From contig CACEBX010000002.1 in the NCBI GenBank assembly GCA_902557845.1, positions 62,001-126,000 of the forward strand: DNA of 64,000 nucleotides. The letters are read 5' to 3'. The notes under the pieces were generated by a model. That model was not told the DNA's origin. It was given only the letters and a program-made list of their open reading frames with translations, and ran no database searches. The position numbers and the translations under genes are program-made. This document shows, piece by piece, positions 1-64,000 of this stretch. Position 1 is the first letter of the stretch. Every line of letters begins with the position of its first letter. The DNA is from Rhodospirillaceae bacterium. GTDB lineage: Bacteria > Pseudomonadota > Alphaproteobacteria > TMED109.

Positions 1-507
1 GAATTAGATATTGAAAAAAGAATTGCTAATAATTGCCCTGGCTTTGTTGAAAAACCAGGAGAACTAGGATCACCTCCTGATATGGAAGTGAACATTAGCC
101 CTATTGAAGAGTATAGTTTTGGTAATTTGGTAGTTGATGGGTCTATAACTCATCCAGATTTAGGTTTATTAAAAAGTCCTATAACTTTAGAAATAAAAAA
201 AGGAAGAATATATAAAATTTATGGAAAATCAGAAAGCAAAATATTAAATGATTTATTTAATAAACAAAATAATGAGAAAACAAAAATTTTAGCAGAGTTA
301 GGCATTGGATTTAATGAAATGGCTAAGCTATGTGGAAATATGCTAATTGATGAAGGAGCTGCTAATTGTATTCACTTTGGCTTTGGTTCTAACTCAACTG
401 TAGGAGGGAAAAATGAAGTATCATTTCATTTAGACTTCGTCATAAAAAATGCAGATATGTTTGTAGATAATGTTTTGATAGTAAAAAATGGAAAACCTGT
501 GTTATGA
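1..507 (+). CDS. M29-like metallo-aminopeptidase (aminopeptidase T family), 5' end outside window
   Basis: The reading frame is open from base 1, so only the C-terminal 168 residues are present. A first internal ATG lies at 82, but the codons before it read as coding. The C-terminal half has the pattern seen in aminopeptidase T/COG2309 proteins: a glutamate in the LAELGIG stretch, another in DEG, then IHFG and an H-x-D in FHLDF. In that family these residues bind the metal pair. Related proteins include ring-cleaving dioxygenases, so peptidase activity is inferred. The stop overlaps the next start (ATGA, 504-507). That suggests co-translation with the ligase-aminotransferase fusion and a role in the same pathway, perhaps releasing or trimming an amino-acid product. 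Confidence 0.7.
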   Translation, partial: ELDIEKRIANNCPGFVEKPGELGSPPDMEVNISPIEEYSFGNLVVDGSITHPDLGLLKSPITLEIKKGRIYKIYGKSESKILNDLFNKQNNEKTKILAELGIGFNEMAKLCGNMLIDEGAANCIHFGFGSNSTVGGKNEVSFHLDFVIKNADMFVDNVLIVKNGKPVL

Positions 508-3215
508 AAGTAGAGCATATTCCATTTGGAAAAGGGTTTAATAGTGTTGTTAATTTATATAAAAATAATATTGCATTTTTAGACACAAATACTAATAAGA
601 AATTTACTTATAGTGAAACTAATATTCTAGTAGATAAGTGTTTAAAATTTTTAAAACAAAATGGTTTAAAGAAGAGTGATACATTTCAGGTAATTCTTCC
701 TAATTCATTAGAATTAATTATTCTTTTTTTAGCAGCTGGAAAAGGAGGCTTTAACATCATGCCTAGTTCCACTGATTCTACTGACTCTGAATTAATTCTA
801 TGTAATGACATAATTAAAGCAAAGTTAGTGATTACGGAAAAAAAAAATAAGCTAGATAAAATTTTTAAAAAGAAATGTAAATTAAAAAAAATACCTCTAG
901 AGTGTAATTTTTCTTGGCTTTCTAATACTTTAGATAAAAGTTATTCTGAAGGGGGAAAATTATTTATAATGACTAGTGGAACAACTGGGCAACCTAAAGC
1001 TATGGTAATCAGTCTTGATAGACTATGGTCTAGTGCAATAAATTTTAGTAAAATGTATAAAGATCTAAATTCTGAATCATGTATATGGAATTACTTACCT
1101 ATGTCATATTTAGGTGGGTTATTTAACCTTTGTTACATACCTTTAAATAAAGGAAGTAAAATTATAATTTCCTCATCTTTCGATAGCTTAATGGCATTGA
1201 CATTTTGGCAAAATATAAAAAAGTATCAGATAAATGTTCTTTGGTTGGTTCCTAGCTTATTGAGATTGCTTATGAAACTTTCTAAAAGAGTAAGTATTGA
1301 AGAAAACCTAAAGCTTAGTGCTAAAATTAAATTTGCTATGTTAGGCACTGCGCCTATATCACTAAGTGAAAAAAAGCTTTTTGAGAAAACCTTTAATATA
1401 CCTCTTTATGAAAACTATGGGCTTTCAGAAACTACTTTTATTTCTGCTGAAACTCCTTTAAATCATAAGAAAAGAGGAGAAAGGACTGTAGGGCATATAT
1501 TACCCTATATCAAAACAAATTTAAAAAATAAAAAAAAATTAAAAACAGAATTAAAAATAAAGTCTCCTTTTCTATTTCTAGGTTATCTTGATGAAAATGG
1601 CAAAACATCTCTTCCTACAGATAATAAAGGATATTTCTCTACAGGTGATATATGTACTATTAAATATAATAACCTAAGATTAGATGGTAGAGCTAGAGAT
1701 ATTATTAAAAAGGGTGGCTATTTTGTCCAATTAAGGGAGATAGAGGAAAAGTGTAAGAGTATAGATGAAATAGAAGATATTTCAGCATTAGCAATTCAAG
1801 ATGACTTTTATGGAGAAGACTTTGTGATATTTTTTTGCAGCACCAATCCTGAAACAGCAAAAAACAAATTAAAAAAATTTTTAAATATAAACTTTAGTAA
1901 AAGAAAACATCCAAAAGAAATTTTTCACATAGCCTCTTTACCAAAAACAAAAAGTGGAAAGACAAAAAAAAATGAACTTCTTAAATTTGTTCCATATTTT
2001 ATGAAAAATATTTCTAAAAATAAGAAATGTAATTTTAAAATTTCAAAAAAGGTATCAGAAATTAAACCCGCATCTTCAATTGAAATAAATCAAATTGTTT
2101 ACAATATGAAGAGAGCAGGAGAAAAGGTAACAGCATTATCTTTAGGAGAAGCTTTCTTTAAGATTCCAAAGTATGATTTTTCTAGATTAGACTTTAATAA
2201 AGGTTACCATTACAGTGATACAGCTGGCATTCCTGAGTTAAGAAAAAAAATAGCAAATCATTATCAAAAATATTATCAAGCTCCTGTATTTGAAAATGAA
2301 GTTATTGTTTCTGCTGGTTCAAAACCTCTTGTTTATATGGCAATGACTACAGTTTTAAATACAGACTCAGAAGTTTTAATCCCTGAGCCTGCCTGGCTAA
2401 GTTATGAAGAGCATGCAAAACTCTGTGGAGCAAAAGTTAAGTTTATCCCTTATAATGTAGAAGTAAAAAATTATAAAAAATTTTTTACAAATAAAACCAA
2501 GTTACTAATAATTAATAATCCCAACAATCCTCGCGGAAAAGTTTATTCAGAAAATGAATTAAGAAATATATATGACATAGCTAGAAGTCATAATGTTTTC
2601 ATCTTAATTGATGAAGCATACTCCGATTTTATTAATGGTAAATTTATTTCTATGGCAAATATTGTTCCTGATAAAAAGGGTGTTATAATTATTAATTCTT
2701 TATCTAAAAACCTTGGTATATCTGGCTGGCGTATTGGTTATGTTATTTCTTCCTTAGATATAAGAACACAATTACTAAAACTAAATCAACATTTAATAAC
2801 CTGTGCCCCCACAATACTTACAATGTATGTTGATAAGTATTATGAGAAAATTTTAAAACATACCAGTGAACAAATAAAAGATCTACTTCATAAAAGAAAT
2901 CTAGTAGAAAGTTATTTAAAAAAAATAAATTTAAAATTTTTAGATGGTAAATCAACTTTCTATTTTTTTATTTCTATTGGAAAGTTTAAAGGCACCGATG
3001 TAGAGTTTTCAAATTATTTACTTTATAATCATAAAGTTTCAGTTGTGCCAGGTTCTGCATATGGAATTAGCACATATAGATATATAAGAATTTCTTTTGG
3101 AACAGAAAGTTTGAACTCTATAAAAAAAGCTTTAGATTTAATAAAAAGTGTTATAAAAATTAAAAATATTAATAAAATTGAATTAGAAAAAAAGATTAGA
3201 ATTTGGGCTTTTTAA
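504..3215 (+). CDS. Fusion of adenylate-forming (ANL) ligase and class I/II PLP aminotransferase
   Basis: This 903-residue protein has two enzymes in one chain. Residues about 1-500 are an ANL acyl/aminoacyl-AMP ligase, with an A3 loop (TSGTTGQPKAM) near 155-166, YGLSE near 302, STGD near 379, a KKGG hinge near 403 and an SGKTKKNEL lysine motif near 480. Residues about 525-890 are a fold-type I aminotransferase, with NNPNNPRGK near 671, DEAYSDF near 702, and SLSKNLGISGWR near 732 whose lysine (about 736) should bind PLP. An acyl carrier protein follows after one base, so the ligase probably loads a carboxylic acid, possibly an amino acid made or used by the aminotransferase half, onto that carrier. 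The substrate cannot be read from the sequence. I see no stop or frame change at the junction, so this is a true fusion. Confidence 0.85.
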   Translation: MKVEHIPFGKGFNSVVNLYKNNIAFLDTNTNKKFTYSETNILVDKCLKFLKQNGLKKSDTFQVILPNSLELIILFLAAGKGGFNIMPSSTDSTDSELILCNDIIKAKLVITEKKNKLDKIFKKKCKLKKIPLECNFSWLSNTLDKSYSEGGKLFIMTSGTTGQPKAMVISLDRLWSSAINFSKMYKDLNSESCIWNYLPMSYLGGLFNLCYIPLNKGSKIIISSSFDSLMALTFWQNIKKYQINVLWLVPSLLRLLMKLSKRVSIEENLKLSAKIKFAMLGTAPISLSEKKLFEKTFNIPLYENYGLSETTFISAETPLNHKKRGERTVGHILPYIKTNLKNKKKLKTELKIKSPFLFLGYLDENGKTSLPTDNKGYFSTGDICTIKYNNLRLDGRARDIIKKGGYFVQLREIEEKCKSIDEIEDISALAIQDDFYGEDFVIFFCSTNPETAKNKLKKFLNINFSKRKHPKEIFHIASLPKTKSGKTKKNELLKFVPYFMKNISKNKKCNFKISKKVSEIKPASSIEINQIVYNMKRAGEKVTALSLGEAFFKIPKYDFSRLDFNKGYHYSDTAGIPELRKKIANHYQKYYQAPVFENEVIVSAGSKPLVYMAMTTVLNTDSEVLIPEPAWLSYEEHAKLCGAKVKFIPYNVEVKNYKKFFTNKTKLLIINNPNNPRGKVYSENELRNIYDIARSHNVFILIDEAYSDFINGKFISMANIVPDKKGVIIINSLSKNLGISGWRIGYVISSLDIRTQLLKLNQHLITCAPTILTMYVDKYYEKILKHTSEQIKDLLHKRNLVESYLKKINLKFLDGKSTFYFFISIGKFKGTDVEFSNYLLYNHKVSVVPGSAYGISTYRYIRISFGTESLNSIKKALDLIKSVIKIKNINKIELEKKIRIWAF

Positions 3216-3216
3216 T

Positions 3217-3474
3217 TTGAAAAAAAATACAACAGAAATAGAAAAAAAACTTATTATTATTTTTAGCAAAGTTTTTAATACCTCTAATAAAAACTTTAAT
3301 AATTTTACTGAAAAATCAGAGAGCCTTTGGGACAGTTTAAAAGGAGTAAATTTACTTTTAGAAGTAGAAAAAAAATATAGAATTAAAATTTCCCCTAATG
3401 AATTAGGAAAATTTAATTCATTTAATAATATTAAACAAATTCTAGAAAAAAAAATTAATGGTAAAAAAAGATAG
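3217..3474 (+). CDS. Acyl/peptidyl carrier protein
   Basis: This is an 85-residue carrier protein. Helix 2 carries the W-D-S-L motif, and Ser40 is the expected 4'-phosphopantetheine attachment site; the following LLLEVEKKYRIKI stretch is typical of ACPs. The only plausible start is TTG at 3217, one base after the stop of the ligase-aminotransferase gene, so translation is probably coupled to it. The 3' end overlaps the start of the GNAT gene by 17 bases. It is the likely partner that is loaded by the ligase domain upstream and unloaded by the acetyltransferase-like protein downstream. No general fatty-acid genes are nearby, so it is unlikely to be the housekeeping ACP. Confidence 0.8.
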   Translation: MKKNTTEIEKKLIIIFSKVFNTSNKNFNNFTEKSESLWDSLKGVNLLLEVEKKYRIKISPNELGKFNSFNNIKQILEKKINGKKR

Positions 3475-4033
3475 TTTTTTAATAAATGGAAATATAGTAA
3501 AGCTGCGATCGCCGAATAAGAGTGATGCAAAAGGGAGCTGGAGCAACTGGCTTAATAATCTAGAAAATTTAGTTATGCTTGGAAGATTGCCCTTGCCTAA
3601 TACACCTGAGCAACAAATAGCTTATATGTTAAAGAATGAAGATAATGTAAGTAGAATTATATTCATGGTTTGTCTAAAAAGAAATAATAAAATAATTGGT
3701 GTAGTAAGTCTTAGTGATATTAATAGGTATCATCAAAGTGCACAAACAGGACTATTAATTGGAGATAAAAAATATAGAAGTTTGAAAGTAGCAGTTGAAA
3801 CTATGTCCTTGCTTACTGAGTATGCTCTAGTGCATATGAATCTAAACAGATTAGATGCAAGCGCGTTAATAAATAACCCGCAAAGCTATTTACTCAATCA
3901 GTTTTTAGGATGGAGAAAAATTGGGATAAAAAAAAACAGTCACTTTCATAAAGGTTTCTTTGTTGATACCATTCTCTATGAAATTTTAAAAAGTAATTGG
4001 TTGAAGTCTAAAAAAAGACCATCAAAAATATAA
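3458..4033 (+). CDS. GNAT family N-acyltransferase (RimJ/RimL-like)
   Basis: A 191-residue GNAT protein. The N-terminus KLRSPNKSDA resembles the first strand and helix of RimJ/RimL-type enzymes. The central FMVCLKRNNKIIGVVSLSDI and the LNRLDASALINNPQSY segment with FLGWRKIGIKK near the end fit the acyl-CoA-binding core and the C-terminal strands. It overlaps the carrier protein gene. In this setting it could transfer an acyl group, possibly directly from the carrier protein as some polysaccharide-locus GNATs do, to an amino sugar or amino acid. The acceptor is unknown. The gene converges on the PhyH-type gene 18 bases downstream and is the last of this four-gene unit. Confidence 0.75.
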   Translation: MVKKDSFLINGNIVKLRSPNKSDAKGSWSNWLNNLENLVMLGRLPLPNTPEQQIAYMLKNEDNVSRIIFMVCLKRNNKIIGVVSLSDINRYHQSAQTGLLIGDKKYRSLKVAVETMSLLTEYALVHMNLNRLDASALINNPQSYLLNQFLGWRKIGIKKNSHFHKGFFVDTILYEILKSNWLKSKKRPSKI

Positions 4034-4051
4034 GTATTTAAAATTTTAAAA

Positions 4052-5014
4052 CTAACTTTTAATTCTAAATTTAATGAGATTATGTTTTATGACATTTTTT
4101 ATATGTTGTTTTAAATAAGAATTTTTTATAATCCAACTTAAAACAGGAAAAAAAAGGTTTTTCTTATATCTTGTAAAAACATAATCTTCACTTTTTACAA
4201 TAGGACTTGCATTCATTCCTAAAACTCTGAGTTGTTTTTTAGATAAGCTAGATAGATCATTTATTTTTACTTTATGTGGTTCAACAATTATAGACCCAAA
4301 AGTTTTATCTCTAGTGTAGTCCAATATTATAACTTTTCTATCTTTTAATGAAGGTTGATCTGGTCCATGAAAGCCTCTGTCATCAAAAAGCACTAAATCT
4401 CCAGCTAAGCCTTTACATTTATACATATTTTCTAAAATTTTATTTTTTAATTCTTTTGGATAAGGTTTAAGTTTTTGGCCGTAGGGAGATAGCATTTTAT
4501 GTGATCCTAATGAGTACTTAAAACATCCATATTCAGTATCATGCAAATATAATATTGCACCAACTCCTACAGGTTTTTTCATTTGACTTAAAGATAAAGG
4601 CTTTTTCATTTCCTTTGACTTTTTCCATCCAACGGCAAAATCACTATGAACTGGAAAATATTCGTAACTGCTAGCCTTGTCCAAAATAGCATTTGCTTCT
4701 GCTAATGTACACTCACTATTCATATAACTTTCTATTGATTTTATAATATCCAGGTTTAAAGCAATGTCTAAAACATGTTTGCCTAAAAGAAATGCACTAT
4801 TTACAAGTTTCTTTTGAGAGGTTTGAGAATAGCCTACAGATCCTGATATAGAAGGATGCTTGAAATATATATTCCAATTTTGATTTATAAATTTTATTTT
4901 TTCATTTTTAAATAAATTTCTTATAATTACTACGCCTTTTTTTTCGAGGTGGGATATTATTGATTTATTAAGATCATTCTTAGATATATTATTTACATCT
5001 ACTATAAGTTGCAT
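4052..5014 (-). CDS. Phytanoyl-CoA dioxygenase (PhyH) family Fe(II)/2-oxoglutarate oxygenase
   Basis: This 320-residue protein has the iron-binding H-x-D motif at His123/Asp125 (PVHSDF) and the distal His216 (RGFHGPD). An arginine about ten residues later could bind 2-oxoglutarate. Spacing and length fit the PhyH family. These enzymes hydroxylate diverse small molecules, and in glycan loci they are thought to act on sugars or lipid tails. It is transcribed toward the carrier-protein operon and shares no promoter with it. A second PhyH-like protein lies at 26905-27891. The substrate is unknown. Confidence 0.75.
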   Translation of the reverse strand: MQLIVDVNNISKNDLNKSIISHLEKKGVVIIRNLFKNEKIKFINQNWNIYFKHPSISGSVGYSQTSQKKLVNSAFLLGKHVLDIALNLDIIKSIESYMNSECTLAEANAILDKASSYEYFPVHSDFAVGWKKSKEMKKPLSLSQMKKPVGVGAILYLHDTEYGCFKYSLGSHKMLSPYGQKLKPYPKELKNKILENMYKCKGLAGDLVLFDDRGFHGPDQPSLKDRKVIILDYTRDKTFGSIIVEPHKVKINDLSSLSKKQLRVLGMNASPIVKSEDYVFTRYKKNLFFPVLSWIIKNSYLKQHIKNVIKHNLIKFRIKS

Positions 5015-5189
5015 TTTTGCAATTTATAATGCTTTAATAAAAAATTCAATAAAAAATCCCGATTAATTAATTTGTATTATTAAAAATTTTGTTTAATTTT
5101 GAAGATAATTTACATTTATTCATTACCGATATTGTAGTGAACTAAATGAAAAAATAGAAAAAAGTTTATGCAATTTTTACTTTTAAAGT

Positions 5190-5624
5190 TTAGTATTTAT
5201 TTAAATTAGCATCATAACAACATTCAAAATTTAACCATGTTGTAGAGCACGAGTCATTTATACATTTTACTTCAGCATGAAATCTCGTACCTGGTGGAAC
5301 TTTTCTCTTAGGTACATCAAATGCTTCTTCTCCATCCTTTAAATCTTTTTTTTGTTTGTAGCAAACTAGAAGTCTTTCATAAGCAAAAACATCATAAACC
5401 TTAATTTTATCTTTTGCAGAACTTTTTTCCTTATTTAAATTAGCTGACCAATCTGATAATTTGCAACCAAATAGAGAGGAAGACCTTTCTTTTACCTTAT
5501 TTATTTTTGCATTCTCTATGGCCTTCAAGGCCATACAACTATTAGCACCACTGCACTCGTCACTTTGAATAGAAATAATATTCAAAAAAAATAAAAAAAT
5601 AGTAAAAAAAAATTTAAATTGCAT
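5190..5624 (-). CDS. Cysteine-rich secreted protein of unknown function
   Basis: I do not recognise this 144-residue protein. Residues 1 to about 21 form a hydrophobic signal peptide rich in Phe and Ile. The mature part has eight cysteines: CSGANSC near the N-terminus, then single cysteines in the LFGCKL and LVCYK segments, KCINDSC, and a final ECC pair. Such a set would form several disulfides in the periplasm. It stands alone between a PhyH gene and tRNA-Tyr, with AT-rich gaps on both sides. The Cys content is unlike the small secreted proteins around 48-52 kb, so it is not obviously of that family. Confidence 0.6.
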   Translation of the reverse strand: MQFKFFFTIFLFFLNIISIQSDECSGANSCMALKAIENAKINKVKERSSSLFGCKLSDWSANLNKEKSSAKDKIKVYDVFAYERLLVCYKQKKDLKDGEEAFDVPKRKVPPGTRFHAEVKCINDSCSTTWLNFECCYDANLNKY

Positions 5625-5784
5625 TATAAATTCACTAAAAATTAAATTTAATTAAAAACATAAAATTTTTCAAGTATATATAAATTTTTAAAATTAAATA
5701 TTCTCGTAATACAAATTAATAATAGCACAAGTGCTAAATAGATATAAATGAGATTGTAGAAAAGTTAGATATCTAAAGAAATTA

Positions 5785-5870
5785 TGGTGGAGGGGGTAGG
5801 ATTCGAACCTACGTACTCAAATGAGGGCAGATTTACAGTCTGCTGCCTTTAACCACTCGGCCACCCCTCC
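5785..5870 (-). tRNA. tRNA-Tyr (GTA)
   Basis: The minus strand folds as an 86-nt type II tRNA with a seven-base acceptor stem beginning GGAGGGG, anticodon GTA in an ACTGTAAAT loop, a long variable arm as expected for bacterial tRNA-Tyr, a GGTTCGAATCC T-arm, and an encoded CCA. The rest of the 5625-6084 gap is AT-rich, and I see no other gene in it. Confidence 0.97.
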
Positions 5871-6084
5871 TTTTTTATCCAAGTATAGTACACTAATAAA
5901 ATTCACTACTAAGAACTTAGATTATATGCAATAGATGAGAAAACATTTATTATGTTTACTTTAATAGACACTATTGCAAAGGTTATTAAATTAAAATTTA
6001 AAATATGATTGTACTAAATACTATTTATTTGTCTAGAATAGACTTAAATATAAAACAACGATTAATAGGTGCTGTCATTTACTT

Positions 6085-7494
6085 TTATTTCCATTTAAAT
6101 GTCTTGACTAAATCTTTTATTACATGAGTTTGTAATAAATTCATTCGCCTTCCTGAACCTGGATAACCTAAAGCTGTAATTAAAACCATATCCTTTTCTA
6201 AGACTATTTTCTTTTTCCATAAATAATTTAAACACACTGGAATATGGTCCAAACTATTTTTATAAAACTGAGTTTTTAGAAATACGCCTTTTGTTCCTGA
6301 TAATATATTAAAACTTCTAGCTATATCTTTATTGTTACTGATAGCTATTATAGGCTGTGGGATCATTTGACTTGAAACTATTCTTGCTGCAAAACCTGAA
6401 ACTGTAATAGCAATAATTTTAGTAATTGGTAATGACAAACATAAATGTTTGATAGCATTTGCCATCCCTTCTGTATCTGTTTTATTTTTTAAATTATCAT
6501 ATGAATCTTTTTGCTTTATCATTACCGAAGAAATTCTCTCCATAACTTTAATGGACTCTACAGGATAATTTCCCACAGCTGTTTCTCCTGAAAGCATTGT
6601 AGCAGTAGCACCATCAACAATAGAATTAGAAATGTCTAAAACTTCTGCTTTTGTTGGATAAGGATGTTTTATCATATTATCTAACATCTCGGTCGCAACT
6701 ATCACAGGCTTTGAAAAGTCTATAGCTTTTTTTATTATTTTTTTTTGGTTTATGCCTAAAGTTTCAATATTTGTTTCTGTGGCTAAATCTCCTCTATCTA
6801 TCATAATTACATCAGCTTCATGAATGATCTCTTCAAGACTCTCCACACCCTTTTTATTTTCAATTTTAGCCACTATTTTAGGACTATCTTTTTTGATAAG
6901 CTTTTTTATTAAATTTAAATGTTTAGCAGATTCTACAAAGCTAATACCTATAAAATCTACTTTTTGCTCTACTGAAAAAGCTATCATTTTTTTATCCCTG
7001 CTTGTTACTAAAGAGCCACCTAAAGAAACATGAGGAACATTAATGCCCTTTGAACTTTTAAGGATTCCATGAGTTTCTGCTTTTAGATAAATATCATTTT
7101 TATGAACCTTGCTTACAGTAAACTTTAAAGTTCCATCATCAGCATAAACAATATCGCCTTTGGTAATAAATTTATGAAGCCTATTATTTGTAATAGAGAC
7201 TTTCTTTTCTCCATTGTAGCCTTTAGAGGTAGTAATTATAATAATATCATTTTTTCTAAACTTTGGTTCATTTGAAAGCTTTGCTGTACGTATTTTTTTT
7301 CCTGGTATGTCAAGTAAAATAGGACAATCAGGTAAAACCTTTTTAATTAATTTGATAGTTTTTTTGTGCCAATCTAGTGAGTTATGAGAACCATTCAATC
7401 TTGCTACCGACATTCCTGCATTAAACATTTCATTCAAAGCTTTTGAATTTGAAGTTTTAGGACCTATTGTGGCTACTATTTTAGTTCTTTGCAT
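6085..7494 (-). CDS. pyk: Pyruvate kinase (divergent)
   Basis: A 469-residue pyruvate kinase homologue of normal length, which would convert PEP and ADP to pyruvate and ATP. Recognisable elements are TKIVATIGP at the start, R-x-N-x-SH (RLNGSHN), the IRT arginine, the YADDGT metal/potassium region, the AKIEN catalytic lysine and glutamate, RGDL with the metal aspartate, VATEML with the catalytic threonine, and the LSGETAVGNYP loop. Several usually invariant residues differ: F to G after RLN, KGPEIR becomes PGKKIR, VARGDLG becomes IDRGDLA, and TQML becomes TEML. The catalytic core looks intact, but substrate or effector handling may have changed. It lies 12 bases after sat on the same strand, so it may be cotranscribed with sat-cysC. 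That is an unusual partner for a glycolytic enzyme. Confidence 0.85.
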   Translation of the reverse strand: MQRTKIVATIGPKTSNSKALNEMFNAGMSVARLNGSHNSLDWHKKTIKLIKKVLPDCPILLDIPGKKIRTAKLSNEPKFRKNDIIIITTSKGYNGEKKVSITNNRLHKFITKGDIVYADDGTLKFTVSKVHKNDIYLKAETHGILKSSKGINVPHVSLGGSLVTSRDKKMIAFSVEQKVDFIGISFVESAKHLNLIKKLIKKDSPKIVAKIENKKGVESLEEIIHEADVIMIDRGDLATETNIETLGINQKKIIKKAIDFSKPVIVATEMLDNMIKHPYPTKAEVLDISNSIVDGATATMLSGETAVGNYPVESIKVMERISSVMIKQKDSYDNLKNKTDTEGMANAIKHLCLSLPITKIIAITVSGFAARIVSSQMIPQPIIAISNNKDIARSFNILSGTKGVFLKTQFYKNSLDHIPVCLNYLWKKKIVLEKDMVLITALGYPGSGRRMNLLQTHVIKDLVKTFKWK

Positions 7495-7506
7495 ATTATT
7501 TATATC

Positions 7507-8565
7507 TTATTTTATAAAGATATCTTCCTTTCTTATCAAGTCTAATATCTCCTTGCGCATAAACCTTTCACTAATTTTTTTATTATTAAACAAAGCATTT
7601 CTTATTTTTGTTCCACTTACTTCAATTTTTTCTGACGACTTGCATATACAATTTTTATCATTAGTTATTTTTTTACAAGACTTGCAGTAGAAAGGACCTC
7701 TTACTTTTATGATCTTAATGCCAATTTCTTTCTCAAATTTAACACATAAATTTTGAGCATCATATTCACCATAGTAACTACCAACTCCAGCATGATCTCT
7801 ACCTACTAGAAAATGTGTACATCCATAATTTTTTCTTATAATTGCATGAAATACTGCTTCTCTTGGACCTGAATATCTCATAGAAGTAGTAAGAGTTCCT
7901 AGAATAACTTGCTTTTTGGGAAAAATATAATCTATTAAGTATTTATAACTCTTAAGAACACATTCAGGTAAAAAATCACCCTCCTTTTTTTTTCCTATTA
8001 ATGGTTGTATAAATAAACTATCAACTTCTTTTAGGGCACTAGTTAAAATAAACTCATGAGCCTTATGAGGAACATTTCTTGTCTGAAAACCTGCTATGGT
8101 TTTATATTTATTTCTTTTAATAAATAGTTTTAATTCTTTAGGAGATATAGAGAATTCTGAATTTTTGTATTTTATTTGTTTTAATAATTTAACTTTTCCT
8201 CCCAAAAAGAAATTTCCACTTTTATGTAGCATGTTATAGCCAGGGTGCTTATCATCATTCGTTCCAAAAAGCATGTTAATAAACCTTTTAAAATTTATAC
8301 TAAAAACACTTTCTGGATAAATTTCTCCAACTATATTTTTTTCATAAATTAATATGATTTTTTTTTGATTTAAAATTTGCTCTGGATTCAGTTTTGGTAT
8401 TGGAAGCAAAATAGGAATGGGAAATAATTTACCATTATCTAACCTCATACTTTTTGCTACAGAATAAAAATCCTTTTCATTCATAAAACTATCTAATGGT
8501 TTAAATGCTCCTATTCCAATTTTTTCCAATTCTAAATAGGTATCAAAATCTATATTAATTTTCAT
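7507..8565 (-). CDS. sat: Sulfate adenylyltransferase (ATP sulfurylase)
   Basis: A 352-residue Sat-type ATP sulfurylase, which makes adenosine 5'-phosphosulfate (APS) from ATP and sulfate. The QTRN-x-PHKAHE motif spans residues 161-171, and the GRDHAG motif lies at 255-260. Four cysteines (294, 297, 306, 308) form a zinc site near the C-terminus, as in some bacterial Sat proteins. The start overlaps the end of cysC by 11 bases, so the two are one operon making PAPS. No sulfite or PAPS reductase genes are nearby, and a PAP phosphatase (cysQ) sits later in the glycan region. The output is therefore more likely used for sulfation than for cysteine synthesis. Confidence 0.95.
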   Translation of the reverse strand: MKINIDFDTYLELEKIGIGAFKPLDSFMNEKDFYSVAKSMRLDNGKLFPIPILLPIPKLNPEQILNQKKIILIYEKNIVGEIYPESVFSINFKRFINMLFGTNDDKHPGYNMLHKSGNFFLGGKVKLLKQIKYKNSEFSISPKELKLFIKRNKYKTIAGFQTRNVPHKAHEFILTSALKEVDSLFIQPLIGKKKEGDFLPECVLKSYKYLIDYIFPKKQVILGTLTTSMRYSGPREAVFHAIIRKNYGCTHFLVGRDHAGVGSYYGEYDAQNLCVKFEKEIGIKIIKVRGPFYCKSCKKITNDKNCICKSSEKIEVSGTKIRNALFNNKKISERFMRKEILDLIRKEDIFIK

Positions 8566-9091
8566 TAGATTCTAAAGAAATATTTTTAAATAATTTTATT
8601 CTACTAGAAATTCTCTCAATTATCATATCTATTGATAATTCTTCCTCCATTTTTATTTTGATGTCATAATTTTTTGGTTTATGCCAAGGAATATCTAGAC
8701 CTACTATATTTTTCTCTATTCCTTTATCATATTTTTTATATAAGTTTTTTGGGTCTCTCTTTTTTACTAGCGCTAGTGGAGCTTCGAGATAAACTTCAAA
8801 ATAGTCTATAAAGTTCTCTCTATTCCATTTTAATAACTCGGAACTAGCGTATAATGCTGATGCTATAACTATTAATTCTTGCTTGCTCAAAAATAAACAT
8901 AATCTTTGTATTCTTTTAATTTGTAATACTCTAGATTTTTCACTGTAATCCAAATCATTTCCAAATAAATCTCGAACAGTGTCACCATCAATATTTATTA
9001 AATTTGGTAAATATTTTTTATATCTATTTAAAATAGACTTCGCTAGAGTTGTTTTTCCAGCTCCTGAAATGCCTGTGATCCAAATAATCAT
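8555..9091 (-). CDS. cysC: Adenylylsulfate (APS) kinase
   Basis: A 178-residue P-loop kinase that phosphorylates APS to PAPS. The Walker A motif GISGAGKTT lies at residues 7-15. The DGDTVRDLFG segment and the DYSEKSR stretch match the APS-binding region of CysC, and LEAPLALVKKRDPK corresponds to the usual VxAPLEVCExRDPK element. It is the first gene of the cysC-sat operon and overlaps sat by 11 bases. A 145-base AT-rich gap, presumably holding both promoters, separates it from the divergent sulfatase-fold gene. No partner sulfotransferase is found in the window. Confidence 0.93.
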   Translation of the reverse strand: MIIWITGISGAGKTTLAKSILNRYKKYLPNLINIDGDTVRDLFGNDLDYSEKSRVLQIKRIQRLCLFLSKQELIVIASALYASSELLKWNRENFIDYFEVYLEAPLALVKKRDPKNLYKKYDKGIEKNIVGLDIPWHKPKNYDIKIKMEEELSIDMIIERISSRIKLFKNISLESNEN

Positions 9092-9236
9092 GTGAGTAAA
9101 AATATGATAAAGTTAGGTAAAAAAATAATATATTAAATATTGAACAGTATTACAATATTATTTATAAATAAGTTTATATCATGTTACTGTATAAATTAAA
9201 TTTTGCATTTTCTAAAATAACTGAATAAATTTATAG

Positions 9237-10871
9237 ATGAATAAAAATAATAAATTTTTTAAAAAATCTATCTATCTTGTTATAGATGCTATGCGCTTTG
9301 ACTCTGTAAAAGATGATTTAAGTTCTAAGAAACTTTATCCTCACCTTGTGCAATTAGCAGAGAAGGGTACTTTAAAAAAAGTTGTAGCTAACGCTCAAGC
9401 TACCCAATTTGTACTACCCTCTATGTTTTCACTAACATATCCTTTAGACAATGGTGGATATAATTATGGAATAAGAAATAGAAAGTGCTCATATGCAGAA
9501 ACAATAAAAAATAAGTTAAAAAGAAAAACTATAATGTTCTCTACTTGTAACCAAATGGGAATAGGAACTAGTTATGATAGAGGCTTTGATGAGATATATA
9601 CAACTTTTGATTTAAGAATATTAATAGAACAAAAGATTAATAGAACACTATTATATGAAGTAGACTTATATAAAAAAAAAAAAATTTCAAAAAACAAACT
9701 AATCAGTATTATTCAAAAAGAGTTTGGCATAACATTAGACCTTTTAAAGGTCTATTATGATAAATATAATAAAGAATTTTGGCCAAAAAAGTTACATAAG
9801 ATAAATAAATTTGTAGGAAATCAGTGTGTTAAAGAAAAAAAAATACTTATGAAACAACCAGATTTAATAATACAAAAGCTTCAAGAAGTTTCAGGCGGTG
9901 TTTATTGGCATACACTAGGAAAAAAAAAATATAAAACGCTAGGTTTTTTTATAGAAAAAATAAAGACTGCATTAGCTTGGAGAACCATGAAGTTAATCGG
10001 AAAGCAATCTATATGGCCTTTTTTTATTCTTTCTCACTATCAAGTTTTATTTAGTGAGTTAATTGATGGTTTTTGTAAAAAACTAACAAAAATAAAAAAA
10101 CAAGAATGGCATATTCATATGCATATAATGGATTTACATGACTGTCGTTCAATTAATAGGTTATTTCATCTAATAGGAAGGTATAGATATTTCCCAACAT
10201 GGTTTTTTGAAAGAATAAAAGGAAATACTAAACATCGATTCGTCTATGCATCTTCGTTAATGTATATAGATAATTGCTTAAAGAAACTAATTTTTCATTT
10301 GAAAAAAGAAAACATTTATCATGAGACATTAATGCTAATTACAGCAGATCATGGTTCTGATTATGCAGAAAGTCCTAGAAAAAAACTACCTACTGGTGAA
10401 AGAACTTTTTACGAATATATAGATATACCTTTGATAATATCAAAAAAAATTGAAAAAAATATTAAGACAGATATTTGCGATACTATGGGAGTGACAGCTA
10501 CTTTTCTAGATATTTTAAAAGCACCATTTGATCCATCATATAAAGGAAAAAGTATTTTGAAAAAAAGTAAAAATTTTGTAGTTACAGAAAATGCTGGTGG
10601 CGGAAACGCAGACCTAATTAGAAAGGACCTTTATTTTACAATTACCACCACAAACTACAAATTGATGTCATGTTTATCAGGTAAAAAATTAAAAATTAAT
10701 AAACTTTATAACCTTATAAAGGATCCTTATGAATTAAGTAATTTATATGAAACTAATATTAATCCCTTACACAAGGATATTACTAAAAATTTAGTGATGA
10801 AACTTTTTATGGAAAGAAAAGCTATATTTAAACTGAGGGGCATTAATAAAATTAAAGATTGTTTTAACTAG
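9237..10871 (+). CDS. Alkaline-phosphatase superfamily protein, sulfatase-like
   Basis: A 544-residue sulfatase-fold protein without a signal peptide, so probably cytoplasmic. VIDAMRFDS near residue 16 gives the first metal aspartate. TADHGSDY near residue 370 gives the Asp-His metal pair. KLYNLIKDPYELSNLY near the C-terminus is the usual sulfatase tail. The nucleophile segment reads TQFVLPSMF: the position normally held by Cys or Ser (or Thr in phosphotransferase relatives) before the PS is Val, so the chemistry is uncertain. It is divergent from cysC-sat, which hints at a role in sulfated or phosphorylated glycan metabolism. It could also be a phosphotransferase relative or a non-hydrolytic member. 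Confidence 0.75.
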   Translation: MNKNNKFFKKSIYLVIDAMRFDSVKDDLSSKKLYPHLVQLAEKGTLKKVVANAQATQFVLPSMFSLTYPLDNGGYNYGIRNRKCSYAETIKNKLKRKTIMFSTCNQMGIGTSYDRGFDEIYTTFDLRILIEQKINRTLLYEVDLYKKKKISKNKLISIIQKEFGITLDLLKVYYDKYNKEFWPKKLHKINKFVGNQCVKEKKILMKQPDLIIQKLQEVSGGVYWHTLGKKKYKTLGFFIEKIKTALAWRTMKLIGKQSIWPFFILSHYQVLFSELIDGFCKKLTKIKKQEWHIHMHIMDLHDCRSINRLFHLIGRYRYFPTWFFERIKGNTKHRFVYASSLMYIDNCLKKLIFHLKKENIYHETLMLITADHGSDYAESPRKKLPTGERTFYEYIDIPLIISKKIEKNIKTDICDTMGVTATFLDILKAPFDPSYKGKSILKKSKNFVVTENAGGGNADLIRKDLYFTITTTNYKLMSCLSGKKLKINKLYNLIKDPYELSNLYETNINPLHKDITKNLVMKLFMERKAIFKLRGINKIKDCFN

Positions 10872-11109
10872 CCTATATTAGCTTTTATCTTAATAGTCCT
10901 AAATGTAACTACACATATTAGTAAAAATAATATAAAAAACTATTCCTAGATATTTCTTATATATATATAAATCATATTTTATATTTTAAAACTTTCTTGT
11001 GAGAACTTGAATTAATTTTGATTATATTTTAAATAAAGTAAACATTGCTTTCATCTATTTTTAGCTAATATAATTTGACAAAAAAATATGGTTAGCATAT
11101 GTTTCCCAG

Positions 11110-11796
11110 ATGAAAATAGCAATAGCAATGATAGGAGAAAATCTTCACGGAAGAACTCTTTCTAATGCTTTAACAATAAATAATATTCAACATCAGTGTA
11201 TAATAGAAAAAAACACTGAAAGAAGCATAAAAAGAGAAAATTGGCTGTCAGCAGCTAAACATGGTCCTAAAATAAAATCAGAAAAAATAATTGTTTCTAA
11301 TATAGATGGCACAACAGTTAAGAAAATTTATAATAATTTTGATGGTCTGGTAATAAATGGAGGTTTGTCTATCCTTACCCATGCTATCTTAAATAAATCC
11401 CTCTGTAGATTTTTAAATGTGCATCCAGGTTTATTACCTTTTTATAGAGGACAAAACCCTGTTCAATGGTCTGTTAAAAACTTATCTCCTTTAGGTGCAA
11501 CTGTTCATTTTATCGATGAAGGTATTGACACTGGACCTATTCTTTTAAAAAAGGAATTAGCTGAGTTTAAATCAAAAAGCATAAGAAACCTTAGAATAGA
11601 AATTCTAGAATTTTCTGCATCCTTATTAGTAGAATATTTAAAAAACTCTAGTAAGTATCCAGAGATTTTCCAGGATCCTAAAATAGGGAATACATATCCT
11701 GCTTACTTTAGTGGCAGTGCAGTCGAGGCTGAAAAAAGACTTGCTCCTCTATTAAAGTTTTATCCTCTGCATAAAAATCCTAAAGGATGTAAATAA
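11110..11796 (+). CDS. Formyltransferase-fold protein (sugar N-formyltransferase-like)
   Basis: A 228-residue protein with the formyl_trans_N fold. The catalytic triad looks complete: Asn103 and His105 in NVHPGLLP, and Asp140 in IDEGIDTGPI. FYRGQNPVQW follows the histidine as in methionyl-tRNA formyltransferase. It lacks the C-terminal tRNA-binding domain of Fmt, so it more likely formylates a small amine such as a nucleotide-linked amino sugar, using N10-formyl-tetrahydrofolate. It stands alone between the sulfatase-like gene and the converging ABC transporter. A second formyltransferase homologue lies at 19596-20492. Confidence 0.8.
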   Translation: MKIAIAMIGENLHGRTLSNALTINNIQHQCIIEKNTERSIKRENWLSAAKHGPKIKSEKIIVSNIDGTTVKKIYNNFDGLVINGGLSILTHAILNKSLCRFLNVHPGLLPFYRGQNPVQWSVKNLSPLGATVHFIDEGIDTGPILLKKELAEFKSKSIRNLRIEILEFSASLLVEYLKNSSKYPEIFQDPKIGNTYPAYFSGSAVEAEKRLAPLLKFYPLHKNPKGCK

Positions 11797-11867
11797 AAGC
11801 TTAAACTGTTTCAATCTAATTAAATTATATTTATTTTATCTTAAGCTAATAAAGTACCCTATGACTT

Positions 11868-13658
11868 TTATTGTTCTTTACATGCTTTGTTATACCAAAT
11901 ACTTTTTTTAATTACTTCATTGTGATTTCCTGTAGCTTCAACTTTTCCATCTTTTAAAACGATTATCTTATCATATAAGCTAAACCATTTTAAACGATGT
12001 CCTATAACTATAACCGTAATAGGCCTCAGCTTTATTTCTTTAAGTATAGCTTTATTTATTATTTGCTCAGTTAAAATATCCAAATTAGAAGAAGGTTCAT
12101 CTAGAATTAAAAGTGAGGATTTTCTAGCTAGAACCCTAGCTAAGTCAATTCTCTGTCTTTCACCACCTGATAACATTGCTCCTTCTATTCCAATTTTAAC
12201 ATTTAAATTATAGTTATTTTTTTCAAGAAAAGGTTTACATCCTGCTTTCTCTAGGGCTTCTAAGACTTCCTCGTCGCTAATCTTTATGTTTCCATATCTT
12301 ACGTGTTCAGCTAATGTTCCTTCAAGTATTTGTGGAGTTTGTGGCAAATAGCCTACGCTATTTCTTAGTTTTTTGAGATTTAGCTTATTTACATTTATTC
12401 CATCTAAATAAATAGTGCCTTTTTTTGGTACTTTTAGTCTTGGAATAAGATCAACTAATGTAGACTTTCCAGCTCCAGATGGGCCGACTATAGCAACTAT
12501 TTCTGCTTTTTTAATTCTAAAACTTAACGACTTTAATACATTTTTGTTCTCACCTACATAAGAATAATCAACATTTTCAAATCTAATTTCTGGGGCATCA
12601 CAGCGACTTATGATATCTCCTTTGTCAAGTTCTAGGTTATTGTTGAGCCTATCCATTGTTTTTATTACAGCTTTTAAAGCAGGCCACTCAGTTTCAACTC
12701 CTTGCCAAGCTGAAAAAAAGTTTTTAACAATTGGCACCCCTCTCATAATTATTAGAGAAAACATACCTATATTAACGATGCTTATTTTTAACAAATCCAC
12801 TGCTGTAAATAAAATGACGGCACCAGTAAAAAAAATAATTGGTTCCATGCAAGAACTTGCAATAGATCTTAAAAAACCTGCCTTAACTTGTTGGGTTTTT
12901 TGCTCTTCAATAATCTCAGATACAAGCTCCTCCTCATGAAACTGGTCTCCTGTTAGTTTTAATAATTTAAGATTTAAAAATCGCTGGTTAATATGCGCCA
13001 TAAATTTTCTATTATTGGCTGTTATAACCAAACCTAGAGTCCCAGATTTAGTCCAAAGTTTCTTTAGTAAATACATTGATATTAAAAAAGCTGAAACAGC
13101 AAAAATAGTTAGTTGCCAAGAAATTGCTATCATTAAAAAAAAGTAAATAATGAACATTATTATTAAACCTAGTACTTCTATTCCTGTAGTTATTAATCTA
13201 GAAGCCCTATTTACTTCTATAGTTAAATCATTGATGGTCTCACCTGGAGAAACTTTATGAAATAAGTCTTCTTTAGAAGATAAAAAAAGGCTTAGTCCTC
13301 TTTTGCGAAGTTGAAATATTAATTTAGCTAAAATAATTGTATTCCAATAAGTCCTACCAAAAACGACTCCTTGTCTTAATAGAATAATTATAATTAACAA
13401 TATTGTTATATTTAATTTATCTGGTTCAAAACCTATTCTTTCTATAACATTTAATATTTTTTGTATTATTTCCTGAGAACCTATTATATTTTCTAAGCCT
13501 TTTCCTGATAAAAAAAGAGAAACTAAAGGAACTATTAAAAATAACCCTATAGCTTCAAAAAATACCGCTAAAAAATATAAAAAAATTGAGATAAATAAAA
13601 CTGACTTACTTAAACCTAAAAACATTGAGTCTTTATAAAAGTTTATTATTCTATTCAT
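11868..13658 (-). CDS. ABC exporter, fused permease and ATPase (PglK/MsbA-like flippase)
   Basis: A 596-residue half-transporter. Residues about 1-330 hold a six-helix exporter domain; about 350-590 hold the ATPase, with Walker A GPSGAGKST, signature LSGGERQR, Walker B LLILDEPSS and the GHR switch histidine. The domain order and the ENIIGSQEI/TWNTIIL region resemble PglK and MsbA, which flip lipid-linked oligosaccharide or lipid A. No Wzx-type flippase appears in the window, so this protein is a good candidate for flipping the glycan made by the surrounding genes. It could equally be the general lipid A flippase. Confidence 0.85.
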   Translation of the reverse strand: MNRIINFYKDSMFLGLSKSVLFISIFLYFLAVFFEAIGLFLIVPLVSLFLSGKGLENIIGSQEIIQKILNVIERIGFEPDKLNITILLIIIILLRQGVVFGRTYWNTIILAKLIFQLRKRGLSLFLSSKEDLFHKVSPGETINDLTIEVNRASRLITTGIEVLGLIIMFIIYFFLMIAISWQLTIFAVSAFLISMYLLKKLWTKSGTLGLVITANNRKFMAHINQRFLNLKLLKLTGDQFHEEELVSEIIEEQKTQQVKAGFLRSIASSCMEPIIFFTGAVILFTAVDLLKISIVNIGMFSLIIMRGVPIVKNFFSAWQGVETEWPALKAVIKTMDRLNNNLELDKGDIISRCDAPEIRFENVDYSYVGENKNVLKSLSFRIKKAEIVAIVGPSGAGKSTLVDLIPRLKVPKKGTIYLDGINVNKLNLKKLRNSVGYLPQTPQILEGTLAEHVRYGNIKISDEEVLEALEKAGCKPFLEKNNYNLNVKIGIEGAMLSGGERQRIDLARVLARKSSLLILDEPSSNLDILTEQIINKAILKEIKLRPITVIVIGHRLKWFSLYDKIIVLKDGKVEATGNHNEVIKKSIWYNKACKEQ

Positions 13659-13906
13659 ATCATTTAATTAAAAACTTAGGTTTGCTTTATCAATATTTAT
13701 GATTCATATTATTAATTTTAAATTTAGAATAAATTAATAATTTTATCTATAAATAATAATTTAAGCTATAATCTATATTATTTACAAGAGCTATATTAAA
13801 GAAATATTATCAATTTCTAAAATTATTTATTCTAATAAAATAAGTTTTATTTGAATATTTCTTTTATATGACTTAATATTTTAAAAGTTTCCTATTCTAT
13901 ATCCTT

Positions 13907-14893
13907 ATGAATGATCAAAAAAATAAAATCTTTATTATTTTAGTAGGAGGTGGAAAAGTTTCTACGGGTTATACCAATGGTAAATTAACTCATATACCTA
14001 ATCATTTATCAGCTATAAAGTCCATAGAAAATACTAAGGTAGTTCTTAAAGCAGTTGTAGAAAAAAATATAAAAATACGAAATTTTTTAGTAAATAAAGG
14101 AATTAAAGCCTATAAAAATATTGATGATATAAAATATATAAATAAAAATGATATTTTTGTTATTTGTACACCTCCAAAAGATAGACTCCTATTAATTAAA
14201 AAGTGTAATAAATTTAAAATAAGAAATTTGATTTTGGAAAAGCCATTATCTGAAAAATTTATTGAAAGCATAAAAATCAAAGAGTATGTTCATAAATATA
14301 AAATTAATTTATTTACTAACTATCATAGAAGAAACATAAAAACCTTAGTAGAACTTAAAAGAAAACTTAAAGATTGTGTGGCTATCAATGTCCACTACAA
14401 TAATGGCCTATTGAATTATGCTAGCCATGCTATAGATTTAATTAATTTCTATTTTGGCAAACTTATATATGTTCAAGGTATTAAAAATGAAAATAAAAAA
14501 AATAACAAACTAAATAATTCATATAGCTTCTATGGAATTCTAAAAAAAAATATATTTGTTAACTTTCAATCATATGAAAAAGTAAATTATGATTTGCTCG
14601 ATTTAGAGTTTATTTGCAAAAATAAAAAAATAGTTCTTAAAACAGGAGGTTCTTTAATTATTGAGGAAAAACCTATAAAAAACCTATACTACAAAGGCTA
14701 TAATCATTTAAAAAGTATTAAAGAACATAAAAAAAATTCTGAGGGCTTTAAAGAATTATATTTAAACCTATATAATTTTGTAGTAAATAATAATAAAACA
14801 AACTTTTGTAATATAGAAAACTCTTGTTATGTTACAGAGGTATGCGAAAAAGTTATTAAATCTGTAAAAAATGGAAGAAAACAAATAATTTAG
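13907..14893 (+). CDS. Gfo/Idh/MocA family NAD(P)-dependent sugar oxidoreductase
   Basis: A 328-residue oxidoreductase. The N-terminal Rossmann motif is a VGGGKVS loop near residue 13. FVICTPPKDR and LILEKPLSEK, with the EKP signature lysine near residue 107, are typical of the family, followed by TNYHRRN. The gene is 7 bases before a DegT-type aminotransferase on the same strand. This pair often works in sequence: oxidation of a nucleotide sugar to a keto-sugar, then transamination. The exact sugar is not visible. The protein is more Lys/Asn-rich than average even for this genome. Confidence 0.78.
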   Translation: MNDQKNKIFIILVGGGKVSTGYTNGKLTHIPNHLSAIKSIENTKVVLKAVVEKNIKIRNFLVNKGIKAYKNIDDIKYINKNDIFVICTPPKDRLLLIKKCNKFKIRNLILEKPLSEKFIESIKIKEYVHKYKINLFTNYHRRNIKTLVELKRKLKDCVAINVHYNNGLLNYASHAIDLINFYFGKLIYVQGIKNENKKNNKLNNSYSFYGILKKNIFVNFQSYEKVNYDLLDLEFICKNKKIVLKTGGSLIIEEKPIKNLYYKGYNHLKSIKEHKKNSEGFKELYLNLYNFVVNNNKTNFCNIENSCYVTEVCEKVIKSVKNGRKQII

Positions 14894-14900
14894 GAGTTAT

Positions 14901-16208
14901 ATGCTTATTAAAACAGATACAGAATTAGCTATATTAGGAGGACCAAAACTAAATAAGAAAGAGCCTTTAAGGTGGAACAACTCTCTTGGAAAGGAAGAAA
15001 GAGATGCTGTATTAGAGGTCATGGATTCAGGAACATTAAGTGGCTTTCAAGCATCCCCAAATGAAATGTTCTGGGGTGGAAAAAATGTAAAAAAACTAGA
15101 AGCCTCATTTAAAAAGGCGTTTAACGTTAAATATGCAGTGGCTGTAAACTCTGCTACCTCAGCTTTGCATTGTGCTATGATGTCTTTAGGCCTAGATATT
15201 GGAGATGAAGTTATTACATCACCTTATACAATGAGTGCAACTTCTACATCAATATTAATGGTAGGAGGTATTCCAATTTTTGCCGATATAGAAGAAGAAA
15301 CTTTTTGCCTTGATCCTCAGTCAGTGAGAAAAAGTATAAATAACAATACTAAAGCAATCTGTGCAGTAAATATTTTAGGACATCCGGCAAATCTAAATGA
15401 ATTAAGAAAAATTGCTGATGATAATAACCTCATATTAATAGAAGATAATAGTCAATCTCCTGGCGCTACTCATTATGGAAAATTCACAGGCACAGTTGGA
15501 GATATTGGCGTATTTAGCTTTAATCGTCATAAAGTTATGCAATCAGGAGAAGGCGGGGTTATGGTTACTAGTAATAATAAAATTTACGAAAAAGCCTCCT
15601 TATTCAGAAACCATGGAGAAGCAGTAGTAGAGGAGTTTGGTATTAATGATATTACGAATACAATTGGCCTAAATTTAAGAATGACTGAATTAGAAGCAGC
15701 TATTGCTAACGAGCAATTTAAAAAACTTGAGACGTTAAATGATGAGAGAATAATGTTAGCAAACAGATTATCCTCTAATCTTGGAAGTTTTGATGGAATA
15801 ACACCTCCCGTAACCTTGCCTAATAACAAACACGTCTACTACATGTATGGAATTAAGTATGATGAAAATGTTACAAAGCTTCCAAGAAAGTATTTTGTAG
15901 AAGCAATGTTAGCTGAAGGCTTTTCAATAAGAGAAGGATATCTAAAACCAACCTATTTAGAGCCACTTTATCAAAAACAAATATGTTTTGGGAAAAAAGG
16001 ATTTCCATTTTCAGAAGCAAAACGAGATAGTAAGCTTGAATATAGTAAAGGGCTATGTCCTGTAACAGAAAGAGTTCAGGATAACTCCATGGTTCTTACC
16101 GCTGTTATGCAATCACCTCAAACACTAGATGATATGGACCTATGGACTGAAGGCGTAAAAAAGGTCTTAAGCAAGAAAGAAAAATTGATCAAACATATGA
16201 AAAAATAG
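14901..16208 (+). CDS. DegT/DnrJ/EryC1/StrS family sugar aminotransferase
   Basis: A 435-residue PLP-dependent aminotransferase, longer than the usual 370-400. NSATSALH near residue 83 and EDNSQSPGA near 181 are cofactor and substrate contacts. Lys211 in FNRHKVMQSGEGG is the expected PLP lysine. The final part (residues about 330-435) is longer and carries REGYLKPTYLEP. The enzyme should place an amino group on a keto-sugar nucleotide. It follows the Gfo/Idh/MocA gene by 7 bases and precedes a glycosyltransferase-like gene by 10 bases, so the three probably form one operon making and attaching an amino sugar. It is clearly distinct from the LegC homologue at 20479-21669. Confidence 0.88.
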   Translation: MLIKTDTELAILGGPKLNKKEPLRWNNSLGKEERDAVLEVMDSGTLSGFQASPNEMFWGGKNVKKLEASFKKAFNVKYAVAVNSATSALHCAMMSLGLDIGDEVITSPYTMSATSTSILMVGGIPIFADIEEETFCLDPQSVRKSINNNTKAICAVNILGHPANLNELRKIADDNNLILIEDNSQSPGATHYGKFTGTVGDIGVFSFNRHKVMQSGEGGVMVTSNNKIYEKASLFRNHGEAVVEEFGINDITNTIGLNLRMTELEAAIANEQFKKLETLNDERIMLANRLSSNLGSFDGITPPVTLPNNKHVYYMYGIKYDENVTKLPRKYFVEAMLAEGFSIREGYLKPTYLEPLYQKQICFGKKGFPFSEAKRDSKLEYSKGLCPVTERVQDNSMVLTAVMQSPQTLDDMDLWTEGVKKVLSKKEKLIKHMKK

Positions 16209-16218
16209 AAATATAATA

Positions 16219-17181
16219 ATGAAATCCATATTGATTGTAATTAGTGAATATGGTGCATTAGCTTATTTTTATCCTGTTATAAAATCACTTTTAAAAAATT
16301 ATCAAGTAACTCTATTTACTGAACTAGACTTGTCTATTTTTATTAAAAAAGATTCTAAAAAAAAAGAAATATTTCAAAGATTAGATGCTATTAAACCCAT
16401 ATATCTAAAAAATGAAACAATTAAAAATTTTAACTGTATTATAAGCTCAGCTACTTCCAATAAATTTGAGCATGAAATAATTTCAAAGTCTTGCTCATTA
16501 AATATAAAAAGCATACAATTTGTTGATAATTCATATGGATGGAAAAAAAGACTTACTTATAACGGGAAGACAGTCTTTCCTGATTATTTGTGTGTTGTGC
16601 ATAAAAAATGTATTAAGAGTGCTTTTGACGATGGAATACCAAAAAAAATAATTTATCAGATAGGGCATCCTGCTTGGGATAATATAAAATACGATATTCA
16701 AAGAGAGAATAGAAAAACATTATTTATTGGTACCCCTATATTTGAAATTTATAAAAATAAATTAGGTTACTCTGAAAAAGAAGTATGGCATATGTGCTTA
16801 AGAGCAAAAAAAGAATACCCAGAATTATTAAAAAGCTTAAAATACTTATTACACCCAAGTCAAAAATATCCTCCTTATGTTAATAAAAAATATATTATTA
16901 AAAGGATAAAAAAAACAGATTACTATGGTCAAATTATAGGGATATTTTCTTCTTATTTAACAGAAGCTTGGTATATGAATAAGCGAGTTATAAGCATTCA
17001 ACCAAATAATGTTAGTGATGATAAATGGATAATTTCGAAATATACTAACCAAGTTTATGCAAAGAATTATAGAGAATTTGTTAATATTCTTAAAAAAGAA
17101 AAGTCAAAAACTAGCACTAAGATTTTTAATAACAATAACAGCGTTCAAAAGTTTATAAAGCTAATTAAAAGCATGTCTTAA
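16219..17181 (+). CDS. Putative GT-B/CDP-glycerol-transferase-like glycosyltransferase
   Basis: A 320-residue protein with a weak resemblance to CDP-glycerol glycerophosphotransferase and capsule-type GT-B enzymes. It has an N-terminal ILIVISEYGALAYFYPVIKS segment, a middle GHPAWDNI element, a LLHPSQKYPP segment, and SSYLTEAWYMNKRVISIQPN, which looks like the donor-nucleotide site of such enzymes. It is the last gene of the oxidoreductase-aminotransferase operon. The role is assigned mainly from this context. It converges on the SpsF-like gene 13 bases away across an AT-only palindrome (17181-17200) that might serve as a weak bidirectional terminator. Confidence 0.55.
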   Translation: MKSILIVISEYGALAYFYPVIKSLLKNYQVTLFTELDLSIFIKKDSKKKEIFQRLDAIKPIYLKNETIKNFNCIISSATSNKFEHEIISKSCSLNIKSIQFVDNSYGWKKRLTYNGKTVFPDYLCVVHKKCIKSAFDDGIPKKIIYQIGHPAWDNIKYDIQRENRKTLFIGTPIFEIYKNKLGYSEKEVWHMCLRAKKEYPELLKSLKYLLHPSQKYPPYVNKKYIIKRIKKTDYYGQIIGIFSSYLTEAWYMNKRVISIQPNNVSDDKWIISKYTNQVYAKNYREFVNILKKEKSKTSTKIFNNNNSVQKFIKLIKSMS

Positions 17182-17194
17182 AATAAAAGATTTT

Positions 17195-17881
17195 TTATTT
17201 AAGAAATGACATAACATCTTCTAATCCAAAATATTTATTATTTTTGTAAAGTCTTTTGAATAAAAAAGAGATTTTTTTAAAATCAGCTAAAGTATCAACA
17301 CATAAATTATAATTTCCAAAATTTTTATTATTTTTTATTGAATATATCCTTGGAAACTCTTTATTATTTTTCATAATCCAAGACATCACTAATTCTCTGT
17401 TATAAGAGTCTTTTATATTATGATGACACCATTCTATAGCTTTATAACTGACTATCTCGAAACTATAACCATCAGGAAACGTTTTACTAATTTTATTTGT
17501 AACTAAGTCTAGTCTATTATCACTATTACTAAAAATATTTAGTCCTTCTTGCAGATAAAAAGGATCTATTAAAGGACAGTCTGCATTTATTTTTAATATT
17601 GCATCAGATTTAACTAATTTAAATGACTCGTAGAGTCTTCCCACTATATCATTTTCATCTTCATGTCTATAAACTATTATGTTTTCTTTTAATGCATATT
17701 TTTCTAGTATATCATTTTTTTTATCCGCAGTAGTAGCTAATATAATTTCTTTTAATCCTTTTACTTCCCTTAATCTGTCAAAAATATGCCCTATGAGAGG
17801 TTTGCTCTCAATTTCAAGCATTACTTTACCAGGTAATCTCTTAGAACCCATTCTAGCTTGAATTAATCCAGAAATATTCAT
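17195..17881 (-). CDS. SpsF-like cytidylyltransferase family protein
   Basis: A 228-residue nucleotidyltransferase of the SpsF/COG1861 type. The QARMGSKRLPGKVM segment at residues 8-21 is the nucleotide-binding loop, and LKINADCPLIDP near 101 has the metal-binding aspartate. These proteins are related to CMP-sugar and CMP-Kdo synthetases and often occur in sialic-acid-like and spore-coat glycan loci. It is the last gene of a tight minus-strand operon (24173 down to 17195) and starts immediately after the PtmE gene. A separate NeuA-type gene is present at 26216, so the substrate here may be a different sugar or alditol phosphate. Confidence 0.8.
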   Translation of the reverse strand: MNISGLIQARMGSKRLPGKVMLEIESKPLIGHIFDRLREVKGLKEIILATTADKKNDILEKYALKENIIVYRHEDENDIVGRLYESFKLVKSDAILKINADCPLIDPFYLQEGLNIFSNSDNRLDLVTNKISKTFPDGYSFEIVSYKAIEWCHHNIKDSYNRELVMSWIMKNNKEFPRIYSIKNNKNFGNYNLCVDTLADFKKISFLFKRLYKNNKYFGLEDVMSFLK

Positions 17882-18925
17882 CTACTTAATTTTTTTATTT
17901 CTTAGAATTTCTTTTTTTAAAGTATTGGGTTCCCCTATATCATTCCAGTACTCGTAAATAGGAAAAATAGAAATTTTTTTACCTAGCTTACCAGCTGTAT
18001 TTATCAAATCTGTCATATCAGTGTATTTTTCATCTACTAAATCACATATCTTTTTGTTAATACAATATATTCCACTTAATACAAATTCTTCTTTGTAGGG
18101 TTTTTCTTTAAGGGTTTTTAAACAAAAGTTTTTATCAAAACCTATCACACCGTAAGGTAACTGATATTTAAATTTTGCTACAGTTAAGGTCATGTCACAT
18201 TTTTTTTCTAAATGAAAATTATTTAATGAACTTAGGTTTACATCAAAAATAATATCTGCATTAATAACGGTAAGATAATTAAAATTAAGTTCTTTAAGAT
18301 AGTTTATACTTCCTGCCGTACCTAAAGGTTCTTTTTCATAAATAACATGAATATTTAATAAAGACTTTCTATTTTTAATAAAGTTTTCAATTTTTTTATG
18401 TAAATAGTGGGTAGAAATATAAACATTATCATATTTAAATTTCTCTAACTTTTTTAGTATCTGTTCTAGGATCGTATCTTCCCCAATTTTAATTAATGGC
18501 TTAGGAGTATTTTTTGTTTTTCTACCTAGCCTTTTTCCAAAACCTCCTGCCATAAGTAAGGCTGTTCTTGATATTTGTTTTTTTTGTTCAAGAAAAATAT
18601 ATTGAATATTATTTTTTTCATCAACTACAGGTATAAACTTATTATAAGCTTTAAGCTTTAGTAAAATCGCATCAAATTTATTTATATCTTTTGTGCTAAG
18701 AATCTTAGGCTTTTTATTCATACATTCAGTAATAGAAGCGTTTATATTTATTCCTTTTAAAATAGCTCGTCTAATATCTCCATCTGTAACTGTTCCTAAT
18801 AGTCTATTCTTTTTGTCTTTAACTATAAAAAAGCCAAATTTACTTTTATCTAAAAGTTGCATAGCTTTTTTAATAGTATCTTCCTTATTTAAAGAAACAT
18901 CCTTTATTTGGTTAAGTTTTAACAA
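17882..18925 (-). CDS. ptmE: Glucosamine-1-phosphate guanylyltransferase-like protein with CBS pair (PtmE/LegX type)
   Basis: A 347-residue protein. Residues 1 to about 115 are two CBS motifs (GTVTDGDIRRAIL in the first). Residues about 122-345 are a nucleotidyltransferase, with LLMAGGFGKRLG, KPLIKIG, EPLGTAGS and a VINADI metal site. This is the domain order of Campylobacter PtmE, which makes GDP-glucosamine for legionaminic acid synthesis. The neighbours (LegB, LegC, and NeuB and NeuA types) support the same pathway. The CBS pair probably senses nucleotides. UDP or other NTP use cannot be excluded from sequence alone. Confidence 0.82.
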   Translation of the reverse strand: MLKLNQIKDVSLNKEDTIKKAMQLLDKSKFGFFIVKDKKNRLLGTVTDGDIRRAILKGININASITECMNKKPKILSTKDINKFDAILLKLKAYNKFIPVVDEKNNIQYIFLEQKKQISRTALLMAGGFGKRLGRKTKNTPKPLIKIGEDTILEQILKKLEKFKYDNVYISTHYLHKKIENFIKNRKSLLNIHVIYEKEPLGTAGSINYLKELNFNYLTVINADIIFDVNLSSLNNFHLEKKCDMTLTVAKFKYQLPYGVIGFDKNFCLKTLKEKPYKEEFVLSGIYCINKKICDLVDEKYTDMTDLINTAGKLGKKISIFPIYEYWNDIGEPNTLKKEILRNKKIK

Positions 18926-18927
18926 CT

Positions 18928-19602
18928 TTAATCTCGTATTTTTTTAATGATCATAAATGCCTCTGCATAATTGAAACCACTTTCAGATCCTCTTAATTTT
19001 GCTAACGCCTCAACTACTTCAAGGTTTCTTGGGAAAGGATGAGTTTGAAATTCAGTTTTATATATGTTACAAACTTTTAGTTTTTTTTTCATAAATTTTG
19101 TAATATCTTCATATAGATTTGCTTTGAATGAAGGTGTGGCAGGACTAACAGAAAAATTAGTCTCTGATATAACCTCATATGATAATATTTCTTTAATATA
19201 ATTGTGTCTAAAGCTCTTTGAACCTGCTATTGCTAGGTCAAAAGTTTTTCTATGGTCGCTATGAATGTCTCCAGAAAAGGGTAAGTACAATTTATTAGGC
19301 TTAATTTTTCTAAATATATTACTTAGTTTTTCAATAAAAATTTTTTCTGGTATCTGATCTAGTTCACCAGCTTCAAAGTTTAACTTATTAACAGAATCAA
19401 ATTTATAATAATTACAAACTCTATCAATTTGTTTAAAATAACTATTAGCAGGTTTTTTTTTAATGTTAATTAAGTAAGCATTTGTAATTAGCAAAAAATG
19501 AACTTTATCTTTATTATACTTATGTTTTAAAATACTTCCTCCACACCCTAAGGTTTCATCATCAGGGTGAGGAGCAATCACTAATATATTATCTTTTAAC
19601 AT
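18928..19602 (-). CDS. PIG-L/LmbE family N-deacetylase
   Basis: A 224-residue PIG-L deacetylase. The zinc motif is PHPDDE, with His12, Asp14 and Asp15, and a third histidine is likely in SGDIHSDHRKTF. Such enzymes remove N-acetyl groups from sugars. The gene overlaps the formyltransferase gene upstream by 7 bases and lies 2 bases before ptmE. In this operon it could expose an amine on a nonulosonic acid precursor for later acylation. An alternative target is GDP-GlcNAc or the finished glycan. No signal peptide is present, so it should act in the cytoplasm. Confidence 0.88.
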   Translation of the reverse strand: MLKDNILVIAPHPDDETLGCGGSILKHKYNKDKVHFLLITNAYLINIKKKPANSYFKQIDRVCNYYKFDSVNKLNFEAGELDQIPEKIFIEKLSNIFRKIKPNKLYLPFSGDIHSDHRKTFDLAIAGSKSFRHNYIKEILSYEVISETNFSVSPATPSFKANLYEDITKFMKKKLKVCNIYKTEFQTHPFPRNLEVVEALAKLRGSESGFNYAEAFMIIKKIRD

Positions 19603-20492
19603 AAATATTCACCTTTTTTTGGGTTTTTTGAAAAACTATGCTGTAATATATTAACAGAATAATCCCAACACTTAACAGTAATTTTATGTTTAGAAACATT
19701 TAAAACCTTTCCAGGCTCAATATTGTTACTCATTTTTTTTCCTTTACTTACTTTCAATATTTTATAGTACTTTCCATTATAAAGGCAACTTGCTCCGGGA
19801 TATGGTGCTGAAAGTGCCTTAACTAAGTTTTCTATTGCCTTAAAATTCATTCTCCAATCTATTACTCCATCGTCAAATGTTCTTTTTCTCCAAATATTTC
19901 CAATTTTACTACTTTGTTTTTTAGCTTTTAAAGAACCATTAATAAAATCAGGAACAAATAACCTTATTTGCTTACACGCTTGTATTGAAATTTTATTATA
20001 TAAACTCTTTGCATTGTCTTCTTTTGATACCTTTATTTTTTTTTGAGAAAGTATTTTTCCCTCATCTACTTTAGAATTCATAAGAAAAAAACTAGTAGCA
20101 GTTTCAGTAAGCCCTAAAACTATTGTCCATATTATAGGATGTCTTCCTTTGTTATAAGGGATCTTTGAAGGATGAAAACCTATTACACCATAGCTGAATA
20201 TATTTAGAAATTTCTGCGGAAATAAGTGAGACCATCCTATACAAAAACAAATCTCAGCTTTACTATCTTTCACGTATTTTATAATTTTTTCATAATCTCT
20301 ACCATTAGATATTAATGGTTTAATTGATATTTTCTTTGCTTCCTTGTTAAGTGAATAAAAATCAGAGTTTATTATAGACTTATTTTTAGTAATTATTCCT
20401 ACAATTTTTATTTCTTTTAATTTGTGTATTGAATGAAATAGATCCTTAGATATTTTAACACTTCCTATAACTATAGCTTTAACTTTTTTCAT
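19596..20492 (-). CDS. Formyltransferase family protein, likely sugar N-formyltransferase
   Basis: A 298-residue protein with both formyltransferase domains. The N-terminal domain has IGFHPSKIPYNKGRHPIIW with His107 and a later VDEGKI aspartate. The C-terminal domain (about 200-298) contains DGVIDW and KALSAPYPGAS, as in the OB-fold tail of Fmt/ArnA. The asparagine that normally sits two residues before the catalytic histidine is Gly105, so the catalytic mechanism may differ. The operon encodes LegB and LegC, which would make a 4-amino-sugar nucleotide, but no LegH-type acetyltransferase. This protein may therefore formylate that amine. Confidence 0.75.
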   Translation of the reverse strand: MKKVKAIVIGSVKISKDLFHSIHKLKEIKIVGIITKNKSIINSDFYSLNKEAKKISIKPLISNGRDYEKIIKYVKDSKAEICFCIGWSHLFPQKFLNIFSYGVIGFHPSKIPYNKGRHPIIWTIVLGLTETATSFFLMNSKVDEGKILSQKKIKVSKEDNAKSLYNKISIQACKQIRLFVPDFINGSLKAKKQSSKIGNIWRKRTFDDGVIDWRMNFKAIENLVKALSAPYPGASCLYNGKYYKILKVSKGKKMSNNIEPGKVLNVSKHKITVKCWDYSVNILQHSFSKNPKKGEYLC

Positions 20493-21669
20493 TTAAACTT
20501 ATTACTTTCTTAAAAGTATTAATTACTTTTATCTGATCGCTTTTACTTAGACTCGCTGAGCTAGGAAGAGATAAACAGGTTTTATAAAGAGCATTTGAAA
20601 CATTGTTAGTAGTTATATATTTTGATTTTTTATGTGGTTCAGATAAATGCATAGGCTGCCATAACTTTCTTGTTGTAATACCTTTAAAAAGAAGTTTGTT
20701 TACTATCTCATCAAGTTTTAATTTTATTTTTTTTGTATTTATATTTATTGTAATTAACCAATTTGAACTAATAGTATTTTTATAATGTTCTGCAAAAGAG
20801 ATATCTTTGTAAAGAACTAAGTTTTTATAATAAAAAGAAGCAATACTCTTTTTTTTCTTCAAAATTTGATTTAATTCTTTTAATTGGGCTAACCCCAATG
20901 CGGCATGGATATTTGACATTCTATAGTTATATCCAATCATATTATGAGATAGTTGGTTATTATTACTTTTTGCCTGTTGTGAAAGGTGTTTTGCCAATCT
21001 AGCTATATTTTTTGAATTTGTAACTAACATTCCCCCTGACCCTGTTGTTATAGTTTTATTTCCATTAAAACTGAAACACCCTGCTTCTCCAAATGTACCA
21101 ATGTATTTTGAATTGTATTTAGCGCCTAAAGACTCAGCTGCATCTTCTATTAGTTTAAGTTTAAACTTTTTACATAAAAATTTTATTTTGGAAATATTAG
21201 CTGCATAACCTAAAATATGCACGGCTAAAACCGCAAAAACTCTTTTTTTATTTTTTTTTAAATAACAATACTTCCCATTTAAATAACAGTTCTGTTCTAA
21301 AAAGTTTTCTAAAATTTTCACGTCTATTTGCCAACTATTTTGACTAGCATCTATTAATATTGGTTCAGCATTAACATACCTTATAACATTTACACTAGCT
21401 ATAAATGTCAAATCTGAAACCAAAACTAAATCATTTTTTTTTATTCCTGTAGATAATAAAGCTAAATGCAATGCTGCCGTCCCGGATGAACATGCTACTG
21501 CATAGTTGCACTCTAAATAACTAGAGAACTTTTTTTCGAATTCTTGGACAAATGGTCCTACAGAGGAAACCCAATTTGATTTAATACATTCTAATATATA
21601 TTTTTTTTCACCACCTTTTAAATAAGGTATATTTAAAGGAATTCTTTTATTATTATCTGAGTTTTTCAT
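20479..21669 (-). CDS. legC: LegC-like 4-keto-sugar nucleotide aminotransferase
   Basis: A 396-residue DegT-family PLP aminotransferase. The N-terminus IPYLKGGEKKYILECI followed by NWVSSVGPFV is characteristic of the LegC/PglE-type group. SSGTAALH near residue 61 and EDAAESLGA near 175 are cofactor contacts, and Lys205 in FNGNKTITTG is the PLP lysine. It should aminate C4 of the 4-keto sugar made by the LegB protein encoded just upstream (14-base gap). Its 3' end overlaps the formyltransferase gene by 14 bases. Confidence 0.88.
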   Translation of the reverse strand: MKNSDNNKRIPLNIPYLKGGEKKYILECIKSNWVSSVGPFVQEFEKKFSSYLECNYAVACSSGTAALHLALLSTGIKKNDLVLVSDLTFIASVNVIRYVNAEPILIDASQNSWQIDVKILENFLEQNCYLNGKYCYLKKNKKRVFAVLAVHILGYAANISKIKFLCKKFKLKLIEDAAESLGAKYNSKYIGTFGEAGCFSFNGNKTITTGSGGMLVTNSKNIARLAKHLSQQAKSNNNQLSHNMIGYNYRMSNIHAALGLAQLKELNQILKKKKSIASFYYKNLVLYKDISFAEHYKNTISSNWLITININTKKIKLKLDEIVNKLLFKGITTRKLWQPMHLSEPHKKSKYITTNNVSNALYKTCLSLPSSASLSKSDQIKVINTFKKVISLNEKS

Positions 21670-21682
21670 TTATTCTTTGGTA

Positions 21683-22702
21683 TTAAATTGCATAATTGCT
21701 ACTGCTTCTAATATCTTTTTTATTTAATCTCTCCTTCCACCAATCAAAAGTTAATTTTAACCCTGTATCCAATGTGACGTTAGGTACCCATCCAGTGAGT
21801 TTTTTAATTTTATCGGAGGAGGCTAATAATAATTCTACTTCAGAGTTATCTGGCCTTATTCTCTCTTCTGCCTTTTTTAACTTTTTATTAGATTTAGATA
21901 ACTTTATTACTTTGTCTAATACTTCAGATATTTTTACTGCTGTTCCTGTTCCAGAGTTGTATGCCTTACCAAATTCTACTAAACTATGTTTAGCTTCTGC
22001 TAGTTTTATAAATGCTTCAACAGTATCACTAACGTAATTAAAGTCTCTTTTAGTACTCAAGTTTCCTGTTGATATGTTTGAAATATTAGAGTCAATTGTT
22101 TGTCTGATAATACTAGGAATAACAGCCTTTTCAGATTGTCTTGGTCCATAGGTATTAAATGGCCTTAATATTACTGCTGGTAAATTAAAGCTACGAACAT
22201 ATGACTCTATCAAATGATCACCTGCAATTTTTGAAGCTGAATAAGGAGATTGTGCTTGTAAGATGTGTTCCTCCTTAATTGGTACTGTTTTAGCTGTACC
22301 ATAAACCTCACTAGTAGAAGTAAAAATTATTCTTTTACATTCTTCTTTTTTAGCAGCTTCTAATATATTTAATGTTCCTAATACATTAGTGTTTATGAAT
22401 GATCTTGGAGTTAGATATGAATATGGTATAGAGATAAGGGCTGCTAGGTGAAAAATAACATCTACCTTGCCACTTATTTTTGATATAAATTCAATATCCC
22501 TAATATCTCCATTTACTATTTCAAAATTATTTTTTATTTTTTCATCTATATCTTCAAGCCAACCATTGCTATTATATGCATTGTAAAAGGACAGAGCTTT
22601 TACGTTTACCCCCATACTAACTAATTTTTCAGTTAGGTGAGAACCTATAAATCCATCAGCTCCTGTAACCAACACTTTTAAATTCTTTAAATTTATATTC
22701 AC
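21683..22702 (-). CDS. legB: LegB-like NDP-sugar 4,6-dehydratase
   Basis: A 339-residue extended short-chain dehydrogenase. The Rossmann loop TGADGFIGSH is at residues 13-22, and the catalytic Tyr154/Lys158 pair is in YSASK. The LSFYNAYNSNGWL stretch near residues 37-49 is a recognisable LegB signature. STSEVYG provides the Ser/Thr of the active site. The enzyme should remove water from C4-C6 of GDP- or UDP-GlcNAc to form the 4-keto-6-deoxy sugar, the first dedicated step of legionaminic acid synthesis. It lies 4 bases after the capsule-type glycosyltransferase gene, in the same operon. Confidence 0.9.
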   Translation of the reverse strand: MNINLKNLKVLVTGADGFIGSHLTEKLVSMGVNVKALSFYNAYNSNGWLEDIDEKIKNNFEIVNGDIRDIEFISKISGKVDVIFHLAALISIPYSYLTPRSFINTNVLGTLNILEAAKKEECKRIIFTSTSEVYGTAKTVPIKEEHILQAQSPYSASKIAGDHLIESYVRSFNLPAVILRPFNTYGPRQSEKAVIPSIIRQTIDSNISNISTGNLSTKRDFNYVSDTVEAFIKLAEAKHSLVEFGKAYNSGTGTAVKISEVLDKVIKLSKSNKKLKKAEERIRPDNSEVELLLASSDKIKKLTGWVPNVTLDTGLKLTFDWWKERLNKKDIRSSSNYAI

Positions 22703-22706
22703 TTGT

Positions 22707-24173
22707 TTAAATCCTCATATCTTTATAAAGTTTATTAAGTAACTTTTTATCTGTTAAACTATTTTTTGCTCTTTCCCATGAAGTAAAAGGAATTCTATTT
22801 TTTGACTCCACACTTATAGCCCTATAAGAATAATACATTAATGCCCCATCCCTAATTGATTTTTTATTTGGATACTGTTTTTCAATAATCTTGTTAATAA
22901 TGCTAGCTGTTTCATCAGGGTTATTAACATAATAAACGTGATCTAAAAAATTATAAGTATTGTATTTGCTAAAAGATATTACTGGAACTCCAATAGCGGA
23001 TGCTTCCCATCCTGCAGTGCCTGTTACTAAGGCTACAGCTGAAGAATGGTTTATATAAGATATGCCGTACTCTAAAGGGTCTGCAATTAATACATTTTTT
23101 AGTTCTATTATCTGCTTATAAAAGTCTTTTGGTCTTCTTCCTATTGCAGGCAAATGTTCTTTAACAACTAATTTAAAGTTGGCTGGTAGATCTCTAGATA
23201 TCATCTGTATTGCAGCCAATTGAAAAAAAAAGTCATAAGCAATACCATGCAAAGAGGTTTCTGGCTCTGTAACCAATGGAAAGTATATATATTTAATTTT
23301 CTTTTTTCTAATATTAGATAAATTTGTATTTATAATTTTTTTCAAATAATAGTATTCTCTTCTTCTTCTCCAAATATATGATAATTCTGAGAAAATAACT
23401 ATATTTTTTCCCTTTCTATGGCCCTTAATATTACCTTTAATGCTTTGTAAAAAGCTTCTTATTGACAAAATAATAGCATCTTTATAAGAAAACATCTTTA
23501 TAAGGTCTCTTCTTAATATAGCATGGTTATAGTGAGGATCCTTTATTTCAACCTCCTTACACTTTATATTTTTATTTTTTTTAAATTCTTTAACTAACCT
23601 GTCTGGTTCTGTACTTGGGCTTTGCGACCAAAGGAGCCTTTTTTCAAACTTTGCTATATTTAGGTTGAAAGTTTTTATCTTCATTGACTTTGCAAGTATA
23701 GCTACTGATGGTGCAAGGTTTAATGTTAATTTCACATTATATTTTTTAAAAGTTTGCTCCCAAAAATTAATCCTATTCACTGCTAAATATAAAATTTCTT
23801 TATGCGTTACTTTACTGAGTTTTGTTTCAGGATGATTAATTCCACCCGTTGAATGAAAACCTCTACCTATTGTTCTATCTTCCAAAAAAATTCTATTTAT
23901 GGTCATCTTATATTTTTTTTCTAATTTTAATGCTTCTTGCTGTATATTTTCACCGAAATTATTTTTATTGAGAAAATCAAATTCATTTGGAAGTACTATA
24001 ATTTTATCTATATATTTAGAAAATTTTTTTAAATAAAAATCTTTTTCTTGTTCTGTATTAACAACAAAAATAGAACTAAGATTTTTTTTTTTTTTTATAA
24101 GCTGAACCAGATTAAGTTCTATATCTCTAAACTTCAAAGAACTCATAAATAATAATGTGTGTGTTTTTTTCAT
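22707..24173 (-). CDS. Capsule-biosynthesis (KpsC/KpsS-like) glycosyltransferase
   Basis: A 488-residue GT-B-like protein. The C-terminal half (about 290-460) has YIYFPLVTEPETSLHG, LVVKEHLPAIGRRP, LIADPLEYG and VTGTAGWEASAIGVPVISFSKY, all typical of the Capsule_synth family that transfers Kdo-like or other acidic sugars. The N-terminal half is divergent. It is the first gene of the minus-strand LegB-LegC operon, so it is a natural candidate for transferring the finished nonulosonic acid. A related protein is encoded at 28257-29813. Confidence 0.75.
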   Translation of the reverse strand: MKKTHTLLFMSSLKFRDIELNLVQLIKKKKNLSSIFVVNTEQEKDFYLKKFSKYIDKIIVLPNEFDFLNKNNFGENIQQEALKLEKKYKMTINRIFLEDRTIGRGFHSTGGINHPETKLSKVTHKEILYLAVNRINFWEQTFKKYNVKLTLNLAPSVAILAKSMKIKTFNLNIAKFEKRLLWSQSPSTEPDRLVKEFKKNKNIKCKEVEIKDPHYNHAILRRDLIKMFSYKDAIILSIRSFLQSIKGNIKGHRKGKNIVIFSELSYIWRRRREYYYLKKIINTNLSNIRKKKIKYIYFPLVTEPETSLHGIAYDFFFQLAAIQMISRDLPANFKLVVKEHLPAIGRRPKDFYKQIIELKNVLIADPLEYGISYINHSSAVALVTGTAGWEASAIGVPVISFSKYNTYNFLDHVYYVNNPDETASIINKIIEKQYPNKKSIRDGALMYYSYRAISVESKNRIPFTSWERAKNSLTDKKLLNKLYKDMRI

Positions 24174-24277
24174 ATATATATTTTCTAAAGAATCTTAATA
24201 TTAGGTAAATTATTAATAATATTATATAATATTGCATGTGATGATTTAATACAAATATTAATCTTTCAAAATATAAA

Positions 24278-25141
24278 ATGAATCATAAAAATGCAGTAGC
24301 TACCGTAGTTTATAAAGGTGTTCAACCTTATTTCGTTCCCTTCTTAAAATCCTTAGAAAGACAAAGTGATAAAAATTTTCAGTTAGTTATTTTTAATAAT
24401 GGGTTAAATGATTTAGAAAGCTTTTTAGTTAATACTCCTTTAAAATGCAAAGTAATTAATATATTTGAAAAACCCTCTGTAACAAGATATAAGTTAATAC
24501 AATTTTTAAAAGATCACAATTTTAAAAAAGTAATATTCTCAGACTCTGATGATGAACTTCATAAAGAAAGAGTTAAACTAAGCCTTAAAGAGCTAGACAC
24601 AAGTGACATAATTGTTAATAACTTTGATACTATAGACGAAAAAGGTAACTTGATAGTGTCTAATTACTTGTCTAAAAGATTAAAAAATAAGTTTGTGATT
24701 AAAGAAGATTTTATAAGAGATTTTAATATAATGGGTTTGAGTAATACTGCAGCAAATATATCTGTTTTTACTGATAGTTATTTACCCTTAAATACTTCAT
24801 TAAAAGCTTATGACTGGTATCTATGGACTAAAGTTTTACAAAAGAAAAAAAATATAGTTTTTTTATCAAACATAAAAACTTTTTATAGATTACACGATAA
24901 TAATTTTTCCTCATTAAGAAATACTTTATCTGAAAAGGAAATTATTAATGGAATAAATGTTAAAATTCAACACTATAATGAGTTTAAAAATTATAGTAAT
25001 ATTTATCATGATTTAGAAAAAAAACTGTTGATTATGAGAAACTTGTCTAAAAAAAGTTCATGGATATCTGACTATAAAAAAAAAATAGCAGCCATGAATA
25101 TTTCATTTCCTTTTTGGTGGGAAAAGATTAAAGTTGTATAA
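24278..25141 (+). CDS. Family 2-like glycosyltransferase
   Basis: A 287-residue GT-A glycosyltransferase. The N-terminal strand AVATVVYKGVQPYFVPFLKSL and QLVIFNNG fit GT2, and the metal-binding acidic run is SDSDDE near residue 89. DWYLWTKVLQ near 185 and YRLHDNNFSSLR near 208 correspond to the usual acceptor-side ED and RxH elements. It is divergent from the minus-strand operon and overlaps the longest possible reading of the NeuB gene, so it starts a plus-strand operon with neuB and neuA. Donor and acceptor are unknown. Confidence 0.75.
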   Translation: MNHKNAVATVVYKGVQPYFVPFLKSLERQSDKNFQLVIFNNGLNDLESFLVNTPLKCKVINIFEKPSVTRYKLIQFLKDHNFKKVIFSDSDDELHKERVKLSLKELDTSDIIVNNFDTIDEKGNLIVSNYLSKRLKNKFVIKEDFIRDFNIMGLSNTAANISVFTDSYLPLNTSLKAYDWYLWTKVLQKKKNIVFLSNIKTFYRLHDNNFSSLRNTLSEKEIINGINVKIQHYNEFKNYSNIYHDLEKKLLIMRNLSKKSSWISDYKKKIAAMNISFPFWWEKIKVV

Positions 25142-25142
25142 C

Positions 25143-26201
25143 ATGAAAATTAAATTATCTGCAAAAAAATTTGTTAGTAGTTCTGGGTCAAAGCCATTAT
25201 TCATTGCTGAAATTGGATCTAATCATAATGGCAAACTATCATTAGCAAAAAAACTTATTTTAAAAGCTAAACAAGCAGGAGCAGATTACGTTAAATTACA
25301 ATCTTGGAGCAAGGATACTATTTTTTCAAAAGTAAAATATAAAGAAAACTATTTTCTGCAAGATGACTATAGAAAAAATAAAAATACCACTCTAGAGAAA
25401 ATAGTTGAGAAGTATTCTATCTCAGAAGATAATACAATAAAACTAAACAACTATGCTAAAAGTTTAAACATAGAATTAATCTCAACACCTTTTTCTAATA
25501 AAGAAGTGGACTTTCTTGTAAAAAAAATTAAAGTTCCTTTTCTTAAGGTTGCTTCTATGGATCTTAATAATTACCCATTCTTAGAATATGTAGGAAAACA
25601 AAAAAAACCAATCGTTTTATCGACAGGTATGGCTAATTTACAAGAAATAGATAAAGCTATTGCAACTATAGAGGAAACAAAGAATTTTCAAATAATTATA
25701 TTACATTGTGTATCTATATACCCTGCTCCTGCAAGTAAAATTAATTTAAAAAGAATTAGTAGTTTAAAAAAAATGTATCCTTATCCTGTAGGTTATTCAG
25801 ACCATTCTATAGGAGATCAAATGGCAATTGGGGCAGTTGCAATGGATGCTTGTTTAATAGAAAAACATTTTACTCTAAATAAAAACATGGAAGGATGGGA
25901 TCATAAAATATCTGCAGATCATGAAGAATTATCTAGTCTTATTAAAAAGTGTAAAGATGTTAATAAGGCATTAGGATCTGAAAGAATCACCAGGACTGAG
26001 TCAAAAAAAAGAGTAACAGAATTTAGAAGAAGCATAGTCGCAGCAAGAAATATAAAGGCTGGTGAAAAATTTTCTAGAAAGATGTTGGACTTTAAAAGGC
26101 CTGGCAGAGGCCTTTCACCTGATATGATACATTTAATTATCGGTAGAATATCAAAAAATGATATTTCATTTGACTCATTAATTAAAAAAAATGATTTTTA
26201 A
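25143..26201 (+). CDS. neuB: Nonulosonic acid synthase (NeuB/LegI/PseI family)
   Basis: A 352-residue enzyme that condenses a hexose derivative with PEP to form a nine-carbon acid. IAEIGSNHNGK near residue 21 and GADYVKLQSW near 46 belong to the TIM-barrel catalytic domain. GYSDHSIGD near 216 and IEKHFTL near 238 are strongly conserved metal- and substrate-binding segments. A C-terminal SAF domain (about 290-350) is present. I chose the ATG at 25143; a longer TTG reading from 25134 would run into the preceding gene. The LegB/LegC neighbours favour legionaminic over pseudaminic acid. Confidence 0.92.
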   Translation: MKIKLSAKKFVSSSGSKPLFIAEIGSNHNGKLSLAKKLILKAKQAGADYVKLQSWSKDTIFSKVKYKENYFLQDDYRKNKNTTLEKIVEKYSISEDNTIKLNNYAKSLNIELISTPFSNKEVDFLVKKIKVPFLKVASMDLNNYPFLEYVGKQKKPIVLSTGMANLQEIDKAIATIEETKNFQIIILHCVSIYPAPASKINLKRISSLKKMYPYPVGYSDHSIGDQMAIGAVAMDACLIEKHFTLNKNMEGWDHKISADHEELSSLIKKCKDVNKALGSERITRTESKKRVTEFRRSIVAARNIKAGEKFSRKMLDFKRPGRGLSPDMIHLIIGRISKNDISFDSLIKKNDF

Positions 26202-26215
26202 TTCTCTTTAAAATT

Positions 26216-26908
26216 ATGCTAGCTATAATACCAGCAAGAAAAGGTTCCAAAGGAATAAAAGGAAAGAATACTAAAATATTTAATGGAAAACCTCTTATTT
26301 CATGGACAATAGAAGTCCTTCAGAAGTCAAAAAAAATAGATGATATTATTGTTTCGACAGATGATAAAAAAGTAGTTGATATATGTAAGGAGTATAATAT
26401 AAAAATACCCTTCCTTCGTCCTAAGAGACTATCTGCAGATAACTCCATGTCTATTGATGTTTATAAATATTGTATAAATCAATTTAATCAGAAATCAAAA
26501 AAACAAATTAATAGCTTTTTGGTAGCTTTACCAACTTCTCCTTTAAGAAATGTACAGGATGTTAATAAGGCAATTAAAATTTTTGAAGACTCTAACCCTG
26601 ACTCACTAATATCTTGTAAAAAGAATAATCACCCTCATGAATGGTTACTAAAATTAAATAAAAAAAATATCATTAGTAAGCTTTTTTATGAAACAAACAA
26701 GCAAAATAATTATAACAGACAAACAACCAAGTTAACATATTTACCAAATGGTTCGATTTATATTTTTAATTATAAAAAACTGCTAAAAAATAATTCTTTT
26801 TATTCTAAAAATACATTAGCATACATAATGCCTGAAGAAAGATCAGTTGATATAGATAATATTAATGATTTTAAATATGCCGAATTTTTGCATAAGTCAT
26901 TAGATTAA
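26216..26908 (+). CDS. neuA: CMP-nonulosonic acid synthetase (NeuA/LegF family)
   Basis: A 230-residue cytidylyltransferase. The IPARKGSKGIKGKN loop at residues 5-18 binds CTP. RPKRLSADNS near 62, PTSPLRN near 99 and PEERSVDIDN near the C-terminus are family hallmarks. It should activate the acid made by NeuB to its CMP form for transfer. It lies 14 bases after neuB. Its 3' end overlaps the converging PhyH-like gene by 4 bases. Confidence 0.92.
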   Translation: MLAIIPARKGSKGIKGKNTKIFNGKPLISWTIEVLQKSKKIDDIIVSTDDKKVVDICKEYNIKIPFLRPKRLSADNSMSIDVYKYCINQFNQKSKKQINSFLVALPTSPLRNVQDVNKAIKIFEDSNPDSLISCKKNNHPHEWLLKLNKKNIISKLFYETNKQNNYNRQTTKLTYLPNGSIYIFNYKKLLKNNSFYSKNTLAYIMPEERSVDIDNINDFKYAEFLHKSLD

Positions 26909-27891
26909 TTATATATATTCAATAATTTTTTTTCTATATTCGTAATATGAGCTTCTGTCAGACCTAATTTATAATTTTTTCTATGCAAATACCCTACGCT
27001 TTCTACTGCTAGGTTTGGTATTGCGTAGCTAATAATCAATAATAATCGAAATCCTTCTTTAACTCTACCTCCGCAATGAATTGAGTAAAATGGACTCATA
27101 ATGCATGCTTGCCCTGCTTTTCCAGTAAGTTTAATGATATTTTCCTTCTTTGCATATTTATAAACTAAATCATCATTAATTCTTCCTGTTTTATTATTAG
27201 AGTTAGAAATAATTTTTTTAGAAGTTTCTACATCTATAAAGGTAAACGGCCCATTTTTATCACTAATATCATAAATCGGCATCACTAAATGAAATATACT
27301 TTTATCATTTATATCTCTATGAAACCTTTGCGCATGAATCGGTTGCTCTCCAGATTTCATACATTCTGTATAATTTAAAGTAATGCTAATCACAATAGGA
27401 ATTTGTTTAAAATAATTTGATAATACTCCTATTAAGAGAGGTTGGGATGCAAAATTAATTATGGGCCTTAAATTTTGTATAGTCTCTTTTGAAGGATCTA
27501 GATCCAGAGTATCATTGTTTAATAATAATGAGTAAGGTGGCACATAGTTATTTTTTATATAGTTTTTTTTAGACAAATAAATTTTTCTACAATGATTAAG
27601 CAGGCTGTCAACATTATTTAATTCTTCTTTTTTAATAAATAACATTTTTGTTTTATATGGAATTTTTAAACCATTAGATTTATCAGAATAGTATTTATAA
27701 TTTAAAGACTTATAATATGAAACTGGATTTATAAATATTTTTATAGTTCTGATTAAAAAATGGTTAAGTTCTAATGGCATTCCCAAAAAAGCAAAAACTC
27801 TGCTTAAATATCTTCCAAGCCCTATTTGTTTTATGCGTAAAGAAATATTCTTAAAATAAAAAAAAGTTCTATTAATGCTAAACGTAGACAT
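26905..27891 (-). CDS. PhyH-like Fe(II)/2-oxoglutarate oxygenase
   Basis: A 328-residue protein with a plausible iron triad: His191-Arg-Asp193 (FHRDIND) and His272 (IHCGGR), followed by Arg282 that may bind 2-oxoglutarate. The strand pattern between them (HLVMPIYDISDKNGPFTF) is that of phytanoyl-CoA dioxygenase-like enzymes. It converges on neuA. A role in hydroxylating a glycan or lipid component is inferred from location. It shares little beyond the fold motifs with the protein at 4052-5014. Confidence 0.65.
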   Translation of the reverse strand: MSTFSINRTFFYFKNISLRIKQIGLGRYLSRVFAFLGMPLELNHFLIRTIKIFINPVSYYKSLNYKYYSDKSNGLKIPYKTKMLFIKKEELNNVDSLLNHCRKIYLSKKNYIKNNYVPPYSLLLNNDTLDLDPSKETIQNLRPIINFASQPLLIGVLSNYFKQIPIVISITLNYTECMKSGEQPIHAQRFHRDINDKSIFHLVMPIYDISDKNGPFTFIDVETSKKIISNSNNKTGRINDDLVYKYAKKENIIKLTGKAGQACIMSPFYSIHCGGRVKEGFRLLLIISYAIPNLAVESVGYLHRKNYKLGLTEAHITNIEKKLLNIYN

Positions 27892-28102
27892 ATTTTAAAA
27901 TATCATATTCTAAATTTTTTTTAAATATTTATGTTATTTTAACAAGAACCATAATTAGAGAATATAAATCATAAACCAGAAACATGTTATATCTTCTTTG
28001 ATGCTTTATTTTTAATAAATATTATGTATATTTAAATAAATTTTTGCTTTATTATGACTTTTTTTGAAAGCTATAAAAAGTTTTATTTAGTGTAGTGAAA
28101 AA

Positions 28103-28178
28103 GCCGGATTAGCTCAGTCGGTAGAGCAACTGATTTGTAATCAGTGGGTCGGCGGTTCAAATCCGTCATCCGGCACCA
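28103..28178 (+). tRNA. tRNA-Thr (TGT)
   Basis: A 76-nt cloverleaf with acceptor GCCGGAT pairing with ATCCGGC, anticodon TGT in the TTTGTAA loop, a GGTTCAAATCC T-arm and an encoded CCA. It sits alone inside the glycan locus, between the PhyH-like and capsule-type genes. The 5' flank (27892-28102) is AT-rich with no gene seen. Confidence 0.97.
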
Positions 28179-28256
28179 AACTTTTTAAATCAATTTTTAT
28201 TAAAAAAAGTATTACTATTTGCTCTTACTAAATTATTGGTAAATATATTTTACTAT

Positions 28257-29813
28257 CTACTGTTTTAGTGTATTTATTAAGCTAGGAATAATATCGCTTT
28301 CCTTTAATCTACCTTGTAGTTTTTTTCCTTCTATTCTATCTACCTTGCTCCTGCTTCCTATAGTTGCAGAAATATTGTGAAGATCTATATAGCCTAAATT
28401 TCCTTTTAAAGAAAATAGGTTTTTCTTTAGTGCTTTTTGCATTTTAGTAGCATTAACTTTTGCTAGTAATACTTCCTTTCTTGACTTATATTTTTTGAGA
28501 ATTTCTGATATTTTTTCAATATCTTTTGCACTACTAGCTTTAAAAACATGAGGAAGATCACTTAAATGATTGTAATCTTGAAATGTCAATACTGGTTTGC
28601 CAAATAAGGCTGCCTCATATAAAGCTGAGCTAGATATTGCAATAACCATAGCACAGTTTTCTGATAAATATTTACCACTAACAGTTGGATGAACTAGTTC
28701 TACATTAGGAAGTCTATTAATAAACCTGTAAAACTTAAGGTTTCTTACATTCATAGCAAAATAATGTTCCTTAACTATTAGTTTGTATTCAATAGGAAGA
28801 GATAAAGCACACTCTAAAATAAGATTGAGTTGATCATGTGCCCAACTTAAATTGAGAGATGTATATTCAGGAACTTGCTGCAAAGGGAAAAAAACTTTAT
28901 TTTCTAAAGATTTTTTTAAAAAGGTTTTTTTTGAATATAAATCATTATATGTTTGATTAATAATACCATTAAATAAATATTTTGTATTAATCATGAAAGG
29001 AATACCTTGTTTAAACTTTTGTTTATTTTTATAAAATGAAACAAGATCAGATCTAATTTTTTTTATAATATAACCGCATATATTACTAATAGAAGTTGTT
29101 CTTAAACCAGTATTAATCATCTTATTTGATAAATCAGACTTCCTTTTAATAGGTTTGTTTTTGTCTTGTTGATTTAATTTTATTTTTTTAAAATTTTTAA
29201 TTTTTTTTGCAAGATTACTTGGCATAGTTCCAATATCATCTGTGGCCCAATAGTAAAGGTCTTCTATTCTTCCAACAGTTAATATTCTTACAGGTATGTT
29301 GCGTTTTTTTGCTATAAACTTAAGTGGACTAACATCTAAACTGAACATACCACCTGCTTTTATAATTAGATTTGGGTTTATTTTATCTAATTGTTTTTGC
29401 CATAATTCAAAGCCAAAAATAATAGCATTTAGCCTGTTGTTATAATTAAAGTTTTTTGCAATCTTGCTTATTGCATGATTGGGAGCAGATATAAAGTAGT
29501 TATAACCTGATTGTCTGTCAGCAAAAATTATTTTTTTTGTTAAATTACATTTGTAATAACTTTCAAAGTATTTTAGCTTTTTAAAACTAACGGTCCCTTG
29601 TAGTTTTTTTTCAACTATATAATCATATACATTAGGAATTCTTAAGATATTTATTTTATGTTTAAATTGATTTAAATTATTTTGATAATACTCAAATAGG
29701 GACTGGTTTGCTGTTACTAAATGAATCTCAGCACCATAATTTTTAACTAATGACTCACCTAGTGGTTTCCAAAGCCATTTATGAACATTATTTACTATAA
29801 TAAGAATTTTCAT
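28257..29813 (-). CDS. Capsule-type glycosyltransferase
   Basis: A 518-residue protein. Residues about 330-480 match the Capsule_synth pattern: FPLQQVPEYTSL, YKLIVKEHYFAM, LVHPTVSGKYL, and AISSSALYEAALFGKPVLTFQDY, which corresponds to the donor-binding segment. The N-terminal half begins MKILIIVNNVHKWLWKPLG and is GT-B-like. It is related to, but longer than, the protein at 22707-24173. It is monocistronic on the minus strand, between tRNA-Thr and the amidotransferase module. The sugar transferred is unknown. Confidence 0.72.
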   Translation of the reverse strand: MKILIIVNNVHKWLWKPLGESLVKNYGAEIHLVTANQSLFEYYQNNLNQFKHKINILRIPNVYDYIVEKKLQGTVSFKKLKYFESYYKCNLTKKIIFADRQSGYNYFISAPNHAISKIAKNFNYNNRLNAIIFGFELWQKQLDKINPNLIIKAGGMFSLDVSPLKFIAKKRNIPVRILTVGRIEDLYYWATDDIGTMPSNLAKKIKNFKKIKLNQQDKNKPIKRKSDLSNKMINTGLRTTSISNICGYIIKKIRSDLVSFYKNKQKFKQGIPFMINTKYLFNGIINQTYNDLYSKKTFLKKSLENKVFFPLQQVPEYTSLNLSWAHDQLNLILECALSLPIEYKLIVKEHYFAMNVRNLKFYRFINRLPNVELVHPTVSGKYLSENCAMVIAISSSALYEAALFGKPVLTFQDYNHLSDLPHVFKASSAKDIEKISEILKKYKSRKEVLLAKVNATKMQKALKKNLFSLKGNLGYIDLHNISATIGSRSKVDRIEGKKLQGRLKESDIIPSLINTLKQ

Positions 29814-29969
29814 TAGAGGAGTTTAGCTTATAGTTTATGAAATTAAAATGTTTATCATAAATGTATTTATTAGTTTTTTTACAATTAATATATAAAATAT
29901 ACATTTCTCATTACTTTCAAATACTAGATGATATAATTAATTAATATTTTTAAAATAGAGCTACTAGTA

Positions 29970-31094
29970 ATGAAATATTGTAAAACTTGTCTAATAAATG
30001 ATCTAAGACCTAATGGTAAATTTATGAAAGATGGTAACTGTTTTCCTTGCCACTATTATAAAACTAAAAAAATAAATTGGGATGCAAGATTATTTAGTTT
30101 AAAAAAAATAATAAATAAATATAAGGCTAGAGGTAAAAGTTATGATTGTTTGTTAGGGGTAAGTGGTGGAAAAGACAGTACTAGACAAGCCTTATGGACT
30201 CGCGAAAAGCTTGGACTTAAGCCATTATTGATATCAGTAAGTTATCCACCTTTACAATCAACTGAACTAGGTTACCAAAATCTAGGAAATCTTTTAAAAT
30301 TAGGATTTGATATAGTTACTATCCAACCAGCTCCACAAACTGCATGTAAATTAAGTAAAAAGGCTTTTTTAGAATTAGGAAATATTTTATCTTACACAGA
30401 ATTAGCACTTTTTTCTCAGGTACCAACATATGCAATAGAGTCAGGGATAAACCTTATTTTATGGGGAGAAAATGTTAGTATACAATTAGGCGAAACTCAA
30501 AGATTGAGTGATGATATTTTTGATGGAAACCATTTAAGTAAAATAAACACATTGTCTAAAGTTAAAAAAATTAATTTTCCTTCTATTTCAAGTAAAGCTC
30601 ACTTATGTAACTATACTTATCCTAGTGAAAAAGCATTTAAAACAAATAATATATCTATAGTTTTTTTAGGCCCTGCTATTAAAACCTGGAGCATGCTTAA
30701 TAATGGATTAACATCAGTGTTAAATGGATTAAAAACCAACTTAAGACCTCCTTCAATTACTGGCGACTATACACAGGTTGCTATGTTAGATGAGGATTTC
30801 TCAAATATTAATAATATGATTAAATATTATAAATTTGGATTTGGAAGAGCTACTGATTATGTATGCGAAAGTGTTAGAATGAAATATATAAGCAGAAATG
30901 AGGCAATAAAGATTATAAAAAAATATGATGGAGTTTGTTCTGATAAAATTATAAAAAATTATTGTAAATATATAAATATTCATGAGGATGAGTTCTGGCA
31001 TGTTATACATAAATTCACTAACAAGCACTTATTTAAGACATCAAATAAGAAAAGACCTATTCCTAAATTTGAAGTAGGAAAAAATTATGAATAG
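29970..31094 (+). CDS. N-acetyl sugar amidotransferase (WbpG/PseA family)
   Basis: A 374-residue PP-loop ATPase. An N-terminal zinc ribbon is likely, with Cys4, Cys7, Cys24 and Cys27. The ATP-binding loop VSGGKDST at residues 64-71 is intact. LILWGENVSIQLGET near 170 is conserved in WbpG/PseA-type enzymes, which convert an N-acetyl group to an acetamidino group on sugars such as legionaminic or mannuronic acid derivatives. It overlaps the HisH-like gene by 8 bases and is the first of four tightly packed genes. The ammonia would come from the HisH-like/HisF-like pair. Confidence 0.88.
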   Translation: MKYCKTCLINDLRPNGKFMKDGNCFPCHYYKTKKINWDARLFSLKKIINKYKARGKSYDCLLGVSGGKDSTRQALWTREKLGLKPLLISVSYPPLQSTELGYQNLGNLLKLGFDIVTIQPAPQTACKLSKKAFLELGNILSYTELALFSQVPTYAIESGINLILWGENVSIQLGETQRLSDDIFDGNHLSKINTLSKVKKINFPSISSKAHLCNYTYPSEKAFKTNNISIVFLGPAIKTWSMLNNGLTSVLNGLKTNLRPPSITGDYTQVAMLDEDFSNINNMIKYYKFGFGRATDYVCESVRMKYISRNEAIKIIKKYDGVCSDKIIKNYCKYINIHEDEFWHVIHKFTNKHLFKTSNKKRPIPKFEVGKNYE

Positions 31095-31680
31095 TGTTGG
31101 CATAATTGACCTCGGATATGGTAACCTTGGTTCTCTTTATAATGCAATATCTGAAATAACATATAATGTGGTAGTGTCTCAACAATATAAAGTATTAAAA
31201 AAATATGATATTCTAATTTTGCCTGGGGTAGGTAGTGCTGGAGTTTTTGCTAAAAATTTTAAAAAAACTGGGTTAAAAAATTTTATTTTGCAACATACCC
31301 AAAATAATAAGCAGTTAATTGCAATATGCTTGGGTTTTCATTTTTTATTTTCCTTTACTACAGAAGATGGTGGTGTAGAGGGATTAAATATTTTTCCTCA
31401 AAAAGTAACTAAAATTTTAAATAGGTCACATTACTCATCAAGGACTGGGTGGTTTAAAGTTTCTAAAACAAGACAGCTGGGAATAAAAAATAATAGCAGC
31501 TTTTTTTATTTTAATAATTCTTATGGAATAAAGGTAGAAAAAAATAATTTTAAAAATTTTGGTTCAAGTTCTAGTATATTAGCTTGGATTAAAAAAAATA
31601 ATATAGTTGGATTACAATTTCATCCGGAAAAAAGCCAACTCAATGGAAAAATAGTTTTAAATTACTTGGTTAATAGATAG
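31087..31680 (+). CDS. HisH-like glutamine amidotransferase of the sugar amidination module
   Basis: A 197-residue class I glutaminase of the HisH family. The oxyanion/nucleophile motif is ICLGFHF with Cys81, and the His179-Glu181 pair is in FHPEKSQ. ILPGVGSAG near residue 44 is conserved. It is a paralogue of histidine-pathway HisH recruited to sugar amidination, as in WbpG-HisH-HisF sets; no other his genes are present. It supplies ammonia through the HisF-like partner encoded 1 base downstream. Confidence 0.88.
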   Translation: MNSVGIIDLGYGNLGSLYNAISEITYNVVVSQQYKVLKKYDILILPGVGSAGVFAKNFKKTGLKNFILQHTQNNKQLIAICLGFHFLFSFTTEDGGVEGLNIFPQKVTKILNRSHYSSRTGWFKVSKTRQLGIKNNSSFFYFNNSYGIKVEKNNFKNFGSSSSILAWIKKNNIVGLQFHPEKSQLNGKIVLNYLVNR

Positions 31681-31681
31681 A

Positions 31682-32404
31682 GTGAAAAAAAGATTAATAG
31701 CATCAGTATTTATTTTTAATGATAAGTGTTATCAAACCATCTCTTATAATAACTATAGACCTTTAGGAGATATAAAAAATATTTTACAAATTTTAGATAG
31801 GCATCAAGTTGATGAGATTTTTATATTAGATAGAAATAAAAATAAAGGGTTAAATTTAATAATTCTTGAAAAAATTAGAACCTCCAAAGTATTTACTCCC
31901 ATAATCTATTCTGGGGCCATAAAAACGTGTCAAGATGTAAAAGAAATACTAAAATATGGTGTAGATAGAATAGCAATCAATAGCAGTCTATGGGATGAGA
32001 AAAAAACTTTAGATATAATAGGTGCAATAGGGAAACAAGGAGTTATAGGTGTGCTTCCATTCAAAATAATCAATAATGAAATATTTTTTTTCTACAGCCA
32101 AGATAGAATATTCAAAAAATTAGACAGTATCTTTTTAGACTTTATAAGAAACCTTAAAATAGAAATTTTATTAATAGATACTTTAGCCGATGGTTTTTTG
32201 AAAGGTTTTAATATTAAAATATTAAATTACTTTAATTCTTCTCAACTCATTTTACAGGGTGGAGTTTTATCTGAAATTCAAAAATTTAATAAAAAAAATA
32301 TCGTAGGTATTGCAGTAGAGAACAGACTTCTATGGAAAGAACATTACGCTATCAATTTAAGAAGTAAAAATAACTTCTTTATAAATAAAAATATAAACTT
32401 ATGA
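31682..32404 (+). CDS. HisF-like cyclase-fold partner of the sugar amidination module
   Basis: A 240-residue TIM-barrel protein resembling HisF. The start is GTG at 31682, one base after the HisH-like stop. The first catalytic aspartate of true HisF (in LDV) is replaced by a Phe in SVFIFND, as is usual in polysaccharide-locus paralogues that no longer make imidazole. The barrel likely serves to channel ammonia from the HisH-like protein to the WbpG-like enzyme. LLIDTLADGFLKG near residue 160 and ILQGGVLSE near 196 are the phosphate-loop segments. It overlaps the next gene by 4 bases. Confidence 0.82.
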   Translation: MKKRLIASVFIFNDKCYQTISYNNYRPLGDIKNILQILDRHQVDEIFILDRNKNKGLNLIILEKIRTSKVFTPIIYSGAIKTCQDVKEILKYGVDRIAINSSLWDEKKTLDIIGAIGKQGVIGVLPFKIINNEIFFFYSQDRIFKKLDSIFLDFIRNLKIEILLIDTLADGFLKGFNIKILNYFNSSQLILQGGVLSEIQKFNKKNIVGIAVENRLLWKEHYAINLRSKNNFFINKNINL

Positions 32405-33579
32405 AAGAGAATGATACTGTAAGCTGTATAAAATGTTTATATACATCTAATCATGCCTTTGGTATCGCTTTTAATGAATATGGACTTTGTACAGGCTGTC
32501 AAATTCATGAGGAAAAAAACTCTTTACAGTGGGCTGAAAGAAAAAACGATGTATTACGTCTTATTAAAAATTATAAATCAAAAAAAAATAATCATGATTG
32601 TATTATTCATGTAGATAGTAGCGCAGAGTCTTATTACACAGTTCATTTAGTAAAAAACATATTAGGCTTAGAACCATTACTAGTGAGTTATAATTCTCAC
32701 TTCTATAATGATATTGGTATTACTAACTTGGCTAATCTAAAAACAGTTTTTAATTGTGATTTTATACAATACTCTCTTAATCTTATACAATACAAAAAAA
32801 TTGTAAAACAATCATTATTAAAATTTAAGCATATTTTATGGCCCTATATAGCAGGAAAAACCTCATTTCCAGTAAGGCTTGCTGTAGAAAAAAAAATTCC
32901 ACTTATTATTTGGGGAGGGCTTCAGACTATAGAGCAAGTTGGAATGTTTTCCCATCTAGATAATATACAGATGTCAAGATGGCATAGGAAAGAACACGAA
33001 TTATTTGGCATTGATGAAAATAACTTTATAGATACAGGAGACCTAATTAACAGTAATGACTTACATTCTTTTAGATATCCAGATGATTCTGATATATTTA
33101 ATAATGGAATATTAGGTATTTATTTAAGTAATTATTTTAAATGGGATCCTTGGAAACAAAACAAAGAAATGCTTAAATTTAATTTTAAACCAGAGAACCA
33201 TCTAAGAAGCTTTGACCCATATGAATACTCAGGATGTTCTGTTTTCATGAATATTCATGATATATCTAAAGTAATTAGAAGGGGCTATCCTAAAGTTGTT
33301 GATCAACTATCAAGAGAAATAAGATTTAAAAGAATAAGTAAAAGTTATGCTGAAAAAGCTTATAAATACTACTCAAGAATACCTGAAAAAAGCATTCAAA
33401 GATTTTTTGATTTTTTAGGAATGGAAAAAAGTTCAACTCATTGGATAAAAAAGTTTTTTTTTAATTATAATAAAAGCAGGAGTAGCGTAAATATCAAACA
33501 GAGCTCCAATTTAAAAAGTAATTTTAGAAAAATACCAAAAAAATTCTTTATGTCTTATGGAAAAGGTATATTTTTATAA
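32401..33579 (+). CDS. WbpG/PseA-like protein with degenerate ATP loop
   Basis: A 392-residue homologue of the amidotransferase at 29970-31094. The N-terminal cysteines are kept (9, 12, 30, 33), as are a WGGLQTIEQVG segment and the domain order. The PP-loop that should read VSGGKDS is VDSSAES (residues 71-77), losing both glycines, the lysine and the aspartate. It probably cannot activate a substrate with ATP in the usual way. It may be a structural or substrate-binding partner of the intact copy, or may have a new activity. It ends the four-gene module and is complete, with no frameshift. Confidence 0.8.
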   Translation: MKENDTVSCIKCLYTSNHAFGIAFNEYGLCTGCQIHEEKNSLQWAERKNDVLRLIKNYKSKKNNHDCIIHVDSSAESYYTVHLVKNILGLEPLLVSYNSHFYNDIGITNLANLKTVFNCDFIQYSLNLIQYKKIVKQSLLKFKHILWPYIAGKTSFPVRLAVEKKIPLIIWGGLQTIEQVGMFSHLDNIQMSRWHRKEHELFGIDENNFIDTGDLINSNDLHSFRYPDDSDIFNNGILGIYLSNYFKWDPWKQNKEMLKFNFKPENHLRSFDPYEYSGCSVFMNIHDISKVIRRGYPKVVDQLSREIRFKRISKSYAEKAYKYYSRIPEKSIQRFFDFLGMEKSSTHWIKKFFFNYNKSRSSVNIKQSSNLKSNFRKIPKKFFMSYGKGIFL

Positions 33580-33683
33580 TATGTGATATTTCTAATTTAA
33601 GCAGAATTTAAAAATTTTTCATAATCTGAATACTTTAATAAAACACTTTCATACATCTTAAAAATATGTTCAACAGCTTTACA

Positions 33684-34445
33684 CTATCTGTGTAGTTTTG
33701 ATAGTTCGTAAAAAAAAATAGCGGCCGCAGTTGAGACATTTAGGCTGTCTAATTCATTTTTAATAGGTATTTTTAGTAATAAATCACAATTATCCTTAGT
33801 TAATCTTCTTAACCCTTTTCCTTCTGATCCTAATACTATTAAAATTTTATCATCTTTTTTATATTTGCTAAAAAAACTATGAGTATCTGACTTTGCTTTT
33901 GAATCTGCTCCTATAACCCACCAATTATTTTTTTTAAATTTTTTTATGCTAGCCACTGCATTTACAGTTGAATATCTATTAACTTTATCGAATGTTCCAC
34001 ATGCATTATTAACTAAATAGCTATTTTCTATCAGTGAACCGTCTTCTACTGTAATTATGAAATCTATATTAAATCCATATGCAGACCTATATATTGCGCC
34101 AATATTATTCGGATCCGTAATTTTTTCAATAAGAACTCCTACTGTGAAACTATTATTTTTCAATAATTTATCTATAGGTAAATGCTCTAGTTTCTTTACT
34201 AAAATTGCAACTCCTTGATGTTTTACTTCTTTTCCTAACTTATTTTCAAAATATTTTTTACTAGTTTTTTCAATTTGAAATTTTAAGTTTCTTTCTTTTA
34301 ATAAAAACTGTATTTCCTGTTGAAGAACTATATTATCCTTTTCTATAATTATTCTTTTTATATTTCTATAAGGATTGCTTACTACAGATGAAACAGCATG
34401 CTTTCCATATACCCAATAAAAGTTATCTTTAGTTTTAGAATTCAT
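33684..34445 (-). CDS. rlmB: 23S rRNA (guanosine-2'-O-)-methyltransferase (SpoU/TrmH family)
   Basis: A 253-residue SPOUT methyltransferase. The N-terminal substrate-binding domain (YWVYGKHAV at the start) is followed by the three SpoU motifs: EKITDPNNIGAIYRSA near residue 107, VLGSEGKGL near 201 and IPIKNELDSLNVSTAAA near 222. RlmB methylates G2251 of 23S rRNA. It is a housekeeping gene embedded in the glycan region, divergent from cysQ. Confidence 0.9.
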   Translation of the reverse strand: MNSKTKDNFYWVYGKHAVSSVVSNPYRNIKRIIIEKDNIVLQQEIQFLLKERNLKFQIEKTSKKYFENKLGKEVKHQGVAILVKKLEHLPIDKLLKNNSFTVGVLIEKITDPNNIGAIYRSAYGFNIDFIITVEDGSLIENSYLVNNACGTFDKVNRYSTVNAVASIKKFKKNNWWVIGADSKAKSDTHSFFSKYKKDDKILIVLGSEGKGLRRLTKDNCDLLLKIPIKNELDSLNVSTAAAIFFYELSKLHR

Positions 34446-34520
34446 ACATATATTAAAAAAATTTATATACTATAACGTTACTTTAATATAAATATATTGT
34501 AATCACTAAAATTTTCTAAA

Positions 34521-35345
34521 ATGCAAAATGATATAATAAATAAATTATTTAATGGAAAAAATATAGAAAATTTTTTTTTAGACTTAGTTTTTCAATGTTT
34601 TAATTATTTAGAAAATAATAAAATCAAAAAATTACAAAATAAGCATGATGGGACACCTGTGAGTGATGCAGATATAGAAATAGATAATATTTTATATGAC
34701 TCTTTATCTAGGCTAAATAATAAAATTCCAATAATAAGCGAAGAAAGAGTGCATTCTAATGACAGTTTTCTGTTTGAATGCTATTGGCTCATAGATCCGA
34801 TAGACGGTACTAGAGAATTTATATCAGGAGGAACTGAATTTACCATTAATGTTTGTTTAATTTATAAAGGACAACCAATACTTGGTCTTATAGCACACCC
34901 TCCTAAAAAAAAAATATGGCTTTCATTTGAAAAGCACCTTTTAGTTTCAGATAAAAGTGGCTATTTAAATCCTATTATAAAAAGTAATTTTATATTTAAA
35001 ACTCCTAACATAGTTACCTCGAAATATACTGATTTAGAAACTAATAACTTTATTGACAATATTTTAAAAAAAAACGTCATAAAATTGTCATCTTCACTAA
35101 AATTTTGTTATCTAGTAGAAGGAAAGGCATGTTTGTATCCTAGGTTATCTGTAATAAAAAAATGGGATATTGCTGCTGGACATGCATTAATTAACTCTGT
35201 TGGAGGGTCATTAATTAAGAAGGATGGTAAAGACTATACTTATGACTATAATAAAGATACTTCTTCCCCATTCTTAGCAACAAATAACAAGGATACATTA
35301 AAAAATATAACCTTTAATACTCCTATTGCCAGTTATTTTACTTAG
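34521..35345 (+). CDS. cysQ: 3'(2'),5'-bisphosphate nucleotidase
   Basis: A 274-residue inositol-monophosphatase-fold enzyme. PVSDADIEID near residue 49, IISEERVH near 73, and the metal motif WLIDPIDGTREFI near 92 are those of CysQ, which hydrolyses PAP left after sulfotransfer from PAPS. KKWDIAAGHALI near 213 gives the last metal aspartate. With sat and cysC in the same region, it completes a sulfate donor cycle. It is 3 bases before the O-antigen ligase-like gene. Confidence 0.9.
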   Translation: MQNDIINKLFNGKNIENFFLDLVFQCFNYLENNKIKKLQNKHDGTPVSDADIEIDNILYDSLSRLNNKIPIISEERVHSNDSFLFECYWLIDPIDGTREFISGGTEFTINVCLIYKGQPILGLIAHPPKKKIWLSFEKHLLVSDKSGYLNPIIKSNFIFKTPNIVTSKYTDLETNNFIDNILKKNVIKLSSSLKFCYLVEGKACLYPRLSVIKKWDIAAGHALINSVGGSLIKKDGKDYTYDYNKDTSSPFLATNNKDTLKNITFNTPIASYFT

Positions 35346-35348
35346 AGC

Positions 35349-36740
35349 ATGCTAAATATGTCAGGATGGAATAATATTAGTATTACAAACATAGTATTTA
35401 GTTTTTTGAGTGTAACTATAATTCCTATATCTGTTTTTGTACCAGTAGGACTTTGGATCCCTCTAGTGTTCTCTGCGATAGTTTTATTTTGTTTTGAAAA
35501 TAAAAAAACTATTTACTTAAACATCAATTCTAATATAGAGATTTTATTGTTGTTATTTTTAGCTTATGCAGGATTAAGTCTAATATGGACAATAAACTTA
35601 CCACATGCAAAAGAATTTTTTTTTCATCTATTAGTTTTATATTTGTCTTTTAAAATATTAATAGTGCATAGCTCTAAAATTACAAATCTTAATAAGATAA
35701 AAACTCTATTATTCTATTCTTTTAATCTGAGCAGCATCATAGCTATATGTGATATGCATTTTTATTTAGGTGCAAAATCAATGTTAACTTACTTATTTGA
35801 ATTAGTTTTTACTCAAAAAGATATTTGGAGTTTCTCTTTTACTGAATTAAATAACTACAGGTTACAAGTTAAAGATGGCATGTTCTCAGGAGTATACAAC
35901 CGTGGCTTATCTTTCTCCTTAGTGTTTGGTTTCATACTCTGTAATATTTTTTACAATAAAAAACTGCATCTAAGTATAATATTATTAAACTTTTCTACTC
36001 TCATATTAGTTGGAGAAAGTTTCAGTGTACAAATTATACTATATCTATCTTTGTTTATAATATTTTTGTTGAAGTTTTTTAAAGGGCTTTTTGTCCCTGT
36101 TTTTACAATAGTTATTTCATTATACTTTATACTTTCACCACTTCTTTTAAATATCACCAATGAAAGCAAATGGAGTAATGACTATTATATAACTTCAATA
36201 GAAATACGCAAATTAAAGGATACTAAAACGACAGATTTATTAATGGCTAATTATAAAGATATTAGAAATGTTGCTAAAAAATCTTATCTTATTTTTAAAT
36301 CTAAAATTTTGCATCGAACTATGATTTGGTCTTATACTTCAGATAAAATAAAAGAAAATATTTTTTTTGGAAAAGGCCTATTTAGTTCTAGAAAGTTAGG
36401 AGAAACTGATACTATTGAGTTAGTAGACAAGACACGTGATAACGAAATAATTTTATATCCATCAATTCCTTTGCATCCTCATAATAGTGTATTACAAATT
36501 TGGTTAGAGCTAGGAATTATTGGAGTATTTTTATATCTTAGCCTTCATTTATTTATCTGGTTTTTTCTTTGTAAAAAACTGAAGCTTAATAATATAAAAG
36601 ATATTATAACCGCTTTGCCGTTCTTTTCCGTGCTAATTATAAATCAAATAAGTTTTGGAGCATTTCAAACTTGGTGGCTAGCCGCAACTGCATATTTTGT
36701 AATATTTATTAATATATTTTTAAAAACTAAATCTAATTAG
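35349..36740 (+). CDS. O-antigen ligase/polymerase (Wzy/WaaL-like) membrane protein
   Basis: A 463-residue protein with about ten hydrophobic segments. A large periplasmic loop (residues about 270-380) ends in PLHPHNSVLQIWLELG, the motif containing the histidine conserved in Wzy_C/WaaL proteins, and KENIFFGKGLF precedes it. Such proteins polymerise O-units or join O-antigen to lipid A core. It directly follows cysQ and closes the glycan locus. Polymerase and ligase cannot be told apart by eye. Its 3' end overlaps the converging EamA-like gene by 8 bases. Confidence 0.85.
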   Translation: MLNMSGWNNISITNIVFSFLSVTIIPISVFVPVGLWIPLVFSAIVLFCFENKKTIYLNINSNIEILLLLFLAYAGLSLIWTINLPHAKEFFFHLLVLYLSFKILIVHSSKITNLNKIKTLLFYSFNLSSIIAICDMHFYLGAKSMLTYLFELVFTQKDIWSFSFTELNNYRLQVKDGMFSGVYNRGLSFSLVFGFILCNIFYNKKLHLSIILLNFSTLILVGESFSVQIILYLSLFIIFLLKFFKGLFVPVFTIVISLYFILSPLLLNITNESKWSNDYYITSIEIRKLKDTKTTDLLMANYKDIRNVAKKSYLIFKSKILHRTMIWSYTSDKIKENIFFGKGLFSSRKLGETDTIELVDKTRDNEIILYPSIPLHPHNSVLQIWLELGIIGVFLYLSLHLFIWFFLCKKLKLNNIKDIITALPFFSVLIINQISFGAFQTWWLAATAYFVIFINIFLKTKSN

Positions 36741-37116
36741 TAATTTTAAAAGAAATTATAATTATACCTATAACTATAAAAAAAAGTCCTATCCAATAAC
36801 TATTAGAGAGGGTCTCCTTAAATAAAAAAATACTAGCTATGGGTATTATGACCATAGCTAAAGCAGTAAACGGATAGGCCAAACTTAAGGGAATTTTTTG
36901 TAGTAAATATAACCAATAAAATGTTGCTATTCCATACACAATCAACGCAATAAAAAAGTAAGGTATCTGCAAAATATGTATTATGAGAAAAAAAATATTA
37001 TTACTTTTATCTGCAATAATCTTTTCAGCTACCAAGGCTGTTTTCTTAAACAGGATCTGACCTGTACACATCAAAAAAACAAAAAATAATAGTTGAATGA
37101 TAGAAATTAGTTTCAA
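36733..37116 (-). CDS. Small EamA/SMR-like four-helix membrane protein (ArnE/F-like)
   Basis: A 127-residue protein with four hydrophobic segments. The YLLQKIPLSLAYPFTALAMVI segment spans the conserved third helix of the SMR/EamA superfamily, and FLFKETLSNSYWIG follows as in ArnE/ArnF and related flippase subunits. Its size and place at the edge of a glycan locus suggest movement of a lipid-linked sugar. Drug export is the alternative. It is expressed from the strand opposite to the ligase-like gene. Confidence 0.72.
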   Translation of the reverse strand: MKLISIIQLLFFVFLMCTGQILFKKTALVAEKIIADKSNNIFFLIIHILQIPYFFIALIVYGIATFYWLYLLQKIPLSLAYPFTALAMVIIPIASIFLFKETLSNSYWIGLFFIVIGIIIISFKITN

Positions 37117-37161
37117 TTTTTTTTCCTACAAGTTTATATAATTATTTAACTCTAACAAATG

Positions 37162-37248
37162 TGGTGCCCACTCCCGGACTCGAACCGGGACGTCCTTACG
37201 GACAAGGGATTTTAAGTCCCTTGCGTCTACCTATTCCGCCAAGTGGGC
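37162..37248 (-). tRNA. tRNA-Leu (TAA)
   Basis: The minus strand gives an 87-nt type II tRNA with acceptor GCCCACT pairing with AGTGGGC, anticodon TAA in the CTTAAAA loop, a long variable arm (TGTCCGTAAGGACG), a GGTTCGAGTCC T-arm and an encoded CCA. Confidence 0.97.
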
Positions 37249-37254
37249 AAACGT

Positions 37255-38013
37255 TTACTCTAAAAATTGAATCTTAGCTTTGGTTAGATATTTACACAAT
37301 AGTTTTATTGCATTATTTATGCTTTTGTTTTCATATCCTCTAAAAATTATAGTAGTTCCAATATTAGGAGGTGTGTAAAAAGGATAACTTCCTATATCTA
37401 TTTTTTTATAATTTGATTGTAGAGTTGATAAAAATTCTGCAATATCTCCTTCAGGCTTTAGTATTTTTATGCTTTTAGAAAATATTTTTTTTCCTTTATT
37501 TAATTGTGGCTCAATATCTTCTAAAAACATAGCTTGCATGATTTTGGGAACACCTGCTAAAACCCAAACATTTTTAACTTTAAATCCTGGTGCTGAACTA
37601 ACAGAGTTTTTAATTAATTTTGCTTTAGTTGGAATTTTTGCCATTTTTAATCTGCTTTCATTTAACTCAATATCTAAATTTTTATAATGATCTATTAATA
37701 GCTTATGAGCTTTTTTATTTAATACTAATTTTCTCTTAAAAGCTATCGCAACACATTCAGCAGTAATATCGTCGTGCGTTGGCCCTATCCCTCCCGTAGT
37801 AAAAACATTATTATACATTTTTGATAATTCTCTTAAAGATTTAATAATTTGTTTTTTATCATCTCTAACTACTCTTACTTCTTTTAGGCTATATCCAAGA
37901 TCATTACATCTTGTTGCAATAAAATTAAGATTTGTATCTTGCGTCTTGCCTGACAAAATTTCATTGCCTATTATTAAAATAGCAACAGTATTGAATTCTT
38001 TATTTACTTTCAT
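37255..38013 (-). CDS. CinA/MoaB-like molybdopterin-binding domain protein
   Basis: A 252-residue protein with the MoaB/MogA/CinA-N fold. AILIIGNEILSGKTQDTN near residue 10 and FTTGGIGPTHDD near 65 are the signature segments of competence/damage-inducible CinA N-domains. The C-terminal amidase domain of full CinA is absent, and the last 80 residues form the usual extension. Family members act on nucleotides or pyridine nucleotide repair; some bind molybdopterin. It lies 6 bases from tRNA-Leu and is probably cotranscribed with it. Confidence 0.85.
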   Translation of the reverse strand: MKVNKEFNTVAILIIGNEILSGKTQDTNLNFIATRCNDLGYSLKEVRVVRDDKKQIIKSLRELSKMYNNVFTTGGIGPTHDDITAECVAIAFKRKLVLNKKAHKLLIDHYKNLDIELNESRLKMAKIPTKAKLIKNSVSSAPGFKVKNVWVLAGVPKIMQAMFLEDIEPQLNKGKKIFSKSIKILKPEGDIAEFLSTLQSNYKKIDIGSYPFYTPPNIGTTIIFRGYENKSINNAIKLLCKYLTKAKIQFLE

Positions 38014-38220
38014 AATAATAGTTTAAATTAGAATATTATAAAAAAAGTTAAAGTTATTTTTTTTTAATAAAATAAGTTTTTAAAAATTTTAGAATACAGT
38101 TAATATTGCTCTAATTAAAACGCAATGATAATATTTTATTGAATTAAAATAATTAAAAGTTTTTAAATATTTTTGAAAATAACTTATCTTATTATTTTAA
38201 TAGTTTAGGAACTAAAGTCT

Positions 38221-39045
38221 ATGGGTAATATTAGAAAAACGGTATTAGATGAGTATAGTAATACTATCACTATTCATAGTACAGATGATTTCATTGCAAT
38301 GCGTAAAGCGGGTGAACTTGCCAGTAAAGTTTTAGATTTTATAGAGCCTTATGTAAAAGAAGGGCAAACAACGGAAAAATTAGACAGTTTATGTCATGAG
38401 TATATTTTAGATAGGAAAGCTATCCCTGCTCCTTTAAATTATAAAGGTTTTCCTAAGTCAATATGTACGTCTATCAATCATGTCGTATGTCATGGCATAC
38501 CAGGTCCTAAAGTATTAAAACATAATGATATTATAAATATAGATATTACTGTTATTTTGGAAGGCTGGCATGGAGATACTAGTAGAATGTTTTCTATAGG
38601 AAAACCAAATATAAAATCAAAAAAATTAATCGAAATAACTTATGACGCAATGTGGAAAGGTATAGAAGCAGTCAAGCCTGGCAATAGTACAGGAGATATA
38701 GGTGCAGCCATTCAAAATTTTGCAGAAAGTCAAGGTTATAGTGTAGTTAGAGACTTTTGTGGACATGGGATAGGTCAAAGATTTCATACTGCTCCAAATA
38801 TTTTACATTATGGAAAAGAAAAACAGGGAACAGAATTAATTGAAGGTATGTTTTTTACTATTGAACCAATGATAAATTTGGGAAAAAAAGATATTCTGAT
38901 TTTAGATGATGGATGGACAGCAGTAACTAGAGATAAGAAACTATCCTCACAATATGAACATACTATTGGAGTAACAAAGACAGGCTATGAAGTTTTTACT
39001 ATTTCTGAAAAAGAAAAAAAAGGTGGAAGAGTTTTCAGTTGTTAA
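38221..39045 (+). CDS. map: Methionine aminopeptidase, type I
   Basis: A 274-residue MetAP. The metal ligands are visible: the aspartates in NIDITVILEGWHGDTS, His in the FCGHGIG motif, Glu in FTIEPM and Glu in SQYEHT. The CHGIPGPKVL segment holds the substrate-binding histidine. The N-terminal 20 residues are an extension before the family core. It removes the initiator methionine. The small membrane protein follows 28 bases downstream. Confidence 0.94.
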   Translation: MGNIRKTVLDEYSNTITIHSTDDFIAMRKAGELASKVLDFIEPYVKEGQTTEKLDSLCHEYILDRKAIPAPLNYKGFPKSICTSINHVVCHGIPGPKVLKHNDIINIDITVILEGWHGDTSRMFSIGKPNIKSKKLIEITYDAMWKGIEAVKPGNSTGDIGAAIQNFAESQGYSVVRDFCGHGIGQRFHTAPNILHYGKEKQGTELIEGMFFTIEPMINLGKKDILILDDGWTAVTRDKKLSSQYEHTIGVTKTGYEVFTISEKEKKGGRVFSC

Positions 39046-39073
39046 TTTATTAATTTAATATTAATATAAAATT

Positions 39074-39280
39074 ATGACTTATCATCCTATTATAGGAATA
39101 ATGATTTTTTTAATTACTATAATTATTGCATTTTTTATTGGGAAAAACGCATTTAAAAAATATAAAGGTGCAGAAAAAAAATCAAATATAAGTGAATTAG
39201 AGTCAAAAAATAAAAATAGTTATCAGAGACCTCCTAAAGGAGATATAACCTCGCCAGATGCACCATGGTTAAAGGATTGA
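39074..39280 (+). CDS. Small single-helix membrane protein, paralogue of 52494-52676
   Basis: A 68-residue protein. MTYHP is followed by one hydrophobic helix (about residues 6-23), then a basic, Lys/Ser-rich linker, and it ends in SPDAPWLKD. The same layout and both end motifs recur in the 60-residue protein at 52494-52676: 15 of the first 23 residues agree, and SPDA-x-WL is shared. This argues that both are real genes of one unrecognised family. The tail should face the cytoplasm if the positive-inside rule holds. It sits between map and a cytochrome c'. I do not recognise a function. Confidence 0.7.
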   Translation: MTYHPIIGIMIFLITIIIAFFIGKNAFKKYKGAEKKSNISELESKNKNSYQRPPKGDITSPDAPWLKD

Positions 39281-39339
39281 AAGCAATCTTTGATTTAAAA
39301 GTATAGATAAATTTATTATTGTAACTATAATTATAATAT

Positions 39340-39867
39340 ATGAAAAATTTAATAATATTAATTTCCTTTCTTACACTTATAAATCCTAGTTCATATTCTA
39401 GTGAGTTTGAAAAAGCTAAAGATACTATTGAGTTAAGACAAGGAGTTATGCAAGGAATTTGGGCTCGTATAAAAAGACTTGCTCCTTTTATAGAAGTCGA
39501 TAATAACTTAGAATACAATGAGCAACTCGCAAAACAAGACGCTGAAGACATCAAATTGCTTCTTAAGAAATCTTTAACTCTTTGGCCTAATTCTACTAAT
39601 CTTTCTACTAAAAATCTTACAAATGCTACTCCTGCAATATGGGCGGTAGAAGAGTACTTTAATAAATTGTACAAAGATGCATTAGTATCTGCAGAAAATC
39701 TAGAAATAGCTCTGAATAATAGTGATTGGGACAAAGTTGATATTGAAATGTGTAACTTAGGTAATGCATGTGGTACTTGTCATGCTAGTTTTAGAAGATT
39801 ACTTACTAGCCAATTAGCTAATGAGGCTTCAGCTTGGTCAGGAAAATATATTAATAAATGTAATTAA
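39340..39867 (+). CDS. Cytochrome c' (class II c-type cytochrome)
   Basis: A 175-residue periplasmic protein with a signal peptide (residues 1 to about 20) and a single heme site CGTCH near the C-terminus: Cys144, Cys147 and axial His148. The N-terminal helix carries the LRQGVMQGIW element typical of cytochrome c', in which binding of NO or other gases is common. The four-helix layout and the C-terminal heme fit class II. It may protect against NO or carry electrons. It converges on hspQ with one base between. Confidence 0.87.
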   Translation: MKNLIILISFLTLINPSSYSSEFEKAKDTIELRQGVMQGIWARIKRLAPFIEVDNNLEYNEQLAKQDAEDIKLLLKKSLTLWPNSTNLSTKNLTNATPAIWAVEEYFNKLYKDALVSAENLEIALNNSDWDKVDIEMCNLGNACGTCHASFRRLLTSQLANEASAWSGKYINKCN

Positions 39868-39868
39868 T

Positions 39869-40213
39869 TTACTGCAAATTTGAGTTTTTAAGAATATATT
39901 TGCCGTTTACTATTCCCTCAAACAAGCTGTCAATCTGTGGATGGGAGCAAGGATCTAAATTTTCATCATGTAATAGGTTTTGTTGGGAAACATAGGCTAT
40001 ATAAGGACCATCCTCATTTTCTGCAAAAAGATGATAAAAAGGCTGGTTTCTTTTTGGTCTTATATGTGCAGGTATGGACTCATACCACTCCTCACTATTC
40101 ATAAACTCTGGATCTACATCAAATATAACTCCCCTAAAAGGATAAAAGCGATGTTTAACTACTTCTCCAATAGTAAATTTTGGGGAGTCTATGTTTTCTA
40201 TATGCTTACTCAT
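39869..40213 (-). CDS. hspQ: Heat-shock protein HspQ
   Basis: A 114-residue HspQ/YccV-family protein. FTIGEVVKHRFYPFRGVIFDVDP near the N-terminus, the HIRPKRNQPFYHLFAENE segment and YVSQQNLL are nearly diagnostic. HspQ is a small heat-inducible protein linked to protein turnover and, in enterobacteria, to Lon specificity. It is monocistronic. The opposite-strand ORF across it is a shadow. Confidence 0.92.
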   Translation of the reverse strand: MSKHIENIDSPKFTIGEVVKHRFYPFRGVIFDVDPEFMNSEEWYESIPAHIRPKRNQPFYHLFAENEDGPYIAYVSQQNLLHDENLDPCSHPQIDSLFEGIVNGKYILKNSNLQ

Positions 40214-40314
40214 AATGTATTTTTATTTTAGAATTTATTATTATATTATAAATATAATTTAATAAGAGCTAATTTTCAATGTTGTAATCTAATTTACATT
40301 AAAAAAGGATAATT

Positions 40315-42603
40315 ATGAAATTTGGAATAGGGCAATCTGTAACTAGAATAGAAGATAAGCGCTTGCTTACAGGAAATGGAATATACAATGACGATATATT
40401 CTTTGAAAATCAATCCTATATGTATGTTTTAAGGTCTCCACATGCAAATGCAAAAATTTTAGACATAGAACTTTCAGAAGCCTTAAAAACTTCTGGTTTA
40501 ATAAAAATTATAAATTGGGAAGATATAAAAAGACTATCTATTAATAATATGAAAACTACTTTTCTTGTAAAGAATAGAGATGGCAATGAAATGATAGATA
40601 CACCCAGACATATTTTAGCGAAACATTATGTTAGATATGTTGGAGATCCTATTTTAGCTATTATTGCAGATTCTCTTGATATTGCAGAGCAGGTAGCTGA
40701 AAAAATAATAATAAATTATGAGGAATATGACAGTGTAACCGATATATCTAAAGCTATTCAAAAAAATATAATTTCAGTCAGGAATGAGGTTTCTAATAAT
40801 GTTTGCTTTGATTGGGAATTAGGTGATAAGAAAAATACCCTTAAAGATATAAATTCATCTAAATTTAAAATAAATATTGAATTAATAAATAACAGATTAG
40901 TTCCTAACCCAATGGAATGTAGAAGTACAATTGGTGTTTATGATGATAAAAATGATGAATATACTTTACATTGCTCTAGTCAGGGCGTACATAGCTTGAA
41001 ACGAAAACTGTCTTCAATTTTTAATAAAAATGAAGATAAAATCCACGTAATAACCAAGGATGTTGGAGGTGGTTTTGGTATGAAGATATTTAACTACCCT
41101 GAGTATATATTATCTCTAGCTGCTTCTAATATTGTAAAAAGACCAGTTAAATGGAAAGCTTCAAGAACAGAAAGTTTTTTATCTGATATTCATGGCAGAG
41201 ATCATTTTAGTAAAGCAACATTAGGAATAGATGAAAATTATAAATTTAAAGCTTTATTGGTAGAAACCCTAGCTAATATGGGAGCATATATGTCAGACTT
41301 TGCGGTTTTTATTCCCACATATGCTGGAACAGGAATGCTTACAGGCTGTTATGACATAAAAAAAGCCTATGCAAATGTAAGGGGCATTTATACTAACACT
41401 GGCCCAACAGATGCTTATAGAGGAGCTGGCAGACCTGAAGCTGCATATTTGATTGAAAGATTAGTAGATAAAGCAGCAAAAGAGCTTAAAATTAGTCCTG
41501 TAAAGATAAGGGAAATCAATCTTATTGATAAATCGCAAATTCCTTATACGACTGCCTTAGGGCATACTTATGATAGTGGAGATTTTAAAAAAAACCTTAA
41601 AGATGCAGTAAGTGTTTCTCTATTTAATGAATTTAATAAAAGACGAGAAGTATCTCTGAAAAAAGGGTATTTAAGGGGTATTGGAATTTCAACATATATT
41701 GAGGCCTGTGGAGGTGGAGGACCAGAATTTGCAAAAGTAAGTATAGGAAAAAATGGAAATATTACTGTTAAAATAGGTACTCAGTCTAATGGACAAGGAC
41801 ATGAAACCTCATATGGACAAATAGTTTCTGAAATATTGGGAGTTGATATTTCATTAATTCAAGTAGTTCAAGGAAATAGTAAAGAAATAGAAAAAGGATC
41901 TGGAACGGGAGGTTCCAGATCCACTCCCGTGGGAGGTAGTGCCTTAAAAGTAGCAACTGAAAATTTGATAAAAAAAATTAAAACTACTTTGTCAGAAAGT
42001 TTTCAAATAAACCCCTCTTTAGTAGGTTATAAAGAAGGTATTTTTTATTTTAATAATAAAAGCTTTACTTTAGCTGAAATTTCTAATTTACTTTCTTCCG
42101 ATAATGGTAGTTTAGAGGAAGGAGGTACATGGACGCCCGCTCAAGGAACTTTTACGTATCCTAATGGAACTCATGTATGTGAACTTGAAATTAATAAAGA
42201 GACAGGAAAAGTAAACATATTGGCATATCATGTAGTTGATGACTTTGGAAAAGTTATAAACCCTTTGTTATTAGAAGGTCAGGTTCATGGAGGAATTGTG
42301 CAAGGAATAGGACAAGCCTTGTTTGAAGAAACCTTGTATGATGAAAACGGACAACTTATTAGCGGTTCCCTCATGGATTACGCTATACCTAGAGCTAGCG
42401 ATGTTCCAAACTTTAATTTCTCTTATAATGAAATTTTATGTAAGAATAATTTATTAGGAGTAAAAGGTGCAGGCGAAGCCGGAGCTATAGGGGCACCTCC
42501 TGCAGTTATAAACGCTGTATGTAATGCACTAAGTATAAATCATGTTGACATGCCTGCTAAACCTGAAAAGCTATGGAAAATAATTAATGAAAAAAAAGAT
42601 TAA
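40315..42603 (+). CDS. CoxL-like molybdenum hydroxylase large subunit (form II type)
   Basis: A 762-residue xanthine dehydrogenase/CO dehydrogenase family subunit. KDVGGGFGMK near residue 249 and the AYRGAGRPEAAYLIERL segment near 371 bind molybdopterin. AYRGAGR is the form II variant; true CO-oxidising form I enzymes have AYxCSFR. GEAGAIGAPPAV near 718 carries the active-site glutamate. The FAD and iron-sulfur subunits expected for this class are not adjacent, so this copy is either orphaned or assembled with subunits encoded elsewhere. The stop overlaps nrdB by 4 bases. The substrate is unknown. Confidence 0.9.
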   Translation: MKFGIGQSVTRIEDKRLLTGNGIYNDDIFFENQSYMYVLRSPHANAKILDIELSEALKTSGLIKIINWEDIKRLSINNMKTTFLVKNRDGNEMIDTPRHILAKHYVRYVGDPILAIIADSLDIAEQVAEKIIINYEEYDSVTDISKAIQKNIISVRNEVSNNVCFDWELGDKKNTLKDINSSKFKINIELINNRLVPNPMECRSTIGVYDDKNDEYTLHCSSQGVHSLKRKLSSIFNKNEDKIHVITKDVGGGFGMKIFNYPEYILSLAASNIVKRPVKWKASRTESFLSDIHGRDHFSKATLGIDENYKFKALLVETLANMGAYMSDFAVFIPTYAGTGMLTGCYDIKKAYANVRGIYTNTGPTDAYRGAGRPEAAYLIERLVDKAAKELKISPVKIREINLIDKSQIPYTTALGHTYDSGDFKKNLKDAVSVSLFNEFNKRREVSLKKGYLRGIGISTYIEACGGGGPEFAKVSIGKNGNITVKIGTQSNGQGHETSYGQIVSEILGVDISLIQVVQGNSKEIEKGSGTGGSRSTPVGGSALKVATENLIKKIKTTLSESFQINPSLVGYKEGIFYFNNKSFTLAEISNLLSSDNGSLEEGGTWTPAQGTFTYPNGTHVCELEINKETGKVNILAYHVVDDFGKVINPLLLEGQVHGGIVQGIGQALFEETLYDENGQLISGSLMDYAIPRASDVPNFNFSYNEILCKNNLLGVKGAGEAGAIGAPPAVINAVCNALSINHVDMPAKPEKLWKIINEKKD

Positions 42604-43574
42604 GCTAATTTCTGAAAAGCTTCTTCCCATGTTCCTTTTGTTGCAGCCTTTGAATATTCGGTTGCTCTGTTCTCAAAGAAATTTGTATGCTCTACTCCGT
42701 TGAGCATAACATCTATCCAAGGTAATGGATTCGCCCCAATATTATAAATTGGTTGAAGATTTAATTGCACCAATCTGATATCAGCAATATACCTAATATA
42801 TTTTTTTACATTCTCTGGTCTTAGCCCTTGCACGCTTCCTAATTCAAATGCCCTGTCTATGAAAGCGTCTTCATGAGCGATCATAGTATTGCAGGCCTTG
42901 TACAAATCTACTTGTAGTTTCTTGACATCAATATCTGCATTTTCTGACAGAAATGTATTGAATAATTTAATTATAGACTCAGTATGCAAACTCTCATCTC
43001 TGGCTGACCAAGTGACAATTTGTCCCATACCCTTCATCTTATTAAATCTCGGAAAATTTAAAAGTATCGCAAAAGTAGCAAATAATTGCAAACCCTCAGT
43101 AAAAGCTCCAAAAATTGCTAAAGTCTTGGCAATATCCTCTTTAGAACTTGTATTAAACTGTTGCATGTAGTCATATTTATCACGCATTTCTTTTATCTGA
43201 AGAAATGCTTGGTATTCAACTTCTGGCATTCCTATAGTGTCTAATAAGTGAGAATAAGCTGCAACATGAATTGTTTCCATATTAGAGAAGGAAGCAAGCA
43301 TCATTTGAACTTCAGTTGGCTTAAAGACTTGTGAATAATGCTTCATATAACAATTGTTAACTTCAATATCTGACTGAGTAAAGAATCTAAAAATCTGAGA
43401 AAGCAAATTTTTTTCCTGTTTAGTTAACTTTCTATTCCAATCTGATACATCGTCAGCTAAAGGGACTTCCTCAGGAAGCCAATGTATTCTTTGTTGTTGA
43501 AGCCATGCATCATAGGCCCAAGGATATTTAAAAGGTTTATATACTGGTCTTGCATCTAATAATGACAATTTCAA
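42600..43574 (-). CDS. nrdB: Ribonucleotide reductase small subunit, class I
   Basis: A 324-residue diiron protein. Ligands Asp69 (QSDIEV), Glu100 and His103 (NMETIH), and the radical Tyr107 in AYSHLL are present. Later ligands lie in the FTEGLQ segment and the RDESLHTE segment. The tyrosine supports a tyrosyl-radical class I enzyme. It is 9 bases downstream of nrdA in one operon and converges with the CoxL-like gene. The C-terminus is the R1-docking tail. Confidence 0.95.
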   Translation of the reverse strand: MKLSLLDARPVYKPFKYPWAYDAWLQQQRIHWLPEEVPLADDVSDWNRKLTKQEKNLLSQIFRFFTQSDIEVNNCYMKHYSQVFKPTEVQMMLASFSNMETIHVAAYSHLLDTIGMPEVEYQAFLQIKEMRDKYDYMQQFNTSSKEDIAKTLAIFGAFTEGLQLFATFAILLNFPRFNKMKGMGQIVTWSARDESLHTESIIKLFNTFLSENADIDVKKLQVDLYKACNTMIAHEDAFIDRAFELGSVQGLRPENVKKYIRYIADIRLVQLNLQPIYNIGANPLPWIDVMLNGVEHTNFFENRATEYSKAATKGTWEEAFQKLA

Positions 43575-43583
43575 ACTCCTATT

Positions 43584-45467
43584 CTATTGACAAGATAAAC
43601 ATTCTTCATAATCTAACTCATTTTCTTTAGGTTCTTCATTCACATTTATTTTTCCTTTCATAGGAACTTTGACATTAGTCGCATCTTGGTTCACTACCTC
43701 TGCTCTTTGTAAAGACATAGACCTTAAATAATATAAACTCTTTATTCCTTTTTTCCAGGCAGAAAAATGAATGTTGTGAAGATCTTTTTTATGAATGTCT
43801 GGTTTTAAAAAAATATTAAGTGATTGAGATTGGCAGACAAAAGGCGTTCTATCCCCAGCTAATTCTATTAAGTATCTTTGGTCAATTTCAAAAGCAGTTT
43901 TAAATATTGCTTTTTCATTATCATCTAAAAAATCTAAATGTTGCACCGAACCTTTATTAACTGTAATTGAAGACCAAACTTCATCATTATCTTTTCCTTT
44001 TTTTAATAAAACCTTCTTAAGGATAGGATTCCTTACATTAAAAGAACCTGATAAAGTTTTTTGAGTAAAGCTATTTGTTGCTATAGGCTCTACTCCTGGA
44101 GAAGAACCCCCGCAAATAATTGATATAGAAGCAGTTGGAGCTATTGCAATTTTATTAGAAAACCTCTCTTGTACTCCATAATCATTTGCATCAGGACATG
44201 CACCTTTATCTTTTGCTAAAACTTTAGATGCATTGTCAGCTTGTTCTTTTATAGAAGAAAATATTCTTTTATTCCAAACTTTAGCCATTACTGATTCTAT
44301 TGGTATTCTTTTTTTCTGAAGAAAAGAGTGAAATCCCATAACTCCTAACCCAACACTTCTTTCTCTAAAAGCAGAATATTTTGCACTATTCATAGTTTCT
44401 GGGGCTCTTGTAATAAAATCTTCCATTACGTTATCCAAAAACTTCATAATATCTAGTATAAAAATGGAATTATCATGCCATTCATCATATTTTTCTAGAT
44501 TAACGGAGGACAAACAACATACTGCTGTTCTATTCTTTCCTAAATGGTCTAATCCTGTAGGAAGTGTGATTTCACTACAAAGATTTGACATTTTTACCTG
44601 CAAACCTGACATCTTATGATGATGGGGAATAGCTTCATTGACTCTATCAATAAATAAGAGGTATGGTTCGCCTGTCTCCATTCTTGCTGTTAAAATTTTT
44701 ATCCATAAAGACCTTGCTTTAATAGTTTGCTGAATGGAACCATCCTTAGGACTTTTTAAAACCCAATCTAAGTCTTCTTCAACAGCTCTCATAAAATCAT
44801 CTGAGATTACGACACCATGATGCAGGTTGAGCGCCTTACGATTTGGGTCTCCTCCTGTAGGCCTTCTTAGATCAACAAATTCTTCTATTTCAGGGTGCCA
44901 TACTGGTAAGTAACAAGCGGCAGAACCCCTTCTTAAACTTCCTTGACTAATAGCAAGCGTTAAAGAGTCCATTACCCTAATAAAAGGAACCACTCCAGAC
45001 GTTTTACCTGCTTGCCCAACTTTTTCACCTTGACCTCTTAAGTTTCCCCAATAAGATCCTATTCCTCCTCCTTTAGAGGCTAACCAAACATTTTCATTCC
45101 ATAATTCTAATATCCCATGCAGACTATCATTAGCTTCATTTAAAAAACATGAAATTGGCAAACCTCTATTTGTTCCACCGTTAGATAAAATTGGAGTAGA
45201 AGGCATAAACCAATGGTTTGACATGTAATTATAAATACGTTGCGCATGATCATTGTCATCAGAAAAATAGCTGGCAACCCTAGCAAACATTCCTTGATAG
45301 TCTTCATCTGGGAGGAGATATCTATCTTTTAGAGTTGATTTGCCAAACTCAGTCAATAAGGAATCTTTGCTAGGATTCTTCTTTACACTTACACCTGGCT
45401 TAATTTGAACAACATTAAGGATGTCAGAGTTCTTTTTTTCTGTATTATATTTCAATTTATTCAGCAT
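43584..45467 (-). CDS. nrdA: Ribonucleotide reductase large subunit, class I
   Basis: A 627-residue R1 subunit that reduces ribonucleoside diphosphates to deoxy forms. ISCFLN near residue 107, the LCSEITLP segment and CCLSSVNLEKYDEW carry active-site residues. The C-terminal pair in ECLSCQ passes electrons from thioredoxin or glutaredoxin. At 627 residues it lacks the roughly 90-residue ATP-cone of the E. coli NrdA N-terminus, so dATP feedback control through that domain is absent. It is followed by nrdB. Upstream lies a DnaA-like box and an NrdR-like site. Confidence 0.95.
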   Translation of the reverse strand: MLNKLKYNTEKKNSDILNVVQIKPGVSVKKNPSKDSLLTEFGKSTLKDRYLLPDEDYQGMFARVASYFSDDNDHAQRIYNYMSNHWFMPSTPILSNGGTNRGLPISCFLNEANDSLHGILELWNENVWLASKGGGIGSYWGNLRGQGEKVGQAGKTSGVVPFIRVMDSLTLAISQGSLRRGSAACYLPVWHPEIEEFVDLRRPTGGDPNRKALNLHHGVVISDDFMRAVEEDLDWVLKSPKDGSIQQTIKARSLWIKILTARMETGEPYLLFIDRVNEAIPHHHKMSGLQVKMSNLCSEITLPTGLDHLGKNRTAVCCLSSVNLEKYDEWHDNSIFILDIMKFLDNVMEDFITRAPETMNSAKYSAFRERSVGLGVMGFHSFLQKKRIPIESVMAKVWNKRIFSSIKEQADNASKVLAKDKGACPDANDYGVQERFSNKIAIAPTASISIICGGSSPGVEPIATNSFTQKTLSGSFNVRNPILKKVLLKKGKDNDEVWSSITVNKGSVQHLDFLDDNEKAIFKTAFEIDQRYLIELAGDRTPFVCQSQSLNIFLKPDIHKKDLHNIHFSAWKKGIKSLYYLRSMSLQRAEVVNQDATNVKVPMKGKINVNEEPKENELDYEECLSCQ

Positions 45468-45473
45468 CTTTTT

Positions 45474-45524
45474 TTATCCACAACTGTGTATAATAAAATG
45501 GGGATAAGTTACTATATGTTGTAG
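45474..45524. promoter_or_regulatory. Candidate nrdAB control region: DnaA-like box and NrdR-like site
   Basis: A perfect TTATCCACA DnaA-box sequence lies at 45474-45482, 7 bases upstream of the nrdA start. About 35 bases further upstream, 45509-45524 contains TACTATATGTTGTAG, which agrees with about 11 of 16 positions of the NrdR consensus around a central ATAT. E. coli nrdAB is controlled by both DnaA and NrdR, so the placement is sensible. In an AT-rich genome either site could occur by chance. Confidence 0.35.
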
Positions 45525-45689
45525 TTTTATTTTTTTTAATATCTAAATATTGCGTATATATGCGTTGTAGTCAATACGAAAAAAAAAAAAATTAAAAATT
45601 TTACTATTATTAGAACAAAAGTAGAACATATTAAATGTTTTAGCAAGGTATATTTTGCTTTTGTATAATCTTTCAATATAATCATTATA

Positions 45690-46241
45690 ATGGTAAAAAT
45701 AGATAAAGTATATACAAGAGGGGGCGATAAAGGAAAAACTTCTTTGGGAGATGGTTCTAGAGTGCCCAAAACAGATAAAGTCATAATTGCTCTTGCAAAT
45801 ATAGAAGAATTAAACGCTAATTTGGGTTTAGTCATTTGCAAATTACCAACTGAATATAAAAAAATTTTTCTAAAAATTCAGAATGATTTATTTGACTTAG
45901 GTGCAGATATAATTACTCCTATTACAAAAAAAAATTCATTAAGAATAAATAAAAGTTATATTTTAGATCTTGAGAATCAAATAGACATAATACTTTCTAA
46001 GTTACCCGCCCTGAAATCTTTTATATTACCTGGAGGAACAGAAATATCATCAAGAATTCATATTAGTAGAACTGTATGTAGAAGATGTGAAATAGCTATT
46101 TTGGAATTAAATAAAAAAAAAGCTGTCAATTCCGAAATCTTAAAATATATTAATAGATTATCGGATTTTTTATTTGTAGTAGCAAGAAATATTAATATAG
46201 AGAAAAATAAAGAAGTACTGTGGAAACCTGGAAATATTTAA
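45690..46241 (+). CDS. ATP:cob(I)alamin adenosyltransferase, PduO type
   Basis: A 183-residue PduO-type adenosyltransferase that converts corrinoid to adenosylcobalamin. VYTRGGDKGKTSLGDG at residues 7-22 is the ATP-binding loop. DLGADI near 71, ILPGG near 111 and the RTVCRRCE segment near 127 are family hallmarks. It is divergent from nrdA. The class I reductase next to it needs no cobalamin, so its cofactor must serve other enzymes outside the window. Confidence 0.93.
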   Translation: MVKIDKVYTRGGDKGKTSLGDGSRVPKTDKVIIALANIEELNANLGLVICKLPTEYKKIFLKIQNDLFDLGADIITPITKKNSLRINKSYILDLENQIDIILSKLPALKSFILPGGTEISSRIHISRTVCRRCEIAILELNKKKAVNSEILKYINRLSDFLFVVARNINIEKNKEVLWKPGNI

Positions 46242-46264
46242 AAACCTTTTAGTGGAGATTGTAA

Positions 46265-47416
46265 ATGCCTATTCAAAATAGAATCGCTGAATTTCAAAAA
46301 GATATGCAAAAATGGAGACATCATTTCCATGAATTTCCTGAGCTTGCTTACAAAGAAGTAAACACAGCAAAAAAAGTAGTTGAATTACTTAAAAAATTTA
46401 ATGTTGATAAAATTGAAACAGGTATAGGTGGAACTGGAGTAGTTGCAACTTTAAGAAATGGTGCTGGAAGATCAGTAGGGCTTAGAGCAGATATGGATGC
46501 CTTGCCAATTAAAGAAGAAAATGAAAAAAACTACTGTTCTAAAAATAAAGGAGTTATGCACGCTTGTGGACATGACGGACACACAAGTATGTTATTAGGT
46601 GCTATAAAATATCTATCTGAAACAAGAAAGTTTAAGGGTGAAGTAGTATGTATTTTTCAGCCTGCTGAAGAAGGTTTTGCTGGAGCAAAAGCTATGATTG
46701 AAGATGGTCTATTTAAGAAATATCCTATAGACGAAATATATGGAATGCACAATATGCCTAATTTAAAGGAAGGAATCTTAGCAGTTCAAGAAGGGCCAAG
46801 ATTAGCTGCAGCAGATAACTTTGAAATAGAGATAGTAGGAAAAGGAGCCCATGGGGCAATGCCTTCTAACTCTATTGATCCTATAGTCTGCGGGTCAGCT
46901 TTAGTACAAAACCTTCAACACATAGTGTCTAGAAACTCTAACCCTAAAGAAACTTTAGTAATAACAATAGCTTCTTTTCACTCTGGAAACGCAAATAATG
47001 TAATTCCAAAGAATGCTACTTTAAATGGAACAATAAGATATTATGATGATGATATTGGAAAGATGGTGAAAAAAAGATTTCACGAGGTAGTTAATAACAC
47101 TTGCAAAGCATATGGAGCAAAACCTATTATAAAATTTAATAAAGGCTATCCTGCTACAGTTAATCATAAAAAGCAAAGTGAGTTTGCCTACAATATAGCA
47201 AAAAAAGTCAATGGAAAAAACTCTACTAATATTCAAAGTCCAATGATGGGATCAGAAGACTTTTCTTACTTCCTCCGAGAAGTTCCTGGTGCTTTCGCAT
47301 GGATAGGAAATGGACAGTCTGCTTCACTGCATAACCCTAAATATGATTTTAATGATAATATTCTAAGTATTGGTGCAAGCTTTTTAGCCACATTGGCAGA
47401 GGATTATTTAAAATAA
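46265..47416 (+). CDS. M20 family amidohydrolase (hippurate/N-acyl amino acid hydrolase type)
   Basis: A 383-residue M20D peptidase-fold amidohydrolase. The zinc-binding elements are visible: LRADMDALPI near residue 75, HACGHDGHTSMLLG near 99, QPAEEGFAGA near 131, and the His and Glu of GMHNMP and MGSEDFSYF. The dimerisation domain sits at about 180-290. Members cleave N-acyl amino acids such as hippurate, N-acetyl-diaminopimelate or IAA conjugates; the specific substrate is unclear. It follows the adenosyltransferase by 23 bases with a GTGGAG ribosome site. Confidence 0.9.
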   Translation: MPIQNRIAEFQKDMQKWRHHFHEFPELAYKEVNTAKKVVELLKKFNVDKIETGIGGTGVVATLRNGAGRSVGLRADMDALPIKEENEKNYCSKNKGVMHACGHDGHTSMLLGAIKYLSETRKFKGEVVCIFQPAEEGFAGAKAMIEDGLFKKYPIDEIYGMHNMPNLKEGILAVQEGPRLAAADNFEIEIVGKGAHGAMPSNSIDPIVCGSALVQNLQHIVSRNSNPKETLVITIASFHSGNANNVIPKNATLNGTIRYYDDDIGKMVKKRFHEVVNNTCKAYGAKPIIKFNKGYPATVNHKKQSEFAYNIAKKVNGKNSTNIQSPMMGSEDFSYFLREVPGAFAWIGNGQSASLHNPKYDFNDNILSIGASFLATLAEDYLK

Positions 47417-47728
47417 TTACTCAATTGAAATTTATTTGTTTTAAGTGATCAGTTAATTATAAACTCTTAACGCCAGCTAATTGGAAGTCTAGAGTAGAGG
47501 TAATCACAGTACCAGCAATTAGTTAATAATGAAGAAAAAAAATGTTTCCTAATGGATGGAAAATAATTAAATTAAATTTAAGAGTATAAGCAGTTCCCTC
47601 TAAATAAGAAATTAACTAAATATCAGTTTTTATTAATTGCATTAATAACTTTAGAAGTATACTTAAAGGCATTTATTTTGAAAAAAAACTCTAGACATCA
47701 CAGCTTATATCTTTATTATTTTTTAAGT
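47417..47728. other. Intergenic stretch with no recognised gene
   Basis: This 312-base AT-rich stretch runs between the M20 gene and tRNA-Phe. I see no open frame with coding character, no clear hairpin and no repeat. The last 30 bases probably carry the tRNA promoter. Confidence 0.5.
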
Positions 47729-47801
47729 GCCTAGGTAGCTCAGTTGGTAGAGCATGCGACTGAAAATCGCAGTGTCGGTGGTTCAATCCCACCCCTGGGC
47801 A
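47729..47801 (+). tRNA. tRNA-Phe (GAA)
   Basis: A 73-nt cloverleaf with acceptor GCCTAGG pairing with CCTGGGC through one T-G pair, anticodon GAA in the CTGAAAA loop, a GGTTCAATCCC T-arm and discriminator A. Only CC follows before TCAG, so the complete CCA is not encoded here, unlike the other four tRNAs in the window. Its last 15 bases are part of a repeat found again near 50.0 kb. Confidence 0.95.
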
Positions 47802-47830
47802 CCTCAGAACTCAAGGGCCTCTTCCAGCAT
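47787..47830 (+). repeat. Direct repeat copy 1: tRNA-Phe 3' end plus flank (att-like)
   Basis: These 44 bases contain the last 15 bases of tRNA-Phe and 29 bases beyond, including the 3' end of the small secreted gene on the minus strand. The copy at 50000-50044 agrees at 39 of 45 aligned positions, with one one-base gap. Duplication of a tRNA 3' end is the usual trace of site-specific integration, but no integrase is seen in the interval. Confidence 0.7.
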
Positions 47831-47999
47831 AAGCACATACCAATTCTTCTAAATCATTATTAAACCACCATATATTTTTAAATTCTTTAGCATCTTTTTT
47901 ATCTATTCTTTTCATAATACAGTCTATACCTTTACCATCAGCCTCACCTGAAAAGGAATGAGTAGAAAAAAGGAATAGCAAGATTAGTAAGTATTTCAT
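47811..47999 (-). CDS. Small secreted protein of unknown function
   Basis: A 62-residue protein with a signal peptide (residues 1 to about 18, ending near FSGEA) and a short mature part with two cysteines, an IWWFNNDLEELVCAY segment and the end AGRGP. It overlaps the upstream cupredoxin-like gene by 4 bases (ATGA), so the two are cotranscribed. Its stop lies 10 bases from the tRNA-Phe 3' end. A fragment encoding an equivalent C-terminus (AGKGS) occurs in the second copy of the repeat near 50.03 kb. It may be a shortened member of a larger family. Confidence 0.55.
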   Translation of the reverse strand: MKYLLILLFLFSTHSFSGEADGKGIDCIMKRIDKKDAKEFKNIWWFNNDLEELVCAYAGRGP

Positions 48000-48448
48000 T
48001 TAATTATAATCTTACCTTTCATTCCCATTTCAGAGTGAATTAATTGGGTTTCCTTATCTTTAACATTACATTTTAAATCTAAAAAAATCCCTGTCTTTAT
48101 TGGGATAAACCACCATTCTAAAGCTTCATCAGGCCAAACCTCAACTTCATTAATAATACCTTTTATTTCAGCAACTTTATTAGTGTTTTTAGTTAATTGT
48201 ATTTTTCTTGTAAATATAGATTTAGCAAATAAGTCAGAACCAAAATAATGTTTTGAATCACTTACATTTTTTATTATTAATTTATAAAGTTTACCAGTAT
48301 AAAAAATCAATTCATTAGGTTCATAAAAATGATTTAACCCAATTTTTCCTTTTAAAAATACGGTTTTTTCTATTGGTGCCTGTCTAGTTAAATCTATACT
48401 AGAGCCTAGATTAGTAAAAAATATTATTAATATAACTAGGTATTTCAT
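47996..48448 (-). CDS. Cupredoxin-like secreted protein
   Basis: A 150-residue protein with a signal peptide (about 1-17). Residues about 50-150 show the pattern of a type 1 copper fold: YKLIIKNVSDSKHYFGSD with His67, then Cys127, His138 and Met143 near the end. The last part HSEMGM-x-GKI resembles the usual GHAESGM-x-GEI end of plastocyanin-like proteins, but the Cys-His spacing is about six residues longer than usual. Copper binding is therefore inferred. It is cotranscribed with the 62-residue secreted protein. Confidence 0.6.
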   Translation of the reverse strand: MKYLVILIIFFTNLGSSIDLTRQAPIEKTVFLKGKIGLNHFYEPNELIFYTGKLYKLIIKNVSDSKHYFGSDLFAKSIFTRKIQLTKNTNKVAEIKGIINEVEVWPDEALEWWFIPIKTGIFLDLKCNVKDKETQLIHSEMGMKGKIIIK

Positions 48449-48563
48449 AAAACAATCATAGCTTAATTAATTAATCCTATCAATTTTCTGTTCATAGAAG
48501 CTGACTGCCATTTTTAAGTTGGCAGATGTGTAAAAACCTAGAGCATTCTTAATATATATATAT

Positions 48564-49049
48564 TTATTTTAAAATACTTTTAATTTGCTCAAAAGCTTTT
48601 TCAGGAATGTCACATTTAGCTAGCGTTAGAAAATTATCATTATAGTATCTAATACTATATAAACATTCTGAATTGATAATTGCATTTATACTTTTGCTAG
48701 CATAAGTAAAATACCATTTTCCTACACCTTGTTTTAATTCATTGTTAGCTCTTTTAGCTGTGTTATAAGCTTTAATATTTTCATTATATATCAGTTCATT
48801 ACTTGCTTCTAATTTTTCTACTATATTATTAATAGTTATTACATTAACTATGCTATTGGTTTCTCCAAAGTTACCTGCGTTATCTTTAAAGGTTCCTTCA
48901 AGTTTAAATACTTTTAGATTATCAGTTTCAGAATAAATATGCTCTTTAACCAAAATTCTTTTTCCTTGTTGTTCTAGAATATAATCCTTAGCACTTACAT
49001 TTCCACAGGATACAAATAGTACTGCCATTATTAGTATTAGTTTTTTCAT
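48564..49049 (-). CDS. Secreted protein, divergent member of the 49062/51449 family
   Basis: A 161-residue protein with a signal peptide ending near VSA-KD (residue 20); a cysteine at 15 in LFVSCGN might instead form a lipobox. The C-terminal region (QGVGKW, then SECLYSIRY and LAKCDI) matches the two paralogues, and Cys129 and Cys146 keep the 17-residue spacing of their second Cys pair. The first pair (Cys64 and Cys81/82 in the paralogues) is missing. It is 12 bases downstream of the 146-residue paralogue on the same strand. Function unknown. Confidence 0.65.
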   Translation of the reverse strand: MKKLILIMAVLFVSCGNVSAKDYILEQQGKRILVKEHIYSETDNLKVFKLEGTFKDNAGNFGETNSIVNVITINNIVEKLEASNELIYNENIKAYNTAKRANNELKQGVGKWYFTYASKSINAIINSECLYSIRYYNDNFLTLAKCDIPEKAFEQIKSILK

Positions 49050-49061
49050 GAAGTTTTCCTT

Positions 49062-49502
49062 TTAATTTTCTATTTTACACTTAGCCTTAAGCCAACCATA
49101 ATGTTTTTTATAGTTAACTCCATATGGACATACCATACCTATTAATTTTTTATATTTTCCTGTCCCATTTAAAATTTTCATTTGCCCTATCCCTGCACCT
49201 TTATCTGATTTTCTGGTTCTAGAATTCCAAAATATTTCATCATCCTGATTTATATTTTCACAAATAACTTCTAATTCTACTTTTTTATTAATTTGTTTTA
49301 CATAACCTAAACACTTTTCATTTCCATAGTCACCACTACTATCATCCCACATTCCTTCAGATGTATAACTAGAGAATTTAAAATTATCAGAAACCTCAAT
49401 AGCATTCTGTTTACTAATTCCATAGCCATTAAAAATATATTCTTTAGCGTTAACATTACCTACTAAAAATAAACTCATTAATATAATTAAAATATATTTC
49501 AT
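49062..49502 (-). CDS. Secreted four-cysteine protein, paralogue of 51449-51922
   Basis: A 146-residue protein with a signal peptide cut near VNA-KE (residue 19). Mature cysteines are at 64, 81, 125 and 142. The segments YTSEGMWDDSSGDYGNEKC and GAGIGQMKILNGTGKYKKL are shared in pattern with the protein at 51449. The GTG-x-Y motif recalls beta-barrel proteins of the allene-oxide-cyclase/lipocalin-like type, but that link is only suggestive. It is probably cotranscribed with the divergent paralogue at 48564. Function unknown. Confidence 0.68.
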   Translation of the reverse strand: MKYILIILMSLFLVGNVNAKEYIFNGYGISKQNAIEVSDNFKFSSYTSEGMWDDSSGDYGNEKCLGYVKQINKKVELEVICENINQDDEIFWNSRTRKSDKGAGIGQMKILNGTGKYKKLIGMVCPYGVNYKKHYGWLKAKCKIEN

Positions 49503-49537
49503 ATCATCTTTCCTTTCTTATTTTACGTATCTATAAT

Positions 49538-49807
49538 ATGCATTATGTTATTAAGTATAAACTATTCTTTCATACCTTTAACAAAGAAATTGAAGATACT
49601 ATCAAAGTAGATAGTGGCTTGTCCTACTTTAATGGAGAAAGAAACTGTAGTGTTTATAATGAAGCAGATGCAGTAGATTATATTAAGGCTACACATAAAC
49701 AAGGAGACATAGAAAAGCTGTTTAGAGTACCACAGGAAATATACGATAGTGAGCATGGGGAAGTAGGTGCTACTTCTCTAAAGATATTAAGATGTTGGAT
49801 AAGTTAA
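49538..49807 (+). CDS. Small hypothetical protein
   Basis: An 89-residue cytoplasmic-looking protein with no signal peptide. It has mixed charge, two cysteines, and aromatic residues typical of a folded domain. I do not recognise it. It is divergent from the secreted-protein pair with a 35-base gap and is the only plus-strand gene before the repeat at 50.0 kb. The overlapping minus-strand frame is less protein-like, so I favour this strand. Confidence 0.45.
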   Translation: MHYVIKYKLFFHTFNKEIEDTIKVDSGLSYFNGERNCSVYNEADAVDYIKATHKQGDIEKLFRVPQEIYDSEHGEVGATSLKILRCWIS

Positions 49808-49977
49808 AATATGTCTGAACTAATATTATTTAATTGATTATGTAATGATGAATTTTCTATTAATGGATACTTTAAATGATGCTACAGCAAGTTTAAATAA
49901 TCATTCATGGTTTATTAGATAATATACACAAAATGAATTAGCCTAAAATTTAAAAAAAAGAAAAAGAATAACTTAGA

Positions 49978-50044
49978 TTTGTATTATTTTAGCTATCCTT
50001 CCCACCCTTGAGCACCTCAGAACTCTAAGAGCCTTTACCAGCAT
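49978..50044 (+). repeat. Direct repeat copy 2: tRNA-Phe 3' remnant with flank
   Basis: Bases 50000-50044 repeat the tRNA-Phe 3' end and adjoining gene end of copy 1 with five mismatches and one inserted base. Bases 49978-49992 (TTTGTATTATTTTAG) recur exactly at 51205-51219. The tRNA part is too short and degenerate to fold. The rest of 49808-50147 holds no gene I can support. Confidence 0.7.
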
Positions 50045-50147
50045 GTTAAAATTTCAAATATTATTCGTATATTTACAACATTCACAACTTATTTATTATT
50101 TTTTACAAATATTTACAAACGTATCAAAATGTGCTATTGTTATTATA

Positions 50148-50516
50148 ATGATCAAATCCAACATAAGCAGAAAAGTTTCAGGGCAAAATATTAAAATTGG
50201 AAAACATTATTCTCTTTATTGTACAAAAAAGTTTTCTGAGATAGTAAGTAAATACGCAGTAAAGGCTGTCAGTTACAATTCAAATATAATAAAAAGGAAA
50301 TATTATTTCAAAGTAAAACTAAAAATAGTGTTATCTAAAAATACTGATTATGAAGCTACAGGAAAAGCAAAGCTTCCTTATGATGCTTTAAATCTTGCAA
50401 TAATCAATCTAAGTAAAATATTAAGAAGACACTATAGAAAAATAAAGAATGAAAATAAGAAAAATAAGCAAATAAGATTACTTAAAGACAGTTTTCTTTT
50501 ATATAATTTAAGATAA
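50148..50516 (+). CDS. hpf: Short ribosome hibernation promoting factor (HPF/RaiA family)
   Basis: A 122-residue protein with the HPF/RaiA layout. KVSGQNIKIGKHYSLYCTKK opens the first helix. A beta-strand pair (YYFKVKLKIVL) and GKAKLPYDALNLAIINLSKIL, followed by a basic LRRHYRKIK tail, fit the ribosome-binding face. It should stabilise inactive ribosomes in starved cells. I chose the ATG at 50148: a longer in-frame reading from 50043 would start inside the repeat remnant, and its residues do not match the family. It lacks the C-terminal dimerisation domain of long HPF. Its stop overlaps the CBS gene (TAATG). Confidence 0.78.
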   Translation: MIKSNISRKVSGQNIKIGKHYSLYCTKKFSEIVSKYAVKAVSYNSNIIKRKYYFKVKLKIVLSKNTDYEATGKAKLPYDALNLAIINLSKILRRHYRKIKNENKKNKQIRLLKDSFLLYNLR

Positions 50517-50947
50517 TGCCAGAAACATTAGTACAAAAGTTAATGAAAAGAACTTGTATTACCATAGATGAAAATAGTTTTATTATAAATTTAGTTGAGA
50601 TCCTTAATAAAAATAAAGTAGGCTGTGTTGTAGTAACATCAATGAATTCTAATTACCCTGTAGGTATAGTTTCTGAGAGAGACTTAGTAAGAAATTATGA
50701 AAAAATATTAAACGATAATACTACTAAAGTTAAAGAAGTTATGACAAAAAATATAATATTCTGTAATAAAAATACGTCATCAAAAGAACTAATGGAAATA
50801 ATGAGTGAAAATAAAATAAGGCATATTCCAATTATAGAGCAGCATAAATTATTAGGAATTGTTTCAATTGGTGATGTAGTTAATAGAATTATAGAAAATT
50901 ATGCGTATGAAACTAAGTATTTAAGAGAGTATATTAACCCTCTTTAG
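50516..50947 (+). CDS. CBS-domain pair protein
   Basis: A 143-residue protein made of two CBS motifs: VGIVSERDLVRNY near residue 48 and LGIVSIGDVVNRII near 118. Such stand-alone pairs bind adenine nucleotides and act as energy sensors. It is translationally coupled to hpf, which fits a joint role in starvation response, although the partner is unknown. Its 3' end overlaps the broken membrane-protein gene on the other strand by 14 bases. Confidence 0.88.
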   Translation: MPETLVQKLMKRTCITIDENSFIINLVEILNKNKVGCVVVTSMNSNYPVGIVSERDLVRNYEKILNDNTTKVKEVMTKNIIFCNKNTSSKELMEIMSENKIRHIPIIEQHKLLGIVSIGDVVNRIIENYAYETKYLREYINPL

Positions 50948-51188
50948 TTGCAACTTTCTTCCAAGGAAGGAATATCAATTCTTTAAATAATATCCATCTG
51001 GTTAAAACAACTAAAGCATAAAATATTATAAATAATAGTATTAGCTGAACATATATTTCATCATCTATATTTATAGTTATTAACTGTTCTAATAATGCTA
51101 AACTACCAACGAGTAAGATTAGTAAGGTTGCTGAAGGAATAAACGCAACCCAAAGCTATACACCAAATAATCTTTTTAATATTTTCAT
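50934..51188 (-). pseudogene. Small two-helix membrane protein gene interrupted by one TAG codon
   Basis: Read from the ATG at 51188, this frame runs 85 codons to a TAA at 50934 with a single in-frame TAG at codon 11 (51156-51158). The downstream translation is clearly protein-like, with two hydrophobic segments (from LWVAFIPSATLLILL and from VQLILLFIIFYALVVL), a TRWILFKE turn and a polar end. No alternative start follows the TAG. It is most simply a recent pseudogene; a sequencing error is the alternative. Its 5' flank holds the third repeat copy. Confidence 0.6.
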
Positions 51189-51204
51189 AAAATAATAATT
51201 TAGC

Positions 51205-51249
51205 TTTGTATTATTTTAGATGATCCCTTTCCAGCCCTTAGCATCACCA
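51205..51249 (+). repeat. Weak third copy of the tRNA-Phe-flank repeat
   Basis: Bases 51205-51219 are identical to 49978-49992. The following bases (ATCCC, CCAGCCCTTAGCATCACC) resemble the tRNA-derived part of copy 2 (ATCC, CCCACCCTTGAGCACCTC) with several changes. The match is too short to be certain. I see no gene in the rest of 51250-51448, which is probably the promoter region of the next gene. Confidence 0.45.
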
Positions 51250-51448
51250 TTATTTTAAAAACAATATCAGTCTTCAAATCAAAGTCACAGAATAATTTTA
51301 AAAATTTAGGGACCCTCTTTTTCTAGATTACTTATATTAGTAGATAATTGATAGGATTAATAAATTAAGTTATAGTTTTATTTGCTAAATATTATAATAA
51401 ATATTAATAAGTTAATACTAGCAAAAAAGTAAGCGACTTTTTATAATT

Positions 51449-51922
51449 ATGAAATATATAACTTTTCTTATATTAATTTTTTTTAATCAATATTCTTTTT
51501 CTGCAGAATGGATAAGTGAATCAACAGCAAAATTACTTATGTTAAAAAAAATAGAACTACCAGGTGGATTTACATATTCATCTTTTGAAGCAAATGGAGC
51601 AAGCAAAAATAATATAGGAAAGTATGGAACAGCAAATTGCGTAGGTCATAGAATAGATAGAAACAATAAATTAGAGGAACAAAAAATATATTGTAATACT
51701 TATCTTTCAGATGGTAATGAGTATTCTTTTATGCAAATTAGAAAAGGCACTGATACTGATGCTGGTGTTGGAAAGTCTATAATTTTAAATGGAACTGGTC
51801 CGTATAAAAAATTAGCTAATAAAGAATGTATATATGCAGTGAAATATCTAAAAGATCATGCATTTGTAACAACCAAATGTTCCGTCCAAAAAAACACTTT
51901 AGATTTATTGAAAAACCGATGA
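51449..51922 (+). CDS. Secreted four-cysteine protein, paralogue of 49062-49502
   Basis: A 157-residue protein with a signal peptide cut near SFSA-EW (residue 19). Cysteines at 64, 82, 127 and 144 match those of the 49062 protein (64, 81, 125, 142) almost exactly in spacing. Shared segments are NIGKYGTANC, DAGVGKSIILNGTGPYKKL, ECIYAVKY and TTKCSV. It lies on the opposite strand from its paralogues, 2 kb away, beyond the last repeat copy. Unknown function; periplasmic or extracellular. Confidence 0.7.
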   Translation: MKYITFLILIFFNQYSFSAEWISESTAKLLMLKKIELPGGFTYSSFEANGASKNNIGKYGTANCVGHRIDRNNKLEEQKIYCNTYLSDGNEYSFMQIRKGTDTDAGVGKSIILNGTGPYKKLANKECIYAVKYLKDHAFVTTKCSVQKNTLDLLKNR

Positions 51923-52095
51923 ATTTAACAAATATTATGATTAGCAATGAATATTATTTTCGCATTCTTATGTATAAAGCTACGTTATGGCTATGGGCTA
52001 CCTAAAGGTATTTTATTTTTTAGTATTAATATACTATTAATGGTAAAAAATTTGATAAATTTATTCTTTACTTTAACCAATGAAAGAAAAATAAA

Positions 52096-52425
52096 ATGAA
52101 ATGTCTATTACTAGTATTGTTAGTAATGTTTGTTTTTTGTGGAGATACTTCAGCAAATATGAAAATTAAAGATGTCTGCAAATGGCATCATGAAAGCATA
52201 ATTGGATGGCATGAAAATAATATACTATTTAAGAGAAGACATTTAGAAGTTTCAGATAAAAGCAAATATCCAAATAGTAATAATAAAACTATAGAAAAAA
52301 AGCTGCTTAAGCAAAAAAAGCTGCTTAATGCAATAGAAAAAGCACAAATGCAACTACAAGCTCTTTCTAAAGTATATCACTATTTAGATTGCACTAGATT
52401 TGAAAGCAATTTTGAAAAAAACTAA
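52096..52425 (+). CDS. Small secreted protein of unknown function
   Basis: A 109-residue protein. The signal peptide (1 to about 20, VFCGDTSA) closely resembles that of the 48564 protein (VSCGNVSA). The mature part is basic, with CKWHHESIIGWHENN near the start and a helix-forming Lys/Gln/Leu-rich stretch (about 70-95) that could coil. It does not show the four-cysteine pattern of its neighbours. No function can be assigned. Confidence 0.55.
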   Translation: MKCLLLVLLVMFVFCGDTSANMKIKDVCKWHHESIIGWHENNILFKRRHLEVSDKSKYPNSNNKTIEKKLLKQKKLLNAIEKAQMQLQALSKVYHYLDCTRFESNFEKN

Positions 52426-52493
52426 GTTTCAAAGTAACATAGTAAATGAATTTTAATTTTTGTAACTATTTATATATTTATAATTTGAAATTT

Positions 52494-52676
52494 TTATTCC
52501 AACCATCTAGCATCTGGTGAAATAGAATCTGATTTTATTTTTTTTTCTGTATTTAACCTTACTACTATTGTGCTTTTATGCTGGTTTTTTTTTGTGTAGT
52601 TTTTATTTCCTAAAATAAAAGCCATAATAATGAATATAAAAAAAATTGTTATACCCATTAACGGATGATAAGTCAT
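52494..52676 (-). CDS. Small single-helix membrane protein, paralogue of 39074-39280
   Basis: A 60-residue protein: MTYHP, one hydrophobic helix (about residues 6-23), a basic linker and a C-terminal SPDARWLE. These end motifs match the 68-residue protein at 39074. It is the last gene of the peroxiredoxin operon; its start overlaps the ahpD stop (ATGA, 52673-52676), so it is translated with it. This suggests a membrane role linked to peroxide defence, which is inference. Confidence 0.7.
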   Translation of the reverse strand: MTYHPLMGITIFFIFIIMAFILGNKNYTKKNQHKSTIVVRLNTEKKIKSDSISPDARWLE

Positions 52677-53194
52677 TTTATAACTCTCATAATGTTTGCT
52701 ATAGCGTTAATTATTGATGCTATTCTAGCTACTGTCTGAATATTTTGAGTAGAAATATTATTTTCTGTTAAAACCTCTTCATGAGCATTTATACATTTAC
52801 CGCAACCTAGTATTATTGCTACAGCCAAACATAACATTTCAAAATCAGGCTTAGACATCTTATGTTTACTCATGTATTGCATTCTTAAATTTGCTGGCAT
52901 AGAAGAATAATTATTACCTGTTGCTAAATGAGTAAACCTGTAATAGATGGCATTCATGGACATTATTGAGTAAGCCCCGTAAATATCATCAATAAATAGC
53001 GAATCAATTTTATCTTTAGTTTCGTTTAAAGCTGCATTAATTAAATCTTCCATTTGAGTTGCTAAACTAGAAACTAGAATTATTCCATATAATTGCTGTT
53101 GATTTAAAATATTCTCATTGATTATTTTAGAATAGTTTAACTTAAGATCTTTAGCATATTCTGGAAACGCATTTAGGGACTCTTGAATATTCAT
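52673..53194 (-). CDS. ahpD: Alkylhydroperoxidase AhpD-like protein
   Basis: A 173-residue all-helical AhpD-family protein. The redox motif is Cys131-x-x-Cys134 followed by His138 (CGKCINAHEE), and Glu residues and a histidine upstream would complete the proton relay. In AhpC/AhpD systems it regenerates the peroxiredoxin by relaying electrons from lipoyl proteins. The peroxiredoxin is encoded 15 bases upstream in the same operon. Confidence 0.87.
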   Translation of the reverse strand: MNIQESLNAFPEYAKDLKLNYSKIINENILNQQQLYGIILVSSLATQMEDLINAALNETKDKIDSLFIDDIYGAYSIMSMNAIYYRFTHLATGNNYSSMPANLRMQYMSKHKMSKPDFEMLCLAVAIILGCGKCINAHEEVLTENNISTQNIQTVARIASIINAIANIMRVIK

Positions 53195-53209
53195 AGTATA
53201 TAATATTGT

Positions 53210-53755
53210 TTATATTGTATCACCACCAACTGGCCTATTACAGGGGCATAACTCATCTGTTTGCAAAGCATCTAGCACCCTTAAAGTTTCCTTGGGGTTT
53301 CTTCCTACATTTAGATTATTAACAGTGATGTGCTGAATTACATTGTGGGGATCTATAATAAATGTTGCTCTTAAAGCAACCCCCTCTTCAGACCTAATTC
53401 CTAATGCATCAACAAGCGTTCCTTCAGTATCTGCAAAAGACCATTGGTTAAGCTTATTTAAGTCTTTATGTTCTCTTCTCCACGCTAGCTTACAATGTTC
53501 ATTGTCTGTACTTCCTCCTAAAACGATACAATCTCTTTCTAGAAATTCTTGGTTTAAGTTAGCGTATTCTACTATTTCTGTAGGACATACAAATGTAAAG
53601 TCTTTAGGATAAAAATATAAAACCTTCCATTTTTCAGGAAAAGATTTTTCATTTATATCTTCAAATGCACTTTCTCCTTTTTCCTCGTGGTTTTCAAAGT
53701 TTGGTTTGACTCCTACAACACTAAAATTATCTAACTTTTCACCTACACCCTTCAT
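53210..53755 (-). CDS. ahpC: 2-Cys peroxiredoxin (AhpC family)
   Basis: A 181-residue peroxiredoxin. The peroxidatic Cys57 is in DFTFVCPTE, and the resolving cysteine is Cys170 in LCPCNRPVGGDTI; the arginine of LRATFIID completes the active site. It reduces hydrogen peroxide and organic peroxides. It lies 9 bases downstream of the unknown 53765-54229 gene and upstream of ahpD. The Fur-like box at 54263 may control the whole operon. Confidence 0.95.
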   Translation of the reverse strand: MKGVGEKLDNFSVVGVKPNFENHEEKGESAFEDINEKSFPEKWKVLYFYPKDFTFVCPTEIVEYANLNQEFLERDCIVLGGSTDNEHCKLAWRREHKDLNKLNQWSFADTEGTLVDALGIRSEEGVALRATFIIDPHNVIQHITVNNLNVGRNPKETLRVLDALQTDELCPCNRPVGGDTI

Positions 53756-53764
53756 AATTTCTCC

Positions 53765-54229
53765 CTAATGTAATGTTTTGTAAATATAATGAGACACTTC
53801 TCTTTCATTATTAGCTTCTTTATAATAATTAAGATTTGTATCAAGATTTGCTTTTTTAAAAGCTAGAGCTAGGTTAAAGGCGCTTTCAGTAAACAACTCT
53901 ACAGAGTTATCTAATCTCCATAATTTTATGTAATAATTATTATTAAAATTACTTTTTTTATGCTCTTCAATGCAATCAACTAGACTTATTTCTGACTCTG
54001 TCAAATTTTGTATGCAAATAGGTTGTAAATGGAGTTTGCTTTCTATTTTTAAAATATATAAATATTTTTTTAATAATTCTGGCCCGTTATTTATTCCTAC
54101 CTTACTGAAAGCTATATCAACTAGGTCATATTTGCTTGGTTTCGTTCTACAAGATCCATGAAAAAAAACTCTGGAAGTCCATAAAAGTAGCTGTGCACCA
54201 AAAGGTAAATCATGATATTTTAAGCTCAT
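53765..54229 (-). CDS. Conserved-looking hypothetical protein, first gene of peroxiredoxin operon
   Basis: A 154-residue protein (from the ATG at 54229; a TTG at 54247 gives six more residues and is less likely). It starts MSLKYHDLPFGAQLLLWTSRVFFHGSC, is helical and soluble, and has three cysteines. I do not recognise the family. Its place at the head of the peroxiredoxin-AhpD operon, just below a Fur-like site, suggests an iron- or peroxide-related function. Confidence 0.6.
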   Translation of the reverse strand: MSLKYHDLPFGAQLLLWTSRVFFHGSCRTKPSKYDLVDIAFSKVGINNGPELLKKYLYILKIESKLHLQPICIQNLTESEISLVDCIEEHKKSNFNNNYYIKLWRLDNSVELFTESAFNLALAFKKANLDTNLNYYKEANNEREVSHYIYKTLH

Positions 54230-54262
54230 GTTAATAATATAGCACAACTAATTAACATTGCA

Positions 54263-54290
54263 AATGATTATCATTACTATTGAGAATAAT
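54263..54290. promoter_or_regulatory. Fur/Irr-like operator candidate
   Basis: AATGATTATCATT (54263-54275) is a near-perfect inverted repeat of the kind bound by Fur-family regulators, and TGAGAATAATT (54281-54291) looks like a second half-site one turn away. It lies about 35 bases upstream of the first gene of the peroxiredoxin operon. The choice among Fur, Irr or PerR-type control cannot be made from sequence. Confidence 0.45.
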
Positions 54291-54370
54291 TCCTATTACT
54301 ACAATTATAATTTATTTAAGACTACTTAAAAATCATCACTTTATTTAGAATCCAGCATGAACTTTTACTA

Positions 54371-55817
54371 CTAGATTCTAGTATTAAATTTATTTTTCCA
54401 AAATAAAATAGGTAAAAAAGTTGCTGCAATGAAAGAAATAAATAGCAGTGATTGTGAAACATAAGTAGGAAAATATTCAATTGGTATAAGCACTCCTACT
54501 AAAATTGATTTCGTAAAATCTGGTGCAGGAAAAAAAAGAATCCCTGACAACAAACCTGCTAATATTGCAATAAAGATACGCCTCTCTTCAAGTTTATCTT
54601 TATAAAAGCCATAAAAAACAGTTAATACAGCAGCACAACAAAAAAGATCAGCTAAAAGAAATAAATATAAAACACTTAAACCTTTAGATGCAACTACAAA
54701 TACTATTAAAGATATAAAAATCAAAACTATTTTTGATAAAAATAAACTGTCTGCTTTAAAAGCTATAACATGTTTGACATCTACCACTATTAGACTTGAA
54801 ATTGCATTAATCAAAGTATCTATGCTACTAACGGTAAGAGAAACCGCCAAAAATACTGTTACTAAAGATATAACTACTTTTTGCTCAATTAATAATAAAG
54901 AAAAAAAAGCTAAATCTGGTACTACATCTACATTATATGATATTGCTACTAGCCCTGAGAAGCCCATCATAAAAACTATAGGAATTATTATAAAAAAAGA
55001 AATGACAAGACTCTTTTCCAAAACTTTTTCATTTTTAGCTGCATAAACTCTTTGCCAATTACCTTGATGAAATAAATTTGTAGCTGTAACTGCAATAAAA
55101 AAAGTTATACCAGCAGTAAAGTTAGTATAATAAGTAAAACTTATTAAATTAGGGTTTTTATCGTTAATAAAGTTAAAATTAAAAATTGAAGAGTTAAAAT
55201 AAACTAAGAATGAAAAACTAATCAGTAATAATGTTATTAACATTAAAAATTGTATACTATCAGTTAATATTGAAACTCTTAATCCTCCGTACAAAGTATA
55301 TGTAAGAGAACTAGAAATTATAATAATAGAGGTTATCCATAAAGGTGTACCAGATAAATAGTTTACAAGCATTGCAACAGCTGTTACTTCAGCTATTAAA
55401 AAAATTATCATGTAAAATATAGACAAAATTAATATAAGTTTAAATAATCTTTTTCCATACTTTAGTCTGACTACCTCAATTAAGGTTTTTCCTTCAGGGT
55501 ACTGATACCTTAACTTTTTTCCTAATTTTATAAGTATAAATAGTGGAAAAGCTGTTCCTATTGCATAACCTATAACTGCACCAATCCCCCCCCCAGGTAG
55601 CTGCTGAGGCGGGTCCAAAAAGTATCCAGGTTCCTAAAGCTGATGCCACTAAACTGAATGTTAATGGATAAAGGTTCATCGACCTATTTGCTACTAAATA
55701 ATTTGTTAGTCCTTTAAATTTTCTTGAGTAAAAAATTCCTAATATAACAAATAGAAAACTTACAAAAAAAAGAACACCTATAGAAGAAGCCTGATTCAAA
55801 ATATTAGTTGGATTCAT
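54371..55817 (-). pseudogene. thiV: ThiV-like sodium:solute symporter, frameshifted in a G9 run
   Basis: A solute:sodium symporter family transporter of about 480 residues read in two frames. The N-terminal part (from the ATG at 55817) ends with GPASAATWGG, and the frame that continues (IGAVIGYAIGTAFPLF onward, through about 12 further helices) is shifted at a run of nine G on the coding strand (55586-55594). Eight G would restore one uninterrupted reading frame. The TPP riboswitch immediately upstream marks it as a thiamine-precursor transporter, as in SAR11 ThiV, thought to import the pyrimidine HMP. It may be a sequencing or assembly error, a true pseudogene or a slippage-controlled gene. 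Confidence 0.75.
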
Positions 55818-55886
55818 GTTATCCCTTTCTGAATTACCGGACAGGTTCTATGGGTATAATCTCAGCTTAAAGCACCCCAAGAAAAC
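55818..55886 (-). ncRNA. TPP riboswitch (THI element)
   Basis: On the minus strand the leader carries the THI core in order: GGGGTGC, GCTGAGAT, ATACCC, GAACCTG, CCGGTAAT and AGGGAT, with a GTT/AAC closing pair. The element ends directly at the ATG of the thiV-like gene, and its conserved AGGGA also serves as the ribosome-binding site. This suggests translational control, with TPP binding hiding the Shine-Dalgarno sequence. Confidence 0.93.
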
Positions 55887-55940
55887 TTTAATAAAAAAAA
55901 TTACATTGTAATTTTAATATATAAAAGCTTACTAGATTTA

Positions 55941-56228
55941 TTATTTAATGTGTAGCTTTTTGCAACTTGCATAATAATTAGTACCCTTATTTCTAAAAAA
56001 AAGAATCTTATTTTTTTCATTATCATACAGAAATCTTGGCTTTCTTTGTTTAGTACTTTTTCTTCTTATATCTTTCGCCAAATAATAATCATGGGTAGAT
56101 ACTATACTCTCATCGCATGATTTGTAAGAAGTATGGGCTGATAATATTTCTAGATAAGGAATATTATAAACGTCTTGATTATGACTACTTAAAAAGCCAG
56201 TAAGTATTAGTATGTATAAGTCCTTCAT
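55941..56228 (-). CDS. Small hypothetical protein
   Basis: A 95-residue protein with a short hydrophobic N-terminus (LYILILTGFLSS) that may be a signal peptide or anchor, followed by a basic region with two cysteines. I do not recognise it. It lies between the riboswitch-controlled transporter and the pqq operon, reading away from pqqA. Confidence 0.45.
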   Translation of the reverse strand: MKDLYILILTGFLSSHNQDVYNIPYLEILSAHTSYKSCDESIVSTHDYYLAKDIRRKSTKQRKPRFLYDNEKNKILFFRNKGTNYYASCKKLHIK

Positions 56229-56335
56229 AAGGAATACAGTATGTTATTATAAGTTTTTATAATAATTGATATAGATATAAAATAACAACAAATTTAATAT
56301 ATTAATAGTATTATTAATTTAAATGGGAGATAATT

Positions 56336-56410
56336 ATGTGGAAAACACCTGAAATTCGCGAAGTTGCTGTTGGTTTAGAAATCAATTGTTACGCATGCGC
56401 AGAGCTTTAA
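56336..56410 (+). CDS. pqqA: PQQ precursor peptide PqqA
   Basis: A 24-codon gene starting at 56336. The peptide contains the glutamate (Glu15) and tyrosine (Tyr19) in the E-I-N-C-Y arrangement that PqqE and later enzymes join to form PQQ. It has a strong GGGAG ribosome site (56325-56329). It is followed after 55 bases by pqqB. The cysteines next to the tyrosine are unusual but tolerated in this variable peptide. Confidence 0.95.
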   Translation: MWKTPEIREVAVGLEINCYACAEL

Positions 56411-56465
56411 GTTCTGAATAATACATTGCCATGCTAGTTGCTCTTTTAGATTATAAGTAAATATA

Positions 56466-57395
56466 ATGTTTATTAAAGTTCTAGGAGCGGCAGCTGGCGG
56501 TGGTTATCCTCAATGGAACTGCAACCATCCAAATAGTAGACTAGCAAGAAGTAAAACTAGTAAGGCATTGCCAAGGACTCAATCTTCTATTGCTGTTAGT
56601 ATAGATAAAAATAAATGGTACATTTTAAATGCATCCCCAGATTTAAGGCAGCAACTTTGGGAAAATCCTGAATTAATGCCTTCACCTGAAGATCCTCTAA
56701 GATATAGCCCTATCATGGGAGTAATTTTAACAAATGCTGACGTTGATCATACTGCAGGATTAATAAATCTTAGAGAATCTCAAAAATTTAACCTATATGC
56801 TACCAAAAGAGTGTTAGATGTTTTAGGAAAAAATAGTATTTTTAATGTACTAAATCCAAAGTTTGTAAAAAGAATGCCAATAGAATTAGACAATATATTT
56901 AATCTTCATGACACAGAAGATAATTTTAGTGGTATTTCAATTAAACCTTTCGCTGTTCCTGGAAAAGTTGCACTTTGGTTAGAGGATGAAAGTAAAGGAA
57001 AAAACTTTGGATCTGTTGAAGAAGATACTATTGCATTAGAAATAAATTCTGCTACTAAAAAATTCTTTTACATACCTGCTTGTGCAAGTATACCAGATTG
57101 GCTGTTAACTAAATTAGATAATAGCGAATTAGTTTTTTTTGATGGAACATTGTGGCAGGATGATGAAATGATAAAACAAAACGTAGGAATAAAAACAGGA
57201 AAAAGAATGGGTCATATAAGTATGTCAGGAGAAGAAGGATCAATAAATATTTTAAATAAGATAAATATCAAAAGAAGAATTTTTATTCATATCAATACTA
57301 CAAACCCATCTTTATTAGAAGATTCAAAAGAAAGAGAAATAGCAAGTAAAAATGGTTGGGAAATTTCCTACGATACCATGGAGATAAGCTTATGA
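56466..57395 (+). CDS. pqqB: PQQ biosynthesis hydroxylase PqqB
   Basis: A 309-residue metallo-beta-lactamase-fold protein. It begins with the typical VLGAAAGGGYPQWNC, and NADVDHTAGL near residue 97 carries the metal ligands, as in PqqB, which is thought to hydroxylate the crosslinked Glu-Tyr intermediate. GHISMSGEEGSI and IHINTTNPSL near the end are also conserved. Its stop overlaps the pqqC start (ATGA at 57392-57395). Confidence 0.95.
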   Translation: MFIKVLGAAAGGGYPQWNCNHPNSRLARSKTSKALPRTQSSIAVSIDKNKWYILNASPDLRQQLWENPELMPSPEDPLRYSPIMGVILTNADVDHTAGLINLRESQKFNLYATKRVLDVLGKNSIFNVLNPKFVKRMPIELDNIFNLHDTEDNFSGISIKPFAVPGKVALWLEDESKGKNFGSVEEDTIALEINSATKKFFYIPACASIPDWLLTKLDNSELVFFDGTLWQDDEMIKQNVGIKTGKRMGHISMSGEEGSINILNKINIKRRIFIHINTTNPSLLEDSKEREIASKNGWEISYDTMEISL

Positions 57396-58189
57396 TAATG
57401 CCAGCACCTTTTTTTCCAGGCAAGCAAAATTATAAAACAGCAGGTAAATCTAAACTATCTAGACAACAATTTATAAAGGCACTAAGTGACCTGGGTAAGG
57501 TCAGATATCATAGCCTGCATCCATTTCATAAGCTTTTACATAATGGCAAACTGTCTTTTAGTCAAGTTCAAGCTTGGGCTTTGAATAGATTTTACTATCA
57601 ATGGTCTATCCCTAGAAAAGATCTAACTTTAATGGCAAGAATTAATGATGTTAATTTAAGACTAGAGTGGAGATCAAGGGTAATAGATCACGAAGGTGAT
57701 ATTGATGGAAGTGGAGGAATAAAAAGATATTTGCAACTATGTGAAACCTTAAAATTAGACCTTGACTATGTTAAATCATGTCAGGGAATACTTCCCGCAA
57801 CTAGGTTTGCTGTTGATGCTTACGTAAATTTTGTACAAGAGAAATCATTACTTGAAGGCATAGCTTCCTCACTCACTGAAATTTATGCACCTGCTATACA
57901 TAAAGAAAGAATAGCGGGACTTGCAAAACATTATGATTGGGCTAATGATTATGCTTTAGCATACTTTAAGAAGAGAATTAATCAAGCTAGAAGAGATGTT
58001 GAATTTGGAAGAGAATGGGTTATAAATAACGCTATGACTCGAAGCGATCAAGAAGCTGTTCTAAATGCAGTAAAATTCAAAACAGAAGTGCTTTGGGCAC
58101 AACTTGATGCACTCTATTACGCTTATGTAGACCCAGGAAATATTCCTCCTGGAGCATATATTCCTAAAAAATCTAGCAAGAAAGAATAA
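57392..58189 (+). CDS. pqqC: PQQ synthase PqqC
   Basis: A 265-residue oxidase that performs the final eight-electron oxidation and ring closure to PQQ. RYHSLHPFHKLLHNGKLS near residue 36 and the helix segments with QAWALNRFYYQ are nearly diagnostic. I chose the ATG at 57392, which overlaps the pqqB stop, rather than the longer frame from 57356 that reads through pqqB. The stop base also overlaps the pqqD start. Confidence 0.96.
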   Translation: MIMPAPFFPGKQNYKTAGKSKLSRQQFIKALSDLGKVRYHSLHPFHKLLHNGKLSFSQVQAWALNRFYYQWSIPRKDLTLMARINDVNLRLEWRSRVIDHEGDIDGSGGIKRYLQLCETLKLDLDYVKSCQGILPATRFAVDAYVNFVQEKSLLEGIASSLTEIYAPAIHKERIAGLAKHYDWANDYALAYFKKRINQARRDVEFGREWVINNAMTRSDQEAVLNAVKFKTEVLWAQLDALYYAYVDPGNIPPGAYIPKKSSKKE

Positions 58190-58479
58190 TGGTTGAGCTA
58201 ATTAAATTAAAATCTGATGACATGCCTAAATTACCTAGGCATGCTAAATTAAGATATGATGAGGCAAGAAAAAAGTGGATTATTAATGCCCCAGAAAGAG
58301 TATTTGAATTGGATGAAATAGCAGCAGAAATTATGCAAATGATTGATGGAAACCTAAGTATTAATCAAATAGTAGATAAACTTGCTAATAAGTTTGAAAA
58401 TGCTCCAAAAGAACAGATATCAAAAGATGTAATTATTATGTTGCAATCTTTAGCAGATAAGGGTTTTGTAATAAAATGA
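58189..58479 (+). CDS. pqqD: PQQ peptide chaperone PqqD
   Basis: A 96-residue RiPP recognition-type chaperone. LPRHAKLRYDEARKKWIINAPERV near the N-terminus and the LSINQIVDKLA helix are the PqqD pattern. It binds PqqA and presents it to PqqE, which is encoded immediately after with a 4-base overlap. Confidence 0.93.
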   Translation: MVELIKLKSDDMPKLPRHAKLRYDEARKKWIINAPERVFELDEIAAEIMQMIDGNLSINQIVDKLANKFENAPKEQISKDVIIMLQSLADKGFVIK

Positions 58480-59612
58480 TGCAGAAAAATTCAAAAATTG
58501 AATGTAAAAAAACTAGTTACCTTACACCTGAGAAAAAAAGTAAGATGTTAATTCCCTATGCTGTACTTTGTGAATTAACGCATAGATGTCCTCTATCCTG
58601 TCCATATTGCTCTAACCCAGTACAACTTGAAATGAAGTCAAACGAAGTAAATACAGAAATTTGGAAAAAAGCTTTAACTGAAGCTGTAAAACTAGGAATT
58701 TTACAAGCTCATTTTTCTGGTGGAGAGCCTACCGCAAGAAAAGATTTAGAAGTTTTAATAAATCATGCTTCTAAGGAAGGGTTATATACAAATCTTATTA
58801 CTTCAGGTGTTTTAGTAAACGAAGAAAGGCTCAAAAAACTTTATGACTCTGGATTAGATCACGTGCAAATATCAATTCAAGACACAGATCCTAAAAATTC
58901 AGAGAAAATTGCTGGTTTCAAAGGACATAATAAAAAACTAGAAGTCTGTAAGCTTGTTAGAAAAGTTGGATTACCCTTAACTATAAATTCAGTAATGCAC
59001 CGTCAAAATTTACATAATCTAAAATCTATGATTGAATTAGCTGTAGAATTAGATGCAGAAAGACTTGAAGTAGCTCAAGTACAATACTATGGATGGGCCT
59101 TAAAGAATCAAACTGCATTTCTACCTACTAGAAAACAGCTAGATAATGCTACAAAAGTTGTAGAAGAAGCAAGAATAAAATATAAAGGGATTCTTGCTAT
59201 AGACTATGTAGTACCAGATTATTATGCGAAAAAACCAAAATCATGTATGGGAGGCTGGGGAAGACAATTTTTGAATATTACTCCTGCAGGAAAAGTATTG
59301 CCTTGCCATGCTGCTGAGTCTTTAACTTTTCTTGATTTCGATAATATAAAAGAAAAACCACTGTCATGGATCTGGGAACATTCTCAATCATTCAACAGGT
59401 TTAGAGGAACTGATTGGATGCCAGAACCTTGTAGGTCTTGTGATAGGAGGGAAATAGACTGGGGTGGTTGCAGATGTCAAGCATTTGCTTTAACCGGAAA
59501 TGCTGATGCTGCTGATCCAGCATGTGAGTTTTCTCCTTACAGAAATGTTCTAGAAGAGCCTTTATCAAAAGCAGGAACTGATACTCCAAAGTTTATTTAT
59601 AGAAAATTTTAA
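58476..59612 (+). CDS. pqqE: PqqA peptide cyclase PqqE (radical SAM)
   Basis: A 378-residue radical SAM enzyme that crosslinks Glu15 and Tyr19 of PqqA. Cys38-x3-Cys42-x2-Cys45 binds the catalytic cluster. Further cysteines toward the C-terminus (CMGGWG, LPCHAA, PCRSCDRREIDWGGCRC, PACEFSP) form the SPASM auxiliary sites. It completes the pqqABCDE operon. No PqqF-type protease follows directly. Confidence 0.96.
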   Translation: MMQKNSKIECKKTSYLTPEKKSKMLIPYAVLCELTHRCPLSCPYCSNPVQLEMKSNEVNTEIWKKALTEAVKLGILQAHFSGGEPTARKDLEVLINHASKEGLYTNLITSGVLVNEERLKKLYDSGLDHVQISIQDTDPKNSEKIAGFKGHNKKLEVCKLVRKVGLPLTINSVMHRQNLHNLKSMIELAVELDAERLEVAQVQYYGWALKNQTAFLPTRKQLDNATKVVEEARIKYKGILAIDYVVPDYYAKKPKSCMGGWGRQFLNITPAGKVLPCHAAESLTFLDFDNIKEKPLSWIWEHSQSFNRFRGTDWMPEPCRSCDRREIDWGGCRCQAFALTGNADAADPACEFSPYRNVLEEPLSKAGTDTPKFIYRKF

Positions 59613-59652
59613 TTAGCTTGATAATTATTATTTTAGTTTTTGTAGAATCAAT

Positions 59653-60207
59653 ATGAACTCTAAAGAAATAAATATTTGTGTGTTCTGTGGTAGCATGAAT
59701 GGAAATAATAATACTTATTGTTCAGAAGCAAAAAAATTAGGAAATCTAATATCAAAGAATAAATGGAATCTTATTTTTGGAGGTGGAAAAAGTGGACTTA
59801 TGGGATCACTGGCAGAAGGTTTTGATTCTTCGAAAGCCAAGATTATTTCAGTTGTACCCGAGAAACTTAACAATAAAGAAATTTTATTTTCTAATCCTAG
59901 CAAAAAAATTTTAGTTAAAAGCTTATTTTTAAGAAAAGAAAAAATGATAAATTTAGCTGACTTCATTATAGTTTTGCCGGGAGGAATAGGAACTCTTGAC
60001 GAAATACTAGACGTACTAGCTTTAAATAATCTTTCTTTTGAAAATAAAAAATTAATTATTTTAAATCTTAATCAGTATTGGGATCCTTTAAAGGATCTAA
60101 TATATTATTTAAATAAAAGTAAGTTTGTTTATGATATAAAAAAATCTCATCTTAAATTTGTAGATACAATAGACAAAACTATTAAATTTATAAAAAACAA
60201 CTTATAA
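59653..60207 (+). CDS. LOG family (TIGR00730) nucleoside phosphate phosphoribohydrolase
   Basis: A 184-residue Rossmann-fold protein. ICVFCGSMNG near the N-terminus, FGGGKSGLMG near residue 39 and LPGGIGTLDEILDVL near 109 (the PGGxGTxxE motif) are the hallmarks of LOG proteins, which release bases from nucleoside monophosphates. It is not related to PQQ synthesis. It precedes icd by 17 bases. Confidence 0.9.
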   Translation: MNSKEINICVFCGSMNGNNNTYCSEAKKLGNLISKNKWNLIFGGGKSGLMGSLAEGFDSSKAKIISVVPEKLNNKEILFSNPSKKILVKSLFLRKEKMINLADFIIVLPGGIGTLDEILDVLALNNLSFENKKLIILNLNQYWDPLKDLIYYLNKSKFVYDIKKSHLKFVDTIDKTIKFIKNNL

Positions 60208-60224
60208 TTTATTAGGAGAAAATA

Positions 60225-61439
60225 GTGGAAAAAATAAAAGTAAAAAATCCTATTGTCGAATTAGATGGCGATGAAATGACTAGAATTATTTGGAAACTAA
60301 TTAGAGAAGAATTAATAAAAAAATGGGTTGATATAAATTTATTATATTATGATCTAAGCATCGAAAGCAGAGATAAAACAGATGATCAAATTACTATTGA
60401 AGCTGCAGAAGCAATAAAAAAATATGGCGTGGGGGTAAAGTGTGCAACTATAACTCCAGACGAAGCCAGAGTAGAAGAATTTAAATTAAAAAAGATGTGG
60501 CGATCTCCTAACGGTACAATACGAAATATTTTAGGAGGAACTGTATTTAGACAACCTATTATAATCAATAATATACCTAGATACGTACCTACTTGGAATC
60601 AGCCAATTGTGATAGGAAGACACGCATTTGGAGACCAGTACAAAGCTACAGACTTTGTTGTTCCTGGACCAGGTAAACTTAAACTAGTATTTGAAGGTGA
60701 AAATGGAGAGTCTTTTTCAAAGGAAGTTTTTGATTTTAAAAGTAAAGGATGTGCATTAGGAATGTATAATTTAGAAGAGTCAATCATAGGATTCGCAAGG
60801 GCCTGCTTCAATTATGGATTAGACCTTGGGTGGCCAGTATATATGTCCACAAAAAATACTATTCTTAAAGCGTATGATGGCCTTTTCAAAGATACCTTTG
60901 AAAGAGTATATAAAAATGAGTTTCAAGAAATGTTTAAGAAAAAAAATATTACTTATGAACATAGATTAATAGATGACATGGTGGCCTGTGCAATGAAATG
61001 GGAAGGTGGCTTTGTATGGGCATGTAAAAATTATGATGGTGATGTACAATCAGATACTATAGCTCAGGGGTTTGGATCCTTAGGGCTAATGACTTCAGTG
61101 CTTATGACACCTGATGGAAAATCAGTAGAAGCAGAAGCTGCTCATGGAACTGTTACAAGACATTATAGACAACACCAAAAAGGTGAAGCTACTTCTACAA
61201 ACCCTATTGCTTCTATATTTGCATGGTCAAGAGGATTATGGTATAGAGGAAGCTTTGATAATAATGAAGACTTAATGGAATTTTCTAAAAAGCTTGAAAA
61301 GGCATGTATCAACGTTGTTGAAGACGGTTATATGACAAAAGATTTAGCAATTTTAGTAGGTATGAATCAAAATTGGATGGAAACAAAAGAATTTATACAG
61401 AAAATTAGTAAATATTTAACTGAGTCTATCAAAAAATAG
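60225..61439 (+). CDS. icd: NADP-dependent isocitrate dehydrogenase (eukaryote-like, class II)
   Basis: A 404-residue enzyme of the TCA cycle that makes 2-oxoglutarate and [75 protein letters not shown] and [11 protein letters not shown] are characteristic of the homodimeric subfamily II shared with mitochondria. The start is GTG at 60225 with a TTAGGAG ribosome site. Confidence 0.96.
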
Positions 61440-61452
61440 TAAAGCTATTGAA

Positions 61453-61764
61453 TTAATCGATATCACTTTTATTCCTATTGTATCTAAAGTTTTCTGCATA
61501 GCTTTTAATTTTTAGTTTAGAATTACTATTATTTAAAACTTTGTACTCATAATTTTTACTTTTTGCAAATGTAATAGCACTATCTAAACTTGAAAATTTT
61601 AATTTGGTTTTACTTATAGGTGGTGTATTTCCTTTCCATCCTGTCATAATGTCTTCCTCGTACATCAAAAAATCATCAAACTTTAAATACCAAAAATGAG
61701 TTTTATATCTACCTGACTGAGTAGGAGATTTAGTTCCCTTATAAATTATAACTTTTCTAATCAT
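61453..61764 (-). CDS. NDUFS4-like complex I accessory subunit
   Basis: A 103-residue protein of the ETC complex I subunit family (NDUFS4-like). [18 protein letters not shown] near the start, DIMTGWKGN and [18 protein letters not shown] match its consensus. In mitochondria it stabilises the NADH-binding arm of complex I; its bacterial members are largely alphaproteobacterial. It converges on icd with 13 bases between and is next to tRNA-Pro. Confidence 0.88.
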
Positions 61765-61776
61765 CCTATAAAATAC

Positions 61777-61853
61777 TGGTCGGGGCGGAGTGATTCGAAC
61801 ACTCGACCCTCTGCTCCCAAAGCAGATGCGCTACCAGGCTGCGCTACGCCCCG
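61777..61853 (-). tRNA. tRNA-Pro (TGG)
   Basis: The minus strand gives a 77-nt cloverleaf with acceptor CGGGGCG pairing with CGCCCCG, anticodon TGG in the TTTGGGA loop, a GGTCGAGTGTTCGAATC variable and T region, and an encoded CCA. Confidence 0.97.
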
Positions 61854-61879
61854 AAGTGATATTAGTACTACAGTTTTTA

Positions 61880-63298
61880 TCACAATACAATAGGAATATT
61901 GTCGAATTTATCGCTATTATAAAGAATGTGTACATAAATCGAAGCAGCATATCCTAGGGCTATTGCAGGAGTCCATTTTAGATGTCCAAAAAAAGTATAA
62001 TTTCCTTTAGATTGCCCCATTAAAGCAACACCAGCAGCAGACCCAATAGATAACATGCTTCCTCCGACACCTGCTGTTAATGTTGCTAACAGCCACTGTC
62101 CTGTATCCATTTCTGGAAACATTGTTAACACAGCATACATAACTGGAATATTATCAACTATTGCTGACAAAATACCAACTAAGACATTGGCATAAGTTGC
62201 TCCTAAGTCTATATAGGTTACTTCTGCAGTATATGCTAAATATCCAAAGGCTGAAAGACCGCCTACACACATCAAAACCCCATAAAAGAAAAACAATGTG
62301 TCCCATTCTGCTTTTCCCATCTGAGTAAATATATCAAATTTCTTAGGATCTTTTGGATTATTAGGTCCAGAGCTCTTCTTAAGAAAATAGCCATATAAAC
62401 TTAATACTCCTAAACCTGTAATCATTCCAAAGGTTGTAGGCAAGTGAAATTTTTGATGACTTATAACCGTCAGAGTTATTGTACCTAAAAATAAAAATAT
62501 AGTTGTTATAGCACCTGGTTTCATTGTAACAGTTTCGGATGATTTTTCTGGGTTTTCTTTTGGAATTGCGAAGTACATTATTATTGCTGGTATAGCATAA
62601 TTAACTACAGATGGTACAAAAATACTAAAAAAGCCTAAAAAAGGAATTACTCCCTTTTGCCAAACCATTAGTGTAGTAATGTCTCCAAAAGGTGAGAATG
62701 CTCCTCCAGCATTTGCAGCAACCACTATATTTATGCAAGCTATACAAATAAAAGGCTTATTTCCTTTTGCAACTGCCATTACTACAGCACACATCAATAA
62801 TGCAGTAGTCAGATTATCTGCTATAGGAGATATGAAAAATGATAATATGCCAGTAATAATAAATATTTTTCTATAGCTAAAATTTTTTGTAACTAACCAA
62901 GACCTTAATCTCTCAAAAACATTTCTTTCTGTCATAGTATTAATAAATGTCATGGCTACTAATAAAAACATAAATAATTCCGCAAACTCTAAAAAAACAT
63001 GCCTGAACGTGTAGTTGATTGAGTCGTATGAAACACTCTTTGAAGTAGCAGTTATAACAACAGCTAGCCATATAATACCTGCTGCCACTATTACAGGTTT
63101 AGATTTTCTCAAATGACTAAATTCTTCGGTCATTACAAAAAAGTAAGCAATTACAAAAATAGCTAAAGAAAATAATGCTGGGAAACTTAGTATCATTTGA
63201 AGATTAACTAATTCCCCTCCACCACTTGCTGCAAAAGCTAGGTTAGAAAAGCTTAAAAATAAAAAACTTAAAAGAACCTTATTCAATTTTTTTAACAT
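61880..63298 (-). CDS. nhaD: Sodium:proton antiporter NhaD
   Basis: A 472-residue ArsB/NhaD-superfamily antiporter with a cleavable-looking signal ([18 protein letters not shown]) and about 12 membrane helices. [15 protein letters not shown] near residue 156 and [18 protein letters not shown] near 196 carry conserved Asp and Thr residues needed for sodium exchange, and [13 protein letters not shown] near 381 is the repeated element. It exports Na+ in seawater, which fits a marine host using sodium-coupled transport. It is monocistronic. Confidence 0.93.
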
Positions 63299-63383
63299 AA
63301 CATTATTTTCCTTAATTATTTTTTTATTAAAAAATAATTTTAATTAATTACCCTTTTGATTTCAATAGATAATAAAATAAAAA

Positions 63384-63410
63384 AAAAAGGGCAAATAAAT
63401 TGCCCTTTTT
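63384..63410 (-). terminator. Rho-independent terminator
   Basis: An 11-bp perfect stem (AAAAAGGGCAA/TTGCCCTTTTT) with a five-base loop, followed on the minus strand by a long U-rich tract. It lies 23 bases below the stop of the molybdenum hydroxylase gene and would end its transcript before nhaD. Confidence 0.85.
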
Positions 63411-63432
63411 AAGTTTAAAATTTAAGAAGTTC

Positions 63433-64000
63433 TTAAGCTTCTCTTAAAGCACTCTTAATTTTCTCTGGAGTCATAGGTATAGACCTAACTCTTGCACCTA
63501 CTGCGTTCTCAATTGCATTAGCAATAGCAGGCGCTACAACCGTTGTTGCTGGCTCCCCGGTTCCTGCTGGATAGTGACCATTTTGTATAATAATAGTCTC
63601 TACTTCTGGAGCCTGATCTAGTCTCATAGGAGTCCAAGTATCATAGTTAGTCTGCTCTATAGAACCGTTTTTCATTGTCATATCTTCATATAAAGCAAGA
63701 GAAATACCGTGAAGTGTAGAACCCTCAATCTGTTTCTTTACACCTTCAGGATTTACTGCTGTTCCAACATCCATGGCAACTGTAACCTTTTTAATTGTAA
63801 GATCTCCTGAATTCGGATCTACTTTAACCTCAGCTACACATGCTGTCCAAGTTGGTGAACCTCTCTCTTGTGAAGAAACACAAGCTATTCCCATACCCTC
63901 GTTTTCTCCCAAAGGTTTAACTCCATAACCTGCTCTACCTGCAGCTACCAACAAAGCGTTCTTTAATCTGTTAGCACCGCCTACAGAGTTAGGAGGAGAA
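63433..64000 (-). CDS. Molybdenum hydroxylase large subunit (isoquinoline oxidoreductase beta type), 5' end outside window
   Basis: The C-terminal 188 residues of an aldehyde/isoquinoline-type molybdenum hydroxylase. The frame stays open to the right edge (SPPNSVGGANRLKNA before the first internal TTG). AMDVGTAVNPEGVKKQIEGS and GTGEPATTVVAPAIANAI contain the Mo-site arginine/glutamate region; the glutamate in GTGEP is the active-site base. It differs from the CoxL-like protein at 40315, which has GEAGAIGAPP here. The base composition is somewhat richer in GC than its neighbours. Substrate unknown. Confidence 0.88.
   Translation of the reverse strand, partial: SPPNSVGGANRLKNALLVAAGRAGYGVKPLGENEGMGIACVSSQERGSPTWTACVAEVKVDPNSGDLTIKKVTVAMDVGTAVNPEGVKKQIEGSTLHGISLALYEDMTMKNGSIEQTNYDTWTPMRLDQAPEVETIIIQNGHYPAGTGEPATTVVAPAIANAIENAVGARVRSIPMTPEKIKSALREA

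Follow-up and report, generated by a model that had tools for sequence, protein, structure and literature searches.

The locus described here raises the question of whether a thiamine-regulated transporter gene that is recorded as interrupted, at a run of nine G, is switched, decayed, recently mutated or simply misrecorded. The window, that is, the whole stretch of 64,000 nucleotides analysed, comes from a Rhodospirillaceae bacterium, and the features on which the answer depends all lie on its minus strand:

55805..55889, minus strand: TPP riboswitch aptamer (THI element) with a very short variable arm (RF00059, 43.8 bits, E 1.1e-7)
55822..55826, minus strand: AGGGA at the 3' edge of the aptamer, likely the ribosome-binding site, from the sequence, four bases before the ATG
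55494..55817, minus strand: 5' part of thiV from its own ATG, with ~76 native residues followed by 31 missense residues and a stop
55586..55594, minus strand: G9 run over conserved Trp-Gly-Gly codons, i.e., the in-frame length plus one G
54371..55585, minus strand: 3' part of thiV, open, 404 aa and a stop, 93% identical to the intact gene of a congener (G003)

Anatomy of the riboswitch-thiV locus

The first-pass annotation had proposed that the THI element leads straight into the gene, with AGGGA as the ribosome site, and this is what we observed: the RF00059 match runs from 55889 to 55805, with the gene following directly, and GGGA stands just ahead of the start codon in 57 of 57 aligned riboswitch copies. 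The match spans the full length of the covariance model, which places the element in this riboswitch family, and the riboswitch core (GGGGTGC, GCTGAGA, ACCC, GAACCTG and AGGGA) is present here and conserved in relatives. The element, whose variable arm is very short, scores under the 54.3-bit gathering threshold and is consequently missed by a default Rfam scan. Masking of the ribosome site by the P1 helix is plausible from the base pairing, with seven of eight pairs possible in the window; since own-pairing in the 57 copies is barely higher than cross-pairing (5.05 vs. 4.69), we do not claim P1 covariation as proof of such masking. Single-strand folding of the riboswitch was no better than that of shuffles (z 0.70), so the evidence for the riboswitch is the covariance model together with the conservation. 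Each of the four genus genomes carries one TPP riboswitch, always on thiV. These four riboswitches (L169-L172) score 37-44 bits, below 54.3, and default annotation would therefore miss them.

The interruption itself is directly visible in the sequence. The C9 at 55586-55594 of the plus strand is G9 on the coding strand of thiV; reading in frame 0 from the ATG at 55817 gives 107 aa up to a stop at 55494, and the symporter continues in another frame of the same strand, which is open between 55585 and a stop at 54371. In profile searches, the N-terminal piece corresponds to symporter model positions 7-59 (PutP, TIGR02121, E 1.8e-4) and the downstream piece to positions 40-409 (TIGR00813, E 2.4e-17, under the curated cut-off). 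The two pieces in different frames, together with relatives that are in frame, bear out the earlier statement that the symporter goes out of frame at this run and that eight G would restore it. A TTG at 55618 was tried as an alternative start of the 3' part and dropped because the N-terminal part common to all relatives would then be missing. The gene matches the sodium:solute symporter family profile (PF00474, 39.6 bits vs. a cut-off of 22.8), and its association with a TPP riboswitch and homology to SAR11 thiV assign it to ThiV. That is, the window gene is a TPP-riboswitch-controlled thiV encoding an SSS-family symporter, a kind already known. By analogy with SAR11 ThiV, a proposed HMP importer likewise under a TPP riboswitch (PMC11452348), its substrate is likely HMP, the pyrimidine precursor of thiamine, consistent with the uptake of a thiamine precursor suggested at first pass.

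Two further features of the neighbourhood are worth recording. A cluster that looks like one for PQQ biosynthesis adjoins thiV at 56336-59612 on the plus strand, where a 24-aa PqqA-like ORF (MWKTPEIREVAVGLEINCYACAEL, 56336-56410) is followed by PqqB-, PqqC-, PqqD- and PqqE-like ORFs. On the other side, a Fur-box-like palindrome (AATGATTATCATT, 54259-54290) lies between thiV and the end of a divergently placed ORF, with AhpC/AhpD-like genes beyond, and a sequence resembling this palindrome is also found downstream of thiV in another congener, G002.

The G run in the genome and among relatives

A run of nine G is unusual in a genome of 29% GC, and the first impression that it is striking in such AT-rich sequence was well founded: it is the sole G/C run of at least nine in the 1.308 Mb genome. 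In the 797 kb of the window genome that were sampled, G/C runs of length 5, 6, 7 and 9 number 148, 14, 2 and 1, respectively, and no G/C run of at least eight was found besides G9. Codon choice accounts for most of its length. The site in relatives encodes A-(T/S)-W-G-G-(I/V/L)-G-A, coded TGG GGN GGN, which alone supplies six of the eight in-frame G, and in G003, the closest relative (93% identical in protein sequence across the downstream part), it reads TGG GGC GGG. In the window, both motif glycines are GGG, which makes an in-frame G8; with one more G, the run becomes the recorded G9 and the frame shifts. Given that GGG represents ~10% of the glycine codons in the long open frames of the window, two GGG in succession after Trp are roughly a 1% event, for which selection is not needed.

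To compare the run in related thiV genes, as had been proposed, we applied a site pattern that tolerates extra or missing bases to 28 genomes of the family. Nine genomes matched, eight of them in frame and the window's own not. A further 58 thiV loci from public genomes are all in frame at the Trp-Gly-Gly site, the longest run there being four G in 55 of the 58 and an in-frame G7 in L059; these loci overlap in part with the records of the family genomes (e.g., L034 is G003:C48), which puts the combined total at ~66 at most. Two loci missed by the pattern (L045 and L078) both read TWGGLG in frame. The comparison, which is at the level of related species, thus found the site in frame in all relatives. 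At that level, it yields the observation that the first-pass annotation had named as refuting, namely independent sequences in which an in-frame run length is fixed. A run of at least eight G at the site occurs in none of the ~66 homologues, that is, the tract is neither conserved nor recurrent as in SSR phase-variable genes and, judging from these sequences, the G9 run is private to the window genome and not a maintained contingency tract. A tract kept in no lineage examined counts against an evolved slippage switch.

The scan of the collection used a single protein as query, and a scan of viral contigs found no relative. One short thiV match (L091) was considered as a comparable frameshift and dropped, as it runs into unrelated sequence near the contig end; it is a SAR11 thiV, probably with a chimeric join.

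Selection, frameshift background and thiamine genes

Relative to G003, the window thiV shows dN of ~0.036 and dS of ~0.145, i.e., a dN/dS of ~0.25, a pairwise value that is compatible with very recent loss as well; the ratio is 0.16 upstream of the break and 0.28 downstream. No second lesion was found in the comparison with G003, and the gene shows neither the multiple lesions nor the relaxed selection of a pseudogene. To place the single lesion in context, the frameshift background was estimated from sampled stretches of the window genome vs. G003 (253 genes, 219 kb of coding sequence). One-base insertions interrupt two of the 253 window-genome genes, thiV and a gene on contig C28; in the latter (L211, G000:C28, near 9018), an A run is one A longer than in G003. 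In the reverse comparison, single-base frameshifts, mostly at A runs, interrupt 5 of 351 genes in G003. The thiV of G002 (L021, G002:C2) is broken at another homopolymer, T7 -> T6, around codon 139; N bases also occur in this record close to the start of the gene, so that the break may itself be an error. Hence, it is ordinary for these draft assemblies to show single-base indels, be they errors or real mutations, in genes that are otherwise intact, and the genome's longest G run is a likely site for one.

The thiamine gene content of the genus indicates what the loss of thiV would mean. ThiC (PF01964) was not found by profile search in any of the four genus genomes, including those that are 97% and 91% complete, and ThiE is kept, with TMP synthase-family proteins in all four. 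HMP-P kinase is present in three of the four genomes and was not found in the window genome (72% complete), an absence that may be due to incompleteness. In G003, the kinase gene and thiE share a contig, 20 kb apart; the thiE contig of the window genome is only 28 kb long. Among transporters, no PF02133 (CytX-type) member was found in the genus and the only ThiB-like match was well under the cut-off. The organism is probably an HMP-auxotrophic marine alphaproteobacterium. With ThiC absent, ThiE kept, no PF02133/CytX transporter and the sole TPP riboswitch on thiV, a true thiV null is expected, from gene content, to be costly.

Explanations for the extra G and relation to known systems

We favor, as the probable explanation, a technical error, introduced in amplification, sequencing or assembly, at a G8 that arose by chance. 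The Trp-Gly-Gly motif acquired its in-frame G8 through two synonymous GGG codons, and an error at this homopolymer would then have added one G to the record, the extra base presumably being absent from the living population. This explanation is favored by the relatives being in frame at the site throughout (8 family and 58 public loci), by the gene having no second lesion and a dN/dS of ~0.25 vs. G003, by the cost that a true null should carry, by the other +1 homopolymer frameshift in the same assembly and the five single-base frameshifts in G003, and by the position of the site at the longest G run of the genome. Against it, the assembly shows no such break in 251 of the 253 genes compared, a real deleterious mutation can be present in any one cell or strain that happens to be sampled, and the C28 frameshift could be real too.

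Alternatively, it is possible, albeit distinctly less probable, that the extra G is a real private mutation, in which replication slippage in the chance G8 very recently knocked out thiV in the sampled cell or its lineage, either a doomed cell or one that covers its B1 need by other means. Runs of at least eight G are highly mutable in bacteria (PMC6321876), and the thiV of G002 is also broken, although the N bases in that record suggest that this break, too, may be an error. The private mutation is made less probable by the absence of a second lesion or any surplus of amino acid change and by the absence of an alternative HMP route in the genus as searched, with the window genome only 72% complete. 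The read error that had been among the initial suggestions survives as one of the best-fitting readings, but it does not stand alone, as a private one-base mutation fits beside it.

A contingency locus, where the run length would slip in the population and toggle HMP uptake beneath the riboswitch, seems to us improbable. The G9 does lie within coding sequence, one step off the in-frame length, and tracts of at least eight G drive such switching in Campylobacter (PMC6321876). However, the tract is missing in every relative, the 93% identical congener included, no other G/C run of at least eight was found in 797 kb whereas phase-variable genomes have many (PMC6321876), and the thiV product brings in an apparently required precursor, not a surface trait. 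The slippage (phase-variation) site suggested by the first-pass annotation is thus not upheld, with the tract conserved in none of ~66 homologues and no other tract as long in the genome. That G8/G9 is a real variable site, with HMP uptake being heterogeneous in a marine population through a contingency switch under the riboswitch, appears very improbable.

We give even less credence to a real frameshift that the cell would put right during expression, either because transcription slips on the G run or because the ribosome shifts by +1 there. AT-rich symbionts do rescue homopolymer frameshifts in intact, selected genes in this way, but these cases are poly-A/T (PMC3017870); in E. coli and Buchnera transcriptomes, homopolymer insertions were all in A/T runs, with G/C runs judged not slippage-prone (PMC5574713), and the G tract here is not conserved in relatives. 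Finally, an old pseudogene in decay, another of the initial suggestions, is the least credible of all since, despite the interrupted frame, there is a single lesion where more would be expected, and the rest of thiV is intact (riboswitch, start and stop included) and under purifying selection (dN/dS ~0.25).

Interest in the site is low unless real length variation appears in reads; were the frameshift genuine and widespread, some members of an HMP-auxotrophic marine population would be unable to take up the precursor. As things are, the locus serves as a caution: with a short TPP riboswitch that scores under the Rfam gathering threshold and a one-base indel besides, the sole HMP importer recognised in the genus could be overlooked by annotation pipelines.

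With respect to known systems, the locus is like the poly-G phase-variable genes of Campylobacter (PMC6321876) in having G9 in coding sequence, one base off the in-frame length, and unlike them in that its tract is neither conserved in relatives nor repeated in the genome, and is known from one recorded length. With the rescued frameshifted genes of Blochmannia and Buchnera (PMC3017870), it shares a single homopolymer indel in an otherwise intact gene of an AT-rich genome, although their tracts are poly-A/T, some conserved among lineages, and the one in the window is poly-G and private. The system it resembles is SAR11 ThiV (SAR11_0811 type). While the frame break at the Trp-Gly-Gly codons is found in the window record only, and HMP transport by the window protein is a prediction, both are SSS symporters whose genes follow a TPP riboswitch directly, both occur in organisms without ThiC, and the downstream part of the window gene is 64-69% identical to most of the SAR11 homologues recovered.
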